Positions 1 through 64,000 of a stretch of 64,000 nt of DNA are shown here, piece after piece; position 1 is the first letter of the stretch; every line of letters begins with the position of its first letter. The notes beneath the pieces are model-generated. The model was not told the origin of the DNA. It saw nothing but the letters and a program-made list of their open reading frames with translations, and did no database searches. The translations under genes were made by a program, and so were the position numbers. Location: the NCBI GenBank assembly GCA_022560615.1, contig JADFSR010000004.1, positions 1-64,000 on the forward strand. The letters run 5' to 3'. Source of the stretch: Gemmatimonadota bacterium (GTDB lineage Bacteria; Gemmatimonadota; Gemmatimonadetes; Longimicrobiales; Gaopeijiaceae).

Positions 1-359
1 CCATCGCCGGACTCTTGACGGACCTGAAAGCGCGCGGGCTCCTGGACTCGACGCTCATCGTGTGGCACGGCGAGTTCGGACGCATGCCGATCTCGCAGCG
101 AGGCGTGGGCCGCGACCACAACCCCGGCGCCATGACGGCGTGGATGGCCGGCGCCGGAATCCGTGGCGGGCAAGTGATCGGCGCGACCGACGAGTTCGGC
201 TACAAGGCGGTGGAGCAGCCGATTTCCGCGCACGACCTGCACGCGACGATGCTGCACCTGCTCGGGATCGACCACGAGAGGCTGACGTACCGATTCAGCG
301 GCCGCGACGTGCGGCTCACGGACGTGGCCGGCACGCTGATACCGCAGATCGTCGGCTGA
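1..359 (+). CDS. DUF1501 family protein, C-terminal end (partial)
   Basis: Only the last ~119 residues are in the window; the frame is open from the first bases, so the gene starts upstream. The stretch with WHGEFGRMP followed by GRDHNP matches the C-terminal sulfatase/phosphatase-like core of DUF1501 proteins, which in other bacteria are usually Tat-exported and abundant in Planctomycetota, Acidobacteriota and Gemmatimonadota. The tail ([20 protein letters not shown]) is the conserved end of the family, so the stop at 357-359 is probably natural. The substrate is unknown. The next gene overlaps or abuts this stop, suggesting one transcript. Confidence 0.88.
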
Positions 360-1000
360 GCGAGCGAACTCTCAGCACGCCGGAGGCCGGCGAGTGCGGC
401 TTCTGCGGAGTCACTTATTCGGGCCGCCCCAACCAGTGCAAGCGCTGCGGCCATTTGCTCAACGATATCGTCGACGACGTGCGCCGTCTCGCCACGGAAG
501 GCAGAAGGCGCATCCGATCGCAAAAGGCCCTCTCTGACACGATTTTCTTGATCGGGCTCTTGCTGGGCGGGCCCATCATGACGTTCAGCTCGAACTTCGG
601 GATGGGGCTGTTTGTCGTGCTCGCCGGAGGTATCTCGTCGGCGCTGCGCCGATACACGGAGTGGTCGACTCCTGGCACGTTGCTCGTCGGCGGGGTGTTC
701 GCTCTCATCCTGGCGACGGGGGTCGTGGACGCTCCCCCCGACCCTGAAGAGGTGCTCGCCGCGGAAGTCGCGCGTGGCGCGTACGTCACGGCTCTGTCGG
801 AAATGGATCCGGACGTCCTCGTCGAATCTCGAGGCCTGGGGCACATAGCGGTGTGGTTCACCGTATCTGGCGAGGTCGAAGGGGAATGCGGGGACTACCC
901 GGCGGCCCGGGTGCGGGAGCACCTCGCGGCAATCGGATTCCGGAGGATCGTGGTCGCCATGCAGAACCGAAGTGGAGGGCTCTGCTCATTCAGGCCATGA
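356..1000 (+). CDS. Zinc-ribbon protein with two membrane segments, start uncertain
   Basis: The frame is open far upstream, but the part before ~356 overlaps the DUF1501 gene. After that it encodes a zinc ribbon (CGFC, ten residues later CKRC), a basic stretch, two hydrophobic segments (roughly codons at 538-630 and 670-730) and a soluble ~90-residue tail. No ATG, GTG or TTG lies in frame between the DUF1501 stop and the ribbon; a CTG at 356 overlaps that stop. In-frame TTG 455 or GTG 479 would remove the ribbon. The stop overlaps the next ATG as ATGA (997-1000), which supports real translation and coupling to the monooxygenase. No named family recognised; a membrane protein with a cytoplasmic metal-binding head is likely. 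Confidence 0.6.
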
Positions 1001-2274
1001 ACGAGATCGGCATCATCGGAGCGGGCCCCGGCGGACTCTGCGCCGCGGCTGCACTGCAAACCCGAGGCATTCCGTTCGAGATTCTGGATGCCGGCTCGCG
1101 TGTAGGGGGGATCTGGGACATCGACCGGCCGGACTCGCCCATGTATGAGTCGGCACACTTCATCTCGTCCCGGACGCTGTCGGGATTTCCGGGATTCCCA
1201 ATGCCGGACTCCTACCCGGACTATCCGCGGCACGACCAGATCCTGGCGTACATCGAGGACTTTGCTGCTCAGCACGACATCGAGCGTCATATCACGTTCG
1301 CAACCCGCGTCGACTCCGCGAGGCGAGAGGAGGGTGGGGGATGGACAGTGACGCTCGACTCGGGCGAGCGGCGCGCCTACGGCGGGCTTTGTGCGGCCAC
1401 GGGCATGAACTGGCATGCGAGGCTCCCTGAGTTTCCGGGCGCGTGGAACCGAGAATCCTACCACTCCTCGCACTACCGCTCGGCGGAAGAGTTCCGGGGG
1501 AAGCGAGTACTCATCGTCGGCGCCGGCAATTCGGGATGCGACATCGCGTGCGACGCGGCGCACAGCGCCGAGCGAGCCTTCATCAGTGTCCGGCGAGGAT
1601 ACCAGTTCGTCCCGAAGTACGTGTTCGGCATGCCGACCGACGTGTTCGCGCACACGGGCCCTTCGCTCCCCCATTGGCTCGAGGAGCGCGTTTTCTCGTT
1701 CCTGATCAATCGCTTCCTGGTCGGAGACCTGACGCGCTACGGCCTACCGGCGCCAGACCATCTGATCCTGCGTTCTCACCCCATCATGAACACCCAGATC
1801 CTCCACCACCTGGGGCACGGCGATCTGGAGGCACGGCCGGACGTCCGCGAGCTCAGAGGGCACGAGGTCGAGTTCAAGGACGGGACTAAAGAGGAGATCG
1901 ATGTCATCGTTTGGGCCACCGGATACGAGCGGGTCTACCCGTTTCTCGGGGAGGACGATCTGGACCGACGGGAAGGCGCGCTCGACCTCTACCTGAACGT
2001 CTTCCACCGCCGCTACCCGGACCTGTTCATCATCGGACTGTTCGAGACCGACGGTGCCGCCTACCCACTCTACGGCGCGCAGGCCGAGCTCATCGCGGCC
2101 TACTTGCATGCGCGGAGCCGTGGGACGGCCCAGGCGTTCGACCGCCTGCGCGCCAATGATCGATCCGACCTCAGAGGTGGGCGGAGGTACCTGTCGAGCG
2201 CTCGGCACGCCTACTACGTGAAGAGCGACGTGTACGAGCGGGCGCTACGCCGGGCAGCGTCGAGGCTGACGTAG
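997..2274 (+). CDS. Flavin-containing monooxygenase-like protein
   Basis: A 425-residue class B flavoprotein monooxygenase-like protein. It has an N-terminal FAD Rossmann motif (GAGPGG, residues 8-13), a region resembling the FMO fingerprint (FPG followed by YHSSHY), a second NADPH Rossmann motif (GAGNSG) near the middle and the late ATGYE motif typical of FMOs. Such enzymes oxygenate soft nucleophiles (N, S) or ketones using NADPH and O2 in the cytoplasm. ATG 997 is chosen because the FAD motif follows within seven residues and because it forms an ATGA overlap with the upstream gene. The open frame upstream of 997 is not needed. Substrate cannot be told from sequence. Confidence 0.9.
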   Translation: MNEIGIIGAGPGGLCAAAALQTRGIPFEILDAGSRVGGIWDIDRPDSPMYESAHFISSRTLSGFPGFPMPDSYPDYPRHDQILAYIEDFAAQHDIERHITFATRVDSARREEGGGWTVTLDSGERRAYGGLCAATGMNWHARLPEFPGAWNRESYHSSHYRSAEEFRGKRVLIVGAGNSGCDIACDAAHSAERAFISVRRGYQFVPKYVFGMPTDVFAHTGPSLPHWLEERVFSFLINRFLVGDLTRYGLPAPDHLILRSHPIMNTQILHHLGHGDLEARPDVRELRGHEVEFKDGTKEEIDVIVWATGYERVYPFLGEDDLDRREGALDLYLNVFHRRYPDLFIIGLFETDGAAYPLYGAQAELIAAYLHARSRGTAQAFDRLRANDRSDLRGGRRYLSSARHAYYVKSDVYERALRRAASRLT

Positions 2275-2284
2275 AGCGAGGGCC

Positions 2285-2725
2285 CTAGCCCTGGCCCACC
2301 ATCGGATTCCGGACCGCCAGTGCGGTGAATCGCGTGAAGTCCCGATCTGCGCTCCACAGCTCCCGGACGCCGTGGTAGATGCAAAGCGCTGCCACGCGGG
2401 CGTCGTGGACCTTGGCGCCTGCGACCTTGCTCGTCCGGAGAATATCGGTGAGGCGACCGGCGTATCCCGGCCCCTCGCAGAGAAGTGTCAACGTTGGCGA
2501 CTCGAGCCACCCGGAGACCTGATCGAGTGCCGCCGCGAACTTCGTCGGAGGGTCGTAGATCCGAGGATGCGTGGTGATCGCGAGGAATTCATGGATGCAG
2601 GGCCAAGGAATCGCCCAGGGTGCGCGTCCCTCCGCAAGCGAACGAAGTGCTGTGGCCGCCTCGACGTGCCACTCGGAGTCCTGCCGATGAGCGTAGACGA
2701 GCACGTTCGTATCGACGGCGATCAT
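2285..2725 (-). CDS. vapC: PIN-domain ribonuclease, VapC-like toxin
   Basis: A 146-residue PIN domain. The expected acidic metal-binding residues are visible: D5 in VDTNVL, E46 in IHEFL, D108 in VHDARVAAL, and D127/D129 in SADRDF. PIN toxins are Mg2+-dependent RNases, often cutting initiator tRNA or rRNA loops; the target here is unknown. The ATG at 2725 overlaps the antitoxin stop by 4 nt (ATGA), the standard translationally coupled arrangement. The gene converges on the monooxygenase, leaving only 10 bp between stops. Confidence 0.92.
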   Translation of the reverse strand: MIAVDTNVLVYAHRQDSEWHVEAATALRSLAEGRAPWAIPWPCIHEFLAITTHPRIYDPPTKFAAALDQVSGWLESPTLTLLCEGPGYAGRLTDILRTSKVAGAKVHDARVAALCIYHGVRELWSADRDFTRFTALAVRNPMVGQG

Positions 2726-2967
2726 CCGCCGTGCCCCTCATACGTCAGTTCTGCGATCCTCTCCCAGCCGCCCTCGCGCACATCGGGCCGCAAGCCCCTG
2801 CCGCCGATGCTCGCGTCCCGGAGGACGAAGGCGTCGTCGTGCGGTGCGGCGTCGAGCACCGTCCTCAGGCCCGCCTCCACCAGCGCCCGCAGAGTCGTCC
2901 CGCGCTCTCCCGCGTGGCGTTTCGCCGCGGCAAGCAGCCGCGAGCCCGCAATCTGACTCGTGCTCAC
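2722..2967 (-). CDS. vapB: VapB-like antitoxin
   Basis: An 81-residue protein directly upstream of and overlapping the PIN toxin. The N-terminal half (RLLAAAKRHAGERGTTLRAL) reads as a ribbon-helix-helix-like helix pair for DNA binding; the C-terminal part ending in WERIAELTYEGHGG should wrap the toxin. The likely start is GTG 2967, giving the usual antitoxin size. Autoregulation by the complex would be expected, but no clear operator was found in the 125 bp upstream. Confidence 0.85.
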   Translation of the reverse strand: MSTSQIAGSRLLAAAKRHAGERGTTLRALVEAGLRTVLDAAPHDDAFVLRDASIGGRGLRPDVREGGWERIAELTYEGHGG

Positions 2968-3092
2968 GGGCGACCGAATGACGTGTTATCGGCCCGCTTA
3001 GACGCTTCCTACTTCCCCCGGCCGCCGTTCGGCTGCAGTATGGACCGCCCGCCTGATCGGCAACTCCACGCCCCCCGCGTCGCGGCGTCCAA

Positions 3093-4166
3093 ATGATGAG
3101 CAGTCCTATCAAAGCGATTCGCTGCCACCGGTTCGCGGGGCTCGACGAGGACGGGAAGCCGGTGCCGACCCCGGACCCACTCAGGGATGTGCTGTCGCTC
3201 GATGAAGTGCAAGCACCAGAGTGCGAAGCCGGGAGTGTTCTCGTCTCCTCACATTATGTCGGAGTCCAGTACCCTGATGCGCTTCAGGCTCAGGGCCTCT
3301 ACCAGGTAAGACCACCCCTCCCGTATGTGCCCGGCATGGACCTGACGGGAACGGTTCTCGAGGTCGGTGAAGGCGTCGAGGGCCTGCGGGTGGGTGACCG
3401 AGTGATCGCGCAAATGGGCATCGGCGCGATGGCCGAGGTCGTCAAGGCCGACGCGCGTGCCGTGTGGAAGGCACCCGACAACGTTCCGCTGTCGCAGTGC
3501 GCCAACGTCGGCCGCAACTTTTTTGCGGCGTATCACTCTCTGAAGGTCATCGGTGAAATCGCTCCCGGTGACCTGGTGCTCATCGATGGCGCGTCGGGTG
3601 GCGTGGGCATGGCCGGAATCCAACTCGCCAAGGCCATGGGCGCTCAGGTCATCGCGGGCGTCAGCGTACCTGAGAAGCGGGCGTACCCAACCGCTGCCGG
3701 CGCGGACAGGGTGCTCTGCTATGGTCGTGATCGTGAAAGCCACCGGGCCTTCAAGAATGAGGTCAAACAAGCGGCGCGTGAGCTAGGGCATCCGGACGGC
3801 GTGGATTTGGTGCTCGACATGGTGCAGGGAGATCTCTTCGAGGCGGCGCTGGTCTCCTCTGTGAGACCACTGGGCAAGATATGTCTAGTAGGATTCACGG
3901 CAGGTCAGAAACCGATTCGACCGGGTATGCTGCTCATCAAGCAGGCCGCTGCCATTGGTAGCCTGTGGGGTCCGTGGGCCACAGCCAATCCGGATCGGCA
4001 CCAGGAGCACGTTGCCGAGATCCTCAGCTACATGGCGACCGGTGCTGTGGCGCCGCGTGCCGATCGCGTATTCCCGCTGGAGCGCTTTATCGAAGCGTTC
4101 GAGCTCTTCGAGAACAACGAGGGACGCGGCAACACGGTGGTGTGTATGACCGGAGAGGAGGTCTAG
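3093..4166 (+). CDS. Zinc-independent NADPH:quinone oxidoreductase (MDR superfamily)
   Basis: A 357-residue medium-chain reductase. The N-terminal GroES-like fold contains PGMDLTGTVLEVGEGV, and the nucleotide-binding part contains the quinone-reductase motif GASGGVGMAGIQLAK. The cysteine/histidine ligands of zinc alcohol dehydrogenases are absent, which places it with NADPH:quinone oxidoreductases. Two consecutive Met codons (3093, 3096) make the start slightly ambiguous, and no clear ribosome site precedes them. It stands alone between the divergent VapBC module and the exported aminotransferase. Cytoplasmic; the physiological acceptor is unknown. Confidence 0.9.
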   Translation: MMSSPIKAIRCHRFAGLDEDGKPVPTPDPLRDVLSLDEVQAPECEAGSVLVSSHYVGVQYPDALQAQGLYQVRPPLPYVPGMDLTGTVLEVGEGVEGLRVGDRVIAQMGIGAMAEVVKADARAVWKAPDNVPLSQCANVGRNFFAAYHSLKVIGEIAPGDLVLIDGASGGVGMAGIQLAKAMGAQVIAGVSVPEKRAYPTAAGADRVLCYGRDRESHRAFKNEVKQAARELGHPDGVDLVLDMVQGDLFEAALVSSVRPLGKICLVGFTAGQKPIRPGMLLIKQAAAIGSLWGPWATANPDRHQEHVAEILSYMATGAVAPRADRVFPLERFIEAFELFENNEGRGNTVVCMTGEEV

Positions 4167-4279
4167 GCTCACCTGCGCGGTGTGGGGCAGATGCCTCGGC
4201 GCCTCCCGGGCGCTATGATGCAGAGTCGGCCCAGTCCCGTCTCATCAACATGCCGGCTCTGCCGGTCTAGGGGGATGTC

Positions 4280-5428
4280 ATGTCACTGACGCGTCGCGGG
4301 TTCGCTCGCACGATCGGCCTGGGTACGGCCGGCTTGCTGTCCAGCTCGTTCATCATCGGCCGTGGCCGGGAGGCGGCAGCGTTCGAGCCCGAGTTGGCGG
4401 AAGAGCCATTCGATGATCCCATCATCCGGATCAGCTCCAATGAGAACGCCCGGGGCCCTGGTCCGAACGCGATGGCGGCGCTCCACCAGGCCATCACGAC
4501 GAGAACGGGGCGGGGATATCCACCAGACTACACAAACGAGCTGGTAACGACGATCGCCGAGATATACGGCGTAGGGGAGGACAACGTCGTCGTGGGTACG
4601 GGCTCGGGTGCCATCCTCGCTGGGTCGGTCCGAGCCTTCTGTTCCGCCACCAAGCCGCTGGTCACCGCGGCGCCGACCTACGGCACGCCCGACCGGATGG
4701 CGAGACGGATCGGCGCGCCCGTCAAGATGATTCCCGTCGACGGCTCGCTGGGTCTGGATATCTCTGCGATGGCGGAGGCCGCCCGCGGGGCGGGCATGGT
4801 GTTCTTCTGCAACCCGAACAATCCAACGGGCACGGCGCACTCGGCGAGCGCAGTGGAAGACTTTGTCCGACGAGTGATGCGTGCTTCACCCGCTACCAAG
4901 ATCCTGATCGACGAGGCCTACATCGACTACACGTTCGATTCGGCCGTCAAGACCGCGGCCCCGTTGACACAGGAGTTTCCGAGCGTGTTCATCACGCGCA
5001 CCTTCTCGAAGGCGCATGGCATGGCGGGTCTGCGCGTCGGCTATGCGATCGGGCAAGAAGAGACCCTCGATGCGATCAGCGATGCGTGGAATCTCGGCAG
5101 CATGAACACGCTGTCCGCCGCTGCCGCGATCGCGTCGATCGAGGATCCCGAGCATATCGCCGAGGAGCGGCGAGAGAACGCACGGATTCGCCGGTTCACG
5201 CTCTCCGCGTTCCGGGACCTGGGGTTCGAGGCTCCCGACTCCCACACCAACCACATCTTCGTCGACCTCAAGCGTCCGGCGAGTGAGTTTCGGGAGGCGT
5301 GTCTGGAACAGAGTGTGCGCGTGGGTCGGGACTTCCCGCCCATGGAGCATACCTACTCTCGGATTTCACTTGGGACGATGGAAGAGATGGAGACGGCGGT
5401 TGGCGTGTTTCGAAGCGTCTTGAGTTGA
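4280..5428 (+). CDS. Tat-exported HisC-like PLP aminotransferase
   Basis: A 382-residue fold-type I class I/II aminotransferase resembling histidinol-phosphate aminotransferases. K244 in FSKAHGMAGLRVG is the expected PLP Schiff-base lysine, and NPNNPTGTAHS is the family substrate/PLP motif. The first ~35 residues form a twin-arginine signal (TRRGFARTIGLGTAG, then a hydrophobic run), so the enzyme should be exported folded with its cofactor. That is unusual for a biosynthetic-type aminotransferase and argues against a role in histidine synthesis. A GGGGGATG stretch precedes the ATG. Its stop overlaps the following VOC gene, and a second exported PLP enzyme follows. Confidence 0.9.
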   Translation: MSLTRRGFARTIGLGTAGLLSSSFIIGRGREAAAFEPELAEEPFDDPIIRISSNENARGPGPNAMAALHQAITTRTGRGYPPDYTNELVTTIAEIYGVGEDNVVVGTGSGAILAGSVRAFCSATKPLVTAAPTYGTPDRMARRIGAPVKMIPVDGSLGLDISAMAEAARGAGMVFFCNPNNPTGTAHSASAVEDFVRRVMRASPATKILIDEAYIDYTFDSAVKTAAPLTQEFPSVFITRTFSKAHGMAGLRVGYAIGQEETLDAISDAWNLGSMNTLSAAAAIASIEDPEHIAEERRENARIRRFTLSAFRDLGFEAPDSHTNHIFVDLKRPASEFREACLEQSVRVGRDFPPMEHTYSRISLGTMEEMETAVGVFRSVLS

Positions 5429-5955
5429 GGAGCTCCTGTTCCCGGCGCGACTTCATCAAAAAGGCGATCATCGCGGGCCCGGTGGTCTCGGGGGCGAGCA
5501 CGTTCGCAAGCCCCTCCGATGGAGTCGCGCAGCCGGCCCATGCGGTCACGCAGCAGGCTGCGAGGATCGGCGCGCTCGACCACGTCGCGATACCGATCCA
5601 GAGGGTCGAACAGATGGTCGAGTTCTATCGGGCGTTGGGGTTCCGCGTGAGCGAGGTCGGCCAAGGGATCTCCGTCCACTTCGGCCACCAGAAGATCAAC
5701 TTCCACGTTCCGGCGCGGTGGCAGAACGAGAACTTCACGCTCCGGGCAGCCGAAGCGATCCCGCCGTGTGGTGACTTCTGCTGGGTGTGGGAAGGCACCT
5801 CGGAAGCGCTTCGCAGCGTCCTTCAAGCAGCCGAGGCCGAGATCGTAGCAGAGGGCGAGCGGCGGGGCGGCCGTGATGGTGGAAGCGCGATCGGTGAGAG
5901 CGTCTACGTCCGTGATCCTGACGGCAATCTGCTCGAATTCATCAGCTATGCCTAG
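5425..5955 (+). CDS. Tat-exported VOC-fold (glyoxalase-like) protein
   Basis: Starting at TTG 5425, which overlaps the aminotransferase stop as TTGA, the protein is 176 residues with a clean Tat signal (SRRDFIKKAIIAGP). The mature part begins with LDHVAIPIQRVEQMVEFYRA and ends with YVRDPDGNLLEFISY. These are the paired beta-alpha-beta-beta-beta signatures of a VOC metalloprotein, with candidate metal ligands H in LDHVA and E in LLEF. VOC proteins include glyoxalases, dioxygenases and resistance proteins; the reaction is not predictable. The TTG is chosen because it gives a complete Tat signal and stop/start coupling; longer versions would run into the aminotransferase. Confidence 0.82.
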   Translation: MRSSCSRRDFIKKAIIAGPVVSGASTFASPSDGVAQPAHAVTQQAARIGALDHVAIPIQRVEQMVEFYRALGFRVSEVGQGISVHFGHQKINFHVPARWQNENFTLRAAEAIPPCGDFCWVWEGTSEALRSVLQAAEAEIVAEGERRGGRDGGSAIGESVYVRDPDGNLLEFISYA

Positions 5956-6132
5956 AGAACCGCTGCGGGAAACGCGCGGTATGCTGACCCGGGTCTTCTC
6001 CGTTGCTTGCGCCGCCACACGCCATTTCGGATGTTGAGTGGATGTGACCCTCAGCAAGGACATTCGGATGTCCGACCCGAGCGACTGTCTGAGCGCCGCC
6101 TTGCGCGGCCGCACCCGCGTCGAGGCGAAGTG

Positions 6133-7485
6133 ATGCCAAAGAATCGCGGACTCGATCGTAGAGCGTTCCTGCGGAACGCAGGAGGAACCGCACTCCTGGG
6201 CGCTGTGGGCGTCAAGCCCGCCATGGCGGGTGACGTCACCGAGGCTCTGCCGACCCCCAGACGTCAGGTCTTCGACTTCGACGAGATCTACAGCCGAGTC
6301 GGGACGGACAGCACCAAGTGGGACGGCGCGATCGCGACGTACGGTCAGGGCATCGAGGTCGGCATGGGCGTTGCCGACATGGACTTTCGCACCGCGCCCT
6401 GCATCACGCGAGCTCTCGCCGAGCGCTGCGAGCACGAGAACTGGGGTTACCTGAGAAGGCCCACTAGGTATGTCGAGGCCGTGGTCGACTGGAACCGACA
6501 GCGCTACGGACTCGACATCGATCCCGAGACGGTCGTGTGGACGGCAGGCGTGCATCCCGCCCTCGTCGCGGGGTTGCACACGTTCTCGCCGCCGGGCACG
6601 AAGGTCCTCCTGACAACGCCGACGTACAACGGTTTCTACACCGACCTGCGCTTCACGCGGACCGTGGCCGAGGACTGTGAGATGAAGCTGGTCGACGGAC
6701 GGTATTCGATCGACTTCGAGGACTTCGAGCTGCGCGCAGCCCGCGCCAACGTCTTCATCCTCTGTAACCCTCAGAACCCTACGGGCAACTGCTGGTCGCC
6801 CGAGGAGCTGACGCGGATGGGTGAGATTTGTCTCCGGCACCGGGTCGTCGTCTTTGCCGACGAGATCCACTGTGACTTCGTCATGAGCGGGCAGACGTAC
6901 ACACCGTTCGCTAGCCTTCCGAACCTCGACATCGTCGACAACAGCGTCACGTTCAAGGCGGCGAGCAAGACGTTCAGCCTCGCAGGGATCAAGGTCGCCT
7001 GGTACTTCTCGACCAACCCGGACCTTCTGGAGCGAATGAAGGCCAACACCCGGGCGGACCTCACGACCCTGGGCTTGGTTGCCAACCACGCCGGCCTCAC
7101 GGAGGGCGAGCCATGGCTCGATCAGTTGCGCGTCTACATCGACGGCAATCATGACTTCGTGGAGTCCTATATCAGGGATCGCGTGCCGCTCTTGAAGTAC
7201 ACGAAGGCGCAGGGCACGTACCTCGCCTGGCTCGACGTAGCCGGAGTCGTCGACAGAATCGGGGCGAAGCAGATCGCGGCAAAGGAAAGCGAGACGTCCG
7301 TCAACCCGGTCACGCCGGAGAAGATCGTTCAGCGCTGGCTCGCCGAGAACGCGGGTGTCTACCTGAATCCCGGATCGGACTACGGTACGGGCGGGGCGGA
7401 CCACATGCGCATGAACGTCGGCACGTCCAGACGCCTCATCGAGCGCGCGCTCGACAATATGGCTGCTGCGTTGGCGCGCGTCTGA
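6133..7485 (+). CDS. Tat-exported MalY/PatB-like cystathionine beta-lyase (C-S lyase)
   Basis: A 450-residue PLP fold-type I enzyme of the MalY/PatB C-S lyase group. Seen are GVADMDFRTAP near the N-terminus (family signature), NPQNPTGN, the FADEIHCDF aspartate motif, and K279 in ASKTFSLAGIKVAW as PLP lysine. Residues 1-36 are a Tat signal (LDRRAFLRNAGGTALLGA). ATG 6133 follows a GAGGCGAAG ribosome site and gives the complete Tat signal; the open frame further upstream has no support. Family enzymes cleave C-S bonds of cysteine conjugates or cystathionine to thiol or sulfide, pyruvate and ammonia. Here the reaction would occur outside the cytoplasm. The convergent neighbour is a sulfite oxidase-like protein. 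Confidence 0.9.
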   Translation: MPKNRGLDRRAFLRNAGGTALLGAVGVKPAMAGDVTEALPTPRRQVFDFDEIYSRVGTDSTKWDGAIATYGQGIEVGMGVADMDFRTAPCITRALAERCEHENWGYLRRPTRYVEAVVDWNRQRYGLDIDPETVVWTAGVHPALVAGLHTFSPPGTKVLLTTPTYNGFYTDLRFTRTVAEDCEMKLVDGRYSIDFEDFELRAARANVFILCNPQNPTGNCWSPEELTRMGEICLRHRVVVFADEIHCDFVMSGQTYTPFASLPNLDIVDNSVTFKAASKTFSLAGIKVAWYFSTNPDLLERMKANTRADLTTLGLVANHAGLTEGEPWLDQLRVYIDGNHDFVESYIRDRVPLLKYTKAQGTYLAWLDVAGVVDRIGAKQIAAKESETSVNPVTPEKIVQRWLAENAGVYLNPGSDYGTGGADHMRMNVGTSRRLIERALDNMAAALARV

Positions 7486-7521
7486 CGGCTTTTTTTTGGG
7501 TGCGGAGGACTACGCGGCCCG

Positions 7522-8706
7522 TCAGGCTACCTCGATCGTCCGGTGGAAGAGCTCGTTGTTCTCCCAGCGAGTCCTCTTCATGTCGAGGTGCTCCGGCTGA
7601 GTGCGCCCCACGGTGTCCGTGGCCCGCGACACCAGCGTATGCTCTCCGGCCGGCAACTCCGGCATCTCGAGCGTGAAGAACGTCCAGCTGTGGGGATCGC
7701 TCGGGCGGTCTAGCTCGGCCGTGCTCCAGGCGCCGTCGTCTACGCGCACCTCGACCCGATCCAGCGGAGTGCCGTCGCTCCAGGCCACGCCGAAGATCGT
7801 GAATCGGCTGCCGCTCCGAGTTACGCGGGCGATCGCGGATTTGGGCCGCTGGCGTGTGACCGACGTCTCGATCCACTCCGTCCGACCGTCCACCTCGCGC
7901 CCCATGAGCGTGACGTAGTCCTTGGCCATGAAGCGGGTCATCAGGCGGTCTGCGCTCAATTCGATCTTGTTCAACCACTTGACCTGACTGATCCCGTACC
8001 AGCCGGGGACGATCAGCCGCACCGGGAAGCCATGAACCACCCGCAGAGGCTCCCCATTCATCTCATACGCGAGGATCGGATTCGTATCTCTGATCTGATC
8101 CATCGACATCGACCGAGCGAAATTCTGCTCGTATTCGTTTCCCCGGATTTCTTCCGTTCCCGAGTCCGCCGCCCAGAAATGGACCTCCTTCGCGTCGTCC
8201 GCCGGCCCCAATTCCTCGAGAAGCGGCAAGAGCTCGGTACCCGTCCATGTGGCGTTCCCCACCATGCCGTGGAACAGCCGGGCCGAGTTTCCGCTGCACT
8301 CGAAGACCGTCGTGCGTTCCACACGGGGTCGGGACTTGAGCTGGTCGAGCGTAAGCGTCAGCGGCCGCTGAACTAGCCCGGTCAATCCGAGCCGATACGT
8401 CGAGGCGTTCAATTCGGGGTAGCCGTAGTGCGCCACCGCGAAGAAGTCGTCGACCGGTGTCGTCCACGACGTCAGGTTGCGTAGATCCTGCGCGACGCGG
8501 AGTCCACTCCCGTCGGATCCGCGGTGGGTGGAGAAGGTCTCTGGAACGTCCGTGAACGGGACGATCGCTTCCTGAGCGAACCAGGACGCCGGCCAACCAC
8601 GTACCGGGGTTACCGCCAGGCCGACGGTGACGATGCCCAGCTGGCTCAGGAGGTCTCGGCGAGTCATGAAACCGTCGAGCGTGGTCGACGAGCTGCATTC
8701 TTTCAT
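7522..8706 (-). CDS. Sulfite oxidase-like molybdopterin oxidoreductase with Tat signal
   Basis: A 394-residue protein of the sulfite oxidase/SoxC/YedY superfamily. C137 in the FECSGNSAR motif is the expected molybdenum-coordinating cysteine. VHGFPVRLIVPGWYG is a conserved Moco-domain segment, and the C-terminal ~110 residues resemble the Mo-co dimerisation domain. The N-terminus carries a Tat-type signal (MTRRDLLSQLGIVTVG). Translation may begin at ATG 8706 or at the internal Met 8667 just before TRRD. Known relatives oxidise sulfite to sulfate in the periplasm, passing electrons to cytochrome c. It converges on the exported C-S lyase and diverges from the cysteine-rich microprotein. Confidence 0.9.
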   Translation of the reverse strand: MKECSSSTTLDGFMTRRDLLSQLGIVTVGLAVTPVRGWPASWFAQEAIVPFTDVPETFSTHRGSDGSGLRVAQDLRNLTSWTTPVDDFFAVAHYGYPELNASTYRLGLTGLVQRPLTLTLDQLKSRPRVERTTVFECSGNSARLFHGMVGNATWTGTELLPLLEELGPADDAKEVHFWAADSGTEEIRGNEYEQNFARSMSMDQIRDTNPILAYEMNGEPLRVVHGFPVRLIVPGWYGISQVKWLNKIELSADRLMTRFMAKDYVTLMGREVDGRTEWIETSVTRQRPKSAIARVTRSGSRFTIFGVAWSDGTPLDRVEVRVDDGAWSTAELDRPSDPHSWTFFTLEMPELPAGEHTLVSRATDTVGRTQPEHLDMKRTRWENNELFHRTIEVA

Positions 8707-8882
8707 CGGAGTCCCCGCGGAAAGGAGAAGTGCCCTGGGTAGGATGGGGAACCGGTCTCGACGAACGCAAGGGCAGCCCGACGGCAGTGCCCGACAGCAG
8801 CCCGGAGCTAGGCGGAGGAGCGGGATGTTCTCCCTGACAACGGGCCGGGAAACAAACCGGGCCCCTTCCTCGTCTGAGGGTG

Positions 8883-8914
8883 TATATATATCAATGACGA
8901 CTAGGACGCCGGAG
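8883..8914 (+). promoter_or_regulatory. AT-rich promoter-like element and ribosome site of the Cys-rich gene
   Basis: In the 216-bp divergent spacer, the only AT-rich stretch is TATATATATC at about 8883-8892, a plausible -10 region in such a GC-rich genome, ~31 bp before the ATG at 8923. A GGAG at 8911-8914 sits 8 nt before that ATG. No convincing -35 was found. The element might serve either strand. Confidence 0.3.
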
Positions 8915-8922
8915 CACTGCGG

Positions 8923-9189
8923 ATGATCATCGAAGCACTGAGTTGGTACGTCGAAAGCCTCTCCGCTTTCTGGGTCAGCCTAGCCGGTGGCGGACTCGTC
9001 AAGCTGATCCTGATCTTGTGTTTCATCTACTGGATCTGCTGCCGCCGGGGGCGCTGCGGTCGCCATCGCTGTCATGGCGGGTGCTCGCACTGCGGGTGCT
9101 GGTGTGGTGGCTGCGCGTGCGGGGCGGGTGAAGACGGTGAAGACGGTGCGGAGGAGGAAGTGGACGGAGAGGCGGCAGCGGAGGTTTAG
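8923..9189 (+). CDS. Cysteine-rich single-pass membrane microprotein
   Basis: An 88-residue protein with three distinct parts: an N-terminal region with one hydrophobic helix (about residues 12-38); then a segment with eleven Cys between residues 33 and 66, spaced mostly two to five apart and mixed with Gly, Arg and three His (48, 51, 56); then a very acidic tail of Glu/Asp/Gly/Ala. A GGAG ribosome site precedes the ATG. No family recognised. The composition suggests metal binding (Zn, Cu, Fe-S) or disulfide cross-linking beside a membrane. Positive residues directly after the helix suggest the Cys-rich part faces the cytoplasm, but this is only an inference. Confidence 0.7.
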   Translation: MIIEALSWYVESLSAFWVSLAGGGLVKLILILCFIYWICCRRGRCGRHRCHGGCSHCGCWCGGCACGAGEDGEDGAEEEVDGEAAAEV

Positions 9190-9217
9190 GGCTACCCGCC
9201 CGACGCCACAGCGCCGT

Positions 9218-9370
9218 TCACCCCCACACGGTAGACGCGGTATTGGCCGGCACGGTCGATGTGTGTGGCACGAACCGCTCGATCGTGACGAAACGCTCTT
9301 GCGCGCGGGCGGCGAACGGGAGCGTTGCCAGCGCCATGACGGCGACCAGCCCAGCCTGTCGGATCTGCAT
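9218..9370 (-). CDS. Small secreted ORF, possibly a truncated gene remnant
   Basis: Reading the minus strand from ATG 9370 gives a 50-residue protein. It has a textbook signal peptide (MQIRQAGLVAVMALATLPFA, then ARAQ as cleavage site) and a 26-residue mature part containing RFVPHTSTVPAN. The mature part resembles, from memory, the first strand of exported alpha/beta-hydrolase proteins, after which the frame stops at TGA 9218-9220. It could be a genuine secreted peptide or the 5' stub of a deleted hydrolase gene. The spacer 9190-9452 holds nothing else recognisable. Confidence 0.45.
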   Translation of the reverse strand: MQIRQAGLVAVMALATLPFAARAQERFVTIERFVPHTSTVPANTASTVWG

Positions 9371-9452
9371 GATGGGGCTCTCCCGGAAGGTGAATCCACG
9401 GTAGGGCGGGGATGAGGGTCGGACAAGCCTGCCGGCAGGTTACGTTCCGCGC

Positions 9453-10064
9453 GTGATCTACATCATCCGCCACGGGGAGACAGCGCTCAACGCCACCGCC
9501 GTGGTGCAGCCGTCCGACACGCCCCTCAATGGGCGCGGGAAGCGTCAGGCGCAGCTGCTAGCGGACCACTTGGCGGAGCTCGGCGTGGCGCATGTGGTCG
9601 CTAGCGATCTGCTGCGTGCCGCCATGACTGCCGAGCCGATCGCGCTCGCCACGTCTTCCTCGGTCGAGCACACCCCGTTGCTGCAGGAACGGAACTTCGG
9701 TGACATTCGCGGCACCCCGTACGCCGAGCTCGACCGTGACATCTTTGCCCAGGGCTACGAGCCGCCGAACGGAGAGAGCGTGGAAGTCTTCGACCGTCGT
9801 GTGCGGGAGGCTTGGGCCTACGTCGTCGAGACCAGACAGCGCCTGGACGGAACCCTGGCTGTCGTTACCCACGGGCTGGTCTGCGGCTCGCTCTTGCAGC
9901 AAAGCCTGGAGCTGCCGCCGCGTATGCCGGCGCCCGAGCTGTTTGCCAATTCGAGTCTGACGATCGTCGAGCAGGCAGCTCCCCATCGCGTGCACCTGCT
10001 CAACTGTGTTGCGCACTTGGACACGGCTGCTGCTGACGAGGGCCGGGTTTCGTCGCCGGTTTGA
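9453..10064 (+). CDS. Histidine phosphatase superfamily protein
   Basis: A 203-residue phosphoglycerate mutase-like phosphatase. The catalytic motif is RHGET at residues 6-10 (nucleophile H7); the second catalytic histidine is in VVTHGLVCGSL, and an acidic residue lies in LQERNFG. Start is GTG 9453, placing the first strand directly at the N-terminus as usual. No signal peptide, so cytoplasmic. Substrates in the family range from phosphosugars to nucleotides and cobalamin precursors and cannot be chosen here. Confidence 0.9.
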   Translation: MIYIIRHGETALNATAVVQPSDTPLNGRGKRQAQLLADHLAELGVAHVVASDLLRAAMTAEPIALATSSSVEHTPLLQERNFGDIRGTPYAELDRDIFAQGYEPPNGESVEVFDRRVREAWAYVVETRQRLDGTLAVVTHGLVCGSLLQQSLELPPRMPAPELFANSSLTIVEQAAPHRVHLLNCVAHLDTAAADEGRVSSPV

Positions 10065-10204
10065 CGGACTGGCAAGGCGGCCAAGAAGGGCGGGCAGCCG
10101 AGTACCGAAGAGGCCTGGACGCCGGCGCTACGGGAGACGCCTCTGGACGTAGGCGCCTAGCAGCTCTCGGGCCGTTGTGGGTCTCCCGCGGGCTGCCAGC
10201 CTTT

Positions 10205-12871
10205 CTACTCCGCCCTCAAGGCCTGCACTGGATCGACCAGTGTCGCCCGCCGAGCCGGCACGTAGCTGGCGACGAGCGCAACTCCGCAGAGTACCACGAC
10301 ACCGAGCACGAAGGCTAATGGGTCCGCGGCCGTGATCCCGAAGAGGAAGCTTTCGAGAAGCCGGGTCGCGGCTGCCGCGCCGACGATGCCGAGCACGACA
10401 CCGAAAGCGGATAGCATCAGTCCTTGTCGTACGACCAGCGTCGTCACCGATGACGCCACGGCGCCGAGTGCCAGCCGGATTCCCATTTCCCGCTGACGCT
10501 CACCCACGACGTAGGACATGGTGCCGTAGATGCCCACCGCGGCCAGGATGAGCGCCAAGGTGGCGAAGCTGGCGAGCAGTCCGGTGTAGAATCTAGGAGC
10601 GATTATGGTGCTCGCGACGTGATCGCTCAGCGCGACTACTTCGACAGGGATGTTCGGATCGACTTCCCACACGGCGCGCTGCAACGATTGGGACACGAGT
10701 GAGAAGTCAGCGTCCGAACGAACCACGATGCGCATTTGGTCGGACGGCATCTGACGATAGAAGAGATACGTTTGCGGCTCGCCCGACTCGCCGAGCCCTT
10801 GCTGGCGCACGTCGGCGACGACACCGATCACGGTGAGCCATGGTCCAGGGCCGTCGGCCGAGCGTCCGATCTTCAAGCGGCGGCCGAGGCTGTTGCCGTC
10901 CGGCCAGAACTGCTGAGCGAAGGCCTCATTTACGACGAGACTGGTGGGCCCGTCCGACGTGCGGTCCTCCGCTGAGAAGACGCGCCCCGAGACGACCCGG
11001 GTGCCGATCGTAGTGAAGTAGTCTTCGCTCACCTGAGCGTAGTCCATTCCCAAACGAGTCCCTTCGGGAGGCGCATAGCCTTCGATGGCGATTGGGGCGC
11101 GCCAGCGGTCCCCTGACATCGGCAACGCCGTGACCACGGCCGCCGAGACCACTCCGGGAACGGTCTGCTGCGCCCGGTCGAGCACGCTGGAGAAGAAGAT
11201 CAACTGCTCTTCGCTCGTCTGGTATCGCTCGTCCAGGATGAGCGATGCGAAGGAAACGTCCATGGGATCGAATCCGGGATCTACGTTCTGGAGAGTGACG
11301 AAGCTCTCGATCAGCAAACTCGCGCCGATCAGCAGCACGAGTGCGAGTGCGACCTGTGACACCACGAGGGCTGAACGAATTCTCTTGCCCACTCGGGTCG
11401 TCGAGGCGTGCGCCCCGCCTGTGGCTAGGCTCGCGCCGCTCAAGCCACCGCTTAGTCCGCCGAGCTGCACGGCGGGCATCGCTCCAAAGATGACGCCGGT
11501 TACCAACGTGACCACAAGTGTGAAGCCCAAGACGGTTCCGTCGAGGGATACTTCCGTGAGGCGAGGCAAGTTGCCCGGGTCGATGGTGACGAGGGCTTGA
11601 ATGACTCCGGCGGCGATCGCTACTCCCAGGGCGCCGCCAGCGGTAAAGAGGATGAGGCTCTCGGTGAGCAGCTGCCGGGTGATTCGCCCCCGCCCGGCTC
11701 CCAGAGATGAGCGCAAGGCGATCTCGCGGGTTCGAGACGTAGCCCGTGCCAACAGGAGATTCGCGACGTTGGCCGAGGCGATCAGCAACAGGAGCCCGAC
11801 GGCACCGAGCAGCAGCTTCAGGCGCGGTCCGACGTCCCCAATGGTGAGTGACGCCAAGGGCATCACGTCGGCACGCAGACCCCGTCTCTCGGCGGACTCG
11901 CTCCCCATTCCGTTGAGCGCGTCCTGGGCTTCAGCATGGCTCACGCCGTCGCGAAGCCGCGCGAACGCATAGACCAAGTCCTGTGTCGGAATATTGAGCT
12001 GGTAAGGATAGAGCACGTCCACTGCGTCGAAGTTGAGCACCTCGGGGTAGCGGAAATCACCCGGCAGCACACCCACGACCGTGTATGGCTTTCCGCTGAG
12101 GGTGATGCGTCTGCCGAGAATATCCGGATCGCCCGCCCAGTGGGTTTGCCAGAGGCGATGGCTCACGATGGCCACAGGTCCGGCGTCGGGCAGATCCTCC
12201 TCCATCGAGAAATTGCGCCCCACGAGCGGAGAGACGCGGAGCAGCGGAAGGAAGTCGACGGACACACCCGCTGCGTTCAGTCGCTGCGGGTCTCCTTCGC
12301 CCACCAGGTCGAGCGTCCACTCGCTCACCGCGGCCATCTGCTCGAAGACGGTGTTGCCTTCCTGCCAGTCGGCGAAGACACCCGGGAAGATGGGTCCCGT
12401 GGGGAAGCCTTGCTGTCCCTCCAGCGTGCCTCCCACGACCACGAGTCGCTCGGAGTCGGGGTAGGGCAGCGGACGCAACAGCACGCCGTTGACCACGCTG
12501 AAAACGGCGGTGCTGGCGCCGATGCCGAGTGCCATCGTGATCACAGCGACTGTTGTGAACGACGGGTTACGCGCGAACGTGCGCACCGCGAATCGAACGT
12601 CCTGAATGAACGTGCTCATGTATGATCTGCTTTCTTCGAAAAGTTCAGGAGGACGGTTTGGAGCGACGGAAGTCGCCATAAATCGTTCTTCAGCGCCCAG
12701 CAGAATCGCCTGCACGAGGGCGCGCGCCCACAAGCCAGCGACCGCGAGGCTACCGCGGTTCTTCGCATCCGCGAGGTCTTGGTCGAACGTCTCTTCCATG
12801 TCCCGCCCAAACCGGGCGCGGAAGGCCGCGGGATAGCAGCGCCGGAAGAGGCGGTAGAGGCGTCGGCTCAC
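10205..12871 (-). CDS. ADOP/MacB-type FtsX permease with N-terminal prefix domain
   Basis: An 888-residue permease with two FtsX-type domains and two periplasmic MacB-like core domains. The first ~85 residues are the permease prefix of acidobacterial-type orphan permeases (LYRLFRRCYPAAFRARFGRD). The core begins at VRFAVRTFARNPSFTTVAVI, and helix clusters end with VDPVQALRAE. No cognate ATPase gene is adjacent, as usual for this family. The GTG start at 12871 overlaps the PadR stop as GTGA. Known relatives are thought to act in efflux or cell-envelope mechanotransmission. The PadR partner suggests expression responding to a small ligand. Confidence 0.92.
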   Translation of the reverse strand: MSRRLYRLFRRCYPAAFRARFGRDMEETFDQDLADAKNRGSLAVAGLWARALVQAILLGAEERFMATSVAPNRPPELFEESRSYMSTFIQDVRFAVRTFARNPSFTTVAVITMALGIGASTAVFSVVNGVLLRPLPYPDSERLVVVGGTLEGQQGFPTGPIFPGVFADWQEGNTVFEQMAAVSEWTLDLVGEGDPQRLNAAGVSVDFLPLLRVSPLVGRNFSMEEDLPDAGPVAIVSHRLWQTHWAGDPDILGRRITLSGKPYTVVGVLPGDFRYPEVLNFDAVDVLYPYQLNIPTQDLVYAFARLRDGVSHAEAQDALNGMGSESAERRGLRADVMPLASLTIGDVGPRLKLLLGAVGLLLLIASANVANLLLARATSRTREIALRSSLGAGRGRITRQLLTESLILFTAGGALGVAIAAGVIQALVTIDPGNLPRLTEVSLDGTVLGFTLVVTLVTGVIFGAMPAVQLGGLSGGLSGASLATGGAHASTTRVGKRIRSALVVSQVALALVLLIGASLLIESFVTLQNVDPGFDPMDVSFASLILDERYQTSEEQLIFFSSVLDRAQQTVPGVVSAAVVTALPMSGDRWRAPIAIEGYAPPEGTRLGMDYAQVSEDYFTTIGTRVVSGRVFSAEDRTSDGPTSLVVNEAFAQQFWPDGNSLGRRLKIGRSADGPGPWLTVIGVVADVRQQGLGESGEPQTYLFYRQMPSDQMRIVVRSDADFSLVSQSLQRAVWEVDPNIPVEVVALSDHVASTIIAPRFYTGLLASFATLALILAAVGIYGTMSYVVGERQREMGIRLALGAVASSVTTLVVRQGLMLSAFGVVLGIVGAAAATRLLESFLFGITAADPLAFVLGVVVLCGVALVASYVPARRATLVDPVQALRAE

Positions 12872-13227
12872 GTCGGGATCGCCCCCAGCGCCTGCGCGTG
12901 CTGGACTGCCTGGGCAAGACGCTGACCCTCGGTAGCGAGCACGGATCGACCCAGCTCGGTCAGCGCATAGTAGCGGCGTCGCTGGTCTGAGCTCTCCCCT
13001 CCCTCTGCTCCCTCCGTCTCTTCAACGAGTCGGTCGTCGAGCAGACGCTTCAAGTGCCGATAGAGGGGCCCAGTCTCGAGCTTCAGGCGTCCGCCCGACC
13101 GTGTGCGCACATCGTGCAGGATCGCGTACCCATGACGTTCCTGTTCGGCGAGGCTCATCATGATCCCAAAGACCACCGGCTTGAGGGGGATGAAGCGGTC
13201 GGTCTGGAGTTCGAGATTGGGCGTCAT
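12868..13227 (-). CDS. PadR-family transcriptional regulator
   Basis: A 119-residue winged-helix protein. KPVVFGIMMSLAEQERHGYAI, GPLYRHLKRLLDDRLVEE and RRRYYALTELGR are the three hallmark segments of PadR N-terminal domains; no long C-terminal domain is present. It overlaps the ADOP permease start by 4 nt, so the two are co-translated and PadR probably represses its own operon. The candidate promoter/operator lies at 13271-13307. Confidence 0.93.
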   Translation of the reverse strand: MTPNLELQTDRFIPLKPVVFGIMMSLAEQERHGYAILHDVRTRSGGRLKLETGPLYRHLKRLLDDRLVEETEGAEGGESSDQRRRYYALTELGRSVLATEGQRLAQAVQHAQALGAIPT

Positions 13228-13270
13228 GGGCGTGTCATCGTTCTGAGAGCACGTTCGGCGATCGGACGAC

Positions 13271-13307
13271 TACATACCAACTGTATACATACATTCTGTT
13301 GGGTCAA
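13271..13307 (-). promoter_or_regulatory. Candidate PadR promoter/operator
   Basis: In a GC-rich surrounding, 13271-13296 is AT-rich and contains repeated ACAT/TGTAT elements and a GTATAC palindrome. PadR operators in other genomes are commonly ATGT-N8-ACAT-like. On the minus strand a TTGACC lies at 13302-13307, upstream of the TATACA-like sequence, about 45-75 bp before the PadR ATG. The match is by eye only. Confidence 0.4.
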
Positions 13308-13347
13308 CGAGCAGAGCTCTTGGTTGCCCGGGGAGGACGGAGTGGCT

Positions 13348-13384
13348 TTGACGTCATAACGCTATAGCGCTATAATGCGCCATG
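13348..13384 (+). promoter_or_regulatory. Near-consensus promoter with palindromic operator, apparently leaderless
   Basis: TTGACG at 13348-13353 and TATAAT at 13371-13376 are separated by exactly 17 bp, an almost perfect housekeeping sigma promoter. A perfect 12-bp palindrome TATAGCGCTATA (13363-13374) overlaps the -10 and would let a bound ribbon-helix-helix antitoxin block polymerase. Only five bases lie between TATAAT and the ATG at 13382, so transcription should start at or within 1-2 nt of the start codon. No Shine-Dalgarno is present. This implies leaderless translation. Confidence 0.75.
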
Positions 13385-13615
13385 GGTACCAAGTCGAAGC
13401 GCACCACCGTCTACTTTTCTCCCACGATCCACCGGGCACTGCGTCTCAAGGCCGCTGAAACCGATCAGAGCGTGTCGGATCTCGTTAATGCGGCCGTCCG
13501 AGAGAGTCTTGCCGAGGACGCCGAAGATCTCGAAGCGTTCGAAGCTCGCGCCGCCGAGCCGAGTCTTTTGTTCGAGGACGTGCTCGAGGACCTGAGGCGT
13601 CGTGGCGAGCTATGA
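13382..13615 (+). CDS. Ribbon-helix-helix antitoxin (RelB/CopG-like)
   Basis: A 77-residue protein. The N-terminus KRTTVYFSPTIHRALRLKAA followed by SVSDLVNAAV is a classical CopG-type ribbon-helix-helix; the acidic C-terminal tail (EDAEDLEAFEARA) is the toxin-binding part. It overlaps the toxin gene by 14 nt. The palindrome over its promoter is the obvious autoregulatory site. Confidence 0.9.
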   Translation: MGTKSKRTTVYFSPTIHRALRLKAAETDQSVSDLVNAAVRESLAEDAEDLEAFEARAAEPSLLFEDVLEDLRRRGEL

Positions 13616-13859
13616 ACTCCGGATCAAGCCATCTGCTGTGAAGGAGTTGCAGGGCCTGGAGGCGAGGGACCGAGCTCGCATCGTTGGCAAGATTCAGGCA
13701 CTGGGCGAAGAGTGCCGACCCCGTGCTTGTGAGAAACTCACCGGCAGCGATCGGTATCGGGTCCGCCAGGGCGTCTTCCGCATTGTCTACCAGGTCGACG
13801 ATGAGGCCAGTACCGTGACGGTCGTGAAGATCGGGCACCGCAGGGACGTCTACCGCTAG
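13602..13859 (+). CDS. RelE/ParE-family toxin
   Basis: An 85-residue protein of the RelE/ParE superfamily: YELRIKPSAVKELQGL (first strand and helix), a central R-rich helix, and the core SDRYRVRQGVFRIVYQVDD with the conserved Arg residues, ending IGHRRDVYR. RelE members cut ribosome-bound mRNA and ParE members poison gyrase. The VRQGVFRIVY core and terminal HRRDVY favour the RelE type. GTG 13602 is used, overlapping the antitoxin, which indicates coupling. Confidence 0.92.
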   Translation: MASYELRIKPSAVKELQGLEARDRARIVGKIQALGEECRPRACEKLTGSDRYRVRQGVFRIVYQVDDEASTVTVVKIGHRRDVYR

Positions 13860-13901
13860 TCCGAGCCTGCCGCGCTCCGGCCCTCACGTAGGCCGCTCCG
13901 C

Positions 13902-15482
13902 TCATCTCAGCCGGTAGCGCTGGATCTTCCCGGTCGCGGTCCTGGGAAGTTCGTCGACGAACGCGATCCATCGGGGCCGCTTGTAGGCGGCGATCCGTTC
14001 GACGCAGTGTTCGATCAGCTCCTGGGCCAGCTCATCTCCGCCGCTGTCCCACGAGGCTTCTTTGAGTACGACGAACGCCTTCGGCTTCACCAGCTCGGAG
14101 TCGTCGATCACCCCCACCACCGCGCACTCGAGCACGGCCTCGTGCTCGACCAGGACGCTCTCGACCTCCACCGGCGAGACCCAGATCCCGCCGACTTTGA
14201 GCATGTCGTCCGACCGACCCGCGTGCCAGTAATAGCCGTCCTCGTCCACCGTGTATTTGTCGCCGGTGTTCAGCCACGCTCCCAGGAACGTTTGCCGGCT
14301 TCGCTCGGGGTCGTGCAGGTAGAAGAGCGCGGCGGTCTCGCCCTTGACGTGTAGGTTGCCGACGTCGCCGTGGGGCACCGCATTCCCTTCGTCGTCCACG
14401 ATACGGCACTCATAGCCGGCGACGGGCTTCCCGCTGCTGCCGGGGCGCACGTCGCCCGGCCGGTTCGAGACGAAGATGTGGAAGTTCTCCGTCGACCCGA
14501 TGCCATCGAGCAGCTCGATGCCGGTCTGGTCCTTAAACCGGTGCCAAAGCGGAGCGGGCAGGGCCTCGCCGGCCGAGACCCCTAGCCGGAGAGACGAGAG
14601 GTCGTACCGCTCCGCAAAGGCCTCGACCGCGAGGATCGACGCGTACCCAGTCGGCGCGTTGAAGAGGATCGTGGGCTTGAATCGGTCGATGACGCCGAGG
14701 ATGTCTGCCGCGACGCGGGGGCTCCCAGGGTACAGCACCGCGGAAGCCCCCACGTACCAAGGGAAGACAAGGTTGCCGCCGAGGCCGTACACGAAGAAGA
14801 GCTTCGCGACCGAGAACGTGCGGTCGTCCTCGCGCAGTCCGAGCACGTCGACGCCCCAGAGCTGAGCGGTCAACGCGAGGTCGGCGTGGGTGTGGTAGAT
14901 GCCCTTCGGCTCCCCGGTCGTACCGCTGGAGAAGTTGAGCGTGGCGAAGTCGTCGCGGTGAGTGTCCGTGGCCTCGAGTGTGGACGGCTCGCCCCCGATC
15001 CAGGCATCCCAGTCGTGGAGTACCGGCCCGTCACCGGCCGGCGTGTTCGCCTCCCCACCCACCACGACCACGTGCTCGATGAAACTTGACTCGTCTGGAG
15101 CCTCTAGTGCTCCGGCCAACAGCGCGTCGTGCACGACGAGCACTCGCGCGCGCGACTCACGGAGGATCTGAGCGAGCTCGCGGGGTGTGAGCAGGGTATT
15201 GATCCCAACCGCGACCGTTCCGGTCTTCAGACACGCGAAAAACGTCGTCGCCCACTCGGTCGTGTCGGGGACCAGGATCCCCACGCTCTCGCCCGCATGC
15301 ACACCGAGTCCGAGCAGTGCGTTGCCCACGCGGTTCACCTCGTCCGCCACCTCGCGGAAGGTCGACTCCCGGCCGGGCGTGAGTAGGGCGGTCTTGTCCG
15401 GACGATCCTCCAAGTTATGCTCGAGGATCGATACGGCGTTGTAGCGCCGGGGGAGGTCGGCGGCCCGCCGGTATCGCTTCAT
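13902..15482 (-). CDS. Benzoate-CoA ligase-like acyl-CoA synthetase
   Basis: A 526-residue ANL-superfamily adenylating enzyme. P-loop-like motif FSSGTTGEPKG and the A5-type motif GIGSTENFHIFVSNRPGD are visible. GTATGKIQRYRLR-type ending (RTATGKIQR) carries the C-terminal catalytic lysine. The STENFHIFVSNRPGDVRPGS block is close to aryl-CoA (benzoate/4-hydroxybenzoate) ligases rather than acetyl-CoA synthetases. Such enzymes activate aromatic acids with ATP and CoA in the cytoplasm. It is a single gene with no ring-cleavage or reductase genes next to it, so the exact acid is unknown. Confidence 0.88.
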   Translation of the reverse strand: MKRYRRAADLPRRYNAVSILEHNLEDRPDKTALLTPGRESTFREVADEVNRVGNALLGLGVHAGESVGILVPDTTEWATTFFACLKTGTVAVGINTLLTPRELAQILRESRARVLVVHDALLAGALEAPDESSFIEHVVVVGGEANTPAGDGPVLHDWDAWIGGEPSTLEATDTHRDDFATLNFSSGTTGEPKGIYHTHADLALTAQLWGVDVLGLREDDRTFSVAKLFFVYGLGGNLVFPWYVGASAVLYPGSPRVAADILGVIDRFKPTILFNAPTGYASILAVEAFAERYDLSSLRLGVSAGEALPAPLWHRFKDQTGIELLDGIGSTENFHIFVSNRPGDVRPGSSGKPVAGYECRIVDDEGNAVPHGDVGNLHVKGETAALFYLHDPERSRQTFLGAWLNTGDKYTVDEDGYYWHAGRSDDMLKVGGIWVSPVEVESVLVEHEAVLECAVVGVIDDSELVKPKAFVVLKEASWDSGGDELAQELIEHCVERIAAYKRPRWIAFVDELPRTATGKIQRYRLR

Positions 15483-15575
15483 GGCGAGACAACTTAGCCG
15501 CGTCCCCCGACTAGGGCACGCGAGCCAGCCGGTCAGACAACCAGGAAGACTGCTCTTCTCATGGGCCTATCTATT

Positions 15576-16499
15576 TCAGAAGTCAGCGATGTGCTGTCGC
15601 ATGCGCCGCTTAGTCGCTTCGTCTGGCAGACGTCCGAAGCCGCCCTGGATGTTCTCTTCCATGTGCTCCGGGTTGGTCGTTTCGGTCAGCACACAGGTGA
15701 CGGCTGGATGCCCGAGAATGTACTTCAGCGAGAATTGCGACCAGGCCGCGCAGTCGAAATCGGCCGCCCACCCGGGGAGCTCGCGCCCGCTGACCCGCCC
15801 GAAATATGTGCCGTTCATGAAGGGTCTGTTGATGATGACGGCCATGCCCAGCTCCTGGGCGAGCGGTAGAAGCCGCTCTTCAGCACGTGTCTCTACCACT
15901 GAGTAGTTGATGTGCACGAAGTCGGGCGATTCCCTCCTCATGAACGACTCGAGGGGCTCGAAGTTCCCATACGAGGAGACCGTGACACCGATGTAGCGTG
16001 CCTCGCCCGAGTCCTTCCATTCTCGTAGCCGCGGCCAGTGAGCCTCGAGACCTCGCAGGCTCTCGATTTGTACGAGATCCATGGTGCGACGGCCGAACAG
16101 CCTCTGGGTCTGCCGCATCTGCGCGATCCCGAGCTCGGGGTCGGGCGTGTTGATCTTCGTCGCGAGGAAGATGTTGTCGCGTATGTCCGGCTCCGCCAAG
16201 ACGCGCCCGAATTCGGCGTCGATCGCCTCGGTTCTAATCGACGTATCGACCACACGTCCTCCGCGCTCGAGCAACATCCGGATCACGGCCGCGACGGGCT
16301 CCGTGCCCTCGGTGGGGATCTCGAGAACCGGTTTCGACGATCCCAGGCCGATGACCGGCAGCGCCTCCCCTGTTCCTGGGATCATCCTCGTGGGCAGTTT
16401 TTCCTGTGCGAGCAGCCGCGGCGGCCGAGAAAGAACCACGCCCAGCCCGCCGAGTCGCACCAGGAATTCGCGCCGAGTGGTTTCGCAGATCGTAGCCAT
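15576..16499 (-). CDS. Tat-exported aldo/keto reductase-like protein
   Basis: Using ATG 16499, 307 residues. A GGGAGCGAGG ribosome site lies 4-5 nt upstream, which decides against the slightly longer start at 16520. The N-terminus is a Tat signal (TRREFLVRLGGLGVVLS). The rest follows an AKR barrel: VIGLGSSKP, a VVDTSIR motif near the position of the catalytic Asp, ATKINTP, DLVQIESL, GVTVSSYG and SLKYILGHPAVTCVL. The usual catalytic Tyr after the VDTS motif is not evident, so activity may be altered or lost. Exported AKR-like proteins with this organisation are common in Acidobacteriota and Gemmatimonadota. Confidence 0.85.
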   Translation of the reverse strand: MATICETTRREFLVRLGGLGVVLSRPPRLLAQEKLPTRMIPGTGEALPVIGLGSSKPVLEIPTEGTEPVAAVIRMLLERGGRVVDTSIRTEAIDAEFGRVLAEPDIRDNIFLATKINTPDPELGIAQMRQTQRLFGRRTMDLVQIESLRGLEAHWPRLREWKDSGEARYIGVTVSSYGNFEPLESFMRRESPDFVHINYSVVETRAEERLLPLAQELGMAVIINRPFMNGTYFGRVSGRELPGWAADFDCAAWSQFSLKYILGHPAVTCVLTETTNPEHMEENIQGGFGRLPDEATKRRMRQHIADF

Positions 16500-16667
16500 A
16501 TTGCCTCGCTCCCAAGCCACCAGCGTTCTGTGGCCTATCGTGACGTCACCCTACCTCCCACGATGAGCGGGGTGTAGGGTAGGGGCAAGGGAGGGGTGTC
16601 ATGACTTGCGTTTCGCTCCGCGCCTGCGTGTGGAGTCGTTTGCGCATTCGAATCGGATTGCTATGGT

Positions 16668-17462
16668 ATGCCCGATATGGTCCGCTCAGCGCTGACGCGC
16701 GTATTCCTGATCCTGAGTGTCTCCGCGCCGCTCTCCCTGAGCGCGCAGGGCGGGAATCCGTATGAGGGGGACCGTACCGCGATCCGCGCCGGCGCCGCCT
16801 TGTATGGCACGCGGTGCGCCGAGTGTCACGGTGCGGACGCCAAAGGCATCAGCGGTCCGGATCTGACCCTGATGTGGGCGTCTGGCACGAGTGACGACCG
16901 GGTGTTCCAGGTGATCCGGCGGGGCGTGTCGGGCAGCATCATGCGGTCCAGCTCTGCGCCGGACCGCGAGATCTGGGCGGTCGTCGCCTACGTGAAGGGT
17001 CTCAGCACCGTGCCGCCGTTCGAGAACGACACCGGGGATGCCGAGCGGGGCCAGGAGGTCTTCTCCTCGACGTGCGCGCGCTGCCATCGCGTGAACCGCC
17101 GCGGCGGGCGTCTGGGCCCTGACCTGTCTCGCATCGCCGCGATCCGATCGCGCGACATGCTGATGCGGGCGATTCGCGACCCCAGCGCGTCGGTCGCGGT
17201 CGGGTATCGTGCGGTGACACTCGTGACGCAAGACGGTCGGCGCGTTCGCGGTGTGACGAAGGGCGAGGATGCCTTCTCGATTCAGGTCGTGGACACCCGC
17301 GAGCGGCTCCAGGGATACCTCAAGGCGGATCTGCAAGAGCTCGTCCAAGAGGAGCGCTCGCTGATGCCCCTGTTCGACCCCGACCGTCTCAGCGACGGCG
17401 ATCTCGATGACCTGCTGCGATATCTCGGCACGCTGCGACAGGCTGATTCCAATCGCCGGTAA
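16668..17462 (+). CDS. Dihaem cytochrome c
   Basis: A 264-residue exported protein with a signal peptide (residues ~1-26) and two c-type haem sites: CAECH (50-54) and CARCH (136-140). The two domains are joined by a short linker. The C-terminal part (DGRRVRGVTKGEDAFSIQ) resembles the haem-binding domain that accompanies large membrane-bound dehydrogenases. The next gene, a quinoprotein alcohol dehydrogenase, starts 13 bp downstream, so this is its likely electron acceptor. Start could be 16668 or the in-frame ATG at 16677. Confidence 0.92.
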   Translation: MPDMVRSALTRVFLILSVSAPLSLSAQGGNPYEGDRTAIRAGAALYGTRCAECHGADAKGISGPDLTLMWASGTSDDRVFQVIRRGVSGSIMRSSSAPDREIWAVVAYVKGLSTVPPFENDTGDAERGQEVFSSTCARCHRVNRRGGRLGPDLSRIAAIRSRDMLMRAIRDPSASVAVGYRAVTLVTQDGRRVRGVTKGEDAFSIQVVDTRERLQGYLKADLQELVQEERSLMPLFDPDRLSDGDLDDLLRYLGTLRQADSNRR

Positions 17463-17475
17463 AGAGGTGGATCAT

Positions 17476-19125
17476 ATGCTGCTTAGAAGATTCGTAGGCG
17501 TCGTTGCGCTGGTGGCGGTGACGGGCCTCAGCCCGTCGAGTCTGGTCGCTCAGGACGACGAAGCCGGCGTAGGCGACCCCGGCGTAACGTATGCGGACCT
17601 TCTCCAGGGTTTTTCCGATCCGTCGAGCTGGCTGACCTTCTCGGGCGATTACAGTGGTCGACGCCATAGCCCCCTGACCCAGATCACCCCCGAGAACGTC
17701 CACCGCCTTGTCCCCATTTGGACGTTTCAGACCGGCACGATGACCCGAGGCCGGGGCTTCGAGACCACCCCACTCGTGCTGGACGGCGTCCTCTATGTGA
17801 CCGGGTCGAACAACTTCGCGTGGGCGCTCGACGCGAGGACAGGGCGCCGGTTCTGGCAGTATCGGCGCGACCTTCCAGATGATCTCACTTACGGCGCGAG
17901 CGCGCCCGTCAATCGCGGGTTCGGCATGCTCGGAGAAAGTCTCTTCATGGTGACGCTCGATGCGCACCTCCTGGCGCTCGACCGGAAGACCGGAAGCGTG
18001 CTCTGGGACATCGAGCTCGCGGACTACCGTGTCGGTTATGCCGCGACCATGGCCCCTCTGGTCATCGACGGCAAAGTGATCGTCGGGATCTCGGGTGGCG
18101 AGTATGCGACGCGCGGTTTCATCGACGCCTACGATCCGGCAACCGGCGAACGCATCTGGCGGTTCCATACCGTGCCCGGTCCTGGCGAGCCCGGCAGTGA
18201 GACCTGGCCGCAGGACGCAGAGATCTTGGCGCGAGGAGGCGGTGGCACCTGGATGACCGGAAGCTACGATCCGGAGCTCGATCTCATCTATTGGGGCACG
18301 GGAAATCCGAATCCCGACTACTACGGCGACGACCGGCCGGGGGACAACCTCTACACGAACTCGATCGTGGCGCTCGACGCGGAAACGGGCTCCCTCCGTT
18401 GGCACTACCAATTCACGCCGCACGACGTCCACGACTGGGACTCCAACCATGTGCCCGTGCTGGCGGACATCATGTTCGACGGCGAGCTGCGCAAGGTCGT
18501 GATGGTCGCGAACCGCAACGGTTTCTTCTACGTGCTCGACCGCACGACAGGTGAGCTGCTGCTCGGGAAGCCGTTCACGGAAACGACCTGGGCGCGGGAG
18601 ATCGGGCCCGACGGTCGGCCCATCATACTCAACGACGGCAGCGAAGGGTGTCTTCCGGACCCCTGGGGCGGCACGAACTTCATGCCGCCGTCGTTCAATC
18701 CCGATCTCGGCCTATTCTTCGTCACCGCGCGAGAGACCTGCGCGACCTTCGCACCGCAGAAGCCCGAGTTCGTTCCGGGTCGGAGCTCGTTCGGCGGTGT
18801 CGTATGGATCGACCGGGATCATTGGTACAGCGCTCTGCGCGCGATCGACGTACGGACCGGAGAGCGCAAGTGGGAGTTCCGCTACCCGTCCGCCACGATG
18901 GCGGGGGTCACGAGTACCGCGTCCGGTCTCGTCTTCGCGGGCGATCACGAAGGCAACTTCATGGCGTTCGAGGCAAGCACCGGTAAGAACCTATGGCACT
19001 ACCAGACCGGCTCCCGCATTTGGGGCGCCGCCGCCATGACACACATGCTCGATGGGCGGCAGCACGTGCTGATTCCGTCGGGGACCACGCTCGTGGCGTT
19101 CGCGCTGCCGGAGAACCGGCGCTAG
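17476..19125 (+). CDS. Quinoprotein alcohol dehydrogenase (PQQ-dependent, methanol/ethanol type)
   Basis: A 549-residue exported eight-bladed propeller. Signal peptide ends near LVAQ; propeller blades show repeated tryptophan-docking motifs (ALDARTGRRFWQY, ALDRKTGSVLWDI, ALDAETGSLRWHY, AIDVRTGERKWEF). The segment GTGNPNPDYYGDDRPGDN then QFTPHDVHDWDSN is the signature of the methanol/ethanol dehydrogenase class, including the catalytic acid region. It lacks a fused cytochrome domain; electrons presumably go to the upstream dihaem cytochrome. ATG 17476 follows AGAGGTGG. No PQQ biosynthesis genes occur in the window. Confidence 0.93.
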   Translation: MLLRRFVGVVALVAVTGLSPSSLVAQDDEAGVGDPGVTYADLLQGFSDPSSWLTFSGDYSGRRHSPLTQITPENVHRLVPIWTFQTGTMTRGRGFETTPLVLDGVLYVTGSNNFAWALDARTGRRFWQYRRDLPDDLTYGASAPVNRGFGMLGESLFMVTLDAHLLALDRKTGSVLWDIELADYRVGYAATMAPLVIDGKVIVGISGGEYATRGFIDAYDPATGERIWRFHTVPGPGEPGSETWPQDAEILARGGGGTWMTGSYDPELDLIYWGTGNPNPDYYGDDRPGDNLYTNSIVALDAETGSLRWHYQFTPHDVHDWDSNHVPVLADIMFDGELRKVVMVANRNGFFYVLDRTTGELLLGKPFTETTWAREIGPDGRPIILNDGSEGCLPDPWGGTNFMPPSFNPDLGLFFVTARETCATFAPQKPEFVPGRSSFGGVVWIDRDHWYSALRAIDVRTGERKWEFRYPSATMAGVTSTASGLVFAGDHEGNFMAFEASTGKNLWHYQTGSRIWGAAAMTHMLDGRQHVLIPSGTTLVAFALPENRR

Positions 19126-19226
19126 GGTCGCTCTTGGGTTATCGGTTGCAGTTGAAACGCTTGCGATGAGCGCTCGACTAGCTCATCGTGGCTCGAGGCT
19201 TTGGACGTTGCCAAGGGGAGTTTGTG

Positions 19227-20711
19227 ATGAACGCAAGACAGTTCTCCTATTCGGTCGTGGCCCTTCTGATTTTGCCCGTCGCCGCCAGCGCTCAGACGCA
19301 CGACGCCAGCGTCGCCAACCACCAGCCGCATCTCTTTGCGGCGGCGGACTTCGGCATCGATCCACAGGCTGTCACGTTCAGCAAAGACATCGCTCCGATC
19401 CTTCAACGGAGCTGTCAGAACTGCCACCGCGCCGGTGGTGGGGCACCGATGTCACTGATTACCTACGACGAGGTGCAGCGGTACGGCCGCAGAATCGCGC
19501 GCAAGACGGCCATCCGGGACCGTATGGGCGCCATGCCCCCGTGGTTCGTGGAAAAGGACATCGGGATCCTCGCATTCAAGAACGACCCCTCACTCAGCGA
19601 CGAAGAGCTGGCCAAGATCCAGGCATGGGCCGACAACGGAGCTCCCGAGGGCGATCCGGCCGACATGCCGCCGCAGCTCGTATTCAGTGACGCCTCTGAC
19701 TGGGAGATCGGTGAGCCCGACCTGATCCTCACTTCCAGGGAGATGACCATGCCGGCCGTCGGGCCCGACCGCTGGGGCGATATTGGCCTCGTGCCGACGG
19801 GTCTCACGGAGGACCGCTACGTGATGGCAGTCCAGGTCCGAGAGGTCAACGATATTCCCGCGGACGCGGCTAGCAGCACGGTGGGCGGACGCTGGATGTG
19901 GCACCACATGACGTATACCAGCGGCGTCCTGAGCGAGGATGGCACCGAGGTCATCGATCGCAGGACGAGCTGGCCCATCCACGAGGTCGGGCGCAACGCG
20001 GATGTCTTTCCGGTGAAGGCCGGCCGACTCCTTCCCGCCAATTCGGCGCTGAGTCTGGGCGCGTCGCATCTCCATTCGAACGGCCGCGAGTCGACCGGGC
20101 ACCTCGAGTTCGGCTTCAAGTTCTTCCCAGTGGGATACGAACCGGAGTACACGAGGAGAGGCCCCCGTCTCGGCAATGGCGTCGACATCGACGTGGCTCC
20201 GAACAAAGCCAACCAGGAATTCCATTCCTACCAAGTGCTGCAGGAGCACACCAAGATCATCGCCTTCGAGCCGCACCTGCACGCGCCGGGCGTACGCATG
20301 TGCCTCGAGGCGATCTGGGGCCACAACCAGTTCACGCTCAACTGCGTCGGCTACGATCACAATTGGGTCAAGCAGTACGTCTACGAGGACGATTCCGCGC
20401 CGTTGCTGCCGAAGGGCACCATTCTGCACATCATCGGCTTCCTCGACACCACCGCTGACAATCCAAATATTGCGGACGCGAGAAATTGGGCTGGCGGTGG
20501 TCGGCGCTCGGTTTCGAACATGTTCATCGACCTTGGCTACTCGGTTACGCTCACGGAAGAGCAGTTCCAGGCGGAGATGGCCACGCGACGAGCGCTGATG
20601 AAGGATAGGAACGACTACGACGTCGGGTGTCCGCTGTGTTGGGCCCCGACCGTGACGATGACGGAGGAGGGCACGGCCGGACCCCCGACGGGCGGAAGGG
20701 ACGAACGATGA
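19227..20711 (+). CDS. Exported cytochrome c / copper type II monooxygenase-like fusion
   Basis: A 494-residue protein. Signal peptide 1-23; one haem site CQNCH (63-67) in a short cytochrome-like domain; then a region with a histidine pattern like the PHM/dopamine beta-monooxygenase fold: HH at 226-227, HLH at 281-283, and HLH at 350-352 followed by M358 (a His-X-His...Met CuB-like set). Known enzymes use two copper ions and ascorbate to hydroxylate C-H bonds. Here a tethered haem could deliver electrons instead (inference). ATG 19227 follows AAGGGGAG. It overlaps the next gene and has a paralogue at 50537-51877. Confidence 0.82.
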   Translation: MNARQFSYSVVALLILPVAASAQTHDASVANHQPHLFAAADFGIDPQAVTFSKDIAPILQRSCQNCHRAGGGAPMSLITYDEVQRYGRRIARKTAIRDRMGAMPPWFVEKDIGILAFKNDPSLSDEELAKIQAWADNGAPEGDPADMPPQLVFSDASDWEIGEPDLILTSREMTMPAVGPDRWGDIGLVPTGLTEDRYVMAVQVREVNDIPADAASSTVGGRWMWHHMTYTSGVLSEDGTEVIDRRTSWPIHEVGRNADVFPVKAGRLLPANSALSLGASHLHSNGRESTGHLEFGFKFFPVGYEPEYTRRGPRLGNGVDIDVAPNKANQEFHSYQVLQEHTKIIAFEPHLHAPGVRMCLEAIWGHNQFTLNCVGYDHNWVKQYVYEDDSAPLLPKGTILHIIGFLDTTADNPNIADARNWAGGGRRSVSNMFIDLGYSVTLTEEQFQAEMATRRALMKDRNDYDVGCPLCWAPTVTMTEEGTAGPPTGGRDER

Positions 20712-21703
20712 GGTCGCAAGGGTCGAGGCTCCTGCTCGCGGCTCTCGCAGTTCTCCTCGTCGTCCAGGCGGCCGACGCCCAGACCCGATTCATGTACTTG
20801 CGCGGCCAGACCGTGTCTCCGGCCTACGAGGGGTGGTGGCCGAACGAGGACGGTTCGCTGACGCTGTTCATGGGGTACATGAACTCCAACTGGGAGCAGG
20901 AATTCAACGTCCCTGTCGGGCCGGACAACTACTTCGCCTTCACCGAGCCGAGAGGGCTCGACGACATCGAGCGAGAGGCTTTTGATCCGGCGACTGCGGA
21001 CCAAGGACAGCCGACGCACTTCTACCCGCGACGTAACCCCTTCTTGTTCACGATTCAGGTGCCCGCGGATTTTGGCTCCAAGGAGCTCGTCTGGACTCTC
21101 AAGACCAACGGGAAGACGCTTCGCACTTATGCGTCCAAAGCCCCCGACTACCGGATCGACCCGCAGGTGATCTCCACGGAAGTAGGCGGAAACTTCGGTA
21201 GCCTCAGCGACGCTCTTCGCACCAACATTCCTCCGGAGCTCGAGATCGAGGGGGATGCGCATGTCAGCATCGGAGTCGGCCAGGTGCTGACGGTGGTCGC
21301 GAAGGCTCACGATCCCGACAACCTCCCGGCCAGACGCATGCGAGGCGGAGGACCGCCGACGACGCTGGCAGCGCTATACCGGCCTCCTTCGTCCATCGTG
21401 GTGCTCAGTGGACCCGGCCTGCGGCTGTCGTGGATCGTGTACCGCGGCGATGCCGAACAAGTGACTTTTACGCCCACGCAGATGAAGACGTGGACGGACT
21501 CGAGAGTATGGGGCAACTCTCCGTGGTCGCCTCCCTGGATCATCCCCGAGCCGCCTGAGGATGGTAGGTGGGTTGCCGAAACGACCTTCGGCGAGCCCGG
21601 AAATTACGTGCTGCGCGCGGTCGCCAGCGATGGCTCCATGTTCAGCTACGCAAACCTCAACGTAACGGTGACCCCGATTTCCGACTCGGACCCGGGGAAG
21701 TGA
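20708..21703 (+). CDS. Secreted protein of unknown function
   Basis: A 331-residue protein with a clear signal peptide ending near ADAQ. Mature part looks beta-rich: an N-terminal domain (MYLRGQTVSPAYEGWW onward) and a C-terminal Ig-like segment (NYVLRAVASDGSMFSYANLNVTV). No family recognised. Start ATG 20708 overlaps the stop of the haem-copper monooxygenase-like gene as ATGA, so it is translationally coupled and may form a complex with or present substrate to it. The stop is followed after one base by the cupin start. Confidence 0.8.
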   Translation: MRSQGSRLLLAALAVLLVVQAADAQTRFMYLRGQTVSPAYEGWWPNEDGSLTLFMGYMNSNWEQEFNVPVGPDNYFAFTEPRGLDDIEREAFDPATADQGQPTHFYPRRNPFLFTIQVPADFGSKELVWTLKTNGKTLRTYASKAPDYRIDPQVISTEVGGNFGSLSDALRTNIPPELEIEGDAHVSIGVGQVLTVVAKAHDPDNLPARRMRGGGPPTTLAALYRPPSSIVVLSGPGLRLSWIVYRGDAEQVTFTPTQMKTWTDSRVWGNSPWSPPWIIPEPPEDGRWVAETTFGEPGNYVLRAVASDGSMFSYANLNVTVTPISDSDPGK

Positions 21704-21704
21704 T

Positions 21705-22154
21705 ATGAAACGTGGAAATGGTGTGTCGTCCCAGATCATGCTCGCGCTGGCGCTCGTCGGGACCGGCATCTTCGGGTTCATGTTTCTCACGAACCCCGTG
21801 GAGTCAATGGCCGAGCAGCAGAGCCGTTTCATGGGCGGAAACCCTTCTGTGGTGGACAGTGAGGAGGTGAGAACGTTGCGCCTCCTGTTCCCAGCCGGCA
21901 GCCGCTCCAATTGGCACACTCATACTGACGGCCAGCTTTTGATGATCGAAGAAGGGCGCGGGCGCACGCAGGTGCGCGGGCAGGCTCTAGAAGTGATGCA
22001 GCCGGGCGAGCCCTGGTGGACGGACGCTGGCGTCGAGCACTGGCACGGTGCCGGGCTCGAGGAAGACGCGCTTCAGATGACGATCTACAGCGGCACCGTG
22101 AACTGGATGGAGCCGGTGAGCGACGACGTGTACAGGGCGGCTCCCGGGAGGTAG
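21705..22154 (+). CDS. Membrane-anchored cupin-domain protein
   Basis: A 149-residue protein: an N-terminal hydrophobic helix (residues ~9-30) and a cupin_2 barrel with metal-ligand histidines in SNWHTHTDGQLLMIEEGRGR and in VEHWHGAG. It belongs to the quercetinase/carboxymuconolactone-linked cupin type often seen as stand-alone periplasmic proteins. Start ATG 21705 lies one base after the previous stop, completing an apparent five-gene redox operon from 16668. Activity (dioxygenase, isomerase or binding) is unknown. Confidence 0.88.
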   Translation: MKRGNGVSSQIMLALALVGTGIFGFMFLTNPVESMAEQQSRFMGGNPSVVDSEEVRTLRLLFPAGSRSNWHTHTDGQLLMIEEGRGRTQVRGQALEVMQPGEPWWTDAGVEHWHGAGLEEDALQMTIYSGTVNWMEPVSDDVYRAAPGR

Positions 22155-22163
22155 GACGACGCT

Positions 22164-23513
22164 TCAGTTCTGTCGAGCCTCGAAGAATCTCTTCAGGCTC
22201 TCGTCGGTGAGCGCGGGCACGAACTTCTCGCGGTCGGTCCATATTCGCTTCAAGGTGATGTCGATCCCGGCCGAGGACGTATACGCCGCGGCGAGCGCCA
22301 CAACTCGTTCCGCAGGGATCGGCACAGCTGACGCGTGCTCGGCGAGATCATCGTAGCCGGCGTTCTCCGAGGCGATCCACAACGCGAGCTGCTCGATCAC
22401 GGGGGCGAGCACGGGGCCGAGGTTCATCCCCTGGAATTGCCACACGACATTCCTCGTGGCCCTGTGTTCGTAAGCCGGTCGGATTTCGAATCGCTCCTGC
22501 GGCTGGGGGACCGGCCTCGTCCTATGCACTCTGCGCGCCAGGACGGTCCAGCTCTCGGGGCCATCCTCCCGGAGCACGACAGCGCCGTCCCTGCGAGCGA
22601 CCATGTCGCTGGCTCCGCTCTCGCTCTCGAAGTACGTGCCGACCGGGAACGTGATCACTATTGGGTCGGGCCCGATCCTCCTGATCGTCAGTTTGACGGT
22701 CTCCGCTCCCTGGCCCGCGGCGATCACCTCGATGCGGCCCTCGCTGAGGGCCTCGAGGATGTCGTAGTTGGCGATGACCGACCGGGGCTCGACCGCTGTC
22801 GTGTTGCGAACGGGTGTGCTGCGAACGGGCGCAAAAATGAACATGTGCTGGCCCGGCAAGAACTCATGTAGCTCGACGAGGTCGAACCCCGCCGGGTTCC
22901 ACTCGCTGAGGACCTGGCGGACCGACATCCGGTGGTCGGGCTTGATATGGTCGCCCGTGCCGTCCTCGACTCGGTACTCGACCAGCGCCACCCGTCCGTC
23001 GGGCTTCAGCGCCTGCCGCATCTTGGCGAGCATCGCCTCGTGGTTGGAGAACTCGTGGTAGACGTCGACGAGCAGGATCCAGTCGATCTCACCCTCGGGC
23101 AGCTTCGGGTCGTCGAATTCGCTCAGGACGGGCACGATGCCTGTCAGGCCCTCTTCTTCGACGTAGCCTCGCAGGATCTCCAGCATCTCGGGCTGGATGT
23201 CCACGGCGTAGATCGTGCCGGTCGGAGCCACGAGCCGGGCCATCCTGCGCGTGTGGAATCCGGAGCCGACACCGATGTCCGCGACCACGTCTCCGTCCTC
23301 GAGGCCCATCGCCGCCAGCATCTCGTCGGGCATTTCCTCGGCGACGCGCTCGGCGCGTTCGAGCCAGGGGGCTCCCTGGTAGGACATGAATTGGGCCGGG
23401 ACGCGCTCGGGAAGCTCTAGCGGCAGCTCCTGCGCAGACGCTGGACTCAGCCCGACGCAGAGGAGTAGGCCTACGAATACGCACACCAGGGTCTTCACTC
23501 TCAGCATGACCAA
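22164..23513 (-). CDS. Signal-peptide-bearing SAM methyltransferase-like protein
   Basis: A 449-residue protein with a strong signal peptide (ends near PASAQ). Residues ~75-215 are a class I methyltransferase fold: motif I VVADIGVGSGFHTRRMA, then YAVDIQPEM, WILLVDVYHEF and LKPDGRVALVEYR. The C-terminal ~230 residues are a second, unidentified domain. Because SAM is normally cytoplasmic, an exported SAM-binding fold is puzzling; related signal-bearing methyltransferases are frequent in some environmental phyla. It ends 9 bp from the cupin stop, convergently. Confidence 0.85.
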   Translation of the reverse strand: MVMLRVKTLVCVFVGLLLCVGLSPASAQELPLELPERVPAQFMSYQGAPWLERAERVAEEMPDEMLAAMGLEDGDVVADIGVGSGFHTRRMARLVAPTGTIYAVDIQPEMLEILRGYVEEEGLTGIVPVLSEFDDPKLPEGEIDWILLVDVYHEFSNHEAMLAKMRQALKPDGRVALVEYRVEDGTGDHIKPDHRMSVRQVLSEWNPAGFDLVELHEFLPGQHMFIFAPVRSTPVRNTTAVEPRSVIANYDILEALSEGRIEVIAAGQGAETVKLTIRRIGPDPIVITFPVGTYFESESGASDMVARRDGAVVLREDGPESWTVLARRVHRTRPVPQPQERFEIRPAYEHRATRNVVWQFQGMNLGPVLAPVIEQLALWIASENAGYDDLAEHASAVPIPAERVVALAAAYTSSAGIDITLKRIWTDREKFVPALTDESLKRFFEARQN

Positions 23514-23648
23514 CTCCCGTGACGCGTGGCTCGTGATAGTGGATCATATCGCGATAGCATAGGCCTGCGCCAAGGTGGACGAGCGCAGGGCGTTTCTTCT
23601 CCCTATCCTTCCGCCGCATATCGGGCCACCGCGAACTCAGGAGCGCGC

Positions 23649-25229
23649 ATGTCCACCAGACTCTCGGGTCTCGTAGTCGCAGCGACATTGATGGGCGTGC
23701 CGTCGGCCGCTCAGGAGCTACCGCCGGGCTTCATCGATCCCGGCCCGGTGTTGCAGGCCGCCGCCGAAGCGATCGGTGTCGCCAACCTGCGGTGCGTGAC
23801 GATCTCCGGGAGCGCCTACGCCGGCATGGTGGGCCAGCAGCGGCTGAATGGGTACGAAGTGGACTGGCCGCGGGGTGAGCGGCTGACGAACTACACACGG
23901 ACGATGAACTGGGACGCTGGGACCTCGGTCGAGACGTTCGACCGTGAGCCCGGCCACAACCCCGCGTCGTGGAAGTACGGACTCGGATGGCGCGGCGGGA
24001 CGCCGCTACAGCGGAATAGTCGCCAGCTCTTCGCGGTCAACGGCATGCACGCATGGCACGTGGACGGGCAGGGTAGCGCGCCCGTTGCGGCGCCACCCGA
24101 GGACGCGGAGCGGTGGCAGCTCGACTTATGGCTCAACCCGCACGGCTTCCTCAAGGCGGCGATGATGCCGGGCGCCGAAGCGCGGGCCACCTGGCGCTGG
24201 GAGCTCGGTGAGATGGGTCGCGACGGTGCGACGGTCGCCCCGGAGAAGGTGACGATTGTCTCGATTACCGTGCTGGGTAAGTACAGGGTCGACGCGACCA
24301 TCAATAGCGAGAATCTGCTTCAGCGGATCCACACCTGGGTCCCTGATCCGGTGCTCGGGGACATGAACTACGAGCATGAGTTCAGCAACGCGAGCTACGT
24401 GGATCTCGGCGACGGCGTTCGCTTTCCCACCGGTTGGCATCACCACCAGGGATGGGACGACAACTACCAGACCCAGAGCGTCAACGCCGGCCACAATGCG
24501 TTCGGCGGAACGCTCGCAGACATCCGAGCGAACGACTGCGAGGACCCCCTCACCGTCCCGGATGCGGTCCGCCGGGCTGACTTCCCGGTCGAGGTCACGA
24601 CGCTGGAGGTAGCCGAGGGCGTGTGGCTGCTCGGCGGGTCGTCACACAACAGCGTGGCCGTCGAGTTCGACGACTACGTCGCGGTCGTGGAGGCTCCAAT
24701 CGACGACCGGCGTAGCCTCGCCGTCATCGACGAGGTCGTCAGGCTCGTGCCCAACAAGCCGATCCGGTTCCTCGTCAACACGCACCAGCACCATGACCAC
24801 ATCGGCGGGCTGCGCACGTACATGCACATCGGCGCCACCATCATCACGCACTGGAAGAACCACGACTTTTACACGCGTGACGTGCTCAACTACGCGCCCC
24901 GGACGCTCGACCCCGATATGCTCGCGCTTTGGCCACCGACGGAGCTCGCCGAAGGCTATCAGTACGAGACGGTTCGGGAGAACTACTGGCTGAGCGACGG
25001 GGAGCGTTCGATGCATGTCTCGTACGTGCACCCACTCCCACACGTCGAGGGCATGCTCGTCGCCTACCTACCGAACGAGAAGATCCTGATCGAGGCCGAT
25101 CTTTCGGCCAGCCGGACCCTGTTGGGCCACGTGCAGCGCCTCGGGCTCGACGTCGAGACGATTGTGCCGATCCACGGGCTGCCCGTTGCGTGGTCCGATT
25201 TCGTGGAACTCGTCGAGTCGCTTCGATAG
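23649..25229 (+). CDS. Exported metallo-beta-lactamase-fold hydrolase
   Basis: A 526-residue protein with a signal peptide ending near SAAQ. N-terminal ~300 residues form a domain typical of exported MBL proteins of this type. The MBL core carries the zinc motif HQHHDH (379-384), followed by IGGLRTYM, and late metal ligands around HPLPHVEGMLVAYLPNEKILIEADL and PIHGLP. ATG 23649 has an AGGAG 5 nt upstream; the long open frame before it is not needed. Likely a periplasmic hydrolase (lactone, ester or sulfur substrate); specificity unknown. Confidence 0.9.
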   Translation: MSTRLSGLVVAATLMGVPSAAQELPPGFIDPGPVLQAAAEAIGVANLRCVTISGSAYAGMVGQQRLNGYEVDWPRGERLTNYTRTMNWDAGTSVETFDREPGHNPASWKYGLGWRGGTPLQRNSRQLFAVNGMHAWHVDGQGSAPVAAPPEDAERWQLDLWLNPHGFLKAAMMPGAEARATWRWELGEMGRDGATVAPEKVTIVSITVLGKYRVDATINSENLLQRIHTWVPDPVLGDMNYEHEFSNASYVDLGDGVRFPTGWHHHQGWDDNYQTQSVNAGHNAFGGTLADIRANDCEDPLTVPDAVRRADFPVEVTTLEVAEGVWLLGGSSHNSVAVEFDDYVAVVEAPIDDRRSLAVIDEVVRLVPNKPIRFLVNTHQHHDHIGGLRTYMHIGATIITHWKNHDFYTRDVLNYAPRTLDPDMLALWPPTELAEGYQYETVRENYWLSDGERSMHVSYVHPLPHVEGMLVAYLPNEKILIEADLSASRTLLGHVQRLGLDVETIVPIHGLPVAWSDFVELVESLR

Positions 25230-25293
25230 TTTGACCGGAGGCACGGAAGACGAGGCCCGCTGCCCACAAACTGCGAATTTGGAGAGCAACAGA

Positions 25294-26400
25294 ATGTTGC
25301 ATGCCCAGCGAACAGGCGTAACGATCGTAGTCGGCTTGGCGTTATTGACCGCGGCATTGGGCGGGGCGTTGCGCGCCCAGACCTCCACCACCAACCCGTA
25401 CCGCGCCACCTTCGGTTGGGAGAATCTCCCCGAAGGAAGAAGCCTCGGCGTCATTAGCGGAGTCATCCCGGACCCCGATGGGCTGCACCTGTGGATTCTA
25501 GACCGGTGTGGCGGGAATCAGTGCGCCGGAAGCGATTTGGATCCGATCCTGAAGTTCGATCTCGACGGCAACCTCGTGGCTAGCTTCGGCGCGGGCTTGT
25601 TCGCCTTTCCGCACGGCTTCGCCCTGGACCACGAGGGATTCCTCTGGGTCACCGAAGGCGGGTCACATGGCGACGCTCGAGCCACGCTGGGCGAGAGCAT
25701 GGGCATAGGGCATCAAGTCCTCAAGCTCACCCGTCAGGGGGAGGTGGTGATGCGGTTGGGAGAGGCCGCGGTCTGGGGAGACGACCAAAGTCACTTCAAT
25801 GGACCGTCGGGTGTCGCGATCGCCGCGAACGGAGACATCTGGGTATCGGATGGGCACCGGGGTGGGAACAACCGCATCGTCAAGTTCACGAGCGACGGGA
25901 CCTTCGTGCTCGCCGTGGGGGGCGGTGTCGGTTCGGAGAGCAGGGAGCCGGGCCGGTTCAGCGACGCACACGACATCAAGATCGATTCCCAGGGCCGCGT
26001 CCTGGTCGCCGACCGCGGCAACAGCCGGATCCAGGTCTTCGACCCGGATGGCGAGCTGCTCTACATCTGGACGCACTACGGTAAGCCGAGCGGACTCTTC
26101 ATAGACCGCAACGACATCCTATACGCGGGCGATGGCCTGTCGGGCCAGTTGCGGACCGGGCCGCCCGACCCATGGCGGAGCAACTTCGGGTGGGAGAAGG
26201 GCATCCGGATCGGAGACCTGAAAACCGAGCAGGCTTGGGTCACGCACTTCATTCCCCAACACGACGTGGACGTCGGCGCGGGAATCGAGTTCCTCGGCGT
26301 GGACTTCTCTGGAAACATCTACGCGGGTGAGGTCACCCGCATGCGGCTGGTGAAATACGTGCCGTTCAGGCCGCCGGAGGTTGGGGGGCAGATCCGCTAA
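25294..26400 (+). CDS. Exported NHL-repeat propeller, peptidylglycine lyase-like
   Basis: A 368-residue exported protein. Signal peptide ends near LRAQ. The body is a six-bladed NHL propeller with repeats such as GPSGVAIAANGDIWVSDGH, DAHDIKIDSQGRVLVADRG and SRIQVFDPDGELL. The arrangement resembles the peptidyl-alpha-hydroxyglycine lyase (PAL) domain of peptide-amidating enzymes, where Zn2+- and Ca2+-binding His/Asp residues lie in the loops; candidate ligands here are in FPHGFALD and SDAHDI. A GGAGAG ribosome site precedes ATG 25294. Binding protein is the alternative. Confidence 0.85.
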   Translation: MLHAQRTGVTIVVGLALLTAALGGALRAQTSTTNPYRATFGWENLPEGRSLGVISGVIPDPDGLHLWILDRCGGNQCAGSDLDPILKFDLDGNLVASFGAGLFAFPHGFALDHEGFLWVTEGGSHGDARATLGESMGIGHQVLKLTRQGEVVMRLGEAAVWGDDQSHFNGPSGVAIAANGDIWVSDGHRGGNNRIVKFTSDGTFVLAVGGGVGSESREPGRFSDAHDIKIDSQGRVLVADRGNSRIQVFDPDGELLYIWTHYGKPSGLFIDRNDILYAGDGLSGQLRTGPPDPWRSNFGWEKGIRIGDLKTEQAWVTHFIPQHDVDVGAGIEFLGVDFSGNIYAGEVTRMRLVKYVPFRPPEVGGQIR

Positions 26401-26417
26401 CCGTAGGAGGTGCAGCC

Positions 26418-26746
26418 CTGTCGCCACTACTCCGCTCTTCCCGTCGTCGTTCGCCCTTGATCGGCGCCTCGCTGCTGATCGCTTCCGTGACTGCGTGCAT
26501 GGGGTCGGATTCCGGGGCTGACACCGCGGCTGGGCGCTGGCGCCATTCGCTGGAATCGCCCGGGACGGCACGCTGGTGTTCCGGGGAATGCCCGCGTACG
26601 CGGACGTCACCTTCGATCAACTGACCGGGCTCCAGCACTACATCCGCCAACTCACACGTATAGCTTTCGACCGGTTCGGAAGTCCCCTCACGCCCCGACA
26701 CACCCGTCTCTGGAGCGCATCATCAGTCCTCTGGCCAAGTCCGTGA
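26418..26746 (+). pseudogene. Internally deleted exported redox protein relic
   Basis: A perfect AGGAGG (26405-26410) is followed by a reading frame from CTG 26418. It encodes a lipoprotein signal (RRRSPLIGASLLIASVTAC, a lipobox ending in Cys) and a short Gly/Ser/Asp linker, then loses sense and stops. From about 26540 a second frame, offset by two bases, encodes GTLVFRGMPAYADVTFDQL then HYIRQLTR. This looks like the C-terminal end of cytochrome c or quinoprotein-type dehydrogenases. The simplest reading is a lipoprotein whose central part has been deleted out of frame. The second frame ends at TGA 26744-26746, overlapping the next GTG as GTGA, which fits a former operon gene. Confidence 0.6.
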
Positions 26747-27510
26747 TCCGCGATCTCGCCTCCTCGATCGCCACCCTCCTCATCGTTTTCGCGAGCCCTG
26801 CGCACGCACAGGTGAACATCGAGGCGCTGCGACGCGACGATCCGCCGCTGGGCCGTTCTGGTTCCTTCGGCGGCGATTTCACTTTGCGTACCGGCAACGT
26901 GGACTTCGTGCAGTTCGGCTTCAACGGACGCCACTACGTCGTGAGCGAGAACCTGACCACACTCATTGTCGGGAATGGAGGCATCGGCCTTCTCGCGCGG
27001 AGCCGCTTCGCATCTTCCGGACTCCTGCACTACCGTAGGACCTACTCCCACGAGTGGATCTCGCCTGAGTGGTACGCCCAGGCGAACTACGATCGGGCCC
27101 AACTGCTTCGGTTCCGGCTCGTGGGGGGCGGTGGTATCCGCACCGCGGTCGCCCGCGGACCATGGGGGCAGTTTGGAGCCGGCACGGCACTGATGCTCGA
27201 ACACGAGCGCCTCGAGCTGCCCGATTCCGCCCTCCATCCACAGCAGACGACGGTCGTCCGGTCGAGCTCTTTTCTGACACTTCGCCTGACCTCAGGAGAG
27301 GGGCTCGTCGTGACCTCCACGACCTATCTGCAGCCGGATCTCCGGGCCCGCCGGGACGTACGCGTCCTGGAAAACCTGCGGCTCGCGTCGTCGATTACCG
27401 AGAGGGTCGCACTCACGGTGTCGTTCAACCTCCGCTACGACTCACGTCCTCCGGACGGCGTCGCGAGGATCGATACGGTGCTCCGGACGGGCGTGACGTA
27501 CACGTACTGA
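26743..27510 (+). CDS. DUF481-like outer-membrane beta-barrel protein
   Basis: A 255-residue exported protein starting at GTG 26743, with a signal peptide ending near PAHAQ. The mature part consists of alternating amphipathic strands (TGNVDFVQFGFNGRHYVVS, GLLHYRRTYSHEW, GAGTALMLEHERLEL) and ends with an aromatic beta strand (TGVTYTY), typical of an outer-membrane barrel. The pattern matches the DUF481/YdiY salt-induced barrel family. It overlaps the stop of the upstream relic. Function unknown; possibly a small pore. Confidence 0.75.
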   Translation: MIRDLASSIATLLIVFASPAHAQVNIEALRRDDPPLGRSGSFGGDFTLRTGNVDFVQFGFNGRHYVVSENLTTLIVGNGGIGLLARSRFASSGLLHYRRTYSHEWISPEWYAQANYDRAQLLRFRLVGGGGIRTAVARGPWGQFGAGTALMLEHERLELPDSALHPQQTTVVRSSSFLTLRLTSGEGLVVTSTTYLQPDLRARRDVRVLENLRLASSITERVALTVSFNLRYDSRPPDGVARIDTVLRTGVTYTY

Positions 27511-27534
27511 TCAGCAACTGTCCCGAGTGACGGG

Positions 27535-28974
27535 TCAAGAGACTGGCCGCGGATGCCGGAGCCATTGGCCGGGCACCACACCCTCCACGATCGTGCCACC
27601 GTCCAGCACGAGTGTGCCGTTGACGATCACGTACGAGATGCCTTCGGACATTTGTGCCGGACGGCCGTAGGTGGCTCGCTCTCGAACGGTGGTCGGATCG
27701 AAGACCGTCACGTCGGCGTCCATTCCGACCTGAAGTCGGCCCTTTCTCGCCATTCGGGGGACCGCCCTTTCGAGGCGCCCCGCCGGGAGCAGCGTGATCT
27801 TCCTGATTCCCTCCATCCAGCTCACCACCTGGAGGTCGCGCACGAACCGCCCCAGGAAGCGGCCGAACGTACCCACGCTGCGGGGATGCCCGCGTCCGTT
27901 CACGAGCCCGCCACCGTCGGAGCTGACGATCCCGAGCGGGCTCCTCAGGCCCATGATCATCTCTTCTTCGGGGATGAACTCGGTCTGAATCGCGAGGCCG
28001 CCGGGCCGCGTCCTCAGCTCGAAGAAGCGCTCTTCCGTTAGCCGTTCCTGGGTTTCGGCGACGTAGATGTCGGAGTAGGTCGCGCCGCCGAAACGCTCCT
28101 GCCAGCCCTCGTCGAAGAGCGCTGACTGCAGCGTAGTCTGGTTTCGTGTCCACACGTGGAAGTCGAAGCCGACGTCGACCCCACGGGCGTACGCCCCCTC
28201 GACGAGCGCGATCGAGAGCGGCGCCGATCCCACCGTCGACGAGATCAGATGGGCGAGCTGCGCTTGCGCGCCTGTCGCGGCAGCTATTGCCACTACCTCC
28301 ATGGCCGCGAGGCTCATCGTCAGCGGGAAGACGTTGCCCTTGTAGCGCGCGTGCAGGTGACAGGGCACGCCCTCGGCGGCCGCGACCTCGAACAGCGCGA
28401 AGATCTCCTCGTAGGAGGCTCCGGGCGTGTAGTTGACCCCGAAGCCGATCCCGACCGCCCCGTCGCGGATCGCGCGCACCGCGAGCGGGCGCATCGCCTC
28501 GATCTGCTCCGGCGTCGCGGGCGCGTAACGATCCGTGGCTCCGACCGCCTCGCGGAGTGCGGCATGACTGACTGTCGCCGCGTAGTTGACCAGCGGACCG
28601 ACCGCGGTGTGCCCTTCCACGTAGCCAGCGACGTCGAGCGGCCCTCCGTGCATGCCCAGGACCGTCGTCACGCCATCGCCGATCTTGAACACGTGCGCGT
28701 CCCGGTTTCGGCCAATGCTCGCGAGGATGTCGATGAATCCCGGCGCCACGATCTGACCGCGCGCGTCGATCGTCTCACGACCGCGGATCTCCTCCGTCGT
28801 GATCGCCTCGATCCGCTCTCCTCGGATGCCCACGTTGGCGATCTCGTCCCGGCCTGTCTCGGGATCCATCACCCTGCCCCCGAGGATCACCACGTCGTAG
28901 AGCTCTTGAGCCAGACTCGGCCCGGGCACCGTCAGGGTCACGAAGAGCGCCGAGGCCAGGATGCGGACGTTCAT
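27535..28974 (-). CDS. Exported D-aminoacylase-like amidohydrolase lacking the first HxH motif
   Basis: A 479-residue amidohydrolase-fold protein with signal peptide (ends near LAQ). N-terminal sheet and late elements match D-aminoacylases: VILGGRVMDPETG, VAPGFID, a mid HLHAR motif, AHLISS, SSDGGG and ADVTVFDP near the end. The normal HxH following PGFID is replaced by ILASIG (about residues 81-88), so the first two metal ligands are missing. It may use one metal, or have changed function. Convergent with the DUF481 gene. Confidence 0.85.
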   Translation of the reverse strand: MNVRILASALFVTLTVPGPSLAQELYDVVILGGRVMDPETGRDEIANVGIRGERIEAITTEEIRGRETIDARGQIVAPGFIDILASIGRNRDAHVFKIGDGVTTVLGMHGGPLDVAGYVEGHTAVGPLVNYAATVSHAALREAVGATDRYAPATPEQIEAMRPLAVRAIRDGAVGIGFGVNYTPGASYEEIFALFEVAAAEGVPCHLHARYKGNVFPLTMSLAAMEVVAIAAATGAQAQLAHLISSTVGSAPLSIALVEGAYARGVDVGFDFHVWTRNQTTLQSALFDEGWQERFGGATYSDIYVAETQERLTEERFFELRTRPGGLAIQTEFIPEEEMIMGLRSPLGIVSSDGGGLVNGRGHPRSVGTFGRFLGRFVRDLQVVSWMEGIRKITLLPAGRLERAVPRMARKGRLQVGMDADVTVFDPTTVRERATYGRPAQMSEGISYVIVNGTLVLDGGTIVEGVVPGQWLRHPRPVS

Positions 28975-29167
28975 GTCTCACCTCCTCAAACCGCATGGTA
29001 CGACCGGTGCCAGCCGCGGACAAGAAGCGCGGCGATTGGTGGCGGGTGGGACGGGTTGGGCGCGCAGCAGAACCGCGATACGTTTGAGTGCAGCTCGCCA
29101 GCGGATGAGAACAGTGACCTCATCCCGCCACCATGAGTGGGCGGCCCACGAGGCTTGAGGAGGCGAC

Positions 29168-30466
29168 ATGACACGCAGTTGGCTATTCGTGGTTGTCCTC
29201 CTCACTGTGCTTCCCCGTCCGGTCGCGTCGCAGGTCACTGAACGGTTGTATCAGCAGGCCTGCGATGACGGAGACATGATCGCCTGCAACATCTTCGGGC
29301 TCATGTACGAGACCGGAGAAGGCGTCAGGCGGGATCTCGCGCGTGCCGTCGGTCTCTACCAGCGAGCCTGTGAGGGCGGCGCGCTCGTGGGCTGCACGAA
29401 TCTCGGACTCATGTATGAAGCCGGAGCCGGCGTCACTCAGGACAGCGCGCGCGCGGTCGGTCTCTATCAGGTTGCCTGCGAGGGCGGCGAGATGCTGGGG
29501 TGCGGCCTCGCTCCGGTGGAGCAGACCGGGGGCGCCGCGGTGGCCGAGCGGTTCGTCAAGTCCGGCCGCGTCGGGGATGCCGAAACAGGAGGCGCGCTCA
29601 GCGAGGCGATCGTGGAGGTGCCAGACCTCGGGATTCGGGTGATTTCCGACGCGGACGGTCGGATCGAGCTGGGGACCCTCCCAGCCGGCCGGCATTCGCT
29701 GAGGGCTGAGCGCGTCGGCTATGGCGTCGTGGAGGGTGAGTTGGACGTCCCGGGGAACGCGGACTTCTTGATCCTCCTCAACCGGGCCGAGGTGGACGAC
29801 CCGCTCGCCCCAGGACGGATCAATGGTCGCATCATGGACGAGGGCGGAAACCGTGGACTCGCGGACGTCGACATCACGCTACTGGGACAGACGCAGGTGC
29901 GTACGCTCAGCAACCGCCAAGGCCGGTTCAATCTGAGGGACCTGTAGCCCGGATTGGCGGAGCTCCGATTCACGCGCCTGGGCTACGCTCCCCGTACGGC
30001 GACACTGATCGTGCAACCGGGCAGCACTGTCGATCTGTCGGCGACGATGTTCACCCAGCCGATCGAGCTCGAGGCGATCGAGGTGACCGTCCGCTCTTCC
30101 TATCTCGAGCGGAACGGATTCTACCGGAGAGCCCGCCGCTCCTGGGGCAGGCAGTTCACGCGCAAGGACCTCGACACGATCGATCCCATGTTCGTATCCG
30201 ACCTTCTTTGGCGCGTTCCCGGTGTCACCGTGCGGTTTGGGAGCTCAGTGCAAGCCGTGAGCAGACGGAGTTCCGGTGTCGGCCGGGGTCCGTGTGTTCT
30301 GTCGGTGTACGTCGACGGCGTGCCGATGTTCGATTCTCATCTCGACTGGATTCAACCCGAAGGCCTCGAGGCGGTGGAGGTCTACCGCGGATTGAACACC
30401 CCTATAGAGTATCGCTTTTTCAATTCCTGCGGCGTCGTTCTCCTATGGACTCGACGAGGTGGCTGA
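29168..30466 (+). pseudogene. Sel1/carboxypeptidase-regulatory/plug-like gene interrupted by TAG
   Basis: One continuous frame from ATG 29168 (ribosome site GAGGAGGCG) to TGA 30466 except for an in-frame TAG at 29945-29947. Encoded in order: signal peptide; Sel1-like repeats (MIACNIFGLMYETGEGV, GCTNLGLMYEAGAGV); two carboxypeptidase-regulatory-like modules; then a plug-like part with PCVLSVYVDGV and a terminal GVVLLWTRRGG. The downstream paralogue has GAG at the matching position (in RDIEPG), so one G-to-T change explains the stop. The 5' half could still be made as a 259-residue secreted protein; readthrough is another possibility. Confidence 0.85.
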
Positions 30467-30841
30467 GCCGACGGGAGCCAGCAGATTGTCGATGTCCAGA
30501 TCCTTCTGAGCCCACCCCACGACTCAGCAATTTGTCGAGTTTTTTGAGACGCCGGGGCCGATTGACCCGAGCCGGCACCACCCCACTGCTTATCGTATGG
30601 CGCGTACCGCGACCGGCGACTATGCCAGCATATCGCCTACCTGCGTCCCGCACCGCAGCCTGATGGAGCATCTTCCGCCCCTAGAGGACCACTCGCACTG
30701 GCGTCGGGATCGCTGGCCGTTGGCTGCGGCACTGTGGACGCCGGCGCTCTCGACCCGCACGGCAATGCGATGTACTCTCAACCGGAGCCAACCGGAGCGG
30801 TCGGACTCATCGCTGGAGAGGCTGTAGTGAAGGAGCCAAAC
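30467..30841 (+). other. 375-bp spacer between tandem paralogues
   Basis: No convincing gene is seen. It contains a T-run in CGAGTTTTTTGAG (about 30536-30548) without a strong stem before it, and a short near-direct repeat (ACCGGAGCCA/ACCGGAGCGG, 30781-30800). It presumably carries the promoter of the intact second copy; the AGGAG at 30831-30835 is that gene's ribosome site. Confidence 0.5.
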
Positions 30842-32191
30842 GTGAGCCGTTGCGCCCTGATCCTGGCTGGCTTTCTGATCCTGCTGCCCCGTATGGTCGT
30901 AGCTCAGGGTCCCGAGCGTCTGTATCAGTCCGCCTGCGACGGCGGGGATATGATCGCCTGCAACGTCTTCGGACTCATGTACGAGTACGGGGATGGCGTC
31001 CCGCAGGATCTCGCCCGCGCCAACAGCCTCTACCAACGCACCTGCGAGGGCGGCTTGCTGGTGGGTTGCACCAACCTCGGCCTCATGTACGAAGCCGGCG
31101 TCGGCGTCACTCGGGATCTCGCCCGCGCGAGGGGCCTCTACCAGGTCGCCTGCGAGGGCGGCGAGCTACTGGCGTGCGAGAGCCGCTCGGCGGTCGAGCA
31201 GGCGGTGAGCGTCGAGCCGGGCGAGCGGTTCTTCAAATCGGGCCGGATCGCTGACACGCGGACCGGGGACGCGCTCGGTGCGGCGGTTGTCGAAGTGCCG
31301 GCGCTCGGCATTGTGGTGATTTCCGACGCGGCTGGTCGCTTCGATCTGGACGGACTCCCCGCCGGCCGGTACGCGCTGAGGGCCGAGCGCCTCGGCTACG
31401 AGGCGCTTCAAGGCGAGTTGGAGGTGCCGGGGAATCCGGAGTTCCTCGTTCTCCTGGAGCGGGCCGTCGTGGGTGACCTGCGCGAGACAGGAAGCGTGGT
31501 GGGCCGGGTCACGGAGCTTGGAGAACGGGCGCTCTCCGACGTGGAAGTCACGGTGCTGGGGCAGCAGCGTGCGAGCACGCTCAGCAACCGGCAAGGCCGA
31601 TTCACGCTGAGGGACATCGAGCCCGGGCTGGTCGAAGTCCGTTTCGTGCACCTGGGCTACGCCCCGCGTACCGCGACCTTGATCGTCCAGCCGGGAAGGA
31701 CGGTCGAGATCGCCCCCACAATGGTCACCCAGCCGATCGAGCTCGAGCCCATCCAGGTGACAGTCCGCTCGAGCTTTTTGGAGCAGAACGGGTTCTACGA
31801 AAGGTCCGAAGGAATGGTAGGCACGCACTTCACAGCGCTTGACATCGAGAGGCTGACTCCAAACGGCGTCTCCGAAGTGATTCGCGGCCGCGTTCCGGGC
31901 GTGAGAATCCAGTATGGATCGTACGGCGCTTCCCCGGCCGACGGCAGTCCCACGACTGGCCCAGTCTCGGGCACGATGGCGCGAGCGGTCAGCAGGGGAC
32001 AGAGGGGGGGGCGGGATTGTGTGCTCGCAGTGTACGTGGACGGGAGGCTCGAGACCCTGGATCTTGACCTCGACCTGGTCCCTCCCGAGCAACTCGCGGC
32101 GGTTGAGGTCTACATAGGGATCGACACCCCCGTCCAGTACAGCCGGAATGAATGCGGCGTGATCCTCCTCTGGACTCACAGGGGTGGCTGA
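30842..32191 (+). CDS. Secreted Sel1-repeat/carboxypeptidase-regulatory/plug-like protein (intact paralogue)
   Basis: A 449-residue exported protein from GTG 30842 (AGGAG six bases upstream; another GTG at 30827 is possible). Domains: signal peptide to MVVAQ; three Sel1-like repeats (~25-110: MIACNVFGLMYEYGDGV, GCTNLGLMYEAGVGV); two carboxypeptidase-regulatory-like beta modules (~125-290); and a C-terminal TonB-plug-like domain with VSEVIRGRVPGVRIQYG and CVLAVYVDGR. No outer-membrane barrel follows, so it is a plug-only protein. It probably works in the periplasm as a scaffold or envelope-associated interaction protein. It overlaps the start of the next gene. Confidence 0.88.
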   Translation: MSRCALILAGFLILLPRMVVAQGPERLYQSACDGGDMIACNVFGLMYEYGDGVPQDLARANSLYQRTCEGGLLVGCTNLGLMYEAGVGVTRDLARARGLYQVACEGGELLACESRSAVEQAVSVEPGERFFKSGRIADTRTGDALGAAVVEVPALGIVVISDAAGRFDLDGLPAGRYALRAERLGYEALQGELEVPGNPEFLVLLERAVVGDLRETGSVVGRVTELGERALSDVEVTVLGQQRASTLSNRQGRFTLRDIEPGLVEVRFVHLGYAPRTATLIVQPGRTVEIAPTMVTQPIELEPIQVTVRSSFLEQNGFYERSEGMVGTHFTALDIERLTPNGVSEVIRGRVPGVRIQYGSYGASPADGSPTTGPVSGTMARAVSRGQRGGRDCVLAVYVDGRLETLDLDLDLVPPEQLAAVEVYIGIDTPVQYSRNECGVILLWTHRGG

Positions 32192-32975
32192 GTTGGCCAA
32201 GCAGCGCGAGTCGACATGGCCCGCTATTCGTCACTCGCTGTCGGGGCTCTTGACGCTGTTCTTCATGCTCTTCTTCGCGGCGACCGACGCGCGCTGTCAG
32301 GAGATCCGAGGGCGGGTGCTGGACTCCTCCAACGGACAACCGGTCCGGACGGCGGGCGTGTTTCTTCTGGATTCTGAACGGGGCCAGGTCGCGGTGTCGA
32401 TCGCCGACAGCCTGGGGCGCTATCGCCTGCCCGTGCCTACCGCGGGGGAGTACTTCCTGTTCGTGCAGCGGATCGGATACTACGAAACCGAGTCCCCACT
32501 CCTAGCCGTTTCAGTCGACCGGCGGTACGACGTGGACTTGGAGATCCGTCCGGAGCCGATCGCGCTCGACCCCTTGCTCGTGGGTGTTCGGAACGACCAG
32601 TTCGAACGTTGGATGAAACGGCGTTACAAGGGGAGCTCGAACGGGCTCTTCGGATATCGTGTGATCCAGGGGCTGCGTTTGGAGGAGGCCCGTCTCAGAA
32701 GCAAGACCAGCACCGACCTGTTCCGCTGGCTCTTCATTCCCGTGTCCAACGGGACCGAGGCGTGTGTGGGATGGCGCATACCAGAGGTCGAGCGGGCCAC
32801 CCAGCGTATGCTCTCGCCGACGTGCGGCAAGGTCATCGTCGACGACATTCCCTATCCGGCCGAGCACCTCGATGGTGTGGACCTGAAGGGAATCGGGATC
32901 GTTGTGGTTCGCCCTCCCGACGTCCTCATCTTCACGCGCGGATTCCACTGGAACGGACGCCCAGGCGGCGGTTGA
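32184..32975 (+). CDS. Secreted carboxypeptidase-regulatory-like protein
   Basis: A 263-residue protein from GTG 32184 (or TTG 32193), overlapping the stop of the previous gene by 8 nt. It has a hydrophobic signal (SGLLTLFFMLFFAATDARCQ), then a carboxypeptidase-regulatory-like module (EIRGRVLDSSNGQPVRTAGV to VQRIGYYETES) and an unidentified C-terminal part with DDIPYP. The module type and last ~60 residues are typical of the many small secreted Gemmatimonadota proteins. It is probably the third member of the tandem family above, having lost Sel1 repeats. Confidence 0.8.
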   Translation: MAELAKQRESTWPAIRHSLSGLLTLFFMLFFAATDARCQEIRGRVLDSSNGQPVRTAGVFLLDSERGQVAVSIADSLGRYRLPVPTAGEYFLFVQRIGYYETESPLLAVSVDRRYDVDLEIRPEPIALDPLLVGVRNDQFERWMKRRYKGSSNGLFGYRVIQGLRLEEARLRSKTSTDLFRWLFIPVSNGTEACVGWRIPEVERATQRMLSPTCGKVIVDDIPYPAEHLDGVDLKGIGIVVVRPPDVLIFTRGFHWNGRPGGG

Positions 32976-32986
32976 CGACTGCGGTA

Positions 32987-35038
32987 TCAGCGCAACCGGA
33001 GTCCCACCAGCGAGCCAGGCATCCCGCGTCCCGCGATCTGTACGACGACATACTGCTGACCGTCGTGCATGTACCCCATCATCCCGTACTGGCCGGGCGC
33101 CGGAATCTCGACCGTGGCCAGCCGTTCCCCGGTCCTCTTGTCCACGGCATGCAGTACTGCCGCGCCTCCGGCTCCCTCCGCGGTGATGAGCAGCGTCGGC
33201 GTGACCATCGTGATCGGATAGGAGAGCCGTCCCGTGTTGGGAAGTTCCACGCCCTGCAGCGCCTCGTGGTTCCGGATGTAGTCGGGTGTGTCGCCGTTCG
33301 GGACTGCCCAGAGGTGCTCGCCGGTGTTCATGTCGATCGCGACGACCTGGCTGTACGGCGGCTTCCAGATCGGCAAGCCCTGGGGACCCCGAAAATCTCC
33401 GCGATTCAGGACCGCCCACTCGGCGATCGTCGTGCCGGTGGTCATGATGTCGTCCGGAAGGTCCAGATCCTGGCCGGGCACGATGTTCTCCGACCTGCAC
33501 CCCCTGCGCGTCGACACGTAGAGGATGCCCGTCACCGGATCGGCGGAGGTCGGTCCGTTGATGTTCGTCGCGCCGCTGGGGCAGCTCACGAATGAGCGTT
33601 GACCTGAGGGGTGGCCGGTCTCGATTGGCGGGTTGAAGATCGGCCCGATGCGGTAGTGCTCGACGATCTCGAGCGCCTCGGCCCGCAGCTGAGGCGTGAA
33701 GTCGATGAGGTCGTCGACGGTGAGGCCCTGCATCTCGTAAGCAGCCGGCTTGGTGGGGAAGGGCTGCGTGGGCGACAGCGACTCGCCAGGCACCTCAGAC
33801 GGGGGAACGGGGCGCTCGACGATGGGCCAGATCGGTTCGCCGGTCGCCCGGTTGAATGTGTAGGCCCACCCCTGCTTGGTGGTCTGAACCAGGATCGGCG
33901 TCGGTTCCCCGTCGACGATCACGTCCAGCGCGATCGGGGCTGTGGGGTTGTCGAAGTTCCAGATGTCGTGGTGGACGGTTTGAAAGTGCCAGACCCGTTC
34001 GCCCGTCTGCACGTCCAGCGCGATGACGCTGGTTCCGAACAGGCCGTCACCGGGCCGGAAACCGCCAAAGAAATCGATCGTCGGTGGATTGGTGGGAATG
34101 AAGACGAGGCCCCTCTCCGGGTCCGCCGACATCGGAGCCCACGACGAGACGTCTCCGGTCCGCTGCCAAGCGTCATTCTCCCAGGTCTCGTGACCGAACT
34201 CACCCGGCCGCGGGATGACGTGGAACTTCCACTTGTGCGCCCCAGTTCCGGCGTCGTAGGCCAGAATATCTCCCGGCACCATCTCGATCCTGGTCTGGTT
34301 GTAGCCCTGCTCGGCAGAATTGCCCACCACCACGACGCCGTTCACCACGATGGGGGGCGACGAGCTGGTGATGTGTCCAAGCTCTCGGGGGATCCCGAAG
34401 TCCGGGTCGTACGGGCCGCCGTCCCAGCTTTCCCAGGGCCCCCAGTCCCGCAGGAGGTCCGGAAGCAGATCCACGACCCCCGTTTGCGGGAAGTCGGGCA
34501 GCGGCACGGGTGTGCCCCAGTCCTCCAGGGGACGGCCGGTCCTGGCATCGAGCGCGTAGAGGAAGAAGGCCGGACTCGTGATATAGATCACCCCGCGGCC
34601 ACCCACCTCGCCGAAAGCCACTCCCTTTCCGTAGCCGTTCCGCATGCCTCGATCGAAGCGCGTCGTGTGGGGCTCGCGGAAGGTCCAGAGTGTCTCCCCG
34701 GTCGCGGGGTCGAGCGCGACGACCGACCGGCGTTCGCCCGCGACCGTGTAGAGCATGCCGTCCACGTAGAGTGGCGTCGAGCGCGACACGGCGAGCGGGT
34801 TCGGTCCGAAGTTGTCGCCCCTCCAGATCCACGCCACCTCCAGGTTCTCGAAGTTGTCGGCGTTGATCTGATCGAGAGGGGAGTAGCGCGTATGCGAGGC
34901 ATCGCCACCGATGTAACGCCATTCGGCTGCGGGACTGCTTCGCTGTTGTGCGGCGAGGGGCGCCTGGGTGGTGACCAGAGCCTGGGCGATCGACGCGGCG
35001 CCAAGGGTGAACACGAGCCACGAGCGCTTCGGCGCCAT
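32987..35038 (-). CDS. Soluble glucose-dehydrogenase-type quinoprotein (PQQ)
   Basis: A 683-residue exported PQQ propeller from ATG 35038, which overlaps the amidase stop by one base (TGATG). Signal peptide ends near LAAQ. Key segments: GDASHTRYSPLDQINADN, ALDPATGETLWTF, VHHDIWNFDNPTAP, TTKQGWAYTFNRATGEPIWP and ERPVPPSEVPGE, all typical of the membrane glucose/quinate dehydrogenase catalytic domain, but with no N-terminal membrane helices. It ends three genes co-directional with an NHL lipoprotein and amidase. The sugar or alcohol substrate is unknown. Confidence 0.92.
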   Translation of the reverse strand: MAPKRSWLVFTLGAASIAQALVTTQAPLAAQQRSSPAAEWRYIGGDASHTRYSPLDQINADNFENLEVAWIWRGDNFGPNPLAVSRSTPLYVDGMLYTVAGERRSVVALDPATGETLWTFREPHTTRFDRGMRNGYGKGVAFGEVGGRGVIYITSPAFFLYALDARTGRPLEDWGTPVPLPDFPQTGVVDLLPDLLRDWGPWESWDGGPYDPDFGIPRELGHITSSSPPIVVNGVVVVGNSAEQGYNQTRIEMVPGDILAYDAGTGAHKWKFHVIPRPGEFGHETWENDAWQRTGDVSSWAPMSADPERGLVFIPTNPPTIDFFGGFRPGDGLFGTSVIALDVQTGERVWHFQTVHHDIWNFDNPTAPIALDVIVDGEPTPILVQTTKQGWAYTFNRATGEPIWPIVERPVPPSEVPGESLSPTQPFPTKPAAYEMQGLTVDDLIDFTPQLRAEALEIVEHYRIGPIFNPPIETGHPSGQRSFVSCPSGATNINGPTSADPVTGILYVSTRRGCRSENIVPGQDLDLPDDIMTTGTTIAEWAVLNRGDFRGPQGLPIWKPPYSQVVAIDMNTGEHLWAVPNGDTPDYIRNHEALQGVELPNTGRLSYPITMVTPTLLITAEGAGGAAVLHAVDKRTGERLATVEIPAPGQYGMMGYMHDGQQYVVVQIAGRGMPGSLVGLRLR

Positions 35039-36594
35039 CACCGGCCCGCGCTCTCCAGCGGGGGCGTGGTCGGCGGCGGACGACGGTGCCGCGTCGCCTG
35101 CTCGTAGGCGTAGCCGAAGCCTAGCAGCATCTCCTCCGTGAACGGCCTGCCGAGAAACTCGAGCCCCACCGGTAGCTCGTCCGTCGTGAACCCAGCTGGG
35201 ACCGTGAGCGCCGGGAATCCGATGGCGGGGCTGAGGCCCCGGTTGTCGCCCCAACCGTAGTCGTCCGCGGGGCTCGGGTTCGTCTCGACGTCCTGAGCGA
35301 TCAGCGTCGGCTGGTGATCGAACGTCGCGTACACAATCGCGTCGAGACCGTGGTCGGCCATGACCTTCAGGACGCTCTGCCGCAGCTTTTCCCGTTTCTG
35401 GATGACGAGCAGGTAACCCGCGTCGTCCGTCGATTTCCCCACCGAAGTCATCATTCCGCGCGCCCGCCAGGGTGTCACGACACCAGAGAGCAGAATCTCT
35501 CGGAGCGTGGTGACCGGTGCGTTCGCGTGTTCGGCCAGATAGTCGTTCATGGCGCGCTCGGTCTCGAAGCTGTTCCCGATCTCCCGGACGATCCCGAGCT
35601 CGGGAATGACCAGCGGATCGACGACGTCGGCGCCGAGCGACTCCAACTCTTGGATCGCTCGATCGATTACGGCCTTCACCTTCCGGTAGTCGTCGGAAGA
35701 AGGATCGGCCCTCGAATCCATCGGCTCGCGCACGACGCCGATGCGTGCGCCGCGGAGTCGGTCGGTCCCGAGAGAGGCGGTGTACGTCTCCGGAACGCGT
35801 CCAACGGAGTATGCGGTGATCGGGTCCTCGGGGTCGTAACCGGCGATGGCGTCCAGAAGGACGGCTGCGTCCGTCACCGTCCGCGTGATCGGGCCCATCG
35901 TGTCCTGGCTCGGATTCGCCGGCATCATTCCATGCCTGCTCACGAGCTGCAGGGTCGGCCGCAGGCCGACGAGGTTGTGCACGGCCGCCGGCCCCCGCAC
36001 CGACCCACCCGTATCCTCACCGATCCCGACCATACCGAAGCTCGCCGCGATCCCGGCCGCCGTCCCACCGGAGGAGCCACTCGGATTCCGGTCGGGTGCG
36101 TACGCGTTTCGGATCACCCCGAACGCCGAGCCCACATACCGAGACGCGAACTCGCCCATATTCGTCTTGGCCAGGATGATCGCGCCCGCGTTCTTCATGC
36201 TCGTCACGATGGTCGCGTCGCGGGACGGGATGAAGCCCTGGAAGAGGGCCGAGCCGTATGTGGTCGGCATGTCGCTCGTCTCCACCTGGTCCTTGAGCAG
36301 CACTGGCACGCAGTGCAGCGGCCCTACCATCCCGTCGGATCGTAGGGCAGCATCCAGCGAGTCGGCCTCCTCCAGCGCGCGGCTATTGATGTGCTGGATG
36401 GCGTTGAGCCGCGGACCCGCCTGGTCGTAGGCCTCGATCCGGTCGAGGTAGCCTTGCACCAACGACCGACAGGTGATGCTCCCCGCCTCCATCGCGGAGT
36501 GAGCGCCCGCGATGGTGGCCTCCGCCAGCTCGAACGTCTGCGCCGGGAGCGCGCCCGGGAGGGCGAGGAGGAGCGCGACGGCCCGGCGCATCAC
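35038..36594 (-). CDS. Exported amidase-signature-family hydrolase
   Basis: A 518-residue amidase-signature enzyme with a signal peptide (ends near LPAQ). The Ser-cisSer-Lys triad is complete: K101 in PVLLKDQVE, S174 in NPSGSSGGT and S198 in GEDTGGSVRGPA; S174 and S198 are 24 residues apart, as in fatty acid amide hydrolase. Such enzymes hydrolyse linear amides. It lies 3 bp downstream of the NHL lipoprotein and overlaps the quinoprotein, so the three act together. The export signal makes it a periplasmic amidase. Confidence 0.93.
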   Translation of the reverse strand: MMRRAVALLLALPGALPAQTFELAEATIAGAHSAMEAGSITCRSLVQGYLDRIEAYDQAGPRLNAIQHINSRALEEADSLDAALRSDGMVGPLHCVPVLLKDQVETSDMPTTYGSALFQGFIPSRDATIVTSMKNAGAIILAKTNMGEFASRYVGSAFGVIRNAYAPDRNPSGSSGGTAAGIAASFGMVGIGEDTGGSVRGPAAVHNLVGLRPTLQLVSRHGMMPANPSQDTMGPITRTVTDAAVLLDAIAGYDPEDPITAYSVGRVPETYTASLGTDRLRGARIGVVREPMDSRADPSSDDYRKVKAVIDRAIQELESLGADVVDPLVIPELGIVREIGNSFETERAMNDYLAEHANAPVTTLREILLSGVVTPWRARGMMTSVGKSTDDAGYLLVIQKREKLRQSVLKVMADHGLDAIVYATFDHQPTLIAQDVETNPSPADDYGWGDNRGLSPAIGFPALTVPAGFTTDELPVGLEFLGRPFTEEMLLGFGYAYEQATRHRRPPPTTPPLESAGR

Positions 36595-36597
36595 GCT

Positions 36598-37872
36598 TCA
36601 GCCCACCGGATACTCACGCAGGATCTGGCCGACGAGCTTGTCGGGGTCCGCGCCCGGTATCGGCTCGAACTTCTGCACGCGGCCCATGAAGCAGTCGGCC
36701 AAGTACAGATTCCCGTCCTGGTCGGTCGTGATCCCGTGCGAGCAGGCGATCCGCCCAGCCGGCGTGCCCGGAGCGCCCCAACTGTACAGGTAGTTCCCCT
36801 CTAGATCGAACTTGATGAGCCGGTTCGTCGGCGCGTCCCCCACCCAGATGTGGCCCTCCGTCGTGATGAGATGGTTGGCCATCAGTGTGCCCTGGTTGTC
36901 CGGCCAGTGGGGTGACTTGAGCGGCCACATGTCCAAGAAGACCCCGTTCTCGTCGAATACCTGCATGCGCGCGTGTCCTCGGTCTATGACGAAGATCCGA
37001 CGGTCCGCGCTGATCGCGATGCTGTGCGGGTTGTTGAATTCGCTCGGCCCGGGGTTCTGCGGATCCTCGGGGGCCTGACCCCAGTCCATGAGGAAGTTGC
37101 CCTCCGCGTCGAACTTCGCGATGCGCTTGCCGTCGTAGCCATCGCTGATGAAGTACGTGCCATCGGGGAGCCACGCGATGTCGGTCGGGCGGGCGAAGTT
37201 GTTGGGTCCGCGCCCTGGCACGCCCAACTCGCCGTGCGTGCGCACGAGCTCGCCCTCGTACGTGAACATGTAGATCACATGGAGCTGGTCGTCGATGATC
37301 CACACGTGCTTCTCTTGATCGTACGGGCTCATCTTGATCTGGTGTGGTCCCCGGCCGCAGGGCTGCTGCGCGAATAGCGAGTCGAGGTGCGGCCACGTGT
37401 CGACGAGATTGCCCTCGCCGTCGTACACGTTGATGCTGTGCTGCCAACGCCGCTCGTAACCGCGGCGATTCTGTGTAGGCTGGCACCTCGCGGTGAGACC
37501 GTCCGTGGTGGGTGGCGCGTTGCCCACGACGTTCGTGGCGCCGTACGCGGTCCACGGCTCAACACCCTCCGGGAGTGGTAGCTCCCCGCGCATCGCCACC
37601 CAGATCCGGTCCGGGCTCTCGGCGTATACGCCACCGAAGGAGCCCCACGTCCAACCGTCATGCGAGTGGTCGTCGTCAGGAAGCGGCTTGGGCCAGTCCG
37701 CCGCGACCTGGTAGTGGCCGGTGGGCCAATCCTGATGGCTCCATCGGGTCGCGGCATCAGCAGGAGCCTGGCCCGCCTCGGCATCTTCCGCTGGGGCGCA
37801 GCTCGCCAAGCCGACCACGGGAAGTAGGAACGCCATCGCCATCATCCACGCGGAGCGATTGCTTCTGCTCAT
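36598..37872 (-). CDS. NHL-repeat lipoprotein, peptidylglycine lyase-like
   Basis: A 424-residue lipoprotein (LASC lipobox around residue 25). The propeller has repeats such as RPTDIAWLPDGTYFISDGYDG, NNPHSIAISADRRIFVIDRG and CSHGITTDQDGNLYLADCFMG, resembling the lyase half of peptide-amidating enzymes more than simple NHL proteins. Histidines in GPHQIKM, NPHSIAI and SHGITTD are candidate metal ligands. A GGAGG precedes the ATG. First gene of an operon with an amidase and a quinoprotein. Confidence 0.87.
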   Translation of the reverse strand: MSRSNRSAWMMAMAFLLPVVGLASCAPAEDAEAGQAPADAATRWSHQDWPTGHYQVAADWPKPLPDDDHSHDGWTWGSFGGVYAESPDRIWVAMRGELPLPEGVEPWTAYGATNVVGNAPPTTDGLTARCQPTQNRRGYERRWQHSINVYDGEGNLVDTWPHLDSLFAQQPCGRGPHQIKMSPYDQEKHVWIIDDQLHVIYMFTYEGELVRTHGELGVPGRGPNNFARPTDIAWLPDGTYFISDGYDGKRIAKFDAEGNFLMDWGQAPEDPQNPGPSEFNNPHSIAISADRRIFVIDRGHARMQVFDENGVFLDMWPLKSPHWPDNQGTLMANHLITTEGHIWVGDAPTNRLIKFDLEGNYLYSWGAPGTPAGRIACSHGITTDQDGNLYLADCFMGRVQKFEPIPGADPDKLVGQILREYPVG

Positions 37873-38033
37873 GGTACACCTCCGGAGGTTGGAATCTCAC
37901 TCAGGATATGGCTTGGGGCGCTCCCACGCACGGTCGCGTACTCGAGCGCTCGGACTGATCTTCTGGACAGACGGTCCCGAGAGGGTCACCGTAGCTCCGA
38001 TTCAGTCCCACCATCTGAGGCGAGGCTATCATT

Positions 38034-40064
38034 ATGTGCGAGAGGCGCCTGGCTACGCTGCCACGACTCATCGGTCGGAGCATGGCGTTGGTTCTGGTAC
38101 TCGTCGGCGGCACTACGCTTCCGGCGGTGGCTCAGGACCGCGGCAACCCTTACGGCGAGTGGCGCTACTGGGGCGCCGACCAGTGGAGCACGAGGTACTC
38201 CCCCCTCGACCAGATCAACGCCGACAATTTCGAGGAGCTGGAGGTCGCGTGGATATGGCGTGGAGACAACTTCGGGCCGGCGCCCGACTTCATCATGCGC
38301 TCGACGCCGATCTACGCGGATGGCTTGCTGTACACGGTTGCCGGGACGCGGCGCACGTTGGTCGCCCTCGACCCGGCCACGGGTGAGACGCTTTGGACCT
38401 TCCGCGAACCGTACACGGAGCGCTGGCAGGGCTCACCCCGCAAGAACTATGGCCGAGGCGTCGCTTACGCCGAGATCGACGGACGGGGCGTGATCTACAT
38501 GGTCACGCCTGGCTTTTTCCTGCACGCACTGGACGCCAAGACCGGGGAACCGCTGGAAGGCTTCGGAGGACAGATCCCGATCGACGGGTTCCGTGAGACC
38601 GGGACCGTCGACATGCTGGCGACCCTCGGGCATCCCTACGACGTGTACTCGGGGATCGACCCGACACGCGGGTCGATCACGACCTCATCGGCGCCGCTCG
38701 TAGTAGACGGGGTGCTCGTCGTCGGGAACTCGGCGCACCAAGGAGGTCGCTATTCGAGGATCGAGAACGTTCCGGGTGACGTCCAGGCTTTCGACGCCAG
38801 AACCGGCGAGCACCTGTGGACCTTCCATACTATTCCTCGGCCTGGTGAGTTCGGGAACGACACCTGGGAGGAGGGTGCGTGGCAGTGGGCCGGCAACGTG
38901 AATGCCTGGCCACCGCTGTCGGCTGACGCGGAACTCGGCATCGTCTACCTCCCCACGGACGCCCCCACGAATGACTACTTCGGCGGCTTCCGACCGGGCG
39001 ACAACCTCTTCGGCAGCAGCCTGATCGCGGTGGACCTGCACACAGGCGAGAGACGGTGGCACTTCCAGATGATTCACCACGACATCTGGGACTGGGATAA
39101 CCCGGTTGCTCCGATTCTCGTGGACCTTACGGTGGATGGTGTGGAGATCCCCGCCGTCGTGCAGACCACCAAGCAGACGTTCGTCTACGCCTTCAACCGT
39201 GAGACCGGAGAACCGATCTGGCCGATCCCGGAGACTCCCGTGCCGCCTGGCGACGTACCGGGAGAGTGGTACTCGCCCACGCAACCCATCCCGTCCTGGC
39301 CCCTCGGCTACGAGCTGCAGGGGCTCAGCGTGGACGATCTCATCGACTTCACGCCCGAGCTGCGCGCGATGGCGATCGAGCAGGTCAGCGACATCAAGCT
39401 GGGGCCGATCTTCACCCCGTGGGTGCACGTGGGGAACGCTGACGCCTACCGGGCCACCGCCCAGTGCCCGAGCGCGACCGGCGGCACGAATATCATAGGC
39501 GGAACCGTCATGGATCCGGAAACCGGGATCATGTATGTGGCCTCGCGGAAGGCATGCACCGGAGGCGTGCTCGCCGCAGGATCGGAGCGAGACGACGGAG
39601 GTCCTGGCGGTCTGGGCGTCACGGTCGTCGACTGGATGTCGGGTGGAGGCGGTGGCTTCGCCGCCATGGATGGCCTCCCGATCTTCAAGCCACCTTACGG
39701 TCGCATCACGGCGATCGACATGAACACCGGGGAGCACCTCTGGTGGATCCCGAACGGAGACACGCCGGAGAGGATCGCGAACCACCCGCTGCTCGAGGGC
39801 ATCGATCTTCCCAACACCGGCTACCAAGGACACTCCACGGCACTCATCACGCGCAGTCTCCTGATGTTCGCCGAAGGACGGGGCGGACGGGCTCTCTGGT
39901 ACGCGGCCGACAAGCGGACCGGAGAGAGGATCGGAGCCGTAGATCTCCCGGCGCCGTCGAGTACTGCACCCATGACCTATCTGCACGAGGGCGTGCAGTA
40001 CATCGTGGTGCCCATCGCCGGAAATGGGATTCCGGGGTCGCTCGCTGCGCTGCGGCTACGGTAA
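38034..40064 (+). CDS. Soluble glucose-dehydrogenase-type quinoprotein (PQQ), second copy
   Basis: A 676-residue exported PQQ propeller close to the 32987-35038 protein: WSTRYSPLDQINADNFEELE, ALDPATGETLWTFREPYTER, HHDIWDWDNPVAP, TTKQTFVYAFNRETGEPIWP. The signal peptide ends near PAVAQ; start ATG 38034 or the internal ATG at 38082. It is divergent from the NHL-amidase-quinoprotein operon and is followed after 59 bp by the secreted 343-residue family protein. The two quinoproteins look like duplicates adapted to different substrates or conditions. Confidence 0.92.
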   Translation: MCERRLATLPRLIGRSMALVLVLVGGTTLPAVAQDRGNPYGEWRYWGADQWSTRYSPLDQINADNFEELEVAWIWRGDNFGPAPDFIMRSTPIYADGLLYTVAGTRRTLVALDPATGETLWTFREPYTERWQGSPRKNYGRGVAYAEIDGRGVIYMVTPGFFLHALDAKTGEPLEGFGGQIPIDGFRETGTVDMLATLGHPYDVYSGIDPTRGSITTSSAPLVVDGVLVVGNSAHQGGRYSRIENVPGDVQAFDARTGEHLWTFHTIPRPGEFGNDTWEEGAWQWAGNVNAWPPLSADAELGIVYLPTDAPTNDYFGGFRPGDNLFGSSLIAVDLHTGERRWHFQMIHHDIWDWDNPVAPILVDLTVDGVEIPAVVQTTKQTFVYAFNRETGEPIWPIPETPVPPGDVPGEWYSPTQPIPSWPLGYELQGLSVDDLIDFTPELRAMAIEQVSDIKLGPIFTPWVHVGNADAYRATAQCPSATGGTNIIGGTVMDPETGIMYVASRKACTGGVLAAGSERDDGGPGGLGVTVVDWMSGGGGGFAAMDGLPIFKPPYGRITAIDMNTGEHLWWIPNGDTPERIANHPLLEGIDLPNTGYQGHSTALITRSLLMFAEGRGGRALWYAADKRTGERIGAVDLPAPSSTAPMTYLHEGVQYIVVPIAGNGIPGSLAALRLR

Positions 40065-40123
40065 CGGAGGGGCCCAAGCAGAGGCATCTTGCAAGGGTGT
40101 CCCCTCGACTCGGAGGACGGGAG

Positions 40124-41155
40124 ATGAGCGTTCGATATTCGACTCCACTCCTTGTGCTATGCGTGGCGCTCTCGGCGGTCGTATTGGCTTCGACCGCCGC
40201 GGCGCAGGCCCCGACCCGTGACGCCGGAAATTGGGTCGTGCCGCGGACGGCCGATGGTCATCCGGACCTGCAGGGGAACTGGACCAACGCGACGATCACT
40301 CGGTTCCAGCGCGAAGAGGACAAAGGCCCCGTCCTGACCTGGGATGAGGTGGCCGAGCTCGAAGGCAGGGCAGTGGCTCGCGTCGTGAGGGGTGCCGAGC
40401 CGAGCGACCCGAATCGCGCGGCGCCGGACGTCACAGGAGGAGTCGGGACCTACAACGACTTCTATTGGGATCGAGGCAAAGTAGTCGCCATCGTCAACGG
40501 TGAACCCAGGAGCTCCCTCCTGACGAATCCGCCGGATGGCCGCAGGCCGCCGTTCACGAGCGAGGGCGAGCAGAGGATCGCTGAGTACCGGGCGTTGCGG
40601 GAGCAGTTCGGTCAGTACGACAACCCAGAGAATCGACCGTTAGGCGAGCGCTGCCTCATGTCGTTCGGTTCGAGTGCCGGCCCCCCGATGATCCCCAACA
40701 ACGCCTACAACAACAACTACACCATCGTACAGACCTCCGACTACGTCATGATCGTGACGGAGATGGTGCACGACGTGCGCATCATCCGGCTGGGCGAACC
40801 TGATCCGCTGCCTGATCACGTGCGTCCGTGGATGGGCGACTCCTGGGGACGGTGGGAAGGGGACGTGCTCGTGGTCGAGACGACCAACATCCATCCGCTG
40901 CAGACCTTCCGAGGGATTCCCCCTTCGAAGCATCGGAAGGTGATCGAGCGTTTCACCCGGGTCGACGAGGAGACCGTCCTCTACGAGTTCACGATCGACG
41001 ATCCCGAGACGTATACGCGCCCCTGGGGCGGTGCGATTCCGTTCAAGGCGTTCCGTGAGCCGCTCTACGAGTATTCCTGTCACGAGGGAAACTACGCGCT
41101 CTCCGCCGTGCTGAGCGGCGCGCGTTACCAGGAAAGGCAGGCCGGGCGAGATTGA
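40124..41155 (+). CDS. Secreted protein family of unknown function (DGHPDLQGNW type), copy 1
   Basis: A 343-residue exported protein (signal peptide ends near AAAQ; GGAGGACGGGAG before the ATG). Characteristic segments: ADGHPDLQGNWTN, PPDGRRPPF, YDNPENRPLGERC, GSSAGPPMIPNN, VMIVTEMVHDVRIIRLG, WEGDVLVVETTN and DPETYTRPWGG. No enzyme family recognised; I know it only as a widespread hypothetical family in Acidobacteriota and relatives. It has a close paralogue at 52090-53145, and both copies neighbour a quinoprotein. Confidence 0.85.
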   Translation: MSVRYSTPLLVLCVALSAVVLASTAAAQAPTRDAGNWVVPRTADGHPDLQGNWTNATITRFQREEDKGPVLTWDEVAELEGRAVARVVRGAEPSDPNRAAPDVTGGVGTYNDFYWDRGKVVAIVNGEPRSSLLTNPPDGRRPPFTSEGEQRIAEYRALREQFGQYDNPENRPLGERCLMSFGSSAGPPMIPNNAYNNNYTIVQTSDYVMIVTEMVHDVRIIRLGEPDPLPDHVRPWMGDSWGRWEGDVLVVETTNIHPLQTFRGIPPSKHRKVIERFTRVDEETVLYEFTIDDPETYTRPWGGAIPFKAFREPLYEYSCHEGNYALSAVLSGARYQERQAGRD

Positions 41156-41194
41156 TGTTAGCCGAGTCCCGACGCGGATGTGGGTGTGCCGGTT

Positions 41195-41626
41195 TCAGCC
41201 GGTCTCCGGCGTCAGGCCGGCCGCAGCGATGCCCGCGAGACCGCACACCTCGTCATTGTCTGATGAGTCGCCAGTGACACCTACCGCCCCGACGATGACT
41301 CCGTCGGGGTCCTTCGCGAGTAGGCCACCCGGAACGGGAATCAGCGCGCCTCCAATCGCCGCTGTGGCAGCCGAGACGAAATAGGGTTGCTGTTCAGCTC
41401 GGGCCATGAGGGCCCGTGAGCCGACGCCCAGGCCGATCGCGCCGTATGCTTTTCCGTGCGCGATCTGAAATCGGAGGTTGGATGCCCCGTCCTCGCGCTC
41501 GAAGGCCTTTACGTGGCCCCCCGCGTCGAGGACCACCACGGACAGTGGCGAAAGTCCCAGCTCGTGGCCTTTCGCCAGCGTCGCCGCAATGATCGCGCGG
41601 GCGGTACGGAGATCAATAAACGTCAC
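41195..41626 (-). CDS. GlcG/HbpS-family (DUF336) protein
   Basis: A 143-residue protein. LSVVVLDAGGHVKAFEREDGA and the later KAYGAIGLGVGSRAL, GGLLAKDPDGVIVGAVGVTGD and SDNDEVCGLAGI segments are the hallmark of the HbpS/GlcG family. Members bind haem or act as small cofactor-sensing or dehydratase proteins. No signal peptide. Convergent with the secreted 343-residue family gene and divergent from the ACT-domain gene. Confidence 0.88.
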   Translation of the reverse strand: MTFIDLRTARAIIAATLAKGHELGLSPLSVVVLDAGGHVKAFEREDGASNLRFQIAHGKAYGAIGLGVGSRALMARAEQQPYFVSAATAAIGGALIPVPGGLLAKDPDGVIVGAVGVTGDSSDNDEVCGLAGIAAAGLTPETG

Positions 41627-41664
41627 GTCGCACTCCTTGGCTTGTGCTCTAGTCGCTGAGCATT

Positions 41665-42048
41665 ATGCTGCGGCTTGAAGGCGACTCCGTCAAAATGAGG
41701 CGGCCACGGCCGGACGAGCGCCACGGGCTGTTCGCGCGACGCTACCTGACCATCACCGAGGGCATCAGGGAGATCACGCTGATCATCGAGCAGGCGATGC
41801 TCGAGGGTGTTCATGAAGCCGTCGGGGAGCGCCCGGCACGCATCGCCCGGGGGATCGCGAGCCTGTCGGTTTCCTTGAGCGAGGACAACCTTTCCGCGCC
41901 CGGCGTGCTTTACCGCCTCCTCCAGCCCCTCGCTCTCCAGGGCGTGAATCTGGCGGAAGTCGCCTCCACCACGACGGAGTTCCACTTCTACCTCGCCGAA
42001 GACGACGTGATGCTCGCGCTCGAGTCGTTGTACGGAGCGTTTCGGTGA
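41665..42048 (+). CDS. ACT-domain protein (short)
   Basis: A 127-residue protein. The segment from IREITLIIEQ through SAPGVLYRLLQPLALQGVNLAEV to TEFHFYLAEDD reads as an ACT domain of the aspartokinase-type pair, i.e. a small-molecule-binding regulatory fold. Related stand-alone ACT proteins are longer with an N-terminal helical domain, so this may be the C-terminal part with a lost or divergent N-terminus; only 38 bp separate it from the divergent GlcG gene. Ligand unknown. Confidence 0.65.
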   Translation: MLRLEGDSVKMRRPRPDERHGLFARRYLTITEGIREITLIIEQAMLEGVHEAVGERPARIARGIASLSVSLSEDNLSAPGVLYRLLQPLALQGVNLAEVASTTTEFHFYLAEDDVMLALESLYGAFR

Positions 42049-42078
42049 AATGCGGCTGGCGGTGCCCCGCTGCCGTGG

Positions 42079-43320
42079 TTAATTGCTGGCCGCGACGGCC
42101 CCCATCGCATCGAGCACCGTATGGACGACGTTCGTGAACGCGCCCCCGCGGATCCAGCGCGCGACGATTACGAGCTCGTTCTCCGGATCGACATAGATGA
42201 GGTTCGAGCCGGCGCCCGTATGCGTCCACGTGTACTCGGGCGCGTTCGCATAGCGCCGCTGATCCGTGTTGAGCGAGAAGTTCATGAAGCCGTACGTGCG
42301 GTTCACCTTGCCGGGCGTGGTGGCCATGTCGATCCACTCTTCAGAGATCAGCTGCTTCCCGTTCCAGTTCCCCTTGTGCATGGTCAGCAGACCGAACCGC
42401 GCCTGATCGAAGGCGCTGATGAGCATGCCGCCGCCCCAATGAGCGCCCCCGCTCACCGCCTGGACCCTGCGGCCGTCCATGGTGATCCACGAGTTGTCGT
42501 ATCCGTGCCAGCGCCACGTCGGTGACGCGCCGATGGGGTCCATGATGTATTCCCGCAGAACCTCGGGAAGCGGTTGCCTCCAAACGCCCATCGCGACCAG
42601 CGCGAGAAGGTTCACCCGGGTGTCGTTATACTCGTAGACCGTGCCAGGCTCGAAGCGGGCCCGCGTCCCCCAGGTGCTGCGATCCTCGTCGGGACGATCG
42701 GCCCATTCGGGCTTGCCCCACAGCGTGCCTTCCCAGTCACTCGTCTGACGCAGCATATCGTCCCACGTGATCTTACGGTTGTGCTCGGACTCGAACAGCA
42801 GCTTGGGCCTGCGCCCGGCCTCGTCCCCCGGCTCCCCGTCTCCGCTCTCGAGGACGATCGGTGCGACGTACGGGCGGACCAGGTCGTGCACGTCCGCGAT
42901 CAGGCCGCGGTCGTAGGCCAAGCCGACCGTCGTGGACAGAAAGCTCTTGGACACGCTGAAAGTGTTGTCGACCTTATGCGGGTCACCCCACTCGGCGATG
43001 ATGTAGCCCTTGTGCACGATCAGTCCGGTCTGGGGCGCTCGGACCGTGAACGGGCCCACCGCCTCTCCGCGCGGCTCGCGCCCGAAGGTCATCTCGTGGT
43101 TGAAGGCCAGATCTCTGGGCGAGGTCGATTCGCCCGCGATCGCGATCTCGATCGCCCGCTGGATGGCGACCGCATCGAACCCGGCTTCCTGAGGACTCTT
43201 GCGTTCCCAGTCGAGATGCTTGCCCGGCCAGTACGTTTGGGCGGATGCGAGCTCCGTCGCGAATAGTAGTGCGATGAGCGCGAGCAGCGCTCGCAGGGGT
43301 GTCGACGGGTGCCGAGACAT
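42079..43320 (-). CDS. Exported class C beta-lactamase-like serine hydrolase
   Basis: A 413-residue exported serine hydrolase (signal ends near ASAQ). Motifs of the penicillin-binding/beta-lactamase fold: SVSK (within FSVSKSFLSTT) as SxxK with the nucleophile serine, YEYNDTR as YxN, and THTGAGSN as the KTG-equivalent HTG. HTG and YxN spacing is that of family VIII esterases and class C-like hydrolases. Probably an esterase or peptidase acting in the periplasm. Confidence 0.92.
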   Translation of the reverse strand: MSRHPSTPLRALLALIALLFATELASAQTYWPGKHLDWERKSPQEAGFDAVAIQRAIEIAIAGESTSPRDLAFNHEMTFGREPRGEAVGPFTVRAPQTGLIVHKGYIIAEWGDPHKVDNTFSVSKSFLSTTVGLAYDRGLIADVHDLVRPYVAPIVLESGDGEPGDEAGRRPKLLFESEHNRKITWDDMLRQTSDWEGTLWGKPEWADRPDEDRSTWGTRARFEPGTVYEYNDTRVNLLALVAMGVWRQPLPEVLREYIMDPIGASPTWRWHGYDNSWITMDGRRVQAVSGGAHWGGGMLISAFDQARFGLLTMHKGNWNGKQLISEEWIDMATTPGKVNRTYGFMNFSLNTDQRRYANAPEYTWTHTGAGSNLIYVDPENELVIVARWIRGGAFTNVVHTVLDAMGAVAASN

Positions 43321-43551
43321 GGAAACCTCCGAGGTTGCCTTGGAACGAGCTGCGGACCGGTGGATCTGTCCTCCCCAAGCTTAGACGGCGTCGTCGGTGT
43401 GCGCCATGCGAATGGCCCTTGCGGGCGTCTAGACGGTCGGCCCGTCAGCGGTTGCTGCGCGTGCAGCCAAGCAGCGTCCCCGCGGGAACGTGCTTATGTT
43501 CCCGCGAGAGGTGTCGGGGCTCCGAAATGACAAGCCGATCGGGAGGTAGCG

Positions 43552-44757
43552 GTGAACACGACTGCCAAGGAACGGGTGACCCGGGCAGGAATCATGACCC
43601 CGACCCGACGGGACTTCCTCAAGACCGCGGGAGCCGTCGGAGCGGGAATCGCCTTCGGCGGCATATCCGCGTGTGCCCCCGACGCGCAGGGTCGGGACCC
43701 TTCGGCCGCGAGCGAGTCGACTTCCAAACGGCTTCTGATCCTCGGAGGGACCGGCTTCATCGGGCCCAACATGGTCCGCTACGCCGTCGAGCGTGGACAC
43801 GAGGTGAGCATCTTCACGAGAGGTCGCTCCGGCGCGGAGCTCCCCGCTGGCGTTGAGCGCTTGATCGGGGATCGCAACGACGACCATACCGCGCTCGAGG
43901 GTAGGACGTGGGATGTCGTCCTCGACAACAACGCCCAGGACTACCGCTGGGTGCAGAAGAGCACCGAGCTCCTGAAGGACGCGGCCGAGCAGTACGTCTT
44001 CGTCTCGTCGATCTCGGCCTACGATCTCGAAGGCTTCGGTTGGGGCAACAAGGACCGGATCCTCATGGAGCCGATCGTCGACGAGGGCTACCAGCGGATC
44101 TCGGCCCCGGAGGGGTGGAGCGACGGGGACGACGCGCCATACGGTCTCATGAAATCGCTCAGCGAGGACATCGCCCACGCCGCGTTCCCGGGTCGAACCA
44201 CCGTCGTACGCCCCGGTCTCATCGTTGGTCCCGGCGACCGGACGGACCGCTTCACGTACTGGCCCGTGCGGATCGACGAGGGGGGAGAGGTGCTGGCTCC
44301 GGGCAATCCATCGCATGCCAACCAGATCATCGATCAGCGGGATCTCACCGAGTGGATCGTGCGACTCGCCGAGGACGGCACCACCGGAGACTTCAACGGT
44401 GTCGGACCCGGTTACCGGCTCACGATGGGAGAAATGCTCGAGCAGATCGGGACCATCGCTTCGAACGCGTTCGAGCTCACCTGGGTCTCGGAGGACTTCC
44501 TGGAAGCTCAGGGAGTGGCGCCCTGGAGCGACCTCCCGACATGGATTCCGGGGGATGCGCTGATGTTCGTTGCCTTTCAGAAAGCCGTCGATGCTGGGCT
44601 GACGTACCGGCCCATCCCTGTCACCGCGCGCGACACTCTGGAGTGGGACAAGACGCGTCCGGCTGAGCAGAGAGCCAACCGCCGCTTCGGGTGGAGCCGG
44701 GATCGGGAGCGCGAGGTCCTCGACGCTTGGCACGCCGAGCTGGGCAGGGACCAGTAG
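43552..44757 (+). CDS. Tat-exported NAD-dependent epimerase/dehydratase-like protein
   Basis: A 401-residue extended SDR. A Tat signal (TPTRRDFLKTAGAVGAGI) is followed by ISAC, a lipobox, so the protein may be a Tat-exported lipoprotein. NAD motif is GGTGFIGPNMVR; later elements SSISAY, PYGLMKSLSE (the YxxxK of SDRs, here YGLMK) and RPGLIVGPGDRTDRF are typical. GTG 43552 has GGGAGG 5-6 nt upstream; ATG 43594 is the alternative directly before the Tat motif. Export implies the cofactor is folded in before transport. Confidence 0.88.
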   Translation: MNTTAKERVTRAGIMTPTRRDFLKTAGAVGAGIAFGGISACAPDAQGRDPSAASESTSKRLLILGGTGFIGPNMVRYAVERGHEVSIFTRGRSGAELPAGVERLIGDRNDDHTALEGRTWDVVLDNNAQDYRWVQKSTELLKDAAEQYVFVSSISAYDLEGFGWGNKDRILMEPIVDEGYQRISAPEGWSDGDDAPYGLMKSLSEDIAHAAFPGRTTVVRPGLIVGPGDRTDRFTYWPVRIDEGGEVLAPGNPSHANQIIDQRDLTEWIVRLAEDGTTGDFNGVGPGYRLTMGEMLEQIGTIASNAFELTWVSEDFLEAQGVAPWSDLPTWIPGDALMFVAFQKAVDAGLTYRPIPVTARDTLEWDKTRPAEQRANRRFGWSRDREREVLDAWHAELGRDQ

Positions 44758-44770
44758 TCCAAGCGCGCTT

Positions 44771-45373
44771 CTATCGATTGCCTTTGTTCTCGAAGTGAAC
44801 AAAGTCGATCAGGAAGACCGCGCCGAGCGCAAGCGTCTTCCGCTCGACGGGCCAATCGGACGGAAACGTCACGCCGAAGTTGTCCGCGTCGGTAAAGGAT
44901 TCCTTCAGCAACCCGGTCCATTTCTTCTGAATCATCCCTCGCTCCCTGCCCCCTTCGAGGATCTTGAATGTCCACGGGTGAAGGAGGGGACCGAATAGAT
45001 CAAAGACTTTGTTGCCATCGTTGGAGAGCACCGAGTAGAGCCGCCGAAGAACCGAAAACTGCCTTTCCACCCTTCCAACCAGCTTGCCGGAGCCGTCGAA
45101 GATCGACGCACTGTGGAAGTAGAATCGGAAGGGACGCTCGATGCGGAGCAAGGTCTTACCACCTCGATCCAGGACATCGATGGCAAAGGGCCTGTACGCT
45201 TTGAGAAAGAGGCGGGCGAGGACCGATCCTGGTTCCTCGACAGCGTAGAACAATTCGTTCCCGCGCTCGTCGGAGACCACGTACTTGTTGCGGCCTTCGA
45301 AACCGCTCAGGATTTCTCCCCACTCCTTCTTTTGGCTTACCGCGAGCTTACCTACCGATTCCAGCCTCTTCAT
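44771..45373 (-). CDS. Phospholipid scramblase-like (LURP-one/PLSCR) protein
   Basis: A 200-residue protein from ATG 45373, preceded by a long purine run (GGCGGGAAAAGGGGGAG); a GTG at 45397 is the alternative. GRNKYVVSDERGNELFYAVEE, DGSGKLVGRVERQF and a terminal hydrophobic helix (KTLALGAVFLIDFVHF) match scramblase-like Tubby-fold proteins. Eukaryotic members move phospholipids; bacterial roles are unclear. It is the last gene of a four-gene operon with Fe-S and ATP-grasp proteins. Confidence 0.85.
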   Translation of the reverse strand: MKRLESVGKLAVSQKKEWGEILSGFEGRNKYVVSDERGNELFYAVEEPGSVLARLFLKAYRPFAIDVLDRGGKTLLRIERPFRFYFHSASIFDGSGKLVGRVERQFSVLRRLYSVLSNDGNKVFDLFGPLLHPWTFKILEGGRERGMIQKKWTGLLKESFTDADNFGVTFPSDWPVERKTLALGAVFLIDFVHFENKGNR

Positions 45374-45403
45374 ATCTCCCCCTTTTCCCGCCTCCACACG
45401 CCC

Positions 45404-46642
45404 TCACGCGCTTTCGATTCGCACCTCGATTCGAGTGTGCGCGGCCCGGAGCGCGCGCTCTACCTGATCGGGAGTCTCCGCCCTGGCGAAGAGGAACCCC
45501 AGGTAGCGATTGCCCTCGGGCAGGGGAAGGACGGTATGGCTCAGCGGGATCGTGATCTCGAGTCCTTCGATGTCCGGCACCTCGAGCGCGGCCTCCAGCC
45601 CGCGAACCTCGCGCAGGACCCCGGCCGCGGGGATCGGCAGCATCATGACTCCGGCAGCGCCGGGCTCTCGAACGAAGCCGTCGAGCGGCATGCCGAGGGA
45701 ATGCCGCAGGATGAGCTGCTCGAGGGTCGCGTCGGGGTCGAACTTGAGGATCGCCGAGCAACGACCTCCGATAGAACGCGGGGCGATTTCGAGCAGTGAG
45801 ATCCGGTCGCCGTCCACGCGCAACTCGGCGTGGATGGGGCCGTCATCGAGGCCCAGCTCAGCGGTGCACCGGCGGACGAACGACACAATGTCCTCCTGGA
45901 CCCGATCCGGGACACGTGAAGGAGTCAGGAGGATGGTCTCCTCGAAGAACGGCCCCTCCAGGGGGTCCGGCTTGTCCAACATGGCCAGCGTGAGGAGCTC
46001 GCCTCGCGTCACGATCCCTTCAACGGCCACCTCACGCCCCGGTAGGTAGGCTTCGATCAGGATTTCCGCTGCTAGGTGCCCGCTTTTCGCAACGACATCG
46101 CTGCTCTCGAGGATCGCACGAATGCGGTGCCAGGCGCGGACGAACTGCTCGGGCGTATCGGCCCGAATCACGCCGCGGCTGGCCGAGAGCGCGAACGGCT
46201 TGAGAACACAGGGAAAGTCGATTCTGGACACGACAGCGACCGGATCGTCCTGTAATGGAGCGGTGTGGAACCAGGGTGATGAGAATCCAGCCGCCGAGAG
46301 TCGCCTCCTCATGAGAGCCTTGTTTCGGGCGTGCCGGACCGCGTCGGGTGGATGGTGCGTCAGTCCGAGAGCCTCGGACGCCGCCGCCGCCAACGGCGTG
46401 AAGTCGTCCTCCGCCGCCACGATCGCCGCCAGGGGATAGTCGGCGGCGAACCGCACGATGATCGCCGAAGATCGGGGGACGTCCCTTACCCCGAGCGTGA
46501 GCGTGCTGCCTGGAGTGAGATCGGCCAGCGCCTGCCGGTGATTGGAACCTACCGTCACGTCCACGCCCAGGCGGCGGGCCGCCTCGAGGAACGCCTCGGC
46601 TCGATAGGAGGTCCGGGCGAAGAGGAGAAGGACCCTTGGCAA
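45404..46642 (-). CDS. ATP-grasp ligase-like protein
   Basis: A 412-residue ATP-grasp enzyme starting at TTG 46642. The N-terminal pre-ATP-grasp domain is MPRVLLLFARTSYRAEAFL; the ATP-grasp domain has FPCVLKPFALSASRGVIRAD, EAYLPGREVAVEGI and HAELRVDGDRISLLEIAPRSIGG, with metal-binding Glu and Asn-equivalent (R/E..PRS) residues. The C-terminal ~100 residues resemble biotin-carboxylase/L-amino acid ligase caps. Likely an amino-acid or peptide ligase; exact substrates unknown. Operonic with nfuA upstream (23 bp gap) and the scramblase downstream. Confidence 0.88.
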   Translation of the reverse strand: MPRVLLLFARTSYRAEAFLEAARRLGVDVTVGSNHRQALADLTPGSTLTLGVRDVPRSSAIIVRFAADYPLAAIVAAEDDFTPLAAAASEALGLTHHPPDAVRHARNKALMRRRLSAAGFSSPWFHTAPLQDDPVAVVSRIDFPCVLKPFALSASRGVIRADTPEQFVRAWHRIRAILESSDVVAKSGHLAAEILIEAYLPGREVAVEGIVTRGELLTLAMLDKPDPLEGPFFEETILLTPSRVPDRVQEDIVSFVRRCTAELGLDDGPIHAELRVDGDRISLLEIAPRSIGGRCSAILKFDPDATLEQLILRHSLGMPLDGFVREPGAAGVMMLPIPAAGVLREVRGLEAALEVPDIEGLEITIPLSHTVLPLPEGNRYLGFLFARAETPDQVERALRAAHTRIEVRIESA

Positions 46643-46665
46643 AACGGTCCGCCGTTCGAGTGCCG

Positions 46666-47277
46666 CTACTTCTCGGCAGTGAAGTAGGGGTTATCGCCAG
46701 CCGCGTGGTTGGTTACGTCTTCGATGCCCACGATTTCTGGCACCTGTTCCTTCAGAATTCGCTCGATCCCCTGGCTGAGCGTTACCGACGCCATTCCGCA
46801 GCCCTGGCAGCCGCCGCCCATCTGGAGGTAGACGATGTCGTCCCTCACTTCGACCAGCGTAACGCGCCCGCCGTGCTGAGCCACGCCAGGGTTCACGTAT
46901 TGATCGATCACCTGCTGAACCCGGTCGGCGAGAGGGCCCTCCAACGGCTTCGAGCCGATCGGCACCAGATTCGGGTTGTCCACCTTGAACCCGCTCTCCA
47001 TCGGGCTTTCGATCCAATCGATGCGGGCGCCATCGAGGAGCTTCGCGCTTTCGGGGTCCACCACGACATCGAAGCCTTGCTCGTCGAACACGAGATCTTC
47101 TTCGCACTTCTCATCGTGGTCGATCAGCGTGATCTCGTAACGGGGATCGAGTGGACTCGGACTCGCGACCTGGACGCGGACCGCGGGCCCGCTGTCGCTG
47201 CCCGTGTCAGCGAATCGGAGGACCGCGTCTCTCGCGAGGTCCGTAAACTGGATGGGTGACCTCGTTGTGTCGCTCAT
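46666..47277 (-). CDS. nfuA: NfuA-like Fe-S cluster carrier
   Basis: A 203-residue protein from ATG 47277. N-terminal ~100 residues are a degenerate A-type (IscA/HesB) domain lacking its cysteines, as in NfuA; the C-terminal NifU domain has GGCQGCGMAS with the cluster cysteines C157 and C160 and HGGRVTLVEV before it. NfuA receives and delivers 4Fe-4S clusters, especially under oxidative stress. The upstream CDGSH gene ends 4 bp before, so the two are co-translated. Confidence 0.93.
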   Translation of the reverse strand: MSDTTRSPIQFTDLARDAVLRFADTGSDSGPAVRVQVASPSPLDPRYEITLIDHDEKCEEDLVFDEQGFDVVVDPESAKLLDGARIDWIESPMESGFKVDNPNLVPIGSKPLEGPLADRVQQVIDQYVNPGVAQHGGRVTLVEVRDDIVYLQMGGGCQGCGMASVTLSQGIERILKEQVPEIVGIEDVTNHAAGDNPYFTAEK

Positions 47278-47281
47278 GGTA

Positions 47282-47950
47282 TCAATCCGCCTTGAATCCG
47301 ATCGAGCTGTGGGTCCCGTCACAGAAGGGCTTGTTGGCCGACCCCCCGCACCGACAAAGTGCACCGGAAGCGCCGTCCGCGCTCGCCCCCGCGGGGCTTC
47401 GGATCTCAATGGGACCTCGGACCAGGATCGGTCCATTCGGAACGGGTGAAATTTCCAAGGCTTCCGCCTCGCCGCCCTCCGGCGGCTTCAGACCGTTGTC
47501 CCCGATCGTACCGGCGTCGGTGAATCCCGCCTCGAGGTGCGAGTTGTCGCAGAACGGCTTGTCTTTCGAGTGGCCACAGCGACAGAGCGCCGCCCTGGTC
47601 TCGTCGATCGTCTCGCCGTCGGGGAGGGCGATTCGTAGGCGGCCCGTGACGTAGAGTGGCCCGTCGGCCTCGACGCGCACTGTATTGGTTGGTGACGGCT
47701 GCTCCGCTCTGCCATCCGTCTGGCGGTAGTGCAGCGCGCCAGTCGGACAGCTCTCGATCGTGTGGATGAGATCTGCCGTGGCCGCCTTGCTGGGGTCGAT
47801 CCAGGGCCGACGTCCGGCGTCGAACACGTCCGGCAGACCATGTATGCACTCCTCTGCATGGATGCAGCGCTTGACGTCGTACTCGACGACCAACTCGTCG
47901 GCTTCGTACGAGCGGATTTTTCGAGTCACGTGAGGCCCCTCTTCATGCAA
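47282..47950 (-). CDS. Fer4_19 plus double CDGSH iron-sulfur protein
   Basis: A 222-residue multi-cluster protein. The N-terminal part has C29, C35 and C68 (CPTGA) of the Fer4_19/DUF1271 type, binding a 4Fe-4S or divergent cluster. Two CDGSH 2Fe-2S modules follow: C123, C125, C134, H138 (KPFCDNSH) and C199, C201, C210, H214 (KPFCDGTH), each with the Cys3-His1 ligand set. The start may be ATG 47950 or GTG 47929, which has AGAGGGG upstream. Cytoplasmic; redox or cluster-transfer role. Confidence 0.92.
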   Translation of the reverse strand: MHEEGPHVTRKIRSYEADELVVEYDVKRCIHAEECIHGLPDVFDAGRRPWIDPSKAATADLIHTIESCPTGALHYRQTDGRAEQPSPTNTVRVEADGPLYVTGRLRIALPDGETIDETRAALCRCGHSKDKPFCDNSHLEAGFTDAGTIGDNGLKPPEGGEAEALEISPVPNGPILVRGPIEIRSPAGASADGASGALCRCGGSANKPFCDGTHSSIGFKAD

Positions 47951-48061
47951 GATTTGGCTGGCACCGGCGGGTTGCTCAACGCGGGGGACTGGCCCCTAGC
48001 CTTACCCTAGTTTAGGGGGCTGCTCGGAAAAGGAAACTATAGAGTCCCTCCGGGATCATCC

Positions 48062-50449
48062 ATGGATCAGTTGCTCCAAGACATCCGCTTCGCGTTTCGC
48101 TCGCTGATCAAGAGCCCCATGTTGGCGGTAGCGTCGGTGGCGTCGCTTGCGCTTGGGATCGGCTCCAGCTCGGCGGTCTTCAGCGCCATCGACACCTTCA
48201 TGTTCAGGCCTCTCGAGTTCGAGGACTCGGACGACCTGGTCCTGGTGTCGTCGACGAATGAGGCACGCGCGTCGACGTCGAGCAGCTCTCCCGGTGACTT
48301 TCGGGATTGGCGCGCCGCCGCACGGACGGTCGAGCTCGCGGCGTACACCGGCGCCGGCCTGAACCTCACGACGGCCGATGGCGCCACCCGCCTCGACGGG
48401 CTGGCCGTCTCTTGGAATTTCTTCGACATCCTGCGTGAGAGCCCGCAACTGGGCCGAAGCTTCGGTCCGGACGAAGAGCGCATCGGAGCGCCGCGCGTCG
48501 CCATTCTGGCCAACGAGGTCTGGCAGCAGACGTACGGCGGCGATCCGACTGTCGTGGGTCGCGTGCTCTCCCTCGACGGAGAGCCTACCGAGATCGTCGG
48601 GATCATGCCCGAGGACTTCCAGTTCGGTCAGCGACAGGACATCTGGATCCCGCTCCGCTTCAGCGGCGAGGAGCGGCGGGGGGACCGCTCCCTCGAGGTC
48701 CTGGGCAGGATCGCATCCGCGTCGTCGCTGGAAGGGGTAAGGGCGGAGCTCTCGGGGATCGCCGCCAGACTCGCTGACGAGTTCCCCGATTCGAATGCGG
48801 AGGTCGGGGTCGAGGTGCGGACCGTTCAGGACGTGTGGTTCGACGAGGGCTTCCGCGAGGGGACGCTGATCGGGGGTGCCGCGGTCTTCTTCGTTTTGCT
48901 CATCGCGTGCGCCAACGTCGCGAACCTGCTCCTGGCGAGGGGCGCCGACCGCGAGCGCGAGATCGCGCTGCGAGCGGCGATCGGGGCTGGTCGGGGTCGC
49001 CTCATCCGCCAGCTCCTGACGGAGAGCCTGATCTTGGCACTGATCGGCGGCACCGTGGGGCTGGGGATCGCTTATATCGGGATGGAGGGCATTCGCGGGA
49101 TCTTCCCGCCCGACGTTCCTGGTGTGAACCGGCTGGCGCTCGACGCGCGCATGCTCGCGTTCACTGGTGGCATAACCGCGCTGGCAGGCGTGCTCTTCGG
49201 ATTGGCTCCGGCCCTGCAGACGAGCATGACCAACCTCCGTGACTCGCTCGGGGCGGGCGGCCGGTCGGGCACGAGTCGACGGGGGGGACGCATTCGGAAC
49301 GGGCTGGTCATGGCCGAGATCGCCCTCTCGGTCGTCCTGCTCATCTCGGCGGTCCTTCTCGTGAAGGCGTTCGCGCAGATTCGGGCGAACGAGCTCGGCT
49401 TCGACCTGGACGAGGTCGCCACGATGCAGCTGTCGCTTTCGGAGGCGAAGTATCCGGAGCCCGAGGACCTCAGGGCCTTCAACCAGACCGTGCTGGAGCG
49501 CCTCGCTGGCGTGCCCGGCGTGGAGCTCGTCGCCGCAGCGAACCTACGACCGATGCAGGGCAACACGGCCGCCACCTACACGGTGTCGGGAGACGACCCG
49601 CCGGAGCCGGGACGCGAGCCGGTTGTGAACGTGCGGTACGTTTCACCGGACTACTTCGGCGTCATGGGGATCGAGCTCTCGAGGGGGCGAGCTCTCGCCG
49701 ATGCTGATCAGCACGACACCGCCCCCGTCATCGTTGTGAACGAGACGTTCGCAAACCGGCACTGGGAAGGTCGTTCGCCGCTCGGGGAGCGCGTCCACAT
49801 CTGGGAGACGGACTCTGAGATCGTGGGAGTCGTACCGGACACTCGAGACTTGGGCCCGGACAGCCCACCGGGCGTGATGGTCTACGCCCCCCTGGCTCAG
49901 CGGACATGGCGGAATCCGATCCTGATGGTGAGATCTGATCGGGACATCGCTACGATTGCGGCATCGGTTCGCGAGACCGTCCGCGGCATCGATCCCGAGC
50001 AAGCCGTCTACGACTTCAGGACGCTGCGCGACGTGCTCGACGAGAGGCTCTCCGGGAACGTTGCAATGGCGAAGGTATTGGCCGTTTTAGCGCTCATCGC
50101 GTTCGTGCTCTCGGCGGTGGGCGTGTACGGGGTCATGGCGTACTCGGTCGCCCGCCGGACGCAGGAGATGGGGATTCGGCAGAGCCTGGGAGCCGACCGC
50201 CGCAATGTGCGTGCGCTGGTCGTGCGACAAGGCCTCACCATGGCCGGGATCGGCATCGTCGCTGGCTTGATCATCTCGTCGGCGGCCACGCGACTCCTCG
50301 CTTTCTTTCTCTTCGGCGTCTCCCCGTTCGATCTGGTGGCGTTCGGAGGCGTGCCGCTTGCGCTCCTGCTCACCGCTCTCGCGGCGAGTTGGCTCCCCGC
50401 GATCCGAGCGACCCGAGTGGACCCGGTCGTTGCGCTACGGAACGAGTAG
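48062..50449 (+). CDS. MacB/FtsX-type orphan ABC permease
   Basis: A 795-residue permease without the N-terminal prefix of the first one. DIRFAFRSLIKSPMLAVASVA opens the first helix and MacB-like periplasmic core; the two FtsX domains contain FVLLIACANVANLLLARGADREREIALR and AFVLSAVGVYGVMAYSVARRTQEMGIRQSLGA; it ends RVDPVVALRNE. No ATPase, PadR or efflux partner is adjacent. Probably an envelope efflux or signalling permease. Confidence 0.92.
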   Translation: MDQLLQDIRFAFRSLIKSPMLAVASVASLALGIGSSSAVFSAIDTFMFRPLEFEDSDDLVLVSSTNEARASTSSSSPGDFRDWRAAARTVELAAYTGAGLNLTTADGATRLDGLAVSWNFFDILRESPQLGRSFGPDEERIGAPRVAILANEVWQQTYGGDPTVVGRVLSLDGEPTEIVGIMPEDFQFGQRQDIWIPLRFSGEERRGDRSLEVLGRIASASSLEGVRAELSGIAARLADEFPDSNAEVGVEVRTVQDVWFDEGFREGTLIGGAAVFFVLLIACANVANLLLARGADREREIALRAAIGAGRGRLIRQLLTESLILALIGGTVGLGIAYIGMEGIRGIFPPDVPGVNRLALDARMLAFTGGITALAGVLFGLAPALQTSMTNLRDSLGAGGRSGTSRRGGRIRNGLVMAEIALSVVLLISAVLLVKAFAQIRANELGFDLDEVATMQLSLSEAKYPEPEDLRAFNQTVLERLAGVPGVELVAAANLRPMQGNTAATYTVSGDDPPEPGREPVVNVRYVSPDYFGVMGIELSRGRALADADQHDTAPVIVVNETFANRHWEGRSPLGERVHIWETDSEIVGVVPDTRDLGPDSPPGVMVYAPLAQRTWRNPILMVRSDRDIATIAASVRETVRGIDPEQAVYDFRTLRDVLDERLSGNVAMAKVLAVLALIAFVLSAVGVYGVMAYSVARRTQEMGIRQSLGADRRNVRALVVRQGLTMAGIGIVAGLIISSAATRLLAFFLFGVSPFDLVAFGGVPLALLLTALAASWLPAIRATRVDPVVALRNE

Positions 50450-50463
50450 TAGGGCGCAGAAAA

Positions 50464-50495
50464 GCCCCGACCTCCCGATGGGGGAGCCGGGGCTC
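50464..50495 (+). terminator. Convergent-gene hairpin
   Basis: AGCCCCG (50464-50470) pairs with CGGGGCT (50489-50495), with an inner CTCCC/GGGAG stem and a GATGG loop. It lies just 3' of the permease stop. Further stems follow (GGACG/CGTCC near 50496-50514, and TGGAGGC/GCCTCCA at 50527-50549, the latter overlapping the end of the minus-strand gene). No clean U-run follows the first stem; it may stop transcripts from both sides. Confidence 0.55.
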
Positions 50496-50536
50496 GGACG
50501 TCTCGCGGCGTCCGCTTGGCTTTTACTGGAGGCTTT

Positions 50537-51877
50537 TTACTGGCCTCCACCCCTTCCGCGGTCCCTCGGGGGATCCGGGAAATTCCCATCGCCCACTACG
50601 AAATCGGTCTTCTCCAGCTTTCGAAAGCTCATGTAACCCTGGGACATCTCTGCGTGCGTGGGCCGACCCCACTTCACGTCGACGGTCGGATCCGGGTTGT
50701 TCGGGTTGTTCTCCGAGTTGTCCCACCAGAGTGTGAAGCGGAGCGTCGAGCCAGCCGGCACCTTGGGCGGCTCTGCGAACTTATACGTGTGCTGCCAGTT
50801 GAAGGCGTAGTTGGGCACGTGCAGAAGCGTCTCGTGCCGACCGTCCGGGTACGTGATCTCGTACTGGGCAGCCTTCCCGCGCAGGTGCATGTGCGGCATG
50901 AAGCTCAGGATCTCGACGTCTTCCTCGAACACATATTCCCGCGATGCGGAGTAGCTCTCAGCCCCGGCCGGGATCAAGATGGGGCGTATGAAGAGACCGT
51001 CGCCGCCCGTGACGTGGCGGATCACCTCACCCGGCTCCTTGAAGATGATCCCCGCCTGGATGTTCGTGCAAAGCGCCGTGCCAGGTCCCGGCTCCTTGTT
51101 GAAATGCATGTTGAACATGACCTCTCTCGGCCCCGCTCGCATCACCCGACTATAGCCTTCCTCGTACACACGAGGCGCGGCCCCTGGAACCAGACCCCCG
51201 ACCGCGGAAATGATGTGGTGGACCGCCGGCCCGTTACGGTACTCGACCGATTTGATCCAGCGGTCTTCGGGAAGCATCTCCGCGGTGATCTGCGCGGGGA
51301 GATTGACGTAGATATCCCTGAGGTCGTCGTCCAGGCAGAAGTCCTCATCAAACTCGATGATGAGATCGGGCTCTCCCTGGGACCAACCGTTCAATGCCGC
51401 AGCCAGCGTGAGGAACTCCGGCACGGGTGGCGCGACGGCCGGATCCCCGGCCGGGGTGCCTCCCTCTGCCCACGCGATCAGCGTCGCCTTCTCCTCGTCT
51501 TCGAGGATGCGCTCGTTCTTGAACGTTCCCTTGTGTACGTCCGCGGCAGACCAAGGCGGCATCCGGCCTTCCTTCACCGCCGCTGCGATCCTACGCGCCC
51601 GTCGCCTCGCGTCCTCATACGTGAGCAGGGAGAACGGCGCGACGTTGCCTCCCATGTTCAGTCCGGAGGGCTGATGGCATGACGCACAGTTCTCGTGAAT
51701 GATGGGGAGAACGTCGGCGTAGAACGTGGGAGCGTCGAGCGTCACCCCTGGTGTTGGATCGGCCGAAGCGACTTGGGTCACCTGGGCGGTCAACGGTCCA
51801 GCCGAGGCCTGCACGACGAACGCCACAAGGATGAACAAGGCAGAATCGAGGAGTCTGGGAGGGCTCGCAACTCGCAT
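50537..51877 (-). CDS. Exported cytochrome c / copper type II monooxygenase-like fusion, copy 2
   Basis: A 446-residue paralogue of the 19227-20711 protein. Signal peptide 1-32; one haem site CASCH (64-68); an intervening GEPDLIIEF segment; then a copper-monooxygenase-like histidine pattern: HH at 220-221, H258, and HMH at 329-331, followed by a long Asn-rich loop and WGRPTHAEM near the end. Stand-alone gene divergent from the next operon by 212 bp. Function presumably oxidative like copy 1. Confidence 0.85.
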   Translation of the reverse strand: MRVASPPRLLDSALFILVAFVVQASAGPLTAQVTQVASADPTPGVTLDAPTFYADVLPIIHENCASCHQPSGLNMGGNVAPFSLLTYEDARRRARRIAAAVKEGRMPPWSAADVHKGTFKNERILEDEEKATLIAWAEGGTPAGDPAVAPPVPEFLTLAAALNGWSQGEPDLIIEFDEDFCLDDDLRDIYVNLPAQITAEMLPEDRWIKSVEYRNGPAVHHIISAVGGLVPGAAPRVYEEGYSRVMRAGPREVMFNMHFNKEPGPGTALCTNIQAGIIFKEPGEVIRHVTGGDGLFIRPILIPAGAESYSASREYVFEEDVEILSFMPHMHLRGKAAQYEITYPDGRHETLLHVPNYAFNWQHTYKFAEPPKVPAGSTLRFTLWWDNSENNPNNPDPTVDVKWGRPTHAEMSQGYMSFRKLEKTDFVVGDGNFPDPPRDRGRGGGQ

Positions 51878-52089
51878 CTCAGCACCTTCCTGTGGGGAGG
51901 GTCTCGTGTGCCGGCTGGGCGCTGCCCAAGCGCAGCAACGCCAACTTCAATCAATACCCACGGCGTGGCGCCGCGGCAAGGGATCGAGGCGTTCTCGGAC
52001 GGAACTGGCCTGACGGGCGACAGCGCCACATATTCGCGGGGTGCGGCGGATTCGAAGGTTGAGAATCACATCCGTTCGGACTATGGGAG

Positions 52090-53145
52090 ATGAGCATGAG
52101 ATACTCGACTTTGCTCCTCGCGCTGTGCGTCGCGATCGCGTTCCTCGGGATGGTTTCGCAGGCGGCGGCGCAGGCCCAGGCCCGCGACGCCGGGCATTGG
52201 GTTGTGCCGCGGACGGCCGATGGTCATCCGGACTTGCAGGGGAACTGGACCAACGTGACGGTCACTCCGTTCCAGCGGGAAGAAGGCAAGGGCCCCGTTC
52301 TCACCTCGGATGAGGTCGCCACGCTCGAAGGTCGGGCGGCTGCGCGAGTCGAGAGAGGCGCCCGGCCGAGCGACCCGGACCGGCCGCCGCCGGAGGCGGG
52401 CGGCTCGACCGGTGGCTACAACAACGTCTATATCGATCGCGGCAAGATCGTTGCCTTCGTCAACGGGGAAGCGAGGAGCTCGCTGCTCACGAATCCGCCC
52501 GATGGGCGCATGCCGCCCATGACGCTCGAAGGTGAGAAGAGGATCTCTGACTACCGGGCCTTCAGGGACCAATTCGGTCAGTACGACAACCCGGAGAATC
52601 GTCCGCTCGGCGAGCGCTGCATCATGTCGTTCGGGTCGAGTGCCGGCCCCCCGATGATCCCCAACAACTTCTACAACAACAACTACACGATCGTGCAGAC
52701 CGCCGACTACGTGATGATCGTGACGGAGATGGTCCACGACGTGCGCATCATCCGGCTGGGCGAACCCGATCGGCTGCCGGATCATATGCGTCCGTGGATG
52801 GGCGACTCGTGGGGACGGTGGGAGGGTGACGCGCTCGTGGTCGAGACGAGCAATATCAATCCCCGGCAGACGTTCCGCGGAGTCCCGCCCTCGAAGCATC
52901 GGAAGGTGACCGAGCGCTTCACCCGGGTCGACGAGGAGACCATCCTCTACGAGTTCACGATCGACGATCCCGAGACGTATACGCGCCCCTGGGGCGGGGA
53001 GATCCCGTTCAAGGCGTTCGACGACCTCCTGTACGAGTATGCGTGTCACGAGGGGAACTACGCTCTCGACAACATCATGCGGGGCGCACGCTATCAAGAA
53101 AAGCAGGGAAACCAAAAGCAGGGAAACCGGCCCGAACAGAGGTGA
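52090..53145 (+). CDS. Secreted protein family of unknown function (DGHPDLQGNW type), copy 2
   Basis: A 351-residue exported paralogue of 40124-41155 with the same segments (TADGHPDLQGNWTN, YDNPENRPLGERC, GSSAGPPMIPNN, WMGDSWGRWEGD). Its tail differs: a perfect 15-bp tandem duplication (53099-53128) adds five residues near the C-terminus (KQGNQKQGN). It starts a probable operon with DUF6152, a cytochrome and a quinoprotein. Confidence 0.87.
   Translation: MSMRYSTLLLALCVAIAFLGMVSQAAAQAQARDAGHWVVPRTADGHPDLQGNWTNVTVTPFQREEGKGPVLTSDEVATLEGRAAARVERGARPSDPDRPPPEAGGSTGGYNNVYIDRGKIVAFVNGEARSSLLTNPPDGRMPPMTLEGEKRISDYRAFRDQFGQYDNPENRPLGERCIMSFGSSAGPPMIPNNFYNNNYTIVQTADYVMIVTEMVHDVRIIRLGEPDRLPDHMRPWMGDSWGRWEGDALVVETSNINPRQTFRGVPPSKHRKVTERFTRVDEETILYEFTIDDPETYTRPWGGEIPFKAFDDLLYEYACHEGNYALDNIMRGARYQEKQGNQKQGNRPEQR
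53099..53128 (+). repeat. Perfect 15-bp tandem duplication
   Basis: The unit AAAAGCAGGGAAACC occurs twice in direct, gapless tandem. It is in frame within the C-terminus of the secreted-family gene and inserts five residues. The paralogue at 40124-41155 has no such duplication. Confidence 0.9.
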
Positions 53146-53150
53146 GCATC

Positions 53151-53609
53151 ATGCGATCAAAATCGGTTTTTTGGACAGCAGCATTCGGCGCCCTGGCGCT
53201 TCTCGTGTACGCGGTCCCGGCGGTAGCACATCACGCCTTTGGCGCGGAGTTCGACGCGGACGCGCCCATTCAGCTCAAGGGACCGATCGTGAAGCTCGAG
53301 TGGGTGAACCCGCACTCGTGGATTCACATCGAGATTACAACGGAAGATGGCTCGAAGGAGGTGTGGATGGTCGAGGGCGGCACGCCCAATGTGCTCGTGC
53401 GCCGCGGGCTCCGCCGCGAGTGCCTGCCCATTGGGACCGTGCTCGTCGTCGACGGTTTTCAGACGAAGGACCACACGCTCAAGCGAGCCAACGGCCGCGA
53501 CGTCACGTTCCCGGACGGCAGGAAGTTCTTCCTGGGCTCGTCGGGTACCGGCGCGCCTGACGATGGCGCAGAGGCCCGGTCGCGCGGGTCCGACCCTGGG
53601 AGATGCTGA
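53151..53609 (+). CDS. DUF6152 family secreted protein
   Basis: A 152-residue exported protein from ATG 53151, five bases after the previous stop. Signal peptide ends near AVAHH; mature segments HHAFGAEFDADAPIQLKG, NPHSWIHIEI, GTPNVLVRRGLRRECLP and the late GRDVTFPDGRKFFLGSS are the family signature. Function unknown; it commonly travels with secreted oxidoreductases and the upstream family. The HH near the N-terminus and NPHSW histidine could bind copper. Confidence 0.88.
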   Translation: MRSKSVFWTAAFGALALLVYAVPAVAHHAFGAEFDADAPIQLKGPIVKLEWVNPHSWIHIEITTEDGSKEVWMVEGGTPNVLVRRGLRRECLPIGTVLVVDGFQTKDHTLKRANGRDVTFPDGRKFFLGSSGTGAPDDGAEARSRGSDPGRC

Positions 53610-53618
53610 CGCACCGAT

Positions 53619-53638
53619 TTTGCGGGACTTTGCGGGAC
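53619..53638 (+). repeat. Perfect 10-bp tandem duplication
   Basis: TTTGCGGGAC is repeated twice without a gap, in the 37-bp spacer between the DUF6152 and cytochrome genes. Confidence 0.85.
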
Positions 53639-53646
53639 AGGGTCGC

Positions 53647-54171
53647 ATGAGTCGCCTGTACGGTACTTCCCCGTGCGGCACTTCCCCCTGCGGCACTTCA
53701 AAGGGGCGGACGACGTTGTTCTTGTCCGTGGCGGTTTGCCTCGTCGGTGCTGCCGGTCCACAAGCACTCGCGGCCCAGGCAGTGCCTGAGGAGCTGGATT
53801 CGGTTCCCGTCGCGCGGCGCATCGGGACGATGAGCGACCTCATGGTACAGATCATCTACCCGGCCTCGGACGCGATCTTCTACATCACCACGCGGACCCC
53901 GACCACCTCCGCCGAATGGACGGAACTCGAGGGTACGTCGCTGATGCTGGCTGAGTCCGCCAACCTGCTGATGATGCCGAGCCGGGCAAAAGGCCGCGAG
54001 CAGTGGATGAAGGACGCCAAGCTCTTGCTCGACGTCGGCGAAGCGGCGTTTTGGGCGGCGAAAGAAAAGGACGTGGAGGCGCTCACCGAGCTGAACGATC
54101 AGCTCTACCAGTCCTGCGTCCAGTGCCACCGGAACTATCGACCGGACTACGGGAGGCGACGCCGATCATGA
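53647..54171 (+). CDS. Small c-type cytochrome (cytochrome c'-like helical)
   Basis: A 174-residue exported protein with a single C-terminal haem site CVQCH (157-161) followed by a basic tail, the arrangement of four-helix cytochrome c'-type proteins. The signal peptide is preceded by an N-terminal extension made of a repeated pentapeptide (GTSPC twice, then GTSKG), produced by a 15-bp repeat at 53661-53705. Stop overlaps the following quinoprotein start as ATGA, so it is its likely electron acceptor. Confidence 0.86.
53661..53705 (+). repeat. 15-bp triplicated coding repeat
   Basis: Three consecutive 15-bp units (CGGTACTTCCCCGTG, CGGCACTTCCCCCTG, CGGCACTTCAAAGGG) lie in the N-terminal region of the cytochrome gene. 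They encode overlapping [10 protein letters not shown] pentapeptides before the hydrophobic signal segment. Confidence 0.75.
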
Positions 54172-56096
54172 GACTGTTCCTCACGCTCTGTCTCGCCGCC
54201 CTTCCCGCGACTCTTGGTGCACAGCAGGGCGCACCCGACGGCGAGTGGCCCGTCTATGGCGGCGATGCAGGGAGCACGAAGTTCTCGGCGCTGGATCAGA
54301 TCCATGAGCGCAACGTCGATCAGGTGAGCGTCCTATGGCAGTGGCGCTCGCCGGACAACGCTTTGGCTGGGGAGAACCCAGCTCCCAGCTCTGCCGCCTT
54401 CGGGGCGGACTCGGGTCTCAGCCCTGCCGCCTTCAAGGCAACGCCGATCATGGTGGACGGCGTGCTCTACATCCGGACCTCGCTCAGCCTCGTGGCCGCG
54501 ATAGACGCGGCTTCCGGCGAGCAACTCTGGGTGTTCGACCCGAAGAGCTATGAGGCGGGTCGCCCCACCAATCTCGGGTTCAACTCGCGTGGCGTAGCGC
54601 ATTGGGCCGGTGGTGGGGAGAGCCGGATCTTCCTCGCCACCGGCGATGCGCGTCTGTGGGCGCTGGACGCCGCCACAGGAGAGCCCGTCGCAGACTTTGG
54701 CAGTGAGGGGAGCATCGATCTCACCGCGGGGCTTCGGCGCGAGGTGTCCGGACGTAGCTATCAGGTCATGTCCCCGCCGCTGGTCGTCGGTGACGTGGTC
54801 GTGATCGGGTCCTCGATCTCGGATGGTCCGCGCTACATGACCGCGCCGCCGGGTGACGTCCGTGCCTTCGACGTACGCACGGGAGAGCGGCGGTGGATCT
54901 TCCACACGGTGCCGCAGGCGGGGGAGCCAGGTAACGACACCTGGGAGAACGACTCCTGGCAATACACCGGGAATACGAACGTCTGGACCATCATGAGTGC
55001 CGACGAAGAGCTGGGGTACGTCTACCTGCCGATCGGCACGCCGACCAACGACTGGTACGGTGGCCACCGCCTCGGGGACAACCTGTTCGCCGAAAGCCTG
55101 GTGGCCGTCGAGGCGGCGACGGGCCGCCGCGTGTGGCATTACCAGTTCGTGCACCACGGGGTGTGGGACTATGACATCCCGGCGGCGCCGACGCTGATCG
55201 ACATCACCGTGGACGGCCGGCGCATCAAGGCCGTGGCGCAGGTGACCAAGCAGGGCTTCGTATACGTGTTCGATCGGGTCACGGGCGAGCCCGTTTGGCC
55301 GATCGAGGAGCGTCCGGTCCCTCCGTCGACCGTTCCGGGAGAGCGGCTGTCCCCGACACAACCGTTCCCGACGCGACCCGCCCCGTTCGAGCGACAGGGG
55401 ATTACGGTCGATGATCTCATAGACTTCACACCCGAACTCCGCGCCGAGGCGGAGGCTCTTCTCGAGAACTCCGACCATGGTGGGCTGTTCCATCCGCCGT
55501 CACAAAAGGGAACGCTGAACCTGCCCGGTTGGGGGGGGGGCGCGAACTGGCAGGGCGCGGCGGTCGATCCGTCGAACGGCATGTTGTACGTGCCGTCGCG
55601 AACGAGCCCGATCACGGTTCGGCTGGTGGAGGCAGATTCCGCGCGGTCGGACTTCCGGTACATGAGAGGGCGGGGCGGTTCCCCTCTCGGCCCGCAGCGG
55701 TTGCCGCTGGTCAAGCCGCCGTACGCGCGGCTGACCGCCATCGACCTCAATACGGGGGATCATGTTTGGCAGATCCCTCTCGGCGACGGAATCCGTGCCC
55801 GCGTAATCGACATGGGAATACCGGATCCCGGGCCTTTGGGCGGAGGTGCGTTCACAGGTCCGCTCTTGACCGAGACGCTGCTGTTCATCGGTCATGGCGG
55901 TGCCCGCGACGGGGCGGCCGGTGGCCCGGCTCTGCTGGTGCTGGACAAGGCGACGGGCGAGACCCTTCACACGATCGAGCTGCCGTCAACGCCGACAGGG
56001 ACCCCCATGACCTATATGGCGGCGGGCCGTCAGTATATCGTGGTGGCCTTCGGCAGGAGCGACGAGACAGGTCTCATCGCGTTGGCGCTCAGGTAG
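54168..56096 (+). CDS. Soluble glucose-dehydrogenase-type quinoprotein (PQQ), third copy
   Basis: A 642-residue exported propeller from ATG 54168, overlapping the cytochrome stop (ATGA). Signal ends near TLGAQ. Typical segments: [65 protein letters not shown] and [13 protein letters not shown] run of ten G at 55531-55540 encodes WGGG and is a possible slippage site. The operon context gives it a dedicated small cytochrome. Confidence 0.93.
55531..55540 (+). repeat. Ten-G homopolymer inside a coding region
   Basis: Ten consecutive G within the quinoprotein gene, in frame as TGG GGG GGG GGC. A one-base gain or loss would truncate the enzyme in its C-terminal third. It could be a contingency tract or a sequencing risk. 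Confidence 0.8.
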
Positions 56097-56130
56097 ACCC
56101 GCGAAAACCAGTCCCCAAGGCCCTGTCACG

Positions 56131-56457
56131 ATGACGCACCCTGAAGCGATTCGACCGGAATCGAAAGCCGTCTTCGACTCCGAGAAGATGGGCAAGAGCA
56201 CGATCTTCAGGTCGGAGCGCGTGCTCGTCGGGCTGAACGCCTTCGAGCCCGGCCAGGAACATCGGCTCCACGCCCACAAGGGCATGGACAAGATCTATCA
56301 CGTGCTCGAAGGCCGGGGACTCTTCCTGCTCGAGGACCGCGAGGTCGAGATGGAGGCCGGCGTGATGCTCGTCGCCCCCGACGGCGTCCCGCACGGCATC
56401 CGCAACACGAGCGACGATCGCTTGATCGTGCTCGCTATTCTGACACCGGCGCCCTGA
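56131..56457 (+). CDS. Cupin-domain protein
   Basis: A 108-residue single cupin_2 barrel: GQEHRLHAHKGMDKIYHVLEG contains the first histidine/glutamate metal set and the second motif ends with PDGVPHGIRN. Unlike the 21705 cupin it has no signal or membrane segment and is cytoplasmic. It is last in the 52090-56457 plus-strand group, 34 bp after the quinoprotein. Role unknown, probably a small-molecule binding or isomerising cupin. Confidence 0.9.
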   Translation: MTHPEAIRPESKAVFDSEKMGKSTIFRSERVLVGLNAFEPGQEHRLHAHKGMDKIYHVLEGRGLFLLEDREVEMEAGVMLVAPDGVPHGIRNTSDDRLIVLAILTPAP

Positions 56458-56496
56458 GCCGGAGCCTCGTCATCCGAGTCGGGCGGAGGCGTCGCT

Positions 56497-57684
56497 TCAG
56501 TCGCGAGTCGGCCAGACCACACCCTGGTCGCGGGGAGCGGTGCCCAGGCCCATGAACACGAACTTCTGCAGCCGTTTGCCCTCGTAGGTCTCCGTCGTGT
56601 AGAGGTTGCCTTGCGAGTCCGTCGCGATGCTGTGCACGCCGTAGAACTGGCCCGGCTGACGTCCACCGTCACCGAAAGTCGTGAGCACTTCCAACGACGC
56701 GCGGTCGAGGACGTGAATCTTCTTGTTGGAGCCATCAGCCAGGTAGAGGAATCGCTGCTCGGGATCGCGTGAGAAGGCGATGTCCCAAGTCGAGCCAGAG
56801 CCCAGTGTCTCCGGCGCGACGAAGGCCTCGGTGACATAGGTGCCGTCTCGCTGGAAGACCTGGATGCGGTCGCCCGCTCGGTCGCACACGTAGACAAACC
56901 CGTCGTGCGAGATCTGAGCGCAGTGCACCGGGCTGCGGAACTGCTGGGCTGGGGGTGCATCCGGGCTGTACGGCGGGAGCGGCGAGTCGTCCGGCGTATT
57001 GCCGTACGCGCCCCAGTATCGTTTGAACTCTCCGGTGGAAGCGTCGAGCACGGCGATTCTGCGATTGCCGTACCCGTCCGCGACGTACGCCTCGTTTTCT
57101 TCGGCGTCGATCGTGACTTCCGCAACCCTCCAGAAGTGCTCAGTGTCGTTGCTTCCAGCCCTCATTCCCGGCCGGCCGAACTGCATGAGAAACGTTCCGT
57201 CCCGCGTGAACTTCAGGATGTGCGAGTCGTTCGCGCCGTTCCCACCGATCCAGACGTTGTCCATGGCGTCGACCGTGATGCCGTGGTTGGACTGGGGCCA
57301 ATCGTAGCCCTCACCCGGTCCTCCCCACGAGCCTACGAGATTCCCCTCTAGATCGAACTCCAGGATGTTCGGCGCGGGAACACAGCATTCGGTGGTAGGC
57401 GGATCGAGGGTCGCGCCGAGCTCGTTGTTCACGTTGAAGGTGGTCTGTCGGTGGATGATCCAGATGTGGTCGCGAGAGTCCACCGACACGCCGATCGTGG
57501 AGCCGAGGATCCAGTGGTTGGGCAGTGGCTTGGGCCACAGCGGATCGACCTCGAAGAGAGGGACCTCGACGCCCCCCAACTGAGCTTCCTCAGCGCGCTC
57601 ATCCAAGCACGCCGAGGCCACTGCCAGCACCAAGATGAGCGTCAACCCTGCTGCACCGATGAGTACTTCGCGTCGTCGGATCAT
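56497..57684 (-). CDS. NHL-repeat lipoprotein, peptidylglycine lyase-like (third)
   Basis: A 395-residue lipoprotein (ASAC lipobox). NHL repeats: NHGITVDAMDNVWIGGNGAND, HCAQISHDGFVYVCDRAGD, GVHSIATDSQGNLYTTET. Overall close to the 36598 protein; a PCCV-like double cysteine (TECCVPAPN) may form a disulfide. Metal-ligand candidates are the His in NHGITVD, HCAQIS and VHSIATD. Divergent from nothing nearby; it follows a cytochrome lipoprotein on the same strand (29 bp). Confidence 0.87.
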   Translation of the reverse strand: MIRRREVLIGAAGLTLILVLAVASACLDERAEEAQLGGVEVPLFEVDPLWPKPLPNHWILGSTIGVSVDSRDHIWIIHRQTTFNVNNELGATLDPPTTECCVPAPNILEFDLEGNLVGSWGGPGEGYDWPQSNHGITVDAMDNVWIGGNGANDSHILKFTRDGTFLMQFGRPGMRAGSNDTEHFWRVAEVTIDAEENEAYVADGYGNRRIAVLDASTGEFKRYWGAYGNTPDDSPLPPYSPDAPPAQQFRSPVHCAQISHDGFVYVCDRAGDRIQVFQRDGTYVTEAFVAPETLGSGSTWDIAFSRDPEQRFLYLADGSNKKIHVLDRASLEVLTTFGDGGRQPGQFYGVHSIATDSQGNLYTTETYEGKRLQKFVFMGLGTAPRDQGVVWPTRD

Positions 57685-57713
57685 CGTTCTCCCTCCGTGA
57701 GACCTCTAACTAA

Positions 57714-59864
57714 CTACCGCGCGAGCGGGTCGGGCCTCAGCTGAAACTTCACGACCTTGCTCGAAGTGCCCTTGCCGGTCTCGAGATGGAAAGGCGCCCG
57801 GGTGCTGTACGTCGCCCATAGGCCCTTTCCTTTCCAACCAGCGTTCGGATCGTCAATGCGGCCATCCATCCACTTGGTGTAGAACCCGAGCGGGTAAGGC
57901 ACGCGCAGCACGACCCACTCCCCGTCCCGCAGCGCGAGCAGTCCTTCGGATCCATTGCCGGTGTTGATCGGCACGCCCTCGCCCAGCCCGAGCGTGTTGA
58001 ACTGGTCCACCCACGTGTAGTAGCTGGACTCTGCGCTGCCGGAGTCGGTCAGACCCTTCAACTGTGGCAACGGCTCCGGATAGAGCGTCCAACCCTCAGG
58101 ACAGTGCTGTCCCGTCGCGGTCGGTCCGTTGAGAGGCCCCGCGCACTTGCTGCGATCGAAGCTCGCCATGTGCCCGCTCGCCAGCGCGGTCCACATCACG
58201 CCGTCGCGGTCGATGTCCCCGCCGCGCGGCGAGTAGCCCTGTTCGGGAACGTCTGGGTTGCCCCACGGCGGCTCGTAGAATTCCGTGAGACCCGTTGCTG
58301 GATCGAACCGGATGACCCCTCCGGGGAAGCCCAACGACGTGCCCCAGATCGAGCCGTCGGTCGGATTGAAGGCGACGGCGTAGTAGCCCGAGGTGATCCG
58401 CTTGTCCTTGGTAGGATCGACCGGCTCACCCGGCTCGACCCACTCGTCCAGTGCACCGTTCCCGTTGGTGTCGAGGATGAGCGGAGACCAGCCCTGTGAC
58501 GCTTCTTCGTCTCCGGTCTCGTCGTACATCCTGGTGTTCAGCCAACCGATGACCTGGCCGCCACCGCTCGTCCACAGAGTGTGGTCGTCGTCTTCCGCGA
58601 AGATCAGATGATGCGTGCTGAAGCACGTGCTGATGAGCTTGAACTCCTCGGTCGCCGGATCGAACATGGCGAGGTTGCGGCCGGTTCGAGTGGTCGGGAA
58701 GCGCTGCGCGGACGGATGGTCGGAGCCCTCCCGGCAGAACGGCGGATTCGCAGCCGGCCGAATCCTGGAGGTGAGCCAGACCCGCGCCCGGTGATCGAGC
58801 ATCGGGTTGTGGACGTTGGCCCGGCTGTCCCAGATCGCCTCGTCCCCCCAATACGGCGACGGCATCAACGGAGGCCCCGACGCCACGGGCGTGTTCGGAT
58901 CGCGCACCGGGACCGGCACCTGGCTCGCCGCGTGGCGCACGGGGTCCAGAACGGGAATGTAGTCCGCGCTGGCCTCGAGCGCGCCGTAGATCGGCCCGTT
59001 GGCATTGACCGTGGGGTCTCGCTTGTCGGTGGAGGCCTCGTCATGGAGGTACGCCTGCGGATCGGCCCAGTCCCACTGGGAAATGACGACGTTGCGCTCT
59101 ACGCCTGACGGCCGGGGCGGCGCGGGCGGCACTTCGCCCGCGACGATGCGATCGGTCCAGTCACCGAACATCTCCAGCGCCGCCCTCAGGCCCATCCTGT
59201 TGAGACCCCCTACCATGCTACCGCCCGCTTGCCCGGATTGGATGCGCCGATCCCACGCGGCCACGGTCGAGGGGAAGTCCCCGAGCTCGGGCGGAATCTC
59301 CCGAGTCGCCTTGTTGCCCATTTGATGACACGCCATACAGCCACCCGACTTGAGGCTCCTGAGCCACTCGGCCTGGCTCTCCACGCTGGGAGAGATGCCG
59401 TTCCCGTCAGGTCCCGTGCCCGGGAACTGATCCTTGTCCGGTACGCTGATCAGGGAGAACCAATAGCCGGCCGGGTAGTACTGCGCCGCCGCGTGCGGAT
59501 CGGGTGCCACCACCGCCGTGAGGTCTTGCATGCTGCCGGGCGTGACCTCGAGCTTCGGCGAATCGACGAGTCCGTAGCCGCGCACCCACACGTCGTAGGT
59601 CGCGCTCGGCAGATCGGGGAGCACGTAGCGGCCCTCGTCGTCCGTTACGACGATCTTGTTGAAGGGCGTGGGCAAGTCGGTGGTCTCGGCGATGACCCAC
59701 ACGCCGGCCTCCGGCCCGTCGGGGCTGGTGACGACCCCGCCGATGTCGTCGTCATCGATCAGGATTTCCCTGCCGGCCTGCTCGCAAGCGCTCACTCCGA
59801 CCAGTGACACCGTCGCGATGAAGGTGATGCCAAAGATGCTCCGCGACTTGATTCTTCTCCTCAT
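57714..59864 (-). CDS. Lipoprotein with carboxypeptidase-regulatory domain and one haem c
   Basis: A 716-residue lipoprotein (SAC lipobox, C27). It starts with a carboxypeptidase-regulatory-like module (~40-115), then a haem site CMACH (176-180), and then a long propeller-like body with NAPTDGS-type blades (AFNPTDGSIWGTSLGFPGG, GGDIDRDGVMWTALASG, LLALRDGEWVVLRVPY). Similar multi-domain proteins are seen near NHL lyase-like genes. The upstream member of a two-gene operon with the 56497 NHL lipoprotein; the propeller and haem suggest a redox-linked partner. Confidence 0.85.
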   Translation of the reverse strand: MRRRIKSRSIFGITFIATVSLVGVSACEQAGREILIDDDDIGGVVTSPDGPEAGVWVIAETTDLPTPFNKIVVTDDEGRYVLPDLPSATYDVWVRGYGLVDSPKLEVTPGSMQDLTAVVAPDPHAAAQYYPAGYWFSLISVPDKDQFPGTGPDGNGISPSVESQAEWLRSLKSGGCMACHQMGNKATREIPPELGDFPSTVAAWDRRIQSGQAGGSMVGGLNRMGLRAALEMFGDWTDRIVAGEVPPAPPRPSGVERNVVISQWDWADPQAYLHDEASTDKRDPTVNANGPIYGALEASADYIPVLDPVRHAASQVPVPVRDPNTPVASGPPLMPSPYWGDEAIWDSRANVHNPMLDHRARVWLTSRIRPAANPPFCREGSDHPSAQRFPTTRTGRNLAMFDPATEEFKLISTCFSTHHLIFAEDDDHTLWTSGGGQVIGWLNTRMYDETGDEEASQGWSPLILDTNGNGALDEWVEPGEPVDPTKDKRITSGYYAVAFNPTDGSIWGTSLGFPGGVIRFDPATGLTEFYEPPWGNPDVPEQGYSPRGGDIDRDGVMWTALASGHMASFDRSKCAGPLNGPTATGQHCPEGWTLYPEPLPQLKGLTDSGSAESSYYTWVDQFNTLGLGEGVPINTGNGSEGLLALRDGEWVVLRVPYPLGFYTKWMDGRIDDPNAGWKGKGLWATYSTRAPFHLETGKGTSSKVVKFQLRPDPLAR

Positions 59865-60003
59865 GACTCTCCCTCCTGCGGCGTGCCGTTGCTGGAAGAG
59901 ACGTGTCTCGAGGAGTGCGCACCAGGGTATCCGTTGCAGGCTAGCGTCGAGTGGGTGAGCGTTTCACTTTTACGCCGCCACCCTCTTCGCCAAGGACACC
60001 ACC

Positions 60004-62229
60004 ATGGGACAAGCCACGCGTGCACGTCATCGGGTTCTCGTCATGGCGGCGTTCGCGTTGGCGTGTTCGATGTCGCAGCAAGCCTACGCTCAATCTCTCG
60101 TTGCTCCGGGTGCTCAGGTCGAGAAGCTGCACGGGGACTTCCAGTTCACCGAAGGCCCCACGGCGGACGCCCTCGGAAACATCTACTTCACGGATATCCC
60201 GGCGAACCGGATCTATCGTTGGTCTCTGGATGGGACGCTCTCCGTCGTGCGCGAGAGCACGGGCGGAGCCAACGGCCTGATCTTCGACCGTGACGGCAAT
60301 CTCATGGCGGCCGAGGGAAGCGCGCAGCGCCTGACCACCATGGATTCTGAGGGCAACGTTTCGGTGATCGTGGAGCGCTTCGAGGGAAAAAGGCTGAACA
60401 GTCCCAATGACATGTGGATCGACGCCAGGGGCGGGTTCTACTTCACGGATCCCCGGTACCAGTTCGGTGAATACCCTGTGGAGCAGGATGGTGAACACGT
60501 CTACTACGTGTCGCCGGACCGGAGCTCGATCACTCGCGTCGTGAGCGACATGGGCAAACCGAACGGTGTCATCGGTTCTCTGGACGGCACCAAGCTGTAC
60601 GTCGCCGACACGTCCGGCGAGACCTACGTACTCGACGTTCGCGCCGACGCTACGCTAGGTCCGAAGCAGCTGTTCGCGCCCCAGGCCTCGGACGGCATGA
60701 CCATGGACGAGCGGGGCAATCTCTACCTGACGTGGCGCGCGGGCGTGACGGTCTACAGCCCCGACGGCGAGCAGCTCGAGATCATTCAGGTTCCCGAAAT
60801 GCCCGCCAACGTGGGATTCGGCGGCGAGGACGGCAGAACTCTCTTCATCACTGCGCGGACAGGGCTCTATTCCGTGCGTATGAGCGTAAGGGGCGCCGGT
60901 CTCAGGGCAGGAGAGTCTCCCGCGGCGACCGTCACCGGGCCGGTTCCGGTCAACGTCACGCCTGGCGACCCATCGCACGACTTCATCTTCTCGATGTCGG
61001 GCATGGACCTCGCCGGGCACGGATACATCGAGGAGGAATTCTTCATCGAGGGCACCGCCAACAGATACACGCCGTCCGAGATGGAGACGGCGGATGTGGT
61101 GGACGGGGGACACCCGTACAAGACGCGCTTCATCGTCCGGCGCCCGGCCGATCCCGCAGACTTCAACGGCACTGTGGTGATCGAGTGGGTCAACGTCACG
61201 GCGGGACGTGACCTGGACATCGACTGGCTGCAAGTCGGGCAGCACTTCATGCGCAGCGGCTATGCGTGGATCGGCCTCTCCGCGCAGCGGGTCGGAGTCG
61301 ACCAGATGAGGGAGTGGAGCCCCACCCGCTACGGTACCCTCGATGTGACCGCCGGGGGAACGATCGAGAACGACGCTCTTTCCTACGACATCCTGACGGC
61401 GATGGGCAGGGTGGTCCGCCAGCCGGGCGAGGTCGACCCTCTAGGAGGTCTCGAGGTCGAACGCCTGTTCGCGACCGGGCATTCGCAGTCGGCCGGGCGG
61501 CTCGCCGTGTATCTCAACAACGTACACCCCAGGGATCCGGTCTTCGACGCGGTCGTCGTGCACGGTGGGGGTGGACGAATCCGGGACGACCAGGATGTAA
61601 AGATCTGGAAGCTGATGGCGGAGACCGACATGGTGAGGCGCGTGGGCAGTCGGCAGCCGGACACCGACACGTTCCGCCAGTGGGAGGTCGCCGGCTCGTC
61701 CCACGTCGACGTCTTCTACGGACAGGAACGCGTCAAGGCCATCGCAGTCAGCGAGGGGAGGGATCCGGCCCAGGCCCAGCTGCGCGATCTTGTGTGCGAT
61801 CGACCCGTCTACAGCCGGGTTCCGTTCCGGCACGTGATGCATGCGGCGTTCGATCAACTGGTGCGCTGGGTGGACGACGGCACGGCGCCCCCGACCGCGC
61901 CCTCCATCGAGGCCGCTCCAACGGGCTCGGAGACGGTCTTCGCGCGAGACGCGCATGGCAACGCGCTCGGCGGCATCCGCCTCGCGGCGCATGCGGTGCC
62001 GACGGCGACCAATACCGGCATCAACACGGGGTCGGGCTTCTGTCGCCTCTACGGCTCCAACGAACCGTTCAGCGCGGCCACGCTCGCGACGCTTTATCCG
62101 ACGCATGCGGAGTACGTCACCGCGGTGAGGGCTGCCGTGGCGGCCAACCTCGAGCGTGGCTACATCTTGGACTACGACGCAAAGGCCACGATCCGAGAGG
62201 CGGAGGCGGCGGACATCGGACGGCGCTGA
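60004..62229 (+). CDS. SMP-30 lactonase-like / alpha-beta-hydrolase fusion
   Basis: A 741-residue exported protein with two enzyme halves. Residues ~35-295 are an SMP-30/gluconolactonase propeller (FTEGPTADALGNIYFTD, LNSPNDMWIDARGGFYFTDPR, KPNGVIGSLDGTKLYVADT). Residues ~310-741 are an alpha/beta-hydrolase-domain protein of the type with GHSQSAGR (492-499; S494 probable nucleophile), a late HVDVFYG histidine and a C-terminal cap. Signal peptide ends near AYAQ. The two are normally separate genes, so this is a genuine fusion or gene merger. Confidence 0.87.
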   Translation: MGQATRARHRVLVMAAFALACSMSQQAYAQSLVAPGAQVEKLHGDFQFTEGPTADALGNIYFTDIPANRIYRWSLDGTLSVVRESTGGANGLIFDRDGNLMAAEGSAQRLTTMDSEGNVSVIVERFEGKRLNSPNDMWIDARGGFYFTDPRYQFGEYPVEQDGEHVYYVSPDRSSITRVVSDMGKPNGVIGSLDGTKLYVADTSGETYVLDVRADATLGPKQLFAPQASDGMTMDERGNLYLTWRAGVTVYSPDGEQLEIIQVPEMPANVGFGGEDGRTLFITARTGLYSVRMSVRGAGLRAGESPAATVTGPVPVNVTPGDPSHDFIFSMSGMDLAGHGYIEEEFFIEGTANRYTPSEMETADVVDGGHPYKTRFIVRRPADPADFNGTVVIEWVNVTAGRDLDIDWLQVGQHFMRSGYAWIGLSAQRVGVDQMREWSPTRYGTLDVTAGGTIENDALSYDILTAMGRVVRQPGEVDPLGGLEVERLFATGHSQSAGRLAVYLNNVHPRDPVFDAVVVHGGGGRIRDDQDVKIWKLMAETDMVRRVGSRQPDTDTFRQWEVAGSSHVDVFYGQERVKAIAVSEGRDPAQAQLRDLVCDRPVYSRVPFRHVMHAAFDQLVRWVDDGTAPPTAPSIEAAPTGSETVFARDAHGNALGGIRLAAHAVPTATNTGINTGSGFCRLYGSNEPFSAATLATLYPTHAEYVTAVRAAVAANLERGYILDYDAKATIREAEAADIGRR

Positions 62230-62269
62230 TCGAGGGAACCCGGCCCGCTGTACTTCATACCACGGGCTG

Positions 62270-63928
62270 CTAGATTTCGCCCGCCCGCGCGGCCTCCGTC
62301 ATGTAGTCAGCCGCGCGGAACGCCAGCGCTTGGATCGTCATCGTGGGTTGGCCCCGGCCCGACGTTACCATGCTGCTCCCGTCGCATATGAAGAGGTTCG
62401 CCACGTCGTGAGCCCGGTGGTAGCGGTCGACCACTGACGACCGGGGGTCGTTACCCATTCGGCAGGTCCCCAAGAGGTGAGCGGTCCCCGCCGAGGGAGC
62501 GAGTGGGAGGGGCGTGACTTGCTCGGCGCCTGCCGCCTCCATGATCTCCCCCATTCTCTCCTGCAGGAAACCGGCGAACGCCAGATCGTCCGCGTGGTCC
62601 GCGTACGTCATGCGGATGCCCGGACGACCCCAAGCGTCGACCAGGTCCGGGTCCGGCTCGATCATATTCGTCTCCTGGGGCAGCGAGGTGCCGTGCCCTA
62701 CGATGGCCATCGTGTAGTTGTAGTAGCGTAGCTGCTTCTTGAACTCCGGCCCCCAGGACGGCATCCCCGGCATCGGGTTGTCGAACATGGCCCAGAAGAG
62801 CGGACCGATGGTGGCGCGCCCGTCGATGCCCCCGCCGCCGTAGAACCCGCGCTTGGGGTCCGACTCGTAGAAGTCCATGACGACCCGGGTCGCGACGACG
62901 CTCTTGTACTCGTTGAGGGGCTCAGGGAATCGGGCCCAAGTTATCGGGTTGTAGTTGAACATCAGGTTCTTTCCCACCAGCCCGCTGGAGTTTGCCAGTC
63001 CGTGAGGGTGCTGGCTCGACTCGGAGAGAAAGAGCAGTCGCGGCGTTTCCGCACCATTGGCGCACAGCACGACCGCCTTGGCGGGCTGGGCCTGCTCGAC
63101 GCCGTCCGGATCCAGATAGATCACCCGGGTGACGCGGCCGGCCGCGTTGGTCTCGACGCGTGTCACAACGCTGCGGTCTCGGATCTCGCAGCGACCGGTC
63201 CGTTCGGCGACCGGGATCATCGACGCAAGCGTCGACGACTTGGCTCCCACCTCGCAGGCTTGGCCCCAACAAAAGCCACAATGGACGCACGCGGCGCGCC
63301 CGTTGTAGGGCTGGGACAAAATCGCCAGGGGTGCGGGCTTCGACGTGTAGCCCATGCGCTCGGCCCCGTCACGGAGCAGCACGCCGGAGGACTTGATGGG
63401 CATGGGCGGGACTGGGTAGCCACGCGACCTCCGCGGGTCTCCCGGGCCCGGCTCGCCGGACACGCCTACTTCCCAGTCCACCTTCGTGTAGTACGGCTCG
63501 AGTTCGTCGTACGTGAGCGGCCAGTCGGCGAAGGTCGTGCCCGAGATCGGCCCGAGTAGGCTGCGCTCGTGGAAGTCGACGGGTCGGAGGCGCCAATAGT
63601 TGGCGGCGAAGTGGAGCGTGCTCCCACCCACGGCCTTCGCGTAGAAGAGGCTCGGCATGAAAGACGCCGGCACCGCGTCTTGGTCCGCGCTGGCTCGGAA
63701 CGAGTGGGGATGGTCCTCCAGCTTTCCGTCTAAGCCCTCGCCAAAAAAAGTGTCCACTTCGTCGTGACCGAACTGGAAGGGGCGGAGGTAGGGACCCTGC
63801 TCCATCACCACGACGGAGAAGCCGTTTGTGGACAACTCCTTCGCGATAACGCCTCCGGCCGCGCCCGACCCGATGATGACGAAGTCGACCTCTTCGCTCG
63901 TCGGGTAGCGCACCATCTCCTGGATCAT
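62270..63928 (-). CDS. GMC oxidoreductase, gluconate 2-dehydrogenase large-subunit type
   Basis: A 552-residue FAD enzyme. GSGAAGG (20-26) binds FAD; CVHCGFCWGQACEVGAKSS is the cysteine motif of the gluconate/glucose dehydrogenase flavoprotein branch, where an Fe-S cluster may sit; GTAHLLGTCRMG carries the catalytic histidine and QPTMTIQALAFRAA is the C-terminal signature. No signal peptide of its own; in this family a small Tat-bearing subunit (here just upstream) carries the export signal. Stop 35 bp convergent with the fusion gene. Confidence 0.92.
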   Translation of the reverse strand: MIQEMVRYPTSEEVDFVIIGSGAAGGVIAKELSTNGFSVVVMEQGPYLRPFQFGHDEVDTFFGEGLDGKLEDHPHSFRASADQDAVPASFMPSLFYAKAVGGSTLHFAANYWRLRPVDFHERSLLGPISGTTFADWPLTYDELEPYYTKVDWEVGVSGEPGPGDPRRSRGYPVPPMPIKSSGVLLRDGAERMGYTSKPAPLAILSQPYNGRAACVHCGFCWGQACEVGAKSSTLASMIPVAERTGRCEIRDRSVVTRVETNAAGRVTRVIYLDPDGVEQAQPAKAVVLCANGAETPRLLFLSESSQHPHGLANSSGLVGKNLMFNYNPITWARFPEPLNEYKSVVATRVVMDFYESDPKRGFYGGGGIDGRATIGPLFWAMFDNPMPGMPSWGPEFKKQLRYYNYTMAIVGHGTSLPQETNMIEPDPDLVDAWGRPGIRMTYADHADDLAFAGFLQERMGEIMEAAGAEQVTPLPLAPSAGTAHLLGTCRMGNDPRSSVVDRYHRAHDVANLFICDGSSMVTSGRGQPTMTIQALAFRAADYMTEAARAGEI

Positions 63929-64000
63929 TGGTCCGCCCCCCCCGCCGGCGGCTCACCGTGCTCGTCTCGATCATAAAAGCCGAACGGTGGTTGGAAGACG
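63925..64000 (-). CDS. C-terminal end of a gluconate 2-dehydrogenase subunit-3-like gene (partial)
   Basis: Only the last ~25 codons are in the window. The frame reads FGFYDRDEHGEPPAGGADQ and then TGA, overlapping the GMC ATG as ATGA. Position and coupling match the small subunit that normally carries the Tat signal for the flavoprotein. A run of eight C (63936-63943) lies in this tail. The identity is inferred from operon position. Confidence 0.5.
   Translation of the reverse strand, partial: VFQPPFGFYDRDEHGEPPAGGADQ

Follow-up and report, generated by a model that had tools for sequence, protein, structure and literature searches.

The window, by which we mean the whole 64,000-nucleotide stretch of DNA analysed (G000:C4:1-64000), comes from a 4.5 Mb source assembly, G000, that is 99% complete. 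It contains four genes, here termed A to D, each encoding a protein with an N-terminal twin-arginine motif followed by a hydrophobic stretch:

4280..5428, + strand: A, class I/II aminotransferase of the HisC superfamily with a Tat signal (PF00155; N-terminus MSLTRRGFARTIGLGTAGLL)
5425..5955, + strand: B, VOC-fold protein with a Tat signal (PF00903; N-terminus CSRRDFIKKAIIAG)
6133..7485, + strand: C, MalY/PatB-like pyridoxal phosphate (PLP) C-S lyase with a Tat signal (PF00155; N-terminus LDRRAFLRNAGGTALLGAVGVKPAMA)
6154..6231, + strand: Tat signal of C (DRRAFLRNAGGTALLGAVGVKPAMA; the twin arginines are residues 9-10)
7522..8706, - strand: D, SUOX-fold molybdenum protein with a Tat signal (molybdopterin and dimerisation domains, PF00174 and PF03404; N-terminus TRRDLLSQLGIVTVGLA)

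A, B, and C thus share one strand, and D converges on C tail to tail, as the initial annotation had described. The same four-gene layout is also found in the Gemmatimonadetes MAG SZUA-1190 (L059). For B, a TTG start at 5425 was judged most likely, the mechanical open reading frame beginning with GTG at 5299; the longest mechanical frame of C begins with TTG at 6007. The stop of A overlaps the start of B in the tetranucleotide TTGA in G000, CTGA in G001 of the same genus (where CTG is an uncertain start call), and GTGA in G032. An antisense reading frame at 5353-7404 was discarded, most simply as a high-GC shadow, because the plus-strand frames have protein homologs across phyla. Upstream of A lie genes for an FMO-like monooxygenase (991-2274, +) and a quinone-reductase-like dehydrogenase (3093-4166, +), both kept in G001, and between them a VapC-type PIN toxin (2288-2967, -; TIGR00028, over its cutoff), with a small upstream reading frame that may be its antitoxin. 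Divergent from D, positions 8923-9186 (+) encode a membrane-type protein of 88 amino acids whose tail is rich in Cys, His, and Gly (CCRRGRCGRHRCHGGCSHCGCWC) and which has no Pfam match.

The twin-arginine motifs are strongly conserved. In an alignment of 82 sequences that includes C of the window and was aligned with PatB, both arginines occur in every one of the 78 C homologs for which the alignment covers the N-terminus. A separate scan found the motif in 81 of 85 distinct C homologs; among the four exceptions, two are cut at contig ends, one has an apparent frameshift, and the last is L091. The arginine pair is likewise present in 21/21 of the A homologs listed, including those only 42-48% identical from other families of the class, in 10/10 homologs of B, and in 12/12 aligned proteins of D (R16 R17). 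Judged from these alignments, the motifs did not arise by chance and are real features of their respective families, and all four proteins are predicted to be exported by the Tat system.

The best NCBIfam match of C is the PatB C-S lyase model (TIGR04350), with 323.6 bits (322.7 in the genome-wide search) against a curated cutoff of 340, and it is the sole close PatB match in the source genome, the next scoring 135 bits. Since C falls below the cutoff, we describe it as working like a MalY/PatB lyase rather than file it as a member of that family. PatB-type C-S lyases convert cysteine conjugates into volatile thiols, beta-elimination in this family yielding a thiol, pyruvate, and ammonia. The catalytic residues of PatB are invariant or nearly so in C and its homologs: K279, which is the PLP lysine, D243, Y165, Y106, N212, and R426, the substrate arginine. 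An AlphaFold model of C (mean pLDDT 85.8) superimposes on Bacillus subtilis PatB with a target-normalised TM score of 0.94. PatB and its close solved relatives bear an NPHNPxGR motif, which is absent from the C clade; there, Q214 and N219 of NPQNP(T)GN each occur in 78/82 members. Given this motif and the sub-cutoff score, the substrate of C, and even its reaction, may differ from those of PatB. Homologs of C are spread over Gemmatimonadota, Acidobacteriota, Gammaproteobacteria (including Woeseiaceae), and Alphaproteobacteria, with taxa as named in the sequence records, and the Tat motif is conserved across these phyla. Two alphaproteobacterial MAGs (L120, L121) contain two tandem C-S lyase relatives with 36-41% identity to C of the window. 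A neighbour common to C across phyla was looked for, and none was found. In the characterised C-S lyase system of S. hominis, a transporter takes up the precursor first (PMC7385124). Nothing relevant on a family of C-S lyases exported by Tat turned up in the open-licence literature, and as far as this search reached, the C-type clade is undescribed.

A is the probable partner of C. Across a class sample of 295 genomes, C (counted at E<=1e-120) is present in 66 and a close A (64-87% identity) in 7. All seven genomes with a close A also carry C, and in five of them the two genes are adjacent. The arrangement varies: G000 and G001 have A and C in tandem, with B in the middle; G294 has them tail to tail, their stops separated by about 10 bp; and G262 and G023 have them head to head, at distances of about 200 and 255 bp, respectively. 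In G032 and G290 they reside on separate contigs, and B lies away from A and C in G262, G290, and G294. The converse association does not hold. As 59 of the 66 C-bearing genomes have no close A, C evidently works without A; the nearest C outside the home genus, that of B74T1B5, has neither A, B, nor D beside it. The gene trees of the two enzymes disagree. In the A tree, G294 groups with the home genus (100/99), while in the C tree it groups with G284/G228 (100/99), and the home genus instead groups with B74T1B5 (98/89). The pair was therefore probably joined more than once, most simply through repeated relocation of A to a site next to C. Because G262 and G023 group as sisters whichever tree is used, they count as one event. 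Taken together, adjacency that recurs in other genera and in changed orientation constitutes good comparative evidence for an A-C partnership.

A itself matches its nearest NCBIfam models, PRK09105, PtaA, and hisC, below their cutoffs in every case. It scores 236.2 bits against PtaA (NF051461; cutoff 500) and 221.2 bits against the HisC histidinol-phosphate transaminase (TIGR01141; cutoff 276.55). Tat-motif HisC-like aminotransferases also occur in another family of the class (L174 8394-9527, L175 4856-5989, and L176 8325-9458), where they are convergent with DAHP synthase/prephenate dehydrogenase genes. B retains the His/His/Glu positions of a metal site, and its DHVA, KINxH, and LLEF motifs are invariant in 10 homologs.

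These observations are best accommodated, with roughly even confidence, by a small extracytoplasmic enzyme set composed of a periplasmic beta-lyase (C), its transaminase partner (A), and an accessory (B), with D not a fixed component. C would acquire its PLP in the cytoplasm, where it is synthesised, and then be exported folded through the Tat system. Once outside, it would carry out beta-elimination on a cysteine S-conjugate or a similar beta-substituted amino acid, releasing thiol, pyruvate, and ammonia. A, as its Tat-exported transaminase partner, could plausibly regenerate its own PLP with the keto acid, pyruvate, made by C. Such use of pyruvate as an amino acceptor would explain why close A is found only in C-bearing genomes. 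Alternatively, A may act on the same amino-acid pool as C. B would be a metal-site accessory translated together with A. The exported lyase-transaminase pair is thus the likely part of the pathway that the initial annotation had proposed, resting as it does on conserved export motifs and recurrent adjacency; the sulfite-oxidase step that completed that proposal is weak.

That step belongs to a different explanation of the locus, in which periplasmic sulfur-amino-acid salvage would oxidise the sulfur released by C and leave D to finish the resulting sulfite. Several genomic observations are in its favour. G000 and G001 keep all four genes side by side, and within a 35-genome family sample D is present in 4/4 of the A-bearing genomes, more often than expected (p=0.0013, or 0.006 without G001, with ancestry ignored, so that shared ancestry confounds the association). 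Moreover, three Acidobacteria MAGs (L085, L101, L118) encode, at a distance of about 2-5 kb from C, a SUOX-fold protein 41-45% identical to D, although these MAGs form one related group. Against this, the link between C and D dissolves outside the home genus. D is found in 12 genomes of the class sample and adjoins C only in G000 and G001; it resides on other contigs in G011, G023, G032, G228, G284, and G290 and was not detected in G262 or G294. Co-occurrence of C and D in the family sample is not significant (p=0.07, or 0.13 without G001, again ignoring ancestry), the ten D loci compared had no neighbour in common, cytochrome or otherwise, and no gene of the cluster converts thiol or sulfide into sulfite. 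The four-gene neighbourhood is therefore conserved only within the home genus, D and in part B lying elsewhere in relatives, and the notion of a conserved four-gene operon was rejected. D is probably a neighbour by recent arrangement in that genus, not a fixed component of A-B-C.

The active site of D also speaks against this scheme. The protein has the SUOX fold (PF00174), with SorA and SoxC as the nearest solved folds; its own predicted model is only modest (pLDDT 68) and served for the fold alone. Its molybdenum-ligand Cys137 is invariant, and alignment with SorA and SoxC shows that the equivalents of SorA His57 and Tyr236 are kept. The position of SorA R55, an arginine in both SorA and SoxC, is Val in D and Val or Ile in all of its close orthologs. 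Titles of PDB entries single out a mutated arginine in SorA (R55M), SorT (R78Q/K), and the chicken enzyme (R138Q), which we take to be one structural position. D was consequently rejected as a canonical sulfite oxidase for want of the substrate arginine, and from its sequence, sulfite oxidation by D is doubtful. The suggestion that the lyase products feed D is correspondingly weak, and sulfur salvage that ends in sulfite oxidation appears unlikely.

A second alternative casts A, and perhaps C, as enzymes exported to tailor a secreted metabolite or peptide, in the manner of PtaA and PvdN for pyoverdine. PtaA is among the best NCBIfam matches of A and is also present in species that produce no pyoverdine (PMC6206403). 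The match is nonetheless far under the PtaA cutoff, no biosynthetic neighbours are recognised at the locus, and the source genome has no NRPS condensation domain, an absence on which pyoverdine-like tailoring was rejected. Tailoring in general is, in our estimation, about as improbable as the salvage scheme.

Conceivably, C and A might instead deaminate free amino acids, whether in a general breakdown of amino acids by exported enzymes or in aromatic amino-acid metabolism, with no particular role in sulfur. The 42-48% identical, Tat-motif relatives of A in other families are tail to tail with genes for DAHP synthase/chorismate mutase/prephenate dehydrogenase, a context more suggestive of an aromatic transaminase than of a role in sulfur metabolism; an export signal on a transaminase of aromatic biosynthesis would itself be unusual. 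In L101 and L118, a chorismate mutase-prephenate dehydrogenase gene lies divergent to C on one side, and C is directly followed by a gene for a Tat-motif FAD amino-acid-oxidase-like protein (L101 7501-8838, L118 7490-8827). The contexts of C and of distant A relatives thus hint at amino-acid metabolism rather than sulfite. Such aromatic and oxidase contexts are confined to few lineages, and C is nearest to C-S lyases, not aromatic transaminases, in both sequence and fold, leaving this explanation with a similarly small share of our confidence. Finally, the four genes could be unrelated Tat proteins brought together by chance in a genome that encodes many exported enzymes, as the scattering of D, and partly of B, among relatives might suggest; the recurrence of A-C adjacency in three arrangements, on gene trees that disagree, already disfavours chance for that pair and makes it very improbable overall.

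The exported beta-lyase and its transaminase partner therefore remain our preferred account. A broader form of it is put forward somewhat more tentatively: C-S beta-lyases of a widespread clade, exported by Tat, would constitute an extracytoplasmic thiol-releasing PLP pathway in company with an exported transaminase and a VOC protein. If true, cysteine conjugates would be cleaved to thiols outside the cytoplasm in MAGs of several phyla, and the few known PLP enzymes exported by Tat would gain a case unconnected with pyoverdine maturation. As a recurrent pair, A and C offer a testable two-enzyme module.

Comparison with known systems delineates what is shared and what is new. C resembles PatB (6QP3) and Escherichia coli MalY (1D2F) in fold, PLP lysine, pocket tyrosines, and the arginine that binds the substrate carboxylate. 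It differs from both in its Tat signal and an extra segment at about residues 372-395, and from PatB in having NPQNPTGN in place of NPHNPSGR and DEIHCD in place of DEIHSD. PvdN and PtaA are PLP enzymes that are exported folded by the Tat system and act in the periplasm (PMC6206403), so that the export of folded PLP enzymes, initially regarded as rare, is indeed uncommon but has precedents. Like PtaA, the Pseudomonas periplasmic transaminase A, A is a HisC-superfamily PLP transaminase with a Tat signal; it departs from PtaA in its sub-cutoff score and in a source genome devoid of NRPS condensation domains. PvdN, compared here by description, furnishes the precedent for Tat export of a folded, PLP-loaded enzyme, while its reaction and siderophore pathway differ. 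Lastly, D shares with SorA, SorT, and SoxC the SUOX fold, the molybdenum-ligand cysteine, and the His57 and Tyr236 equivalents, yet it has Val at the Arg55 position, scores under all three NCBIfam cutoffs, and has no cytochrome partner beside it.
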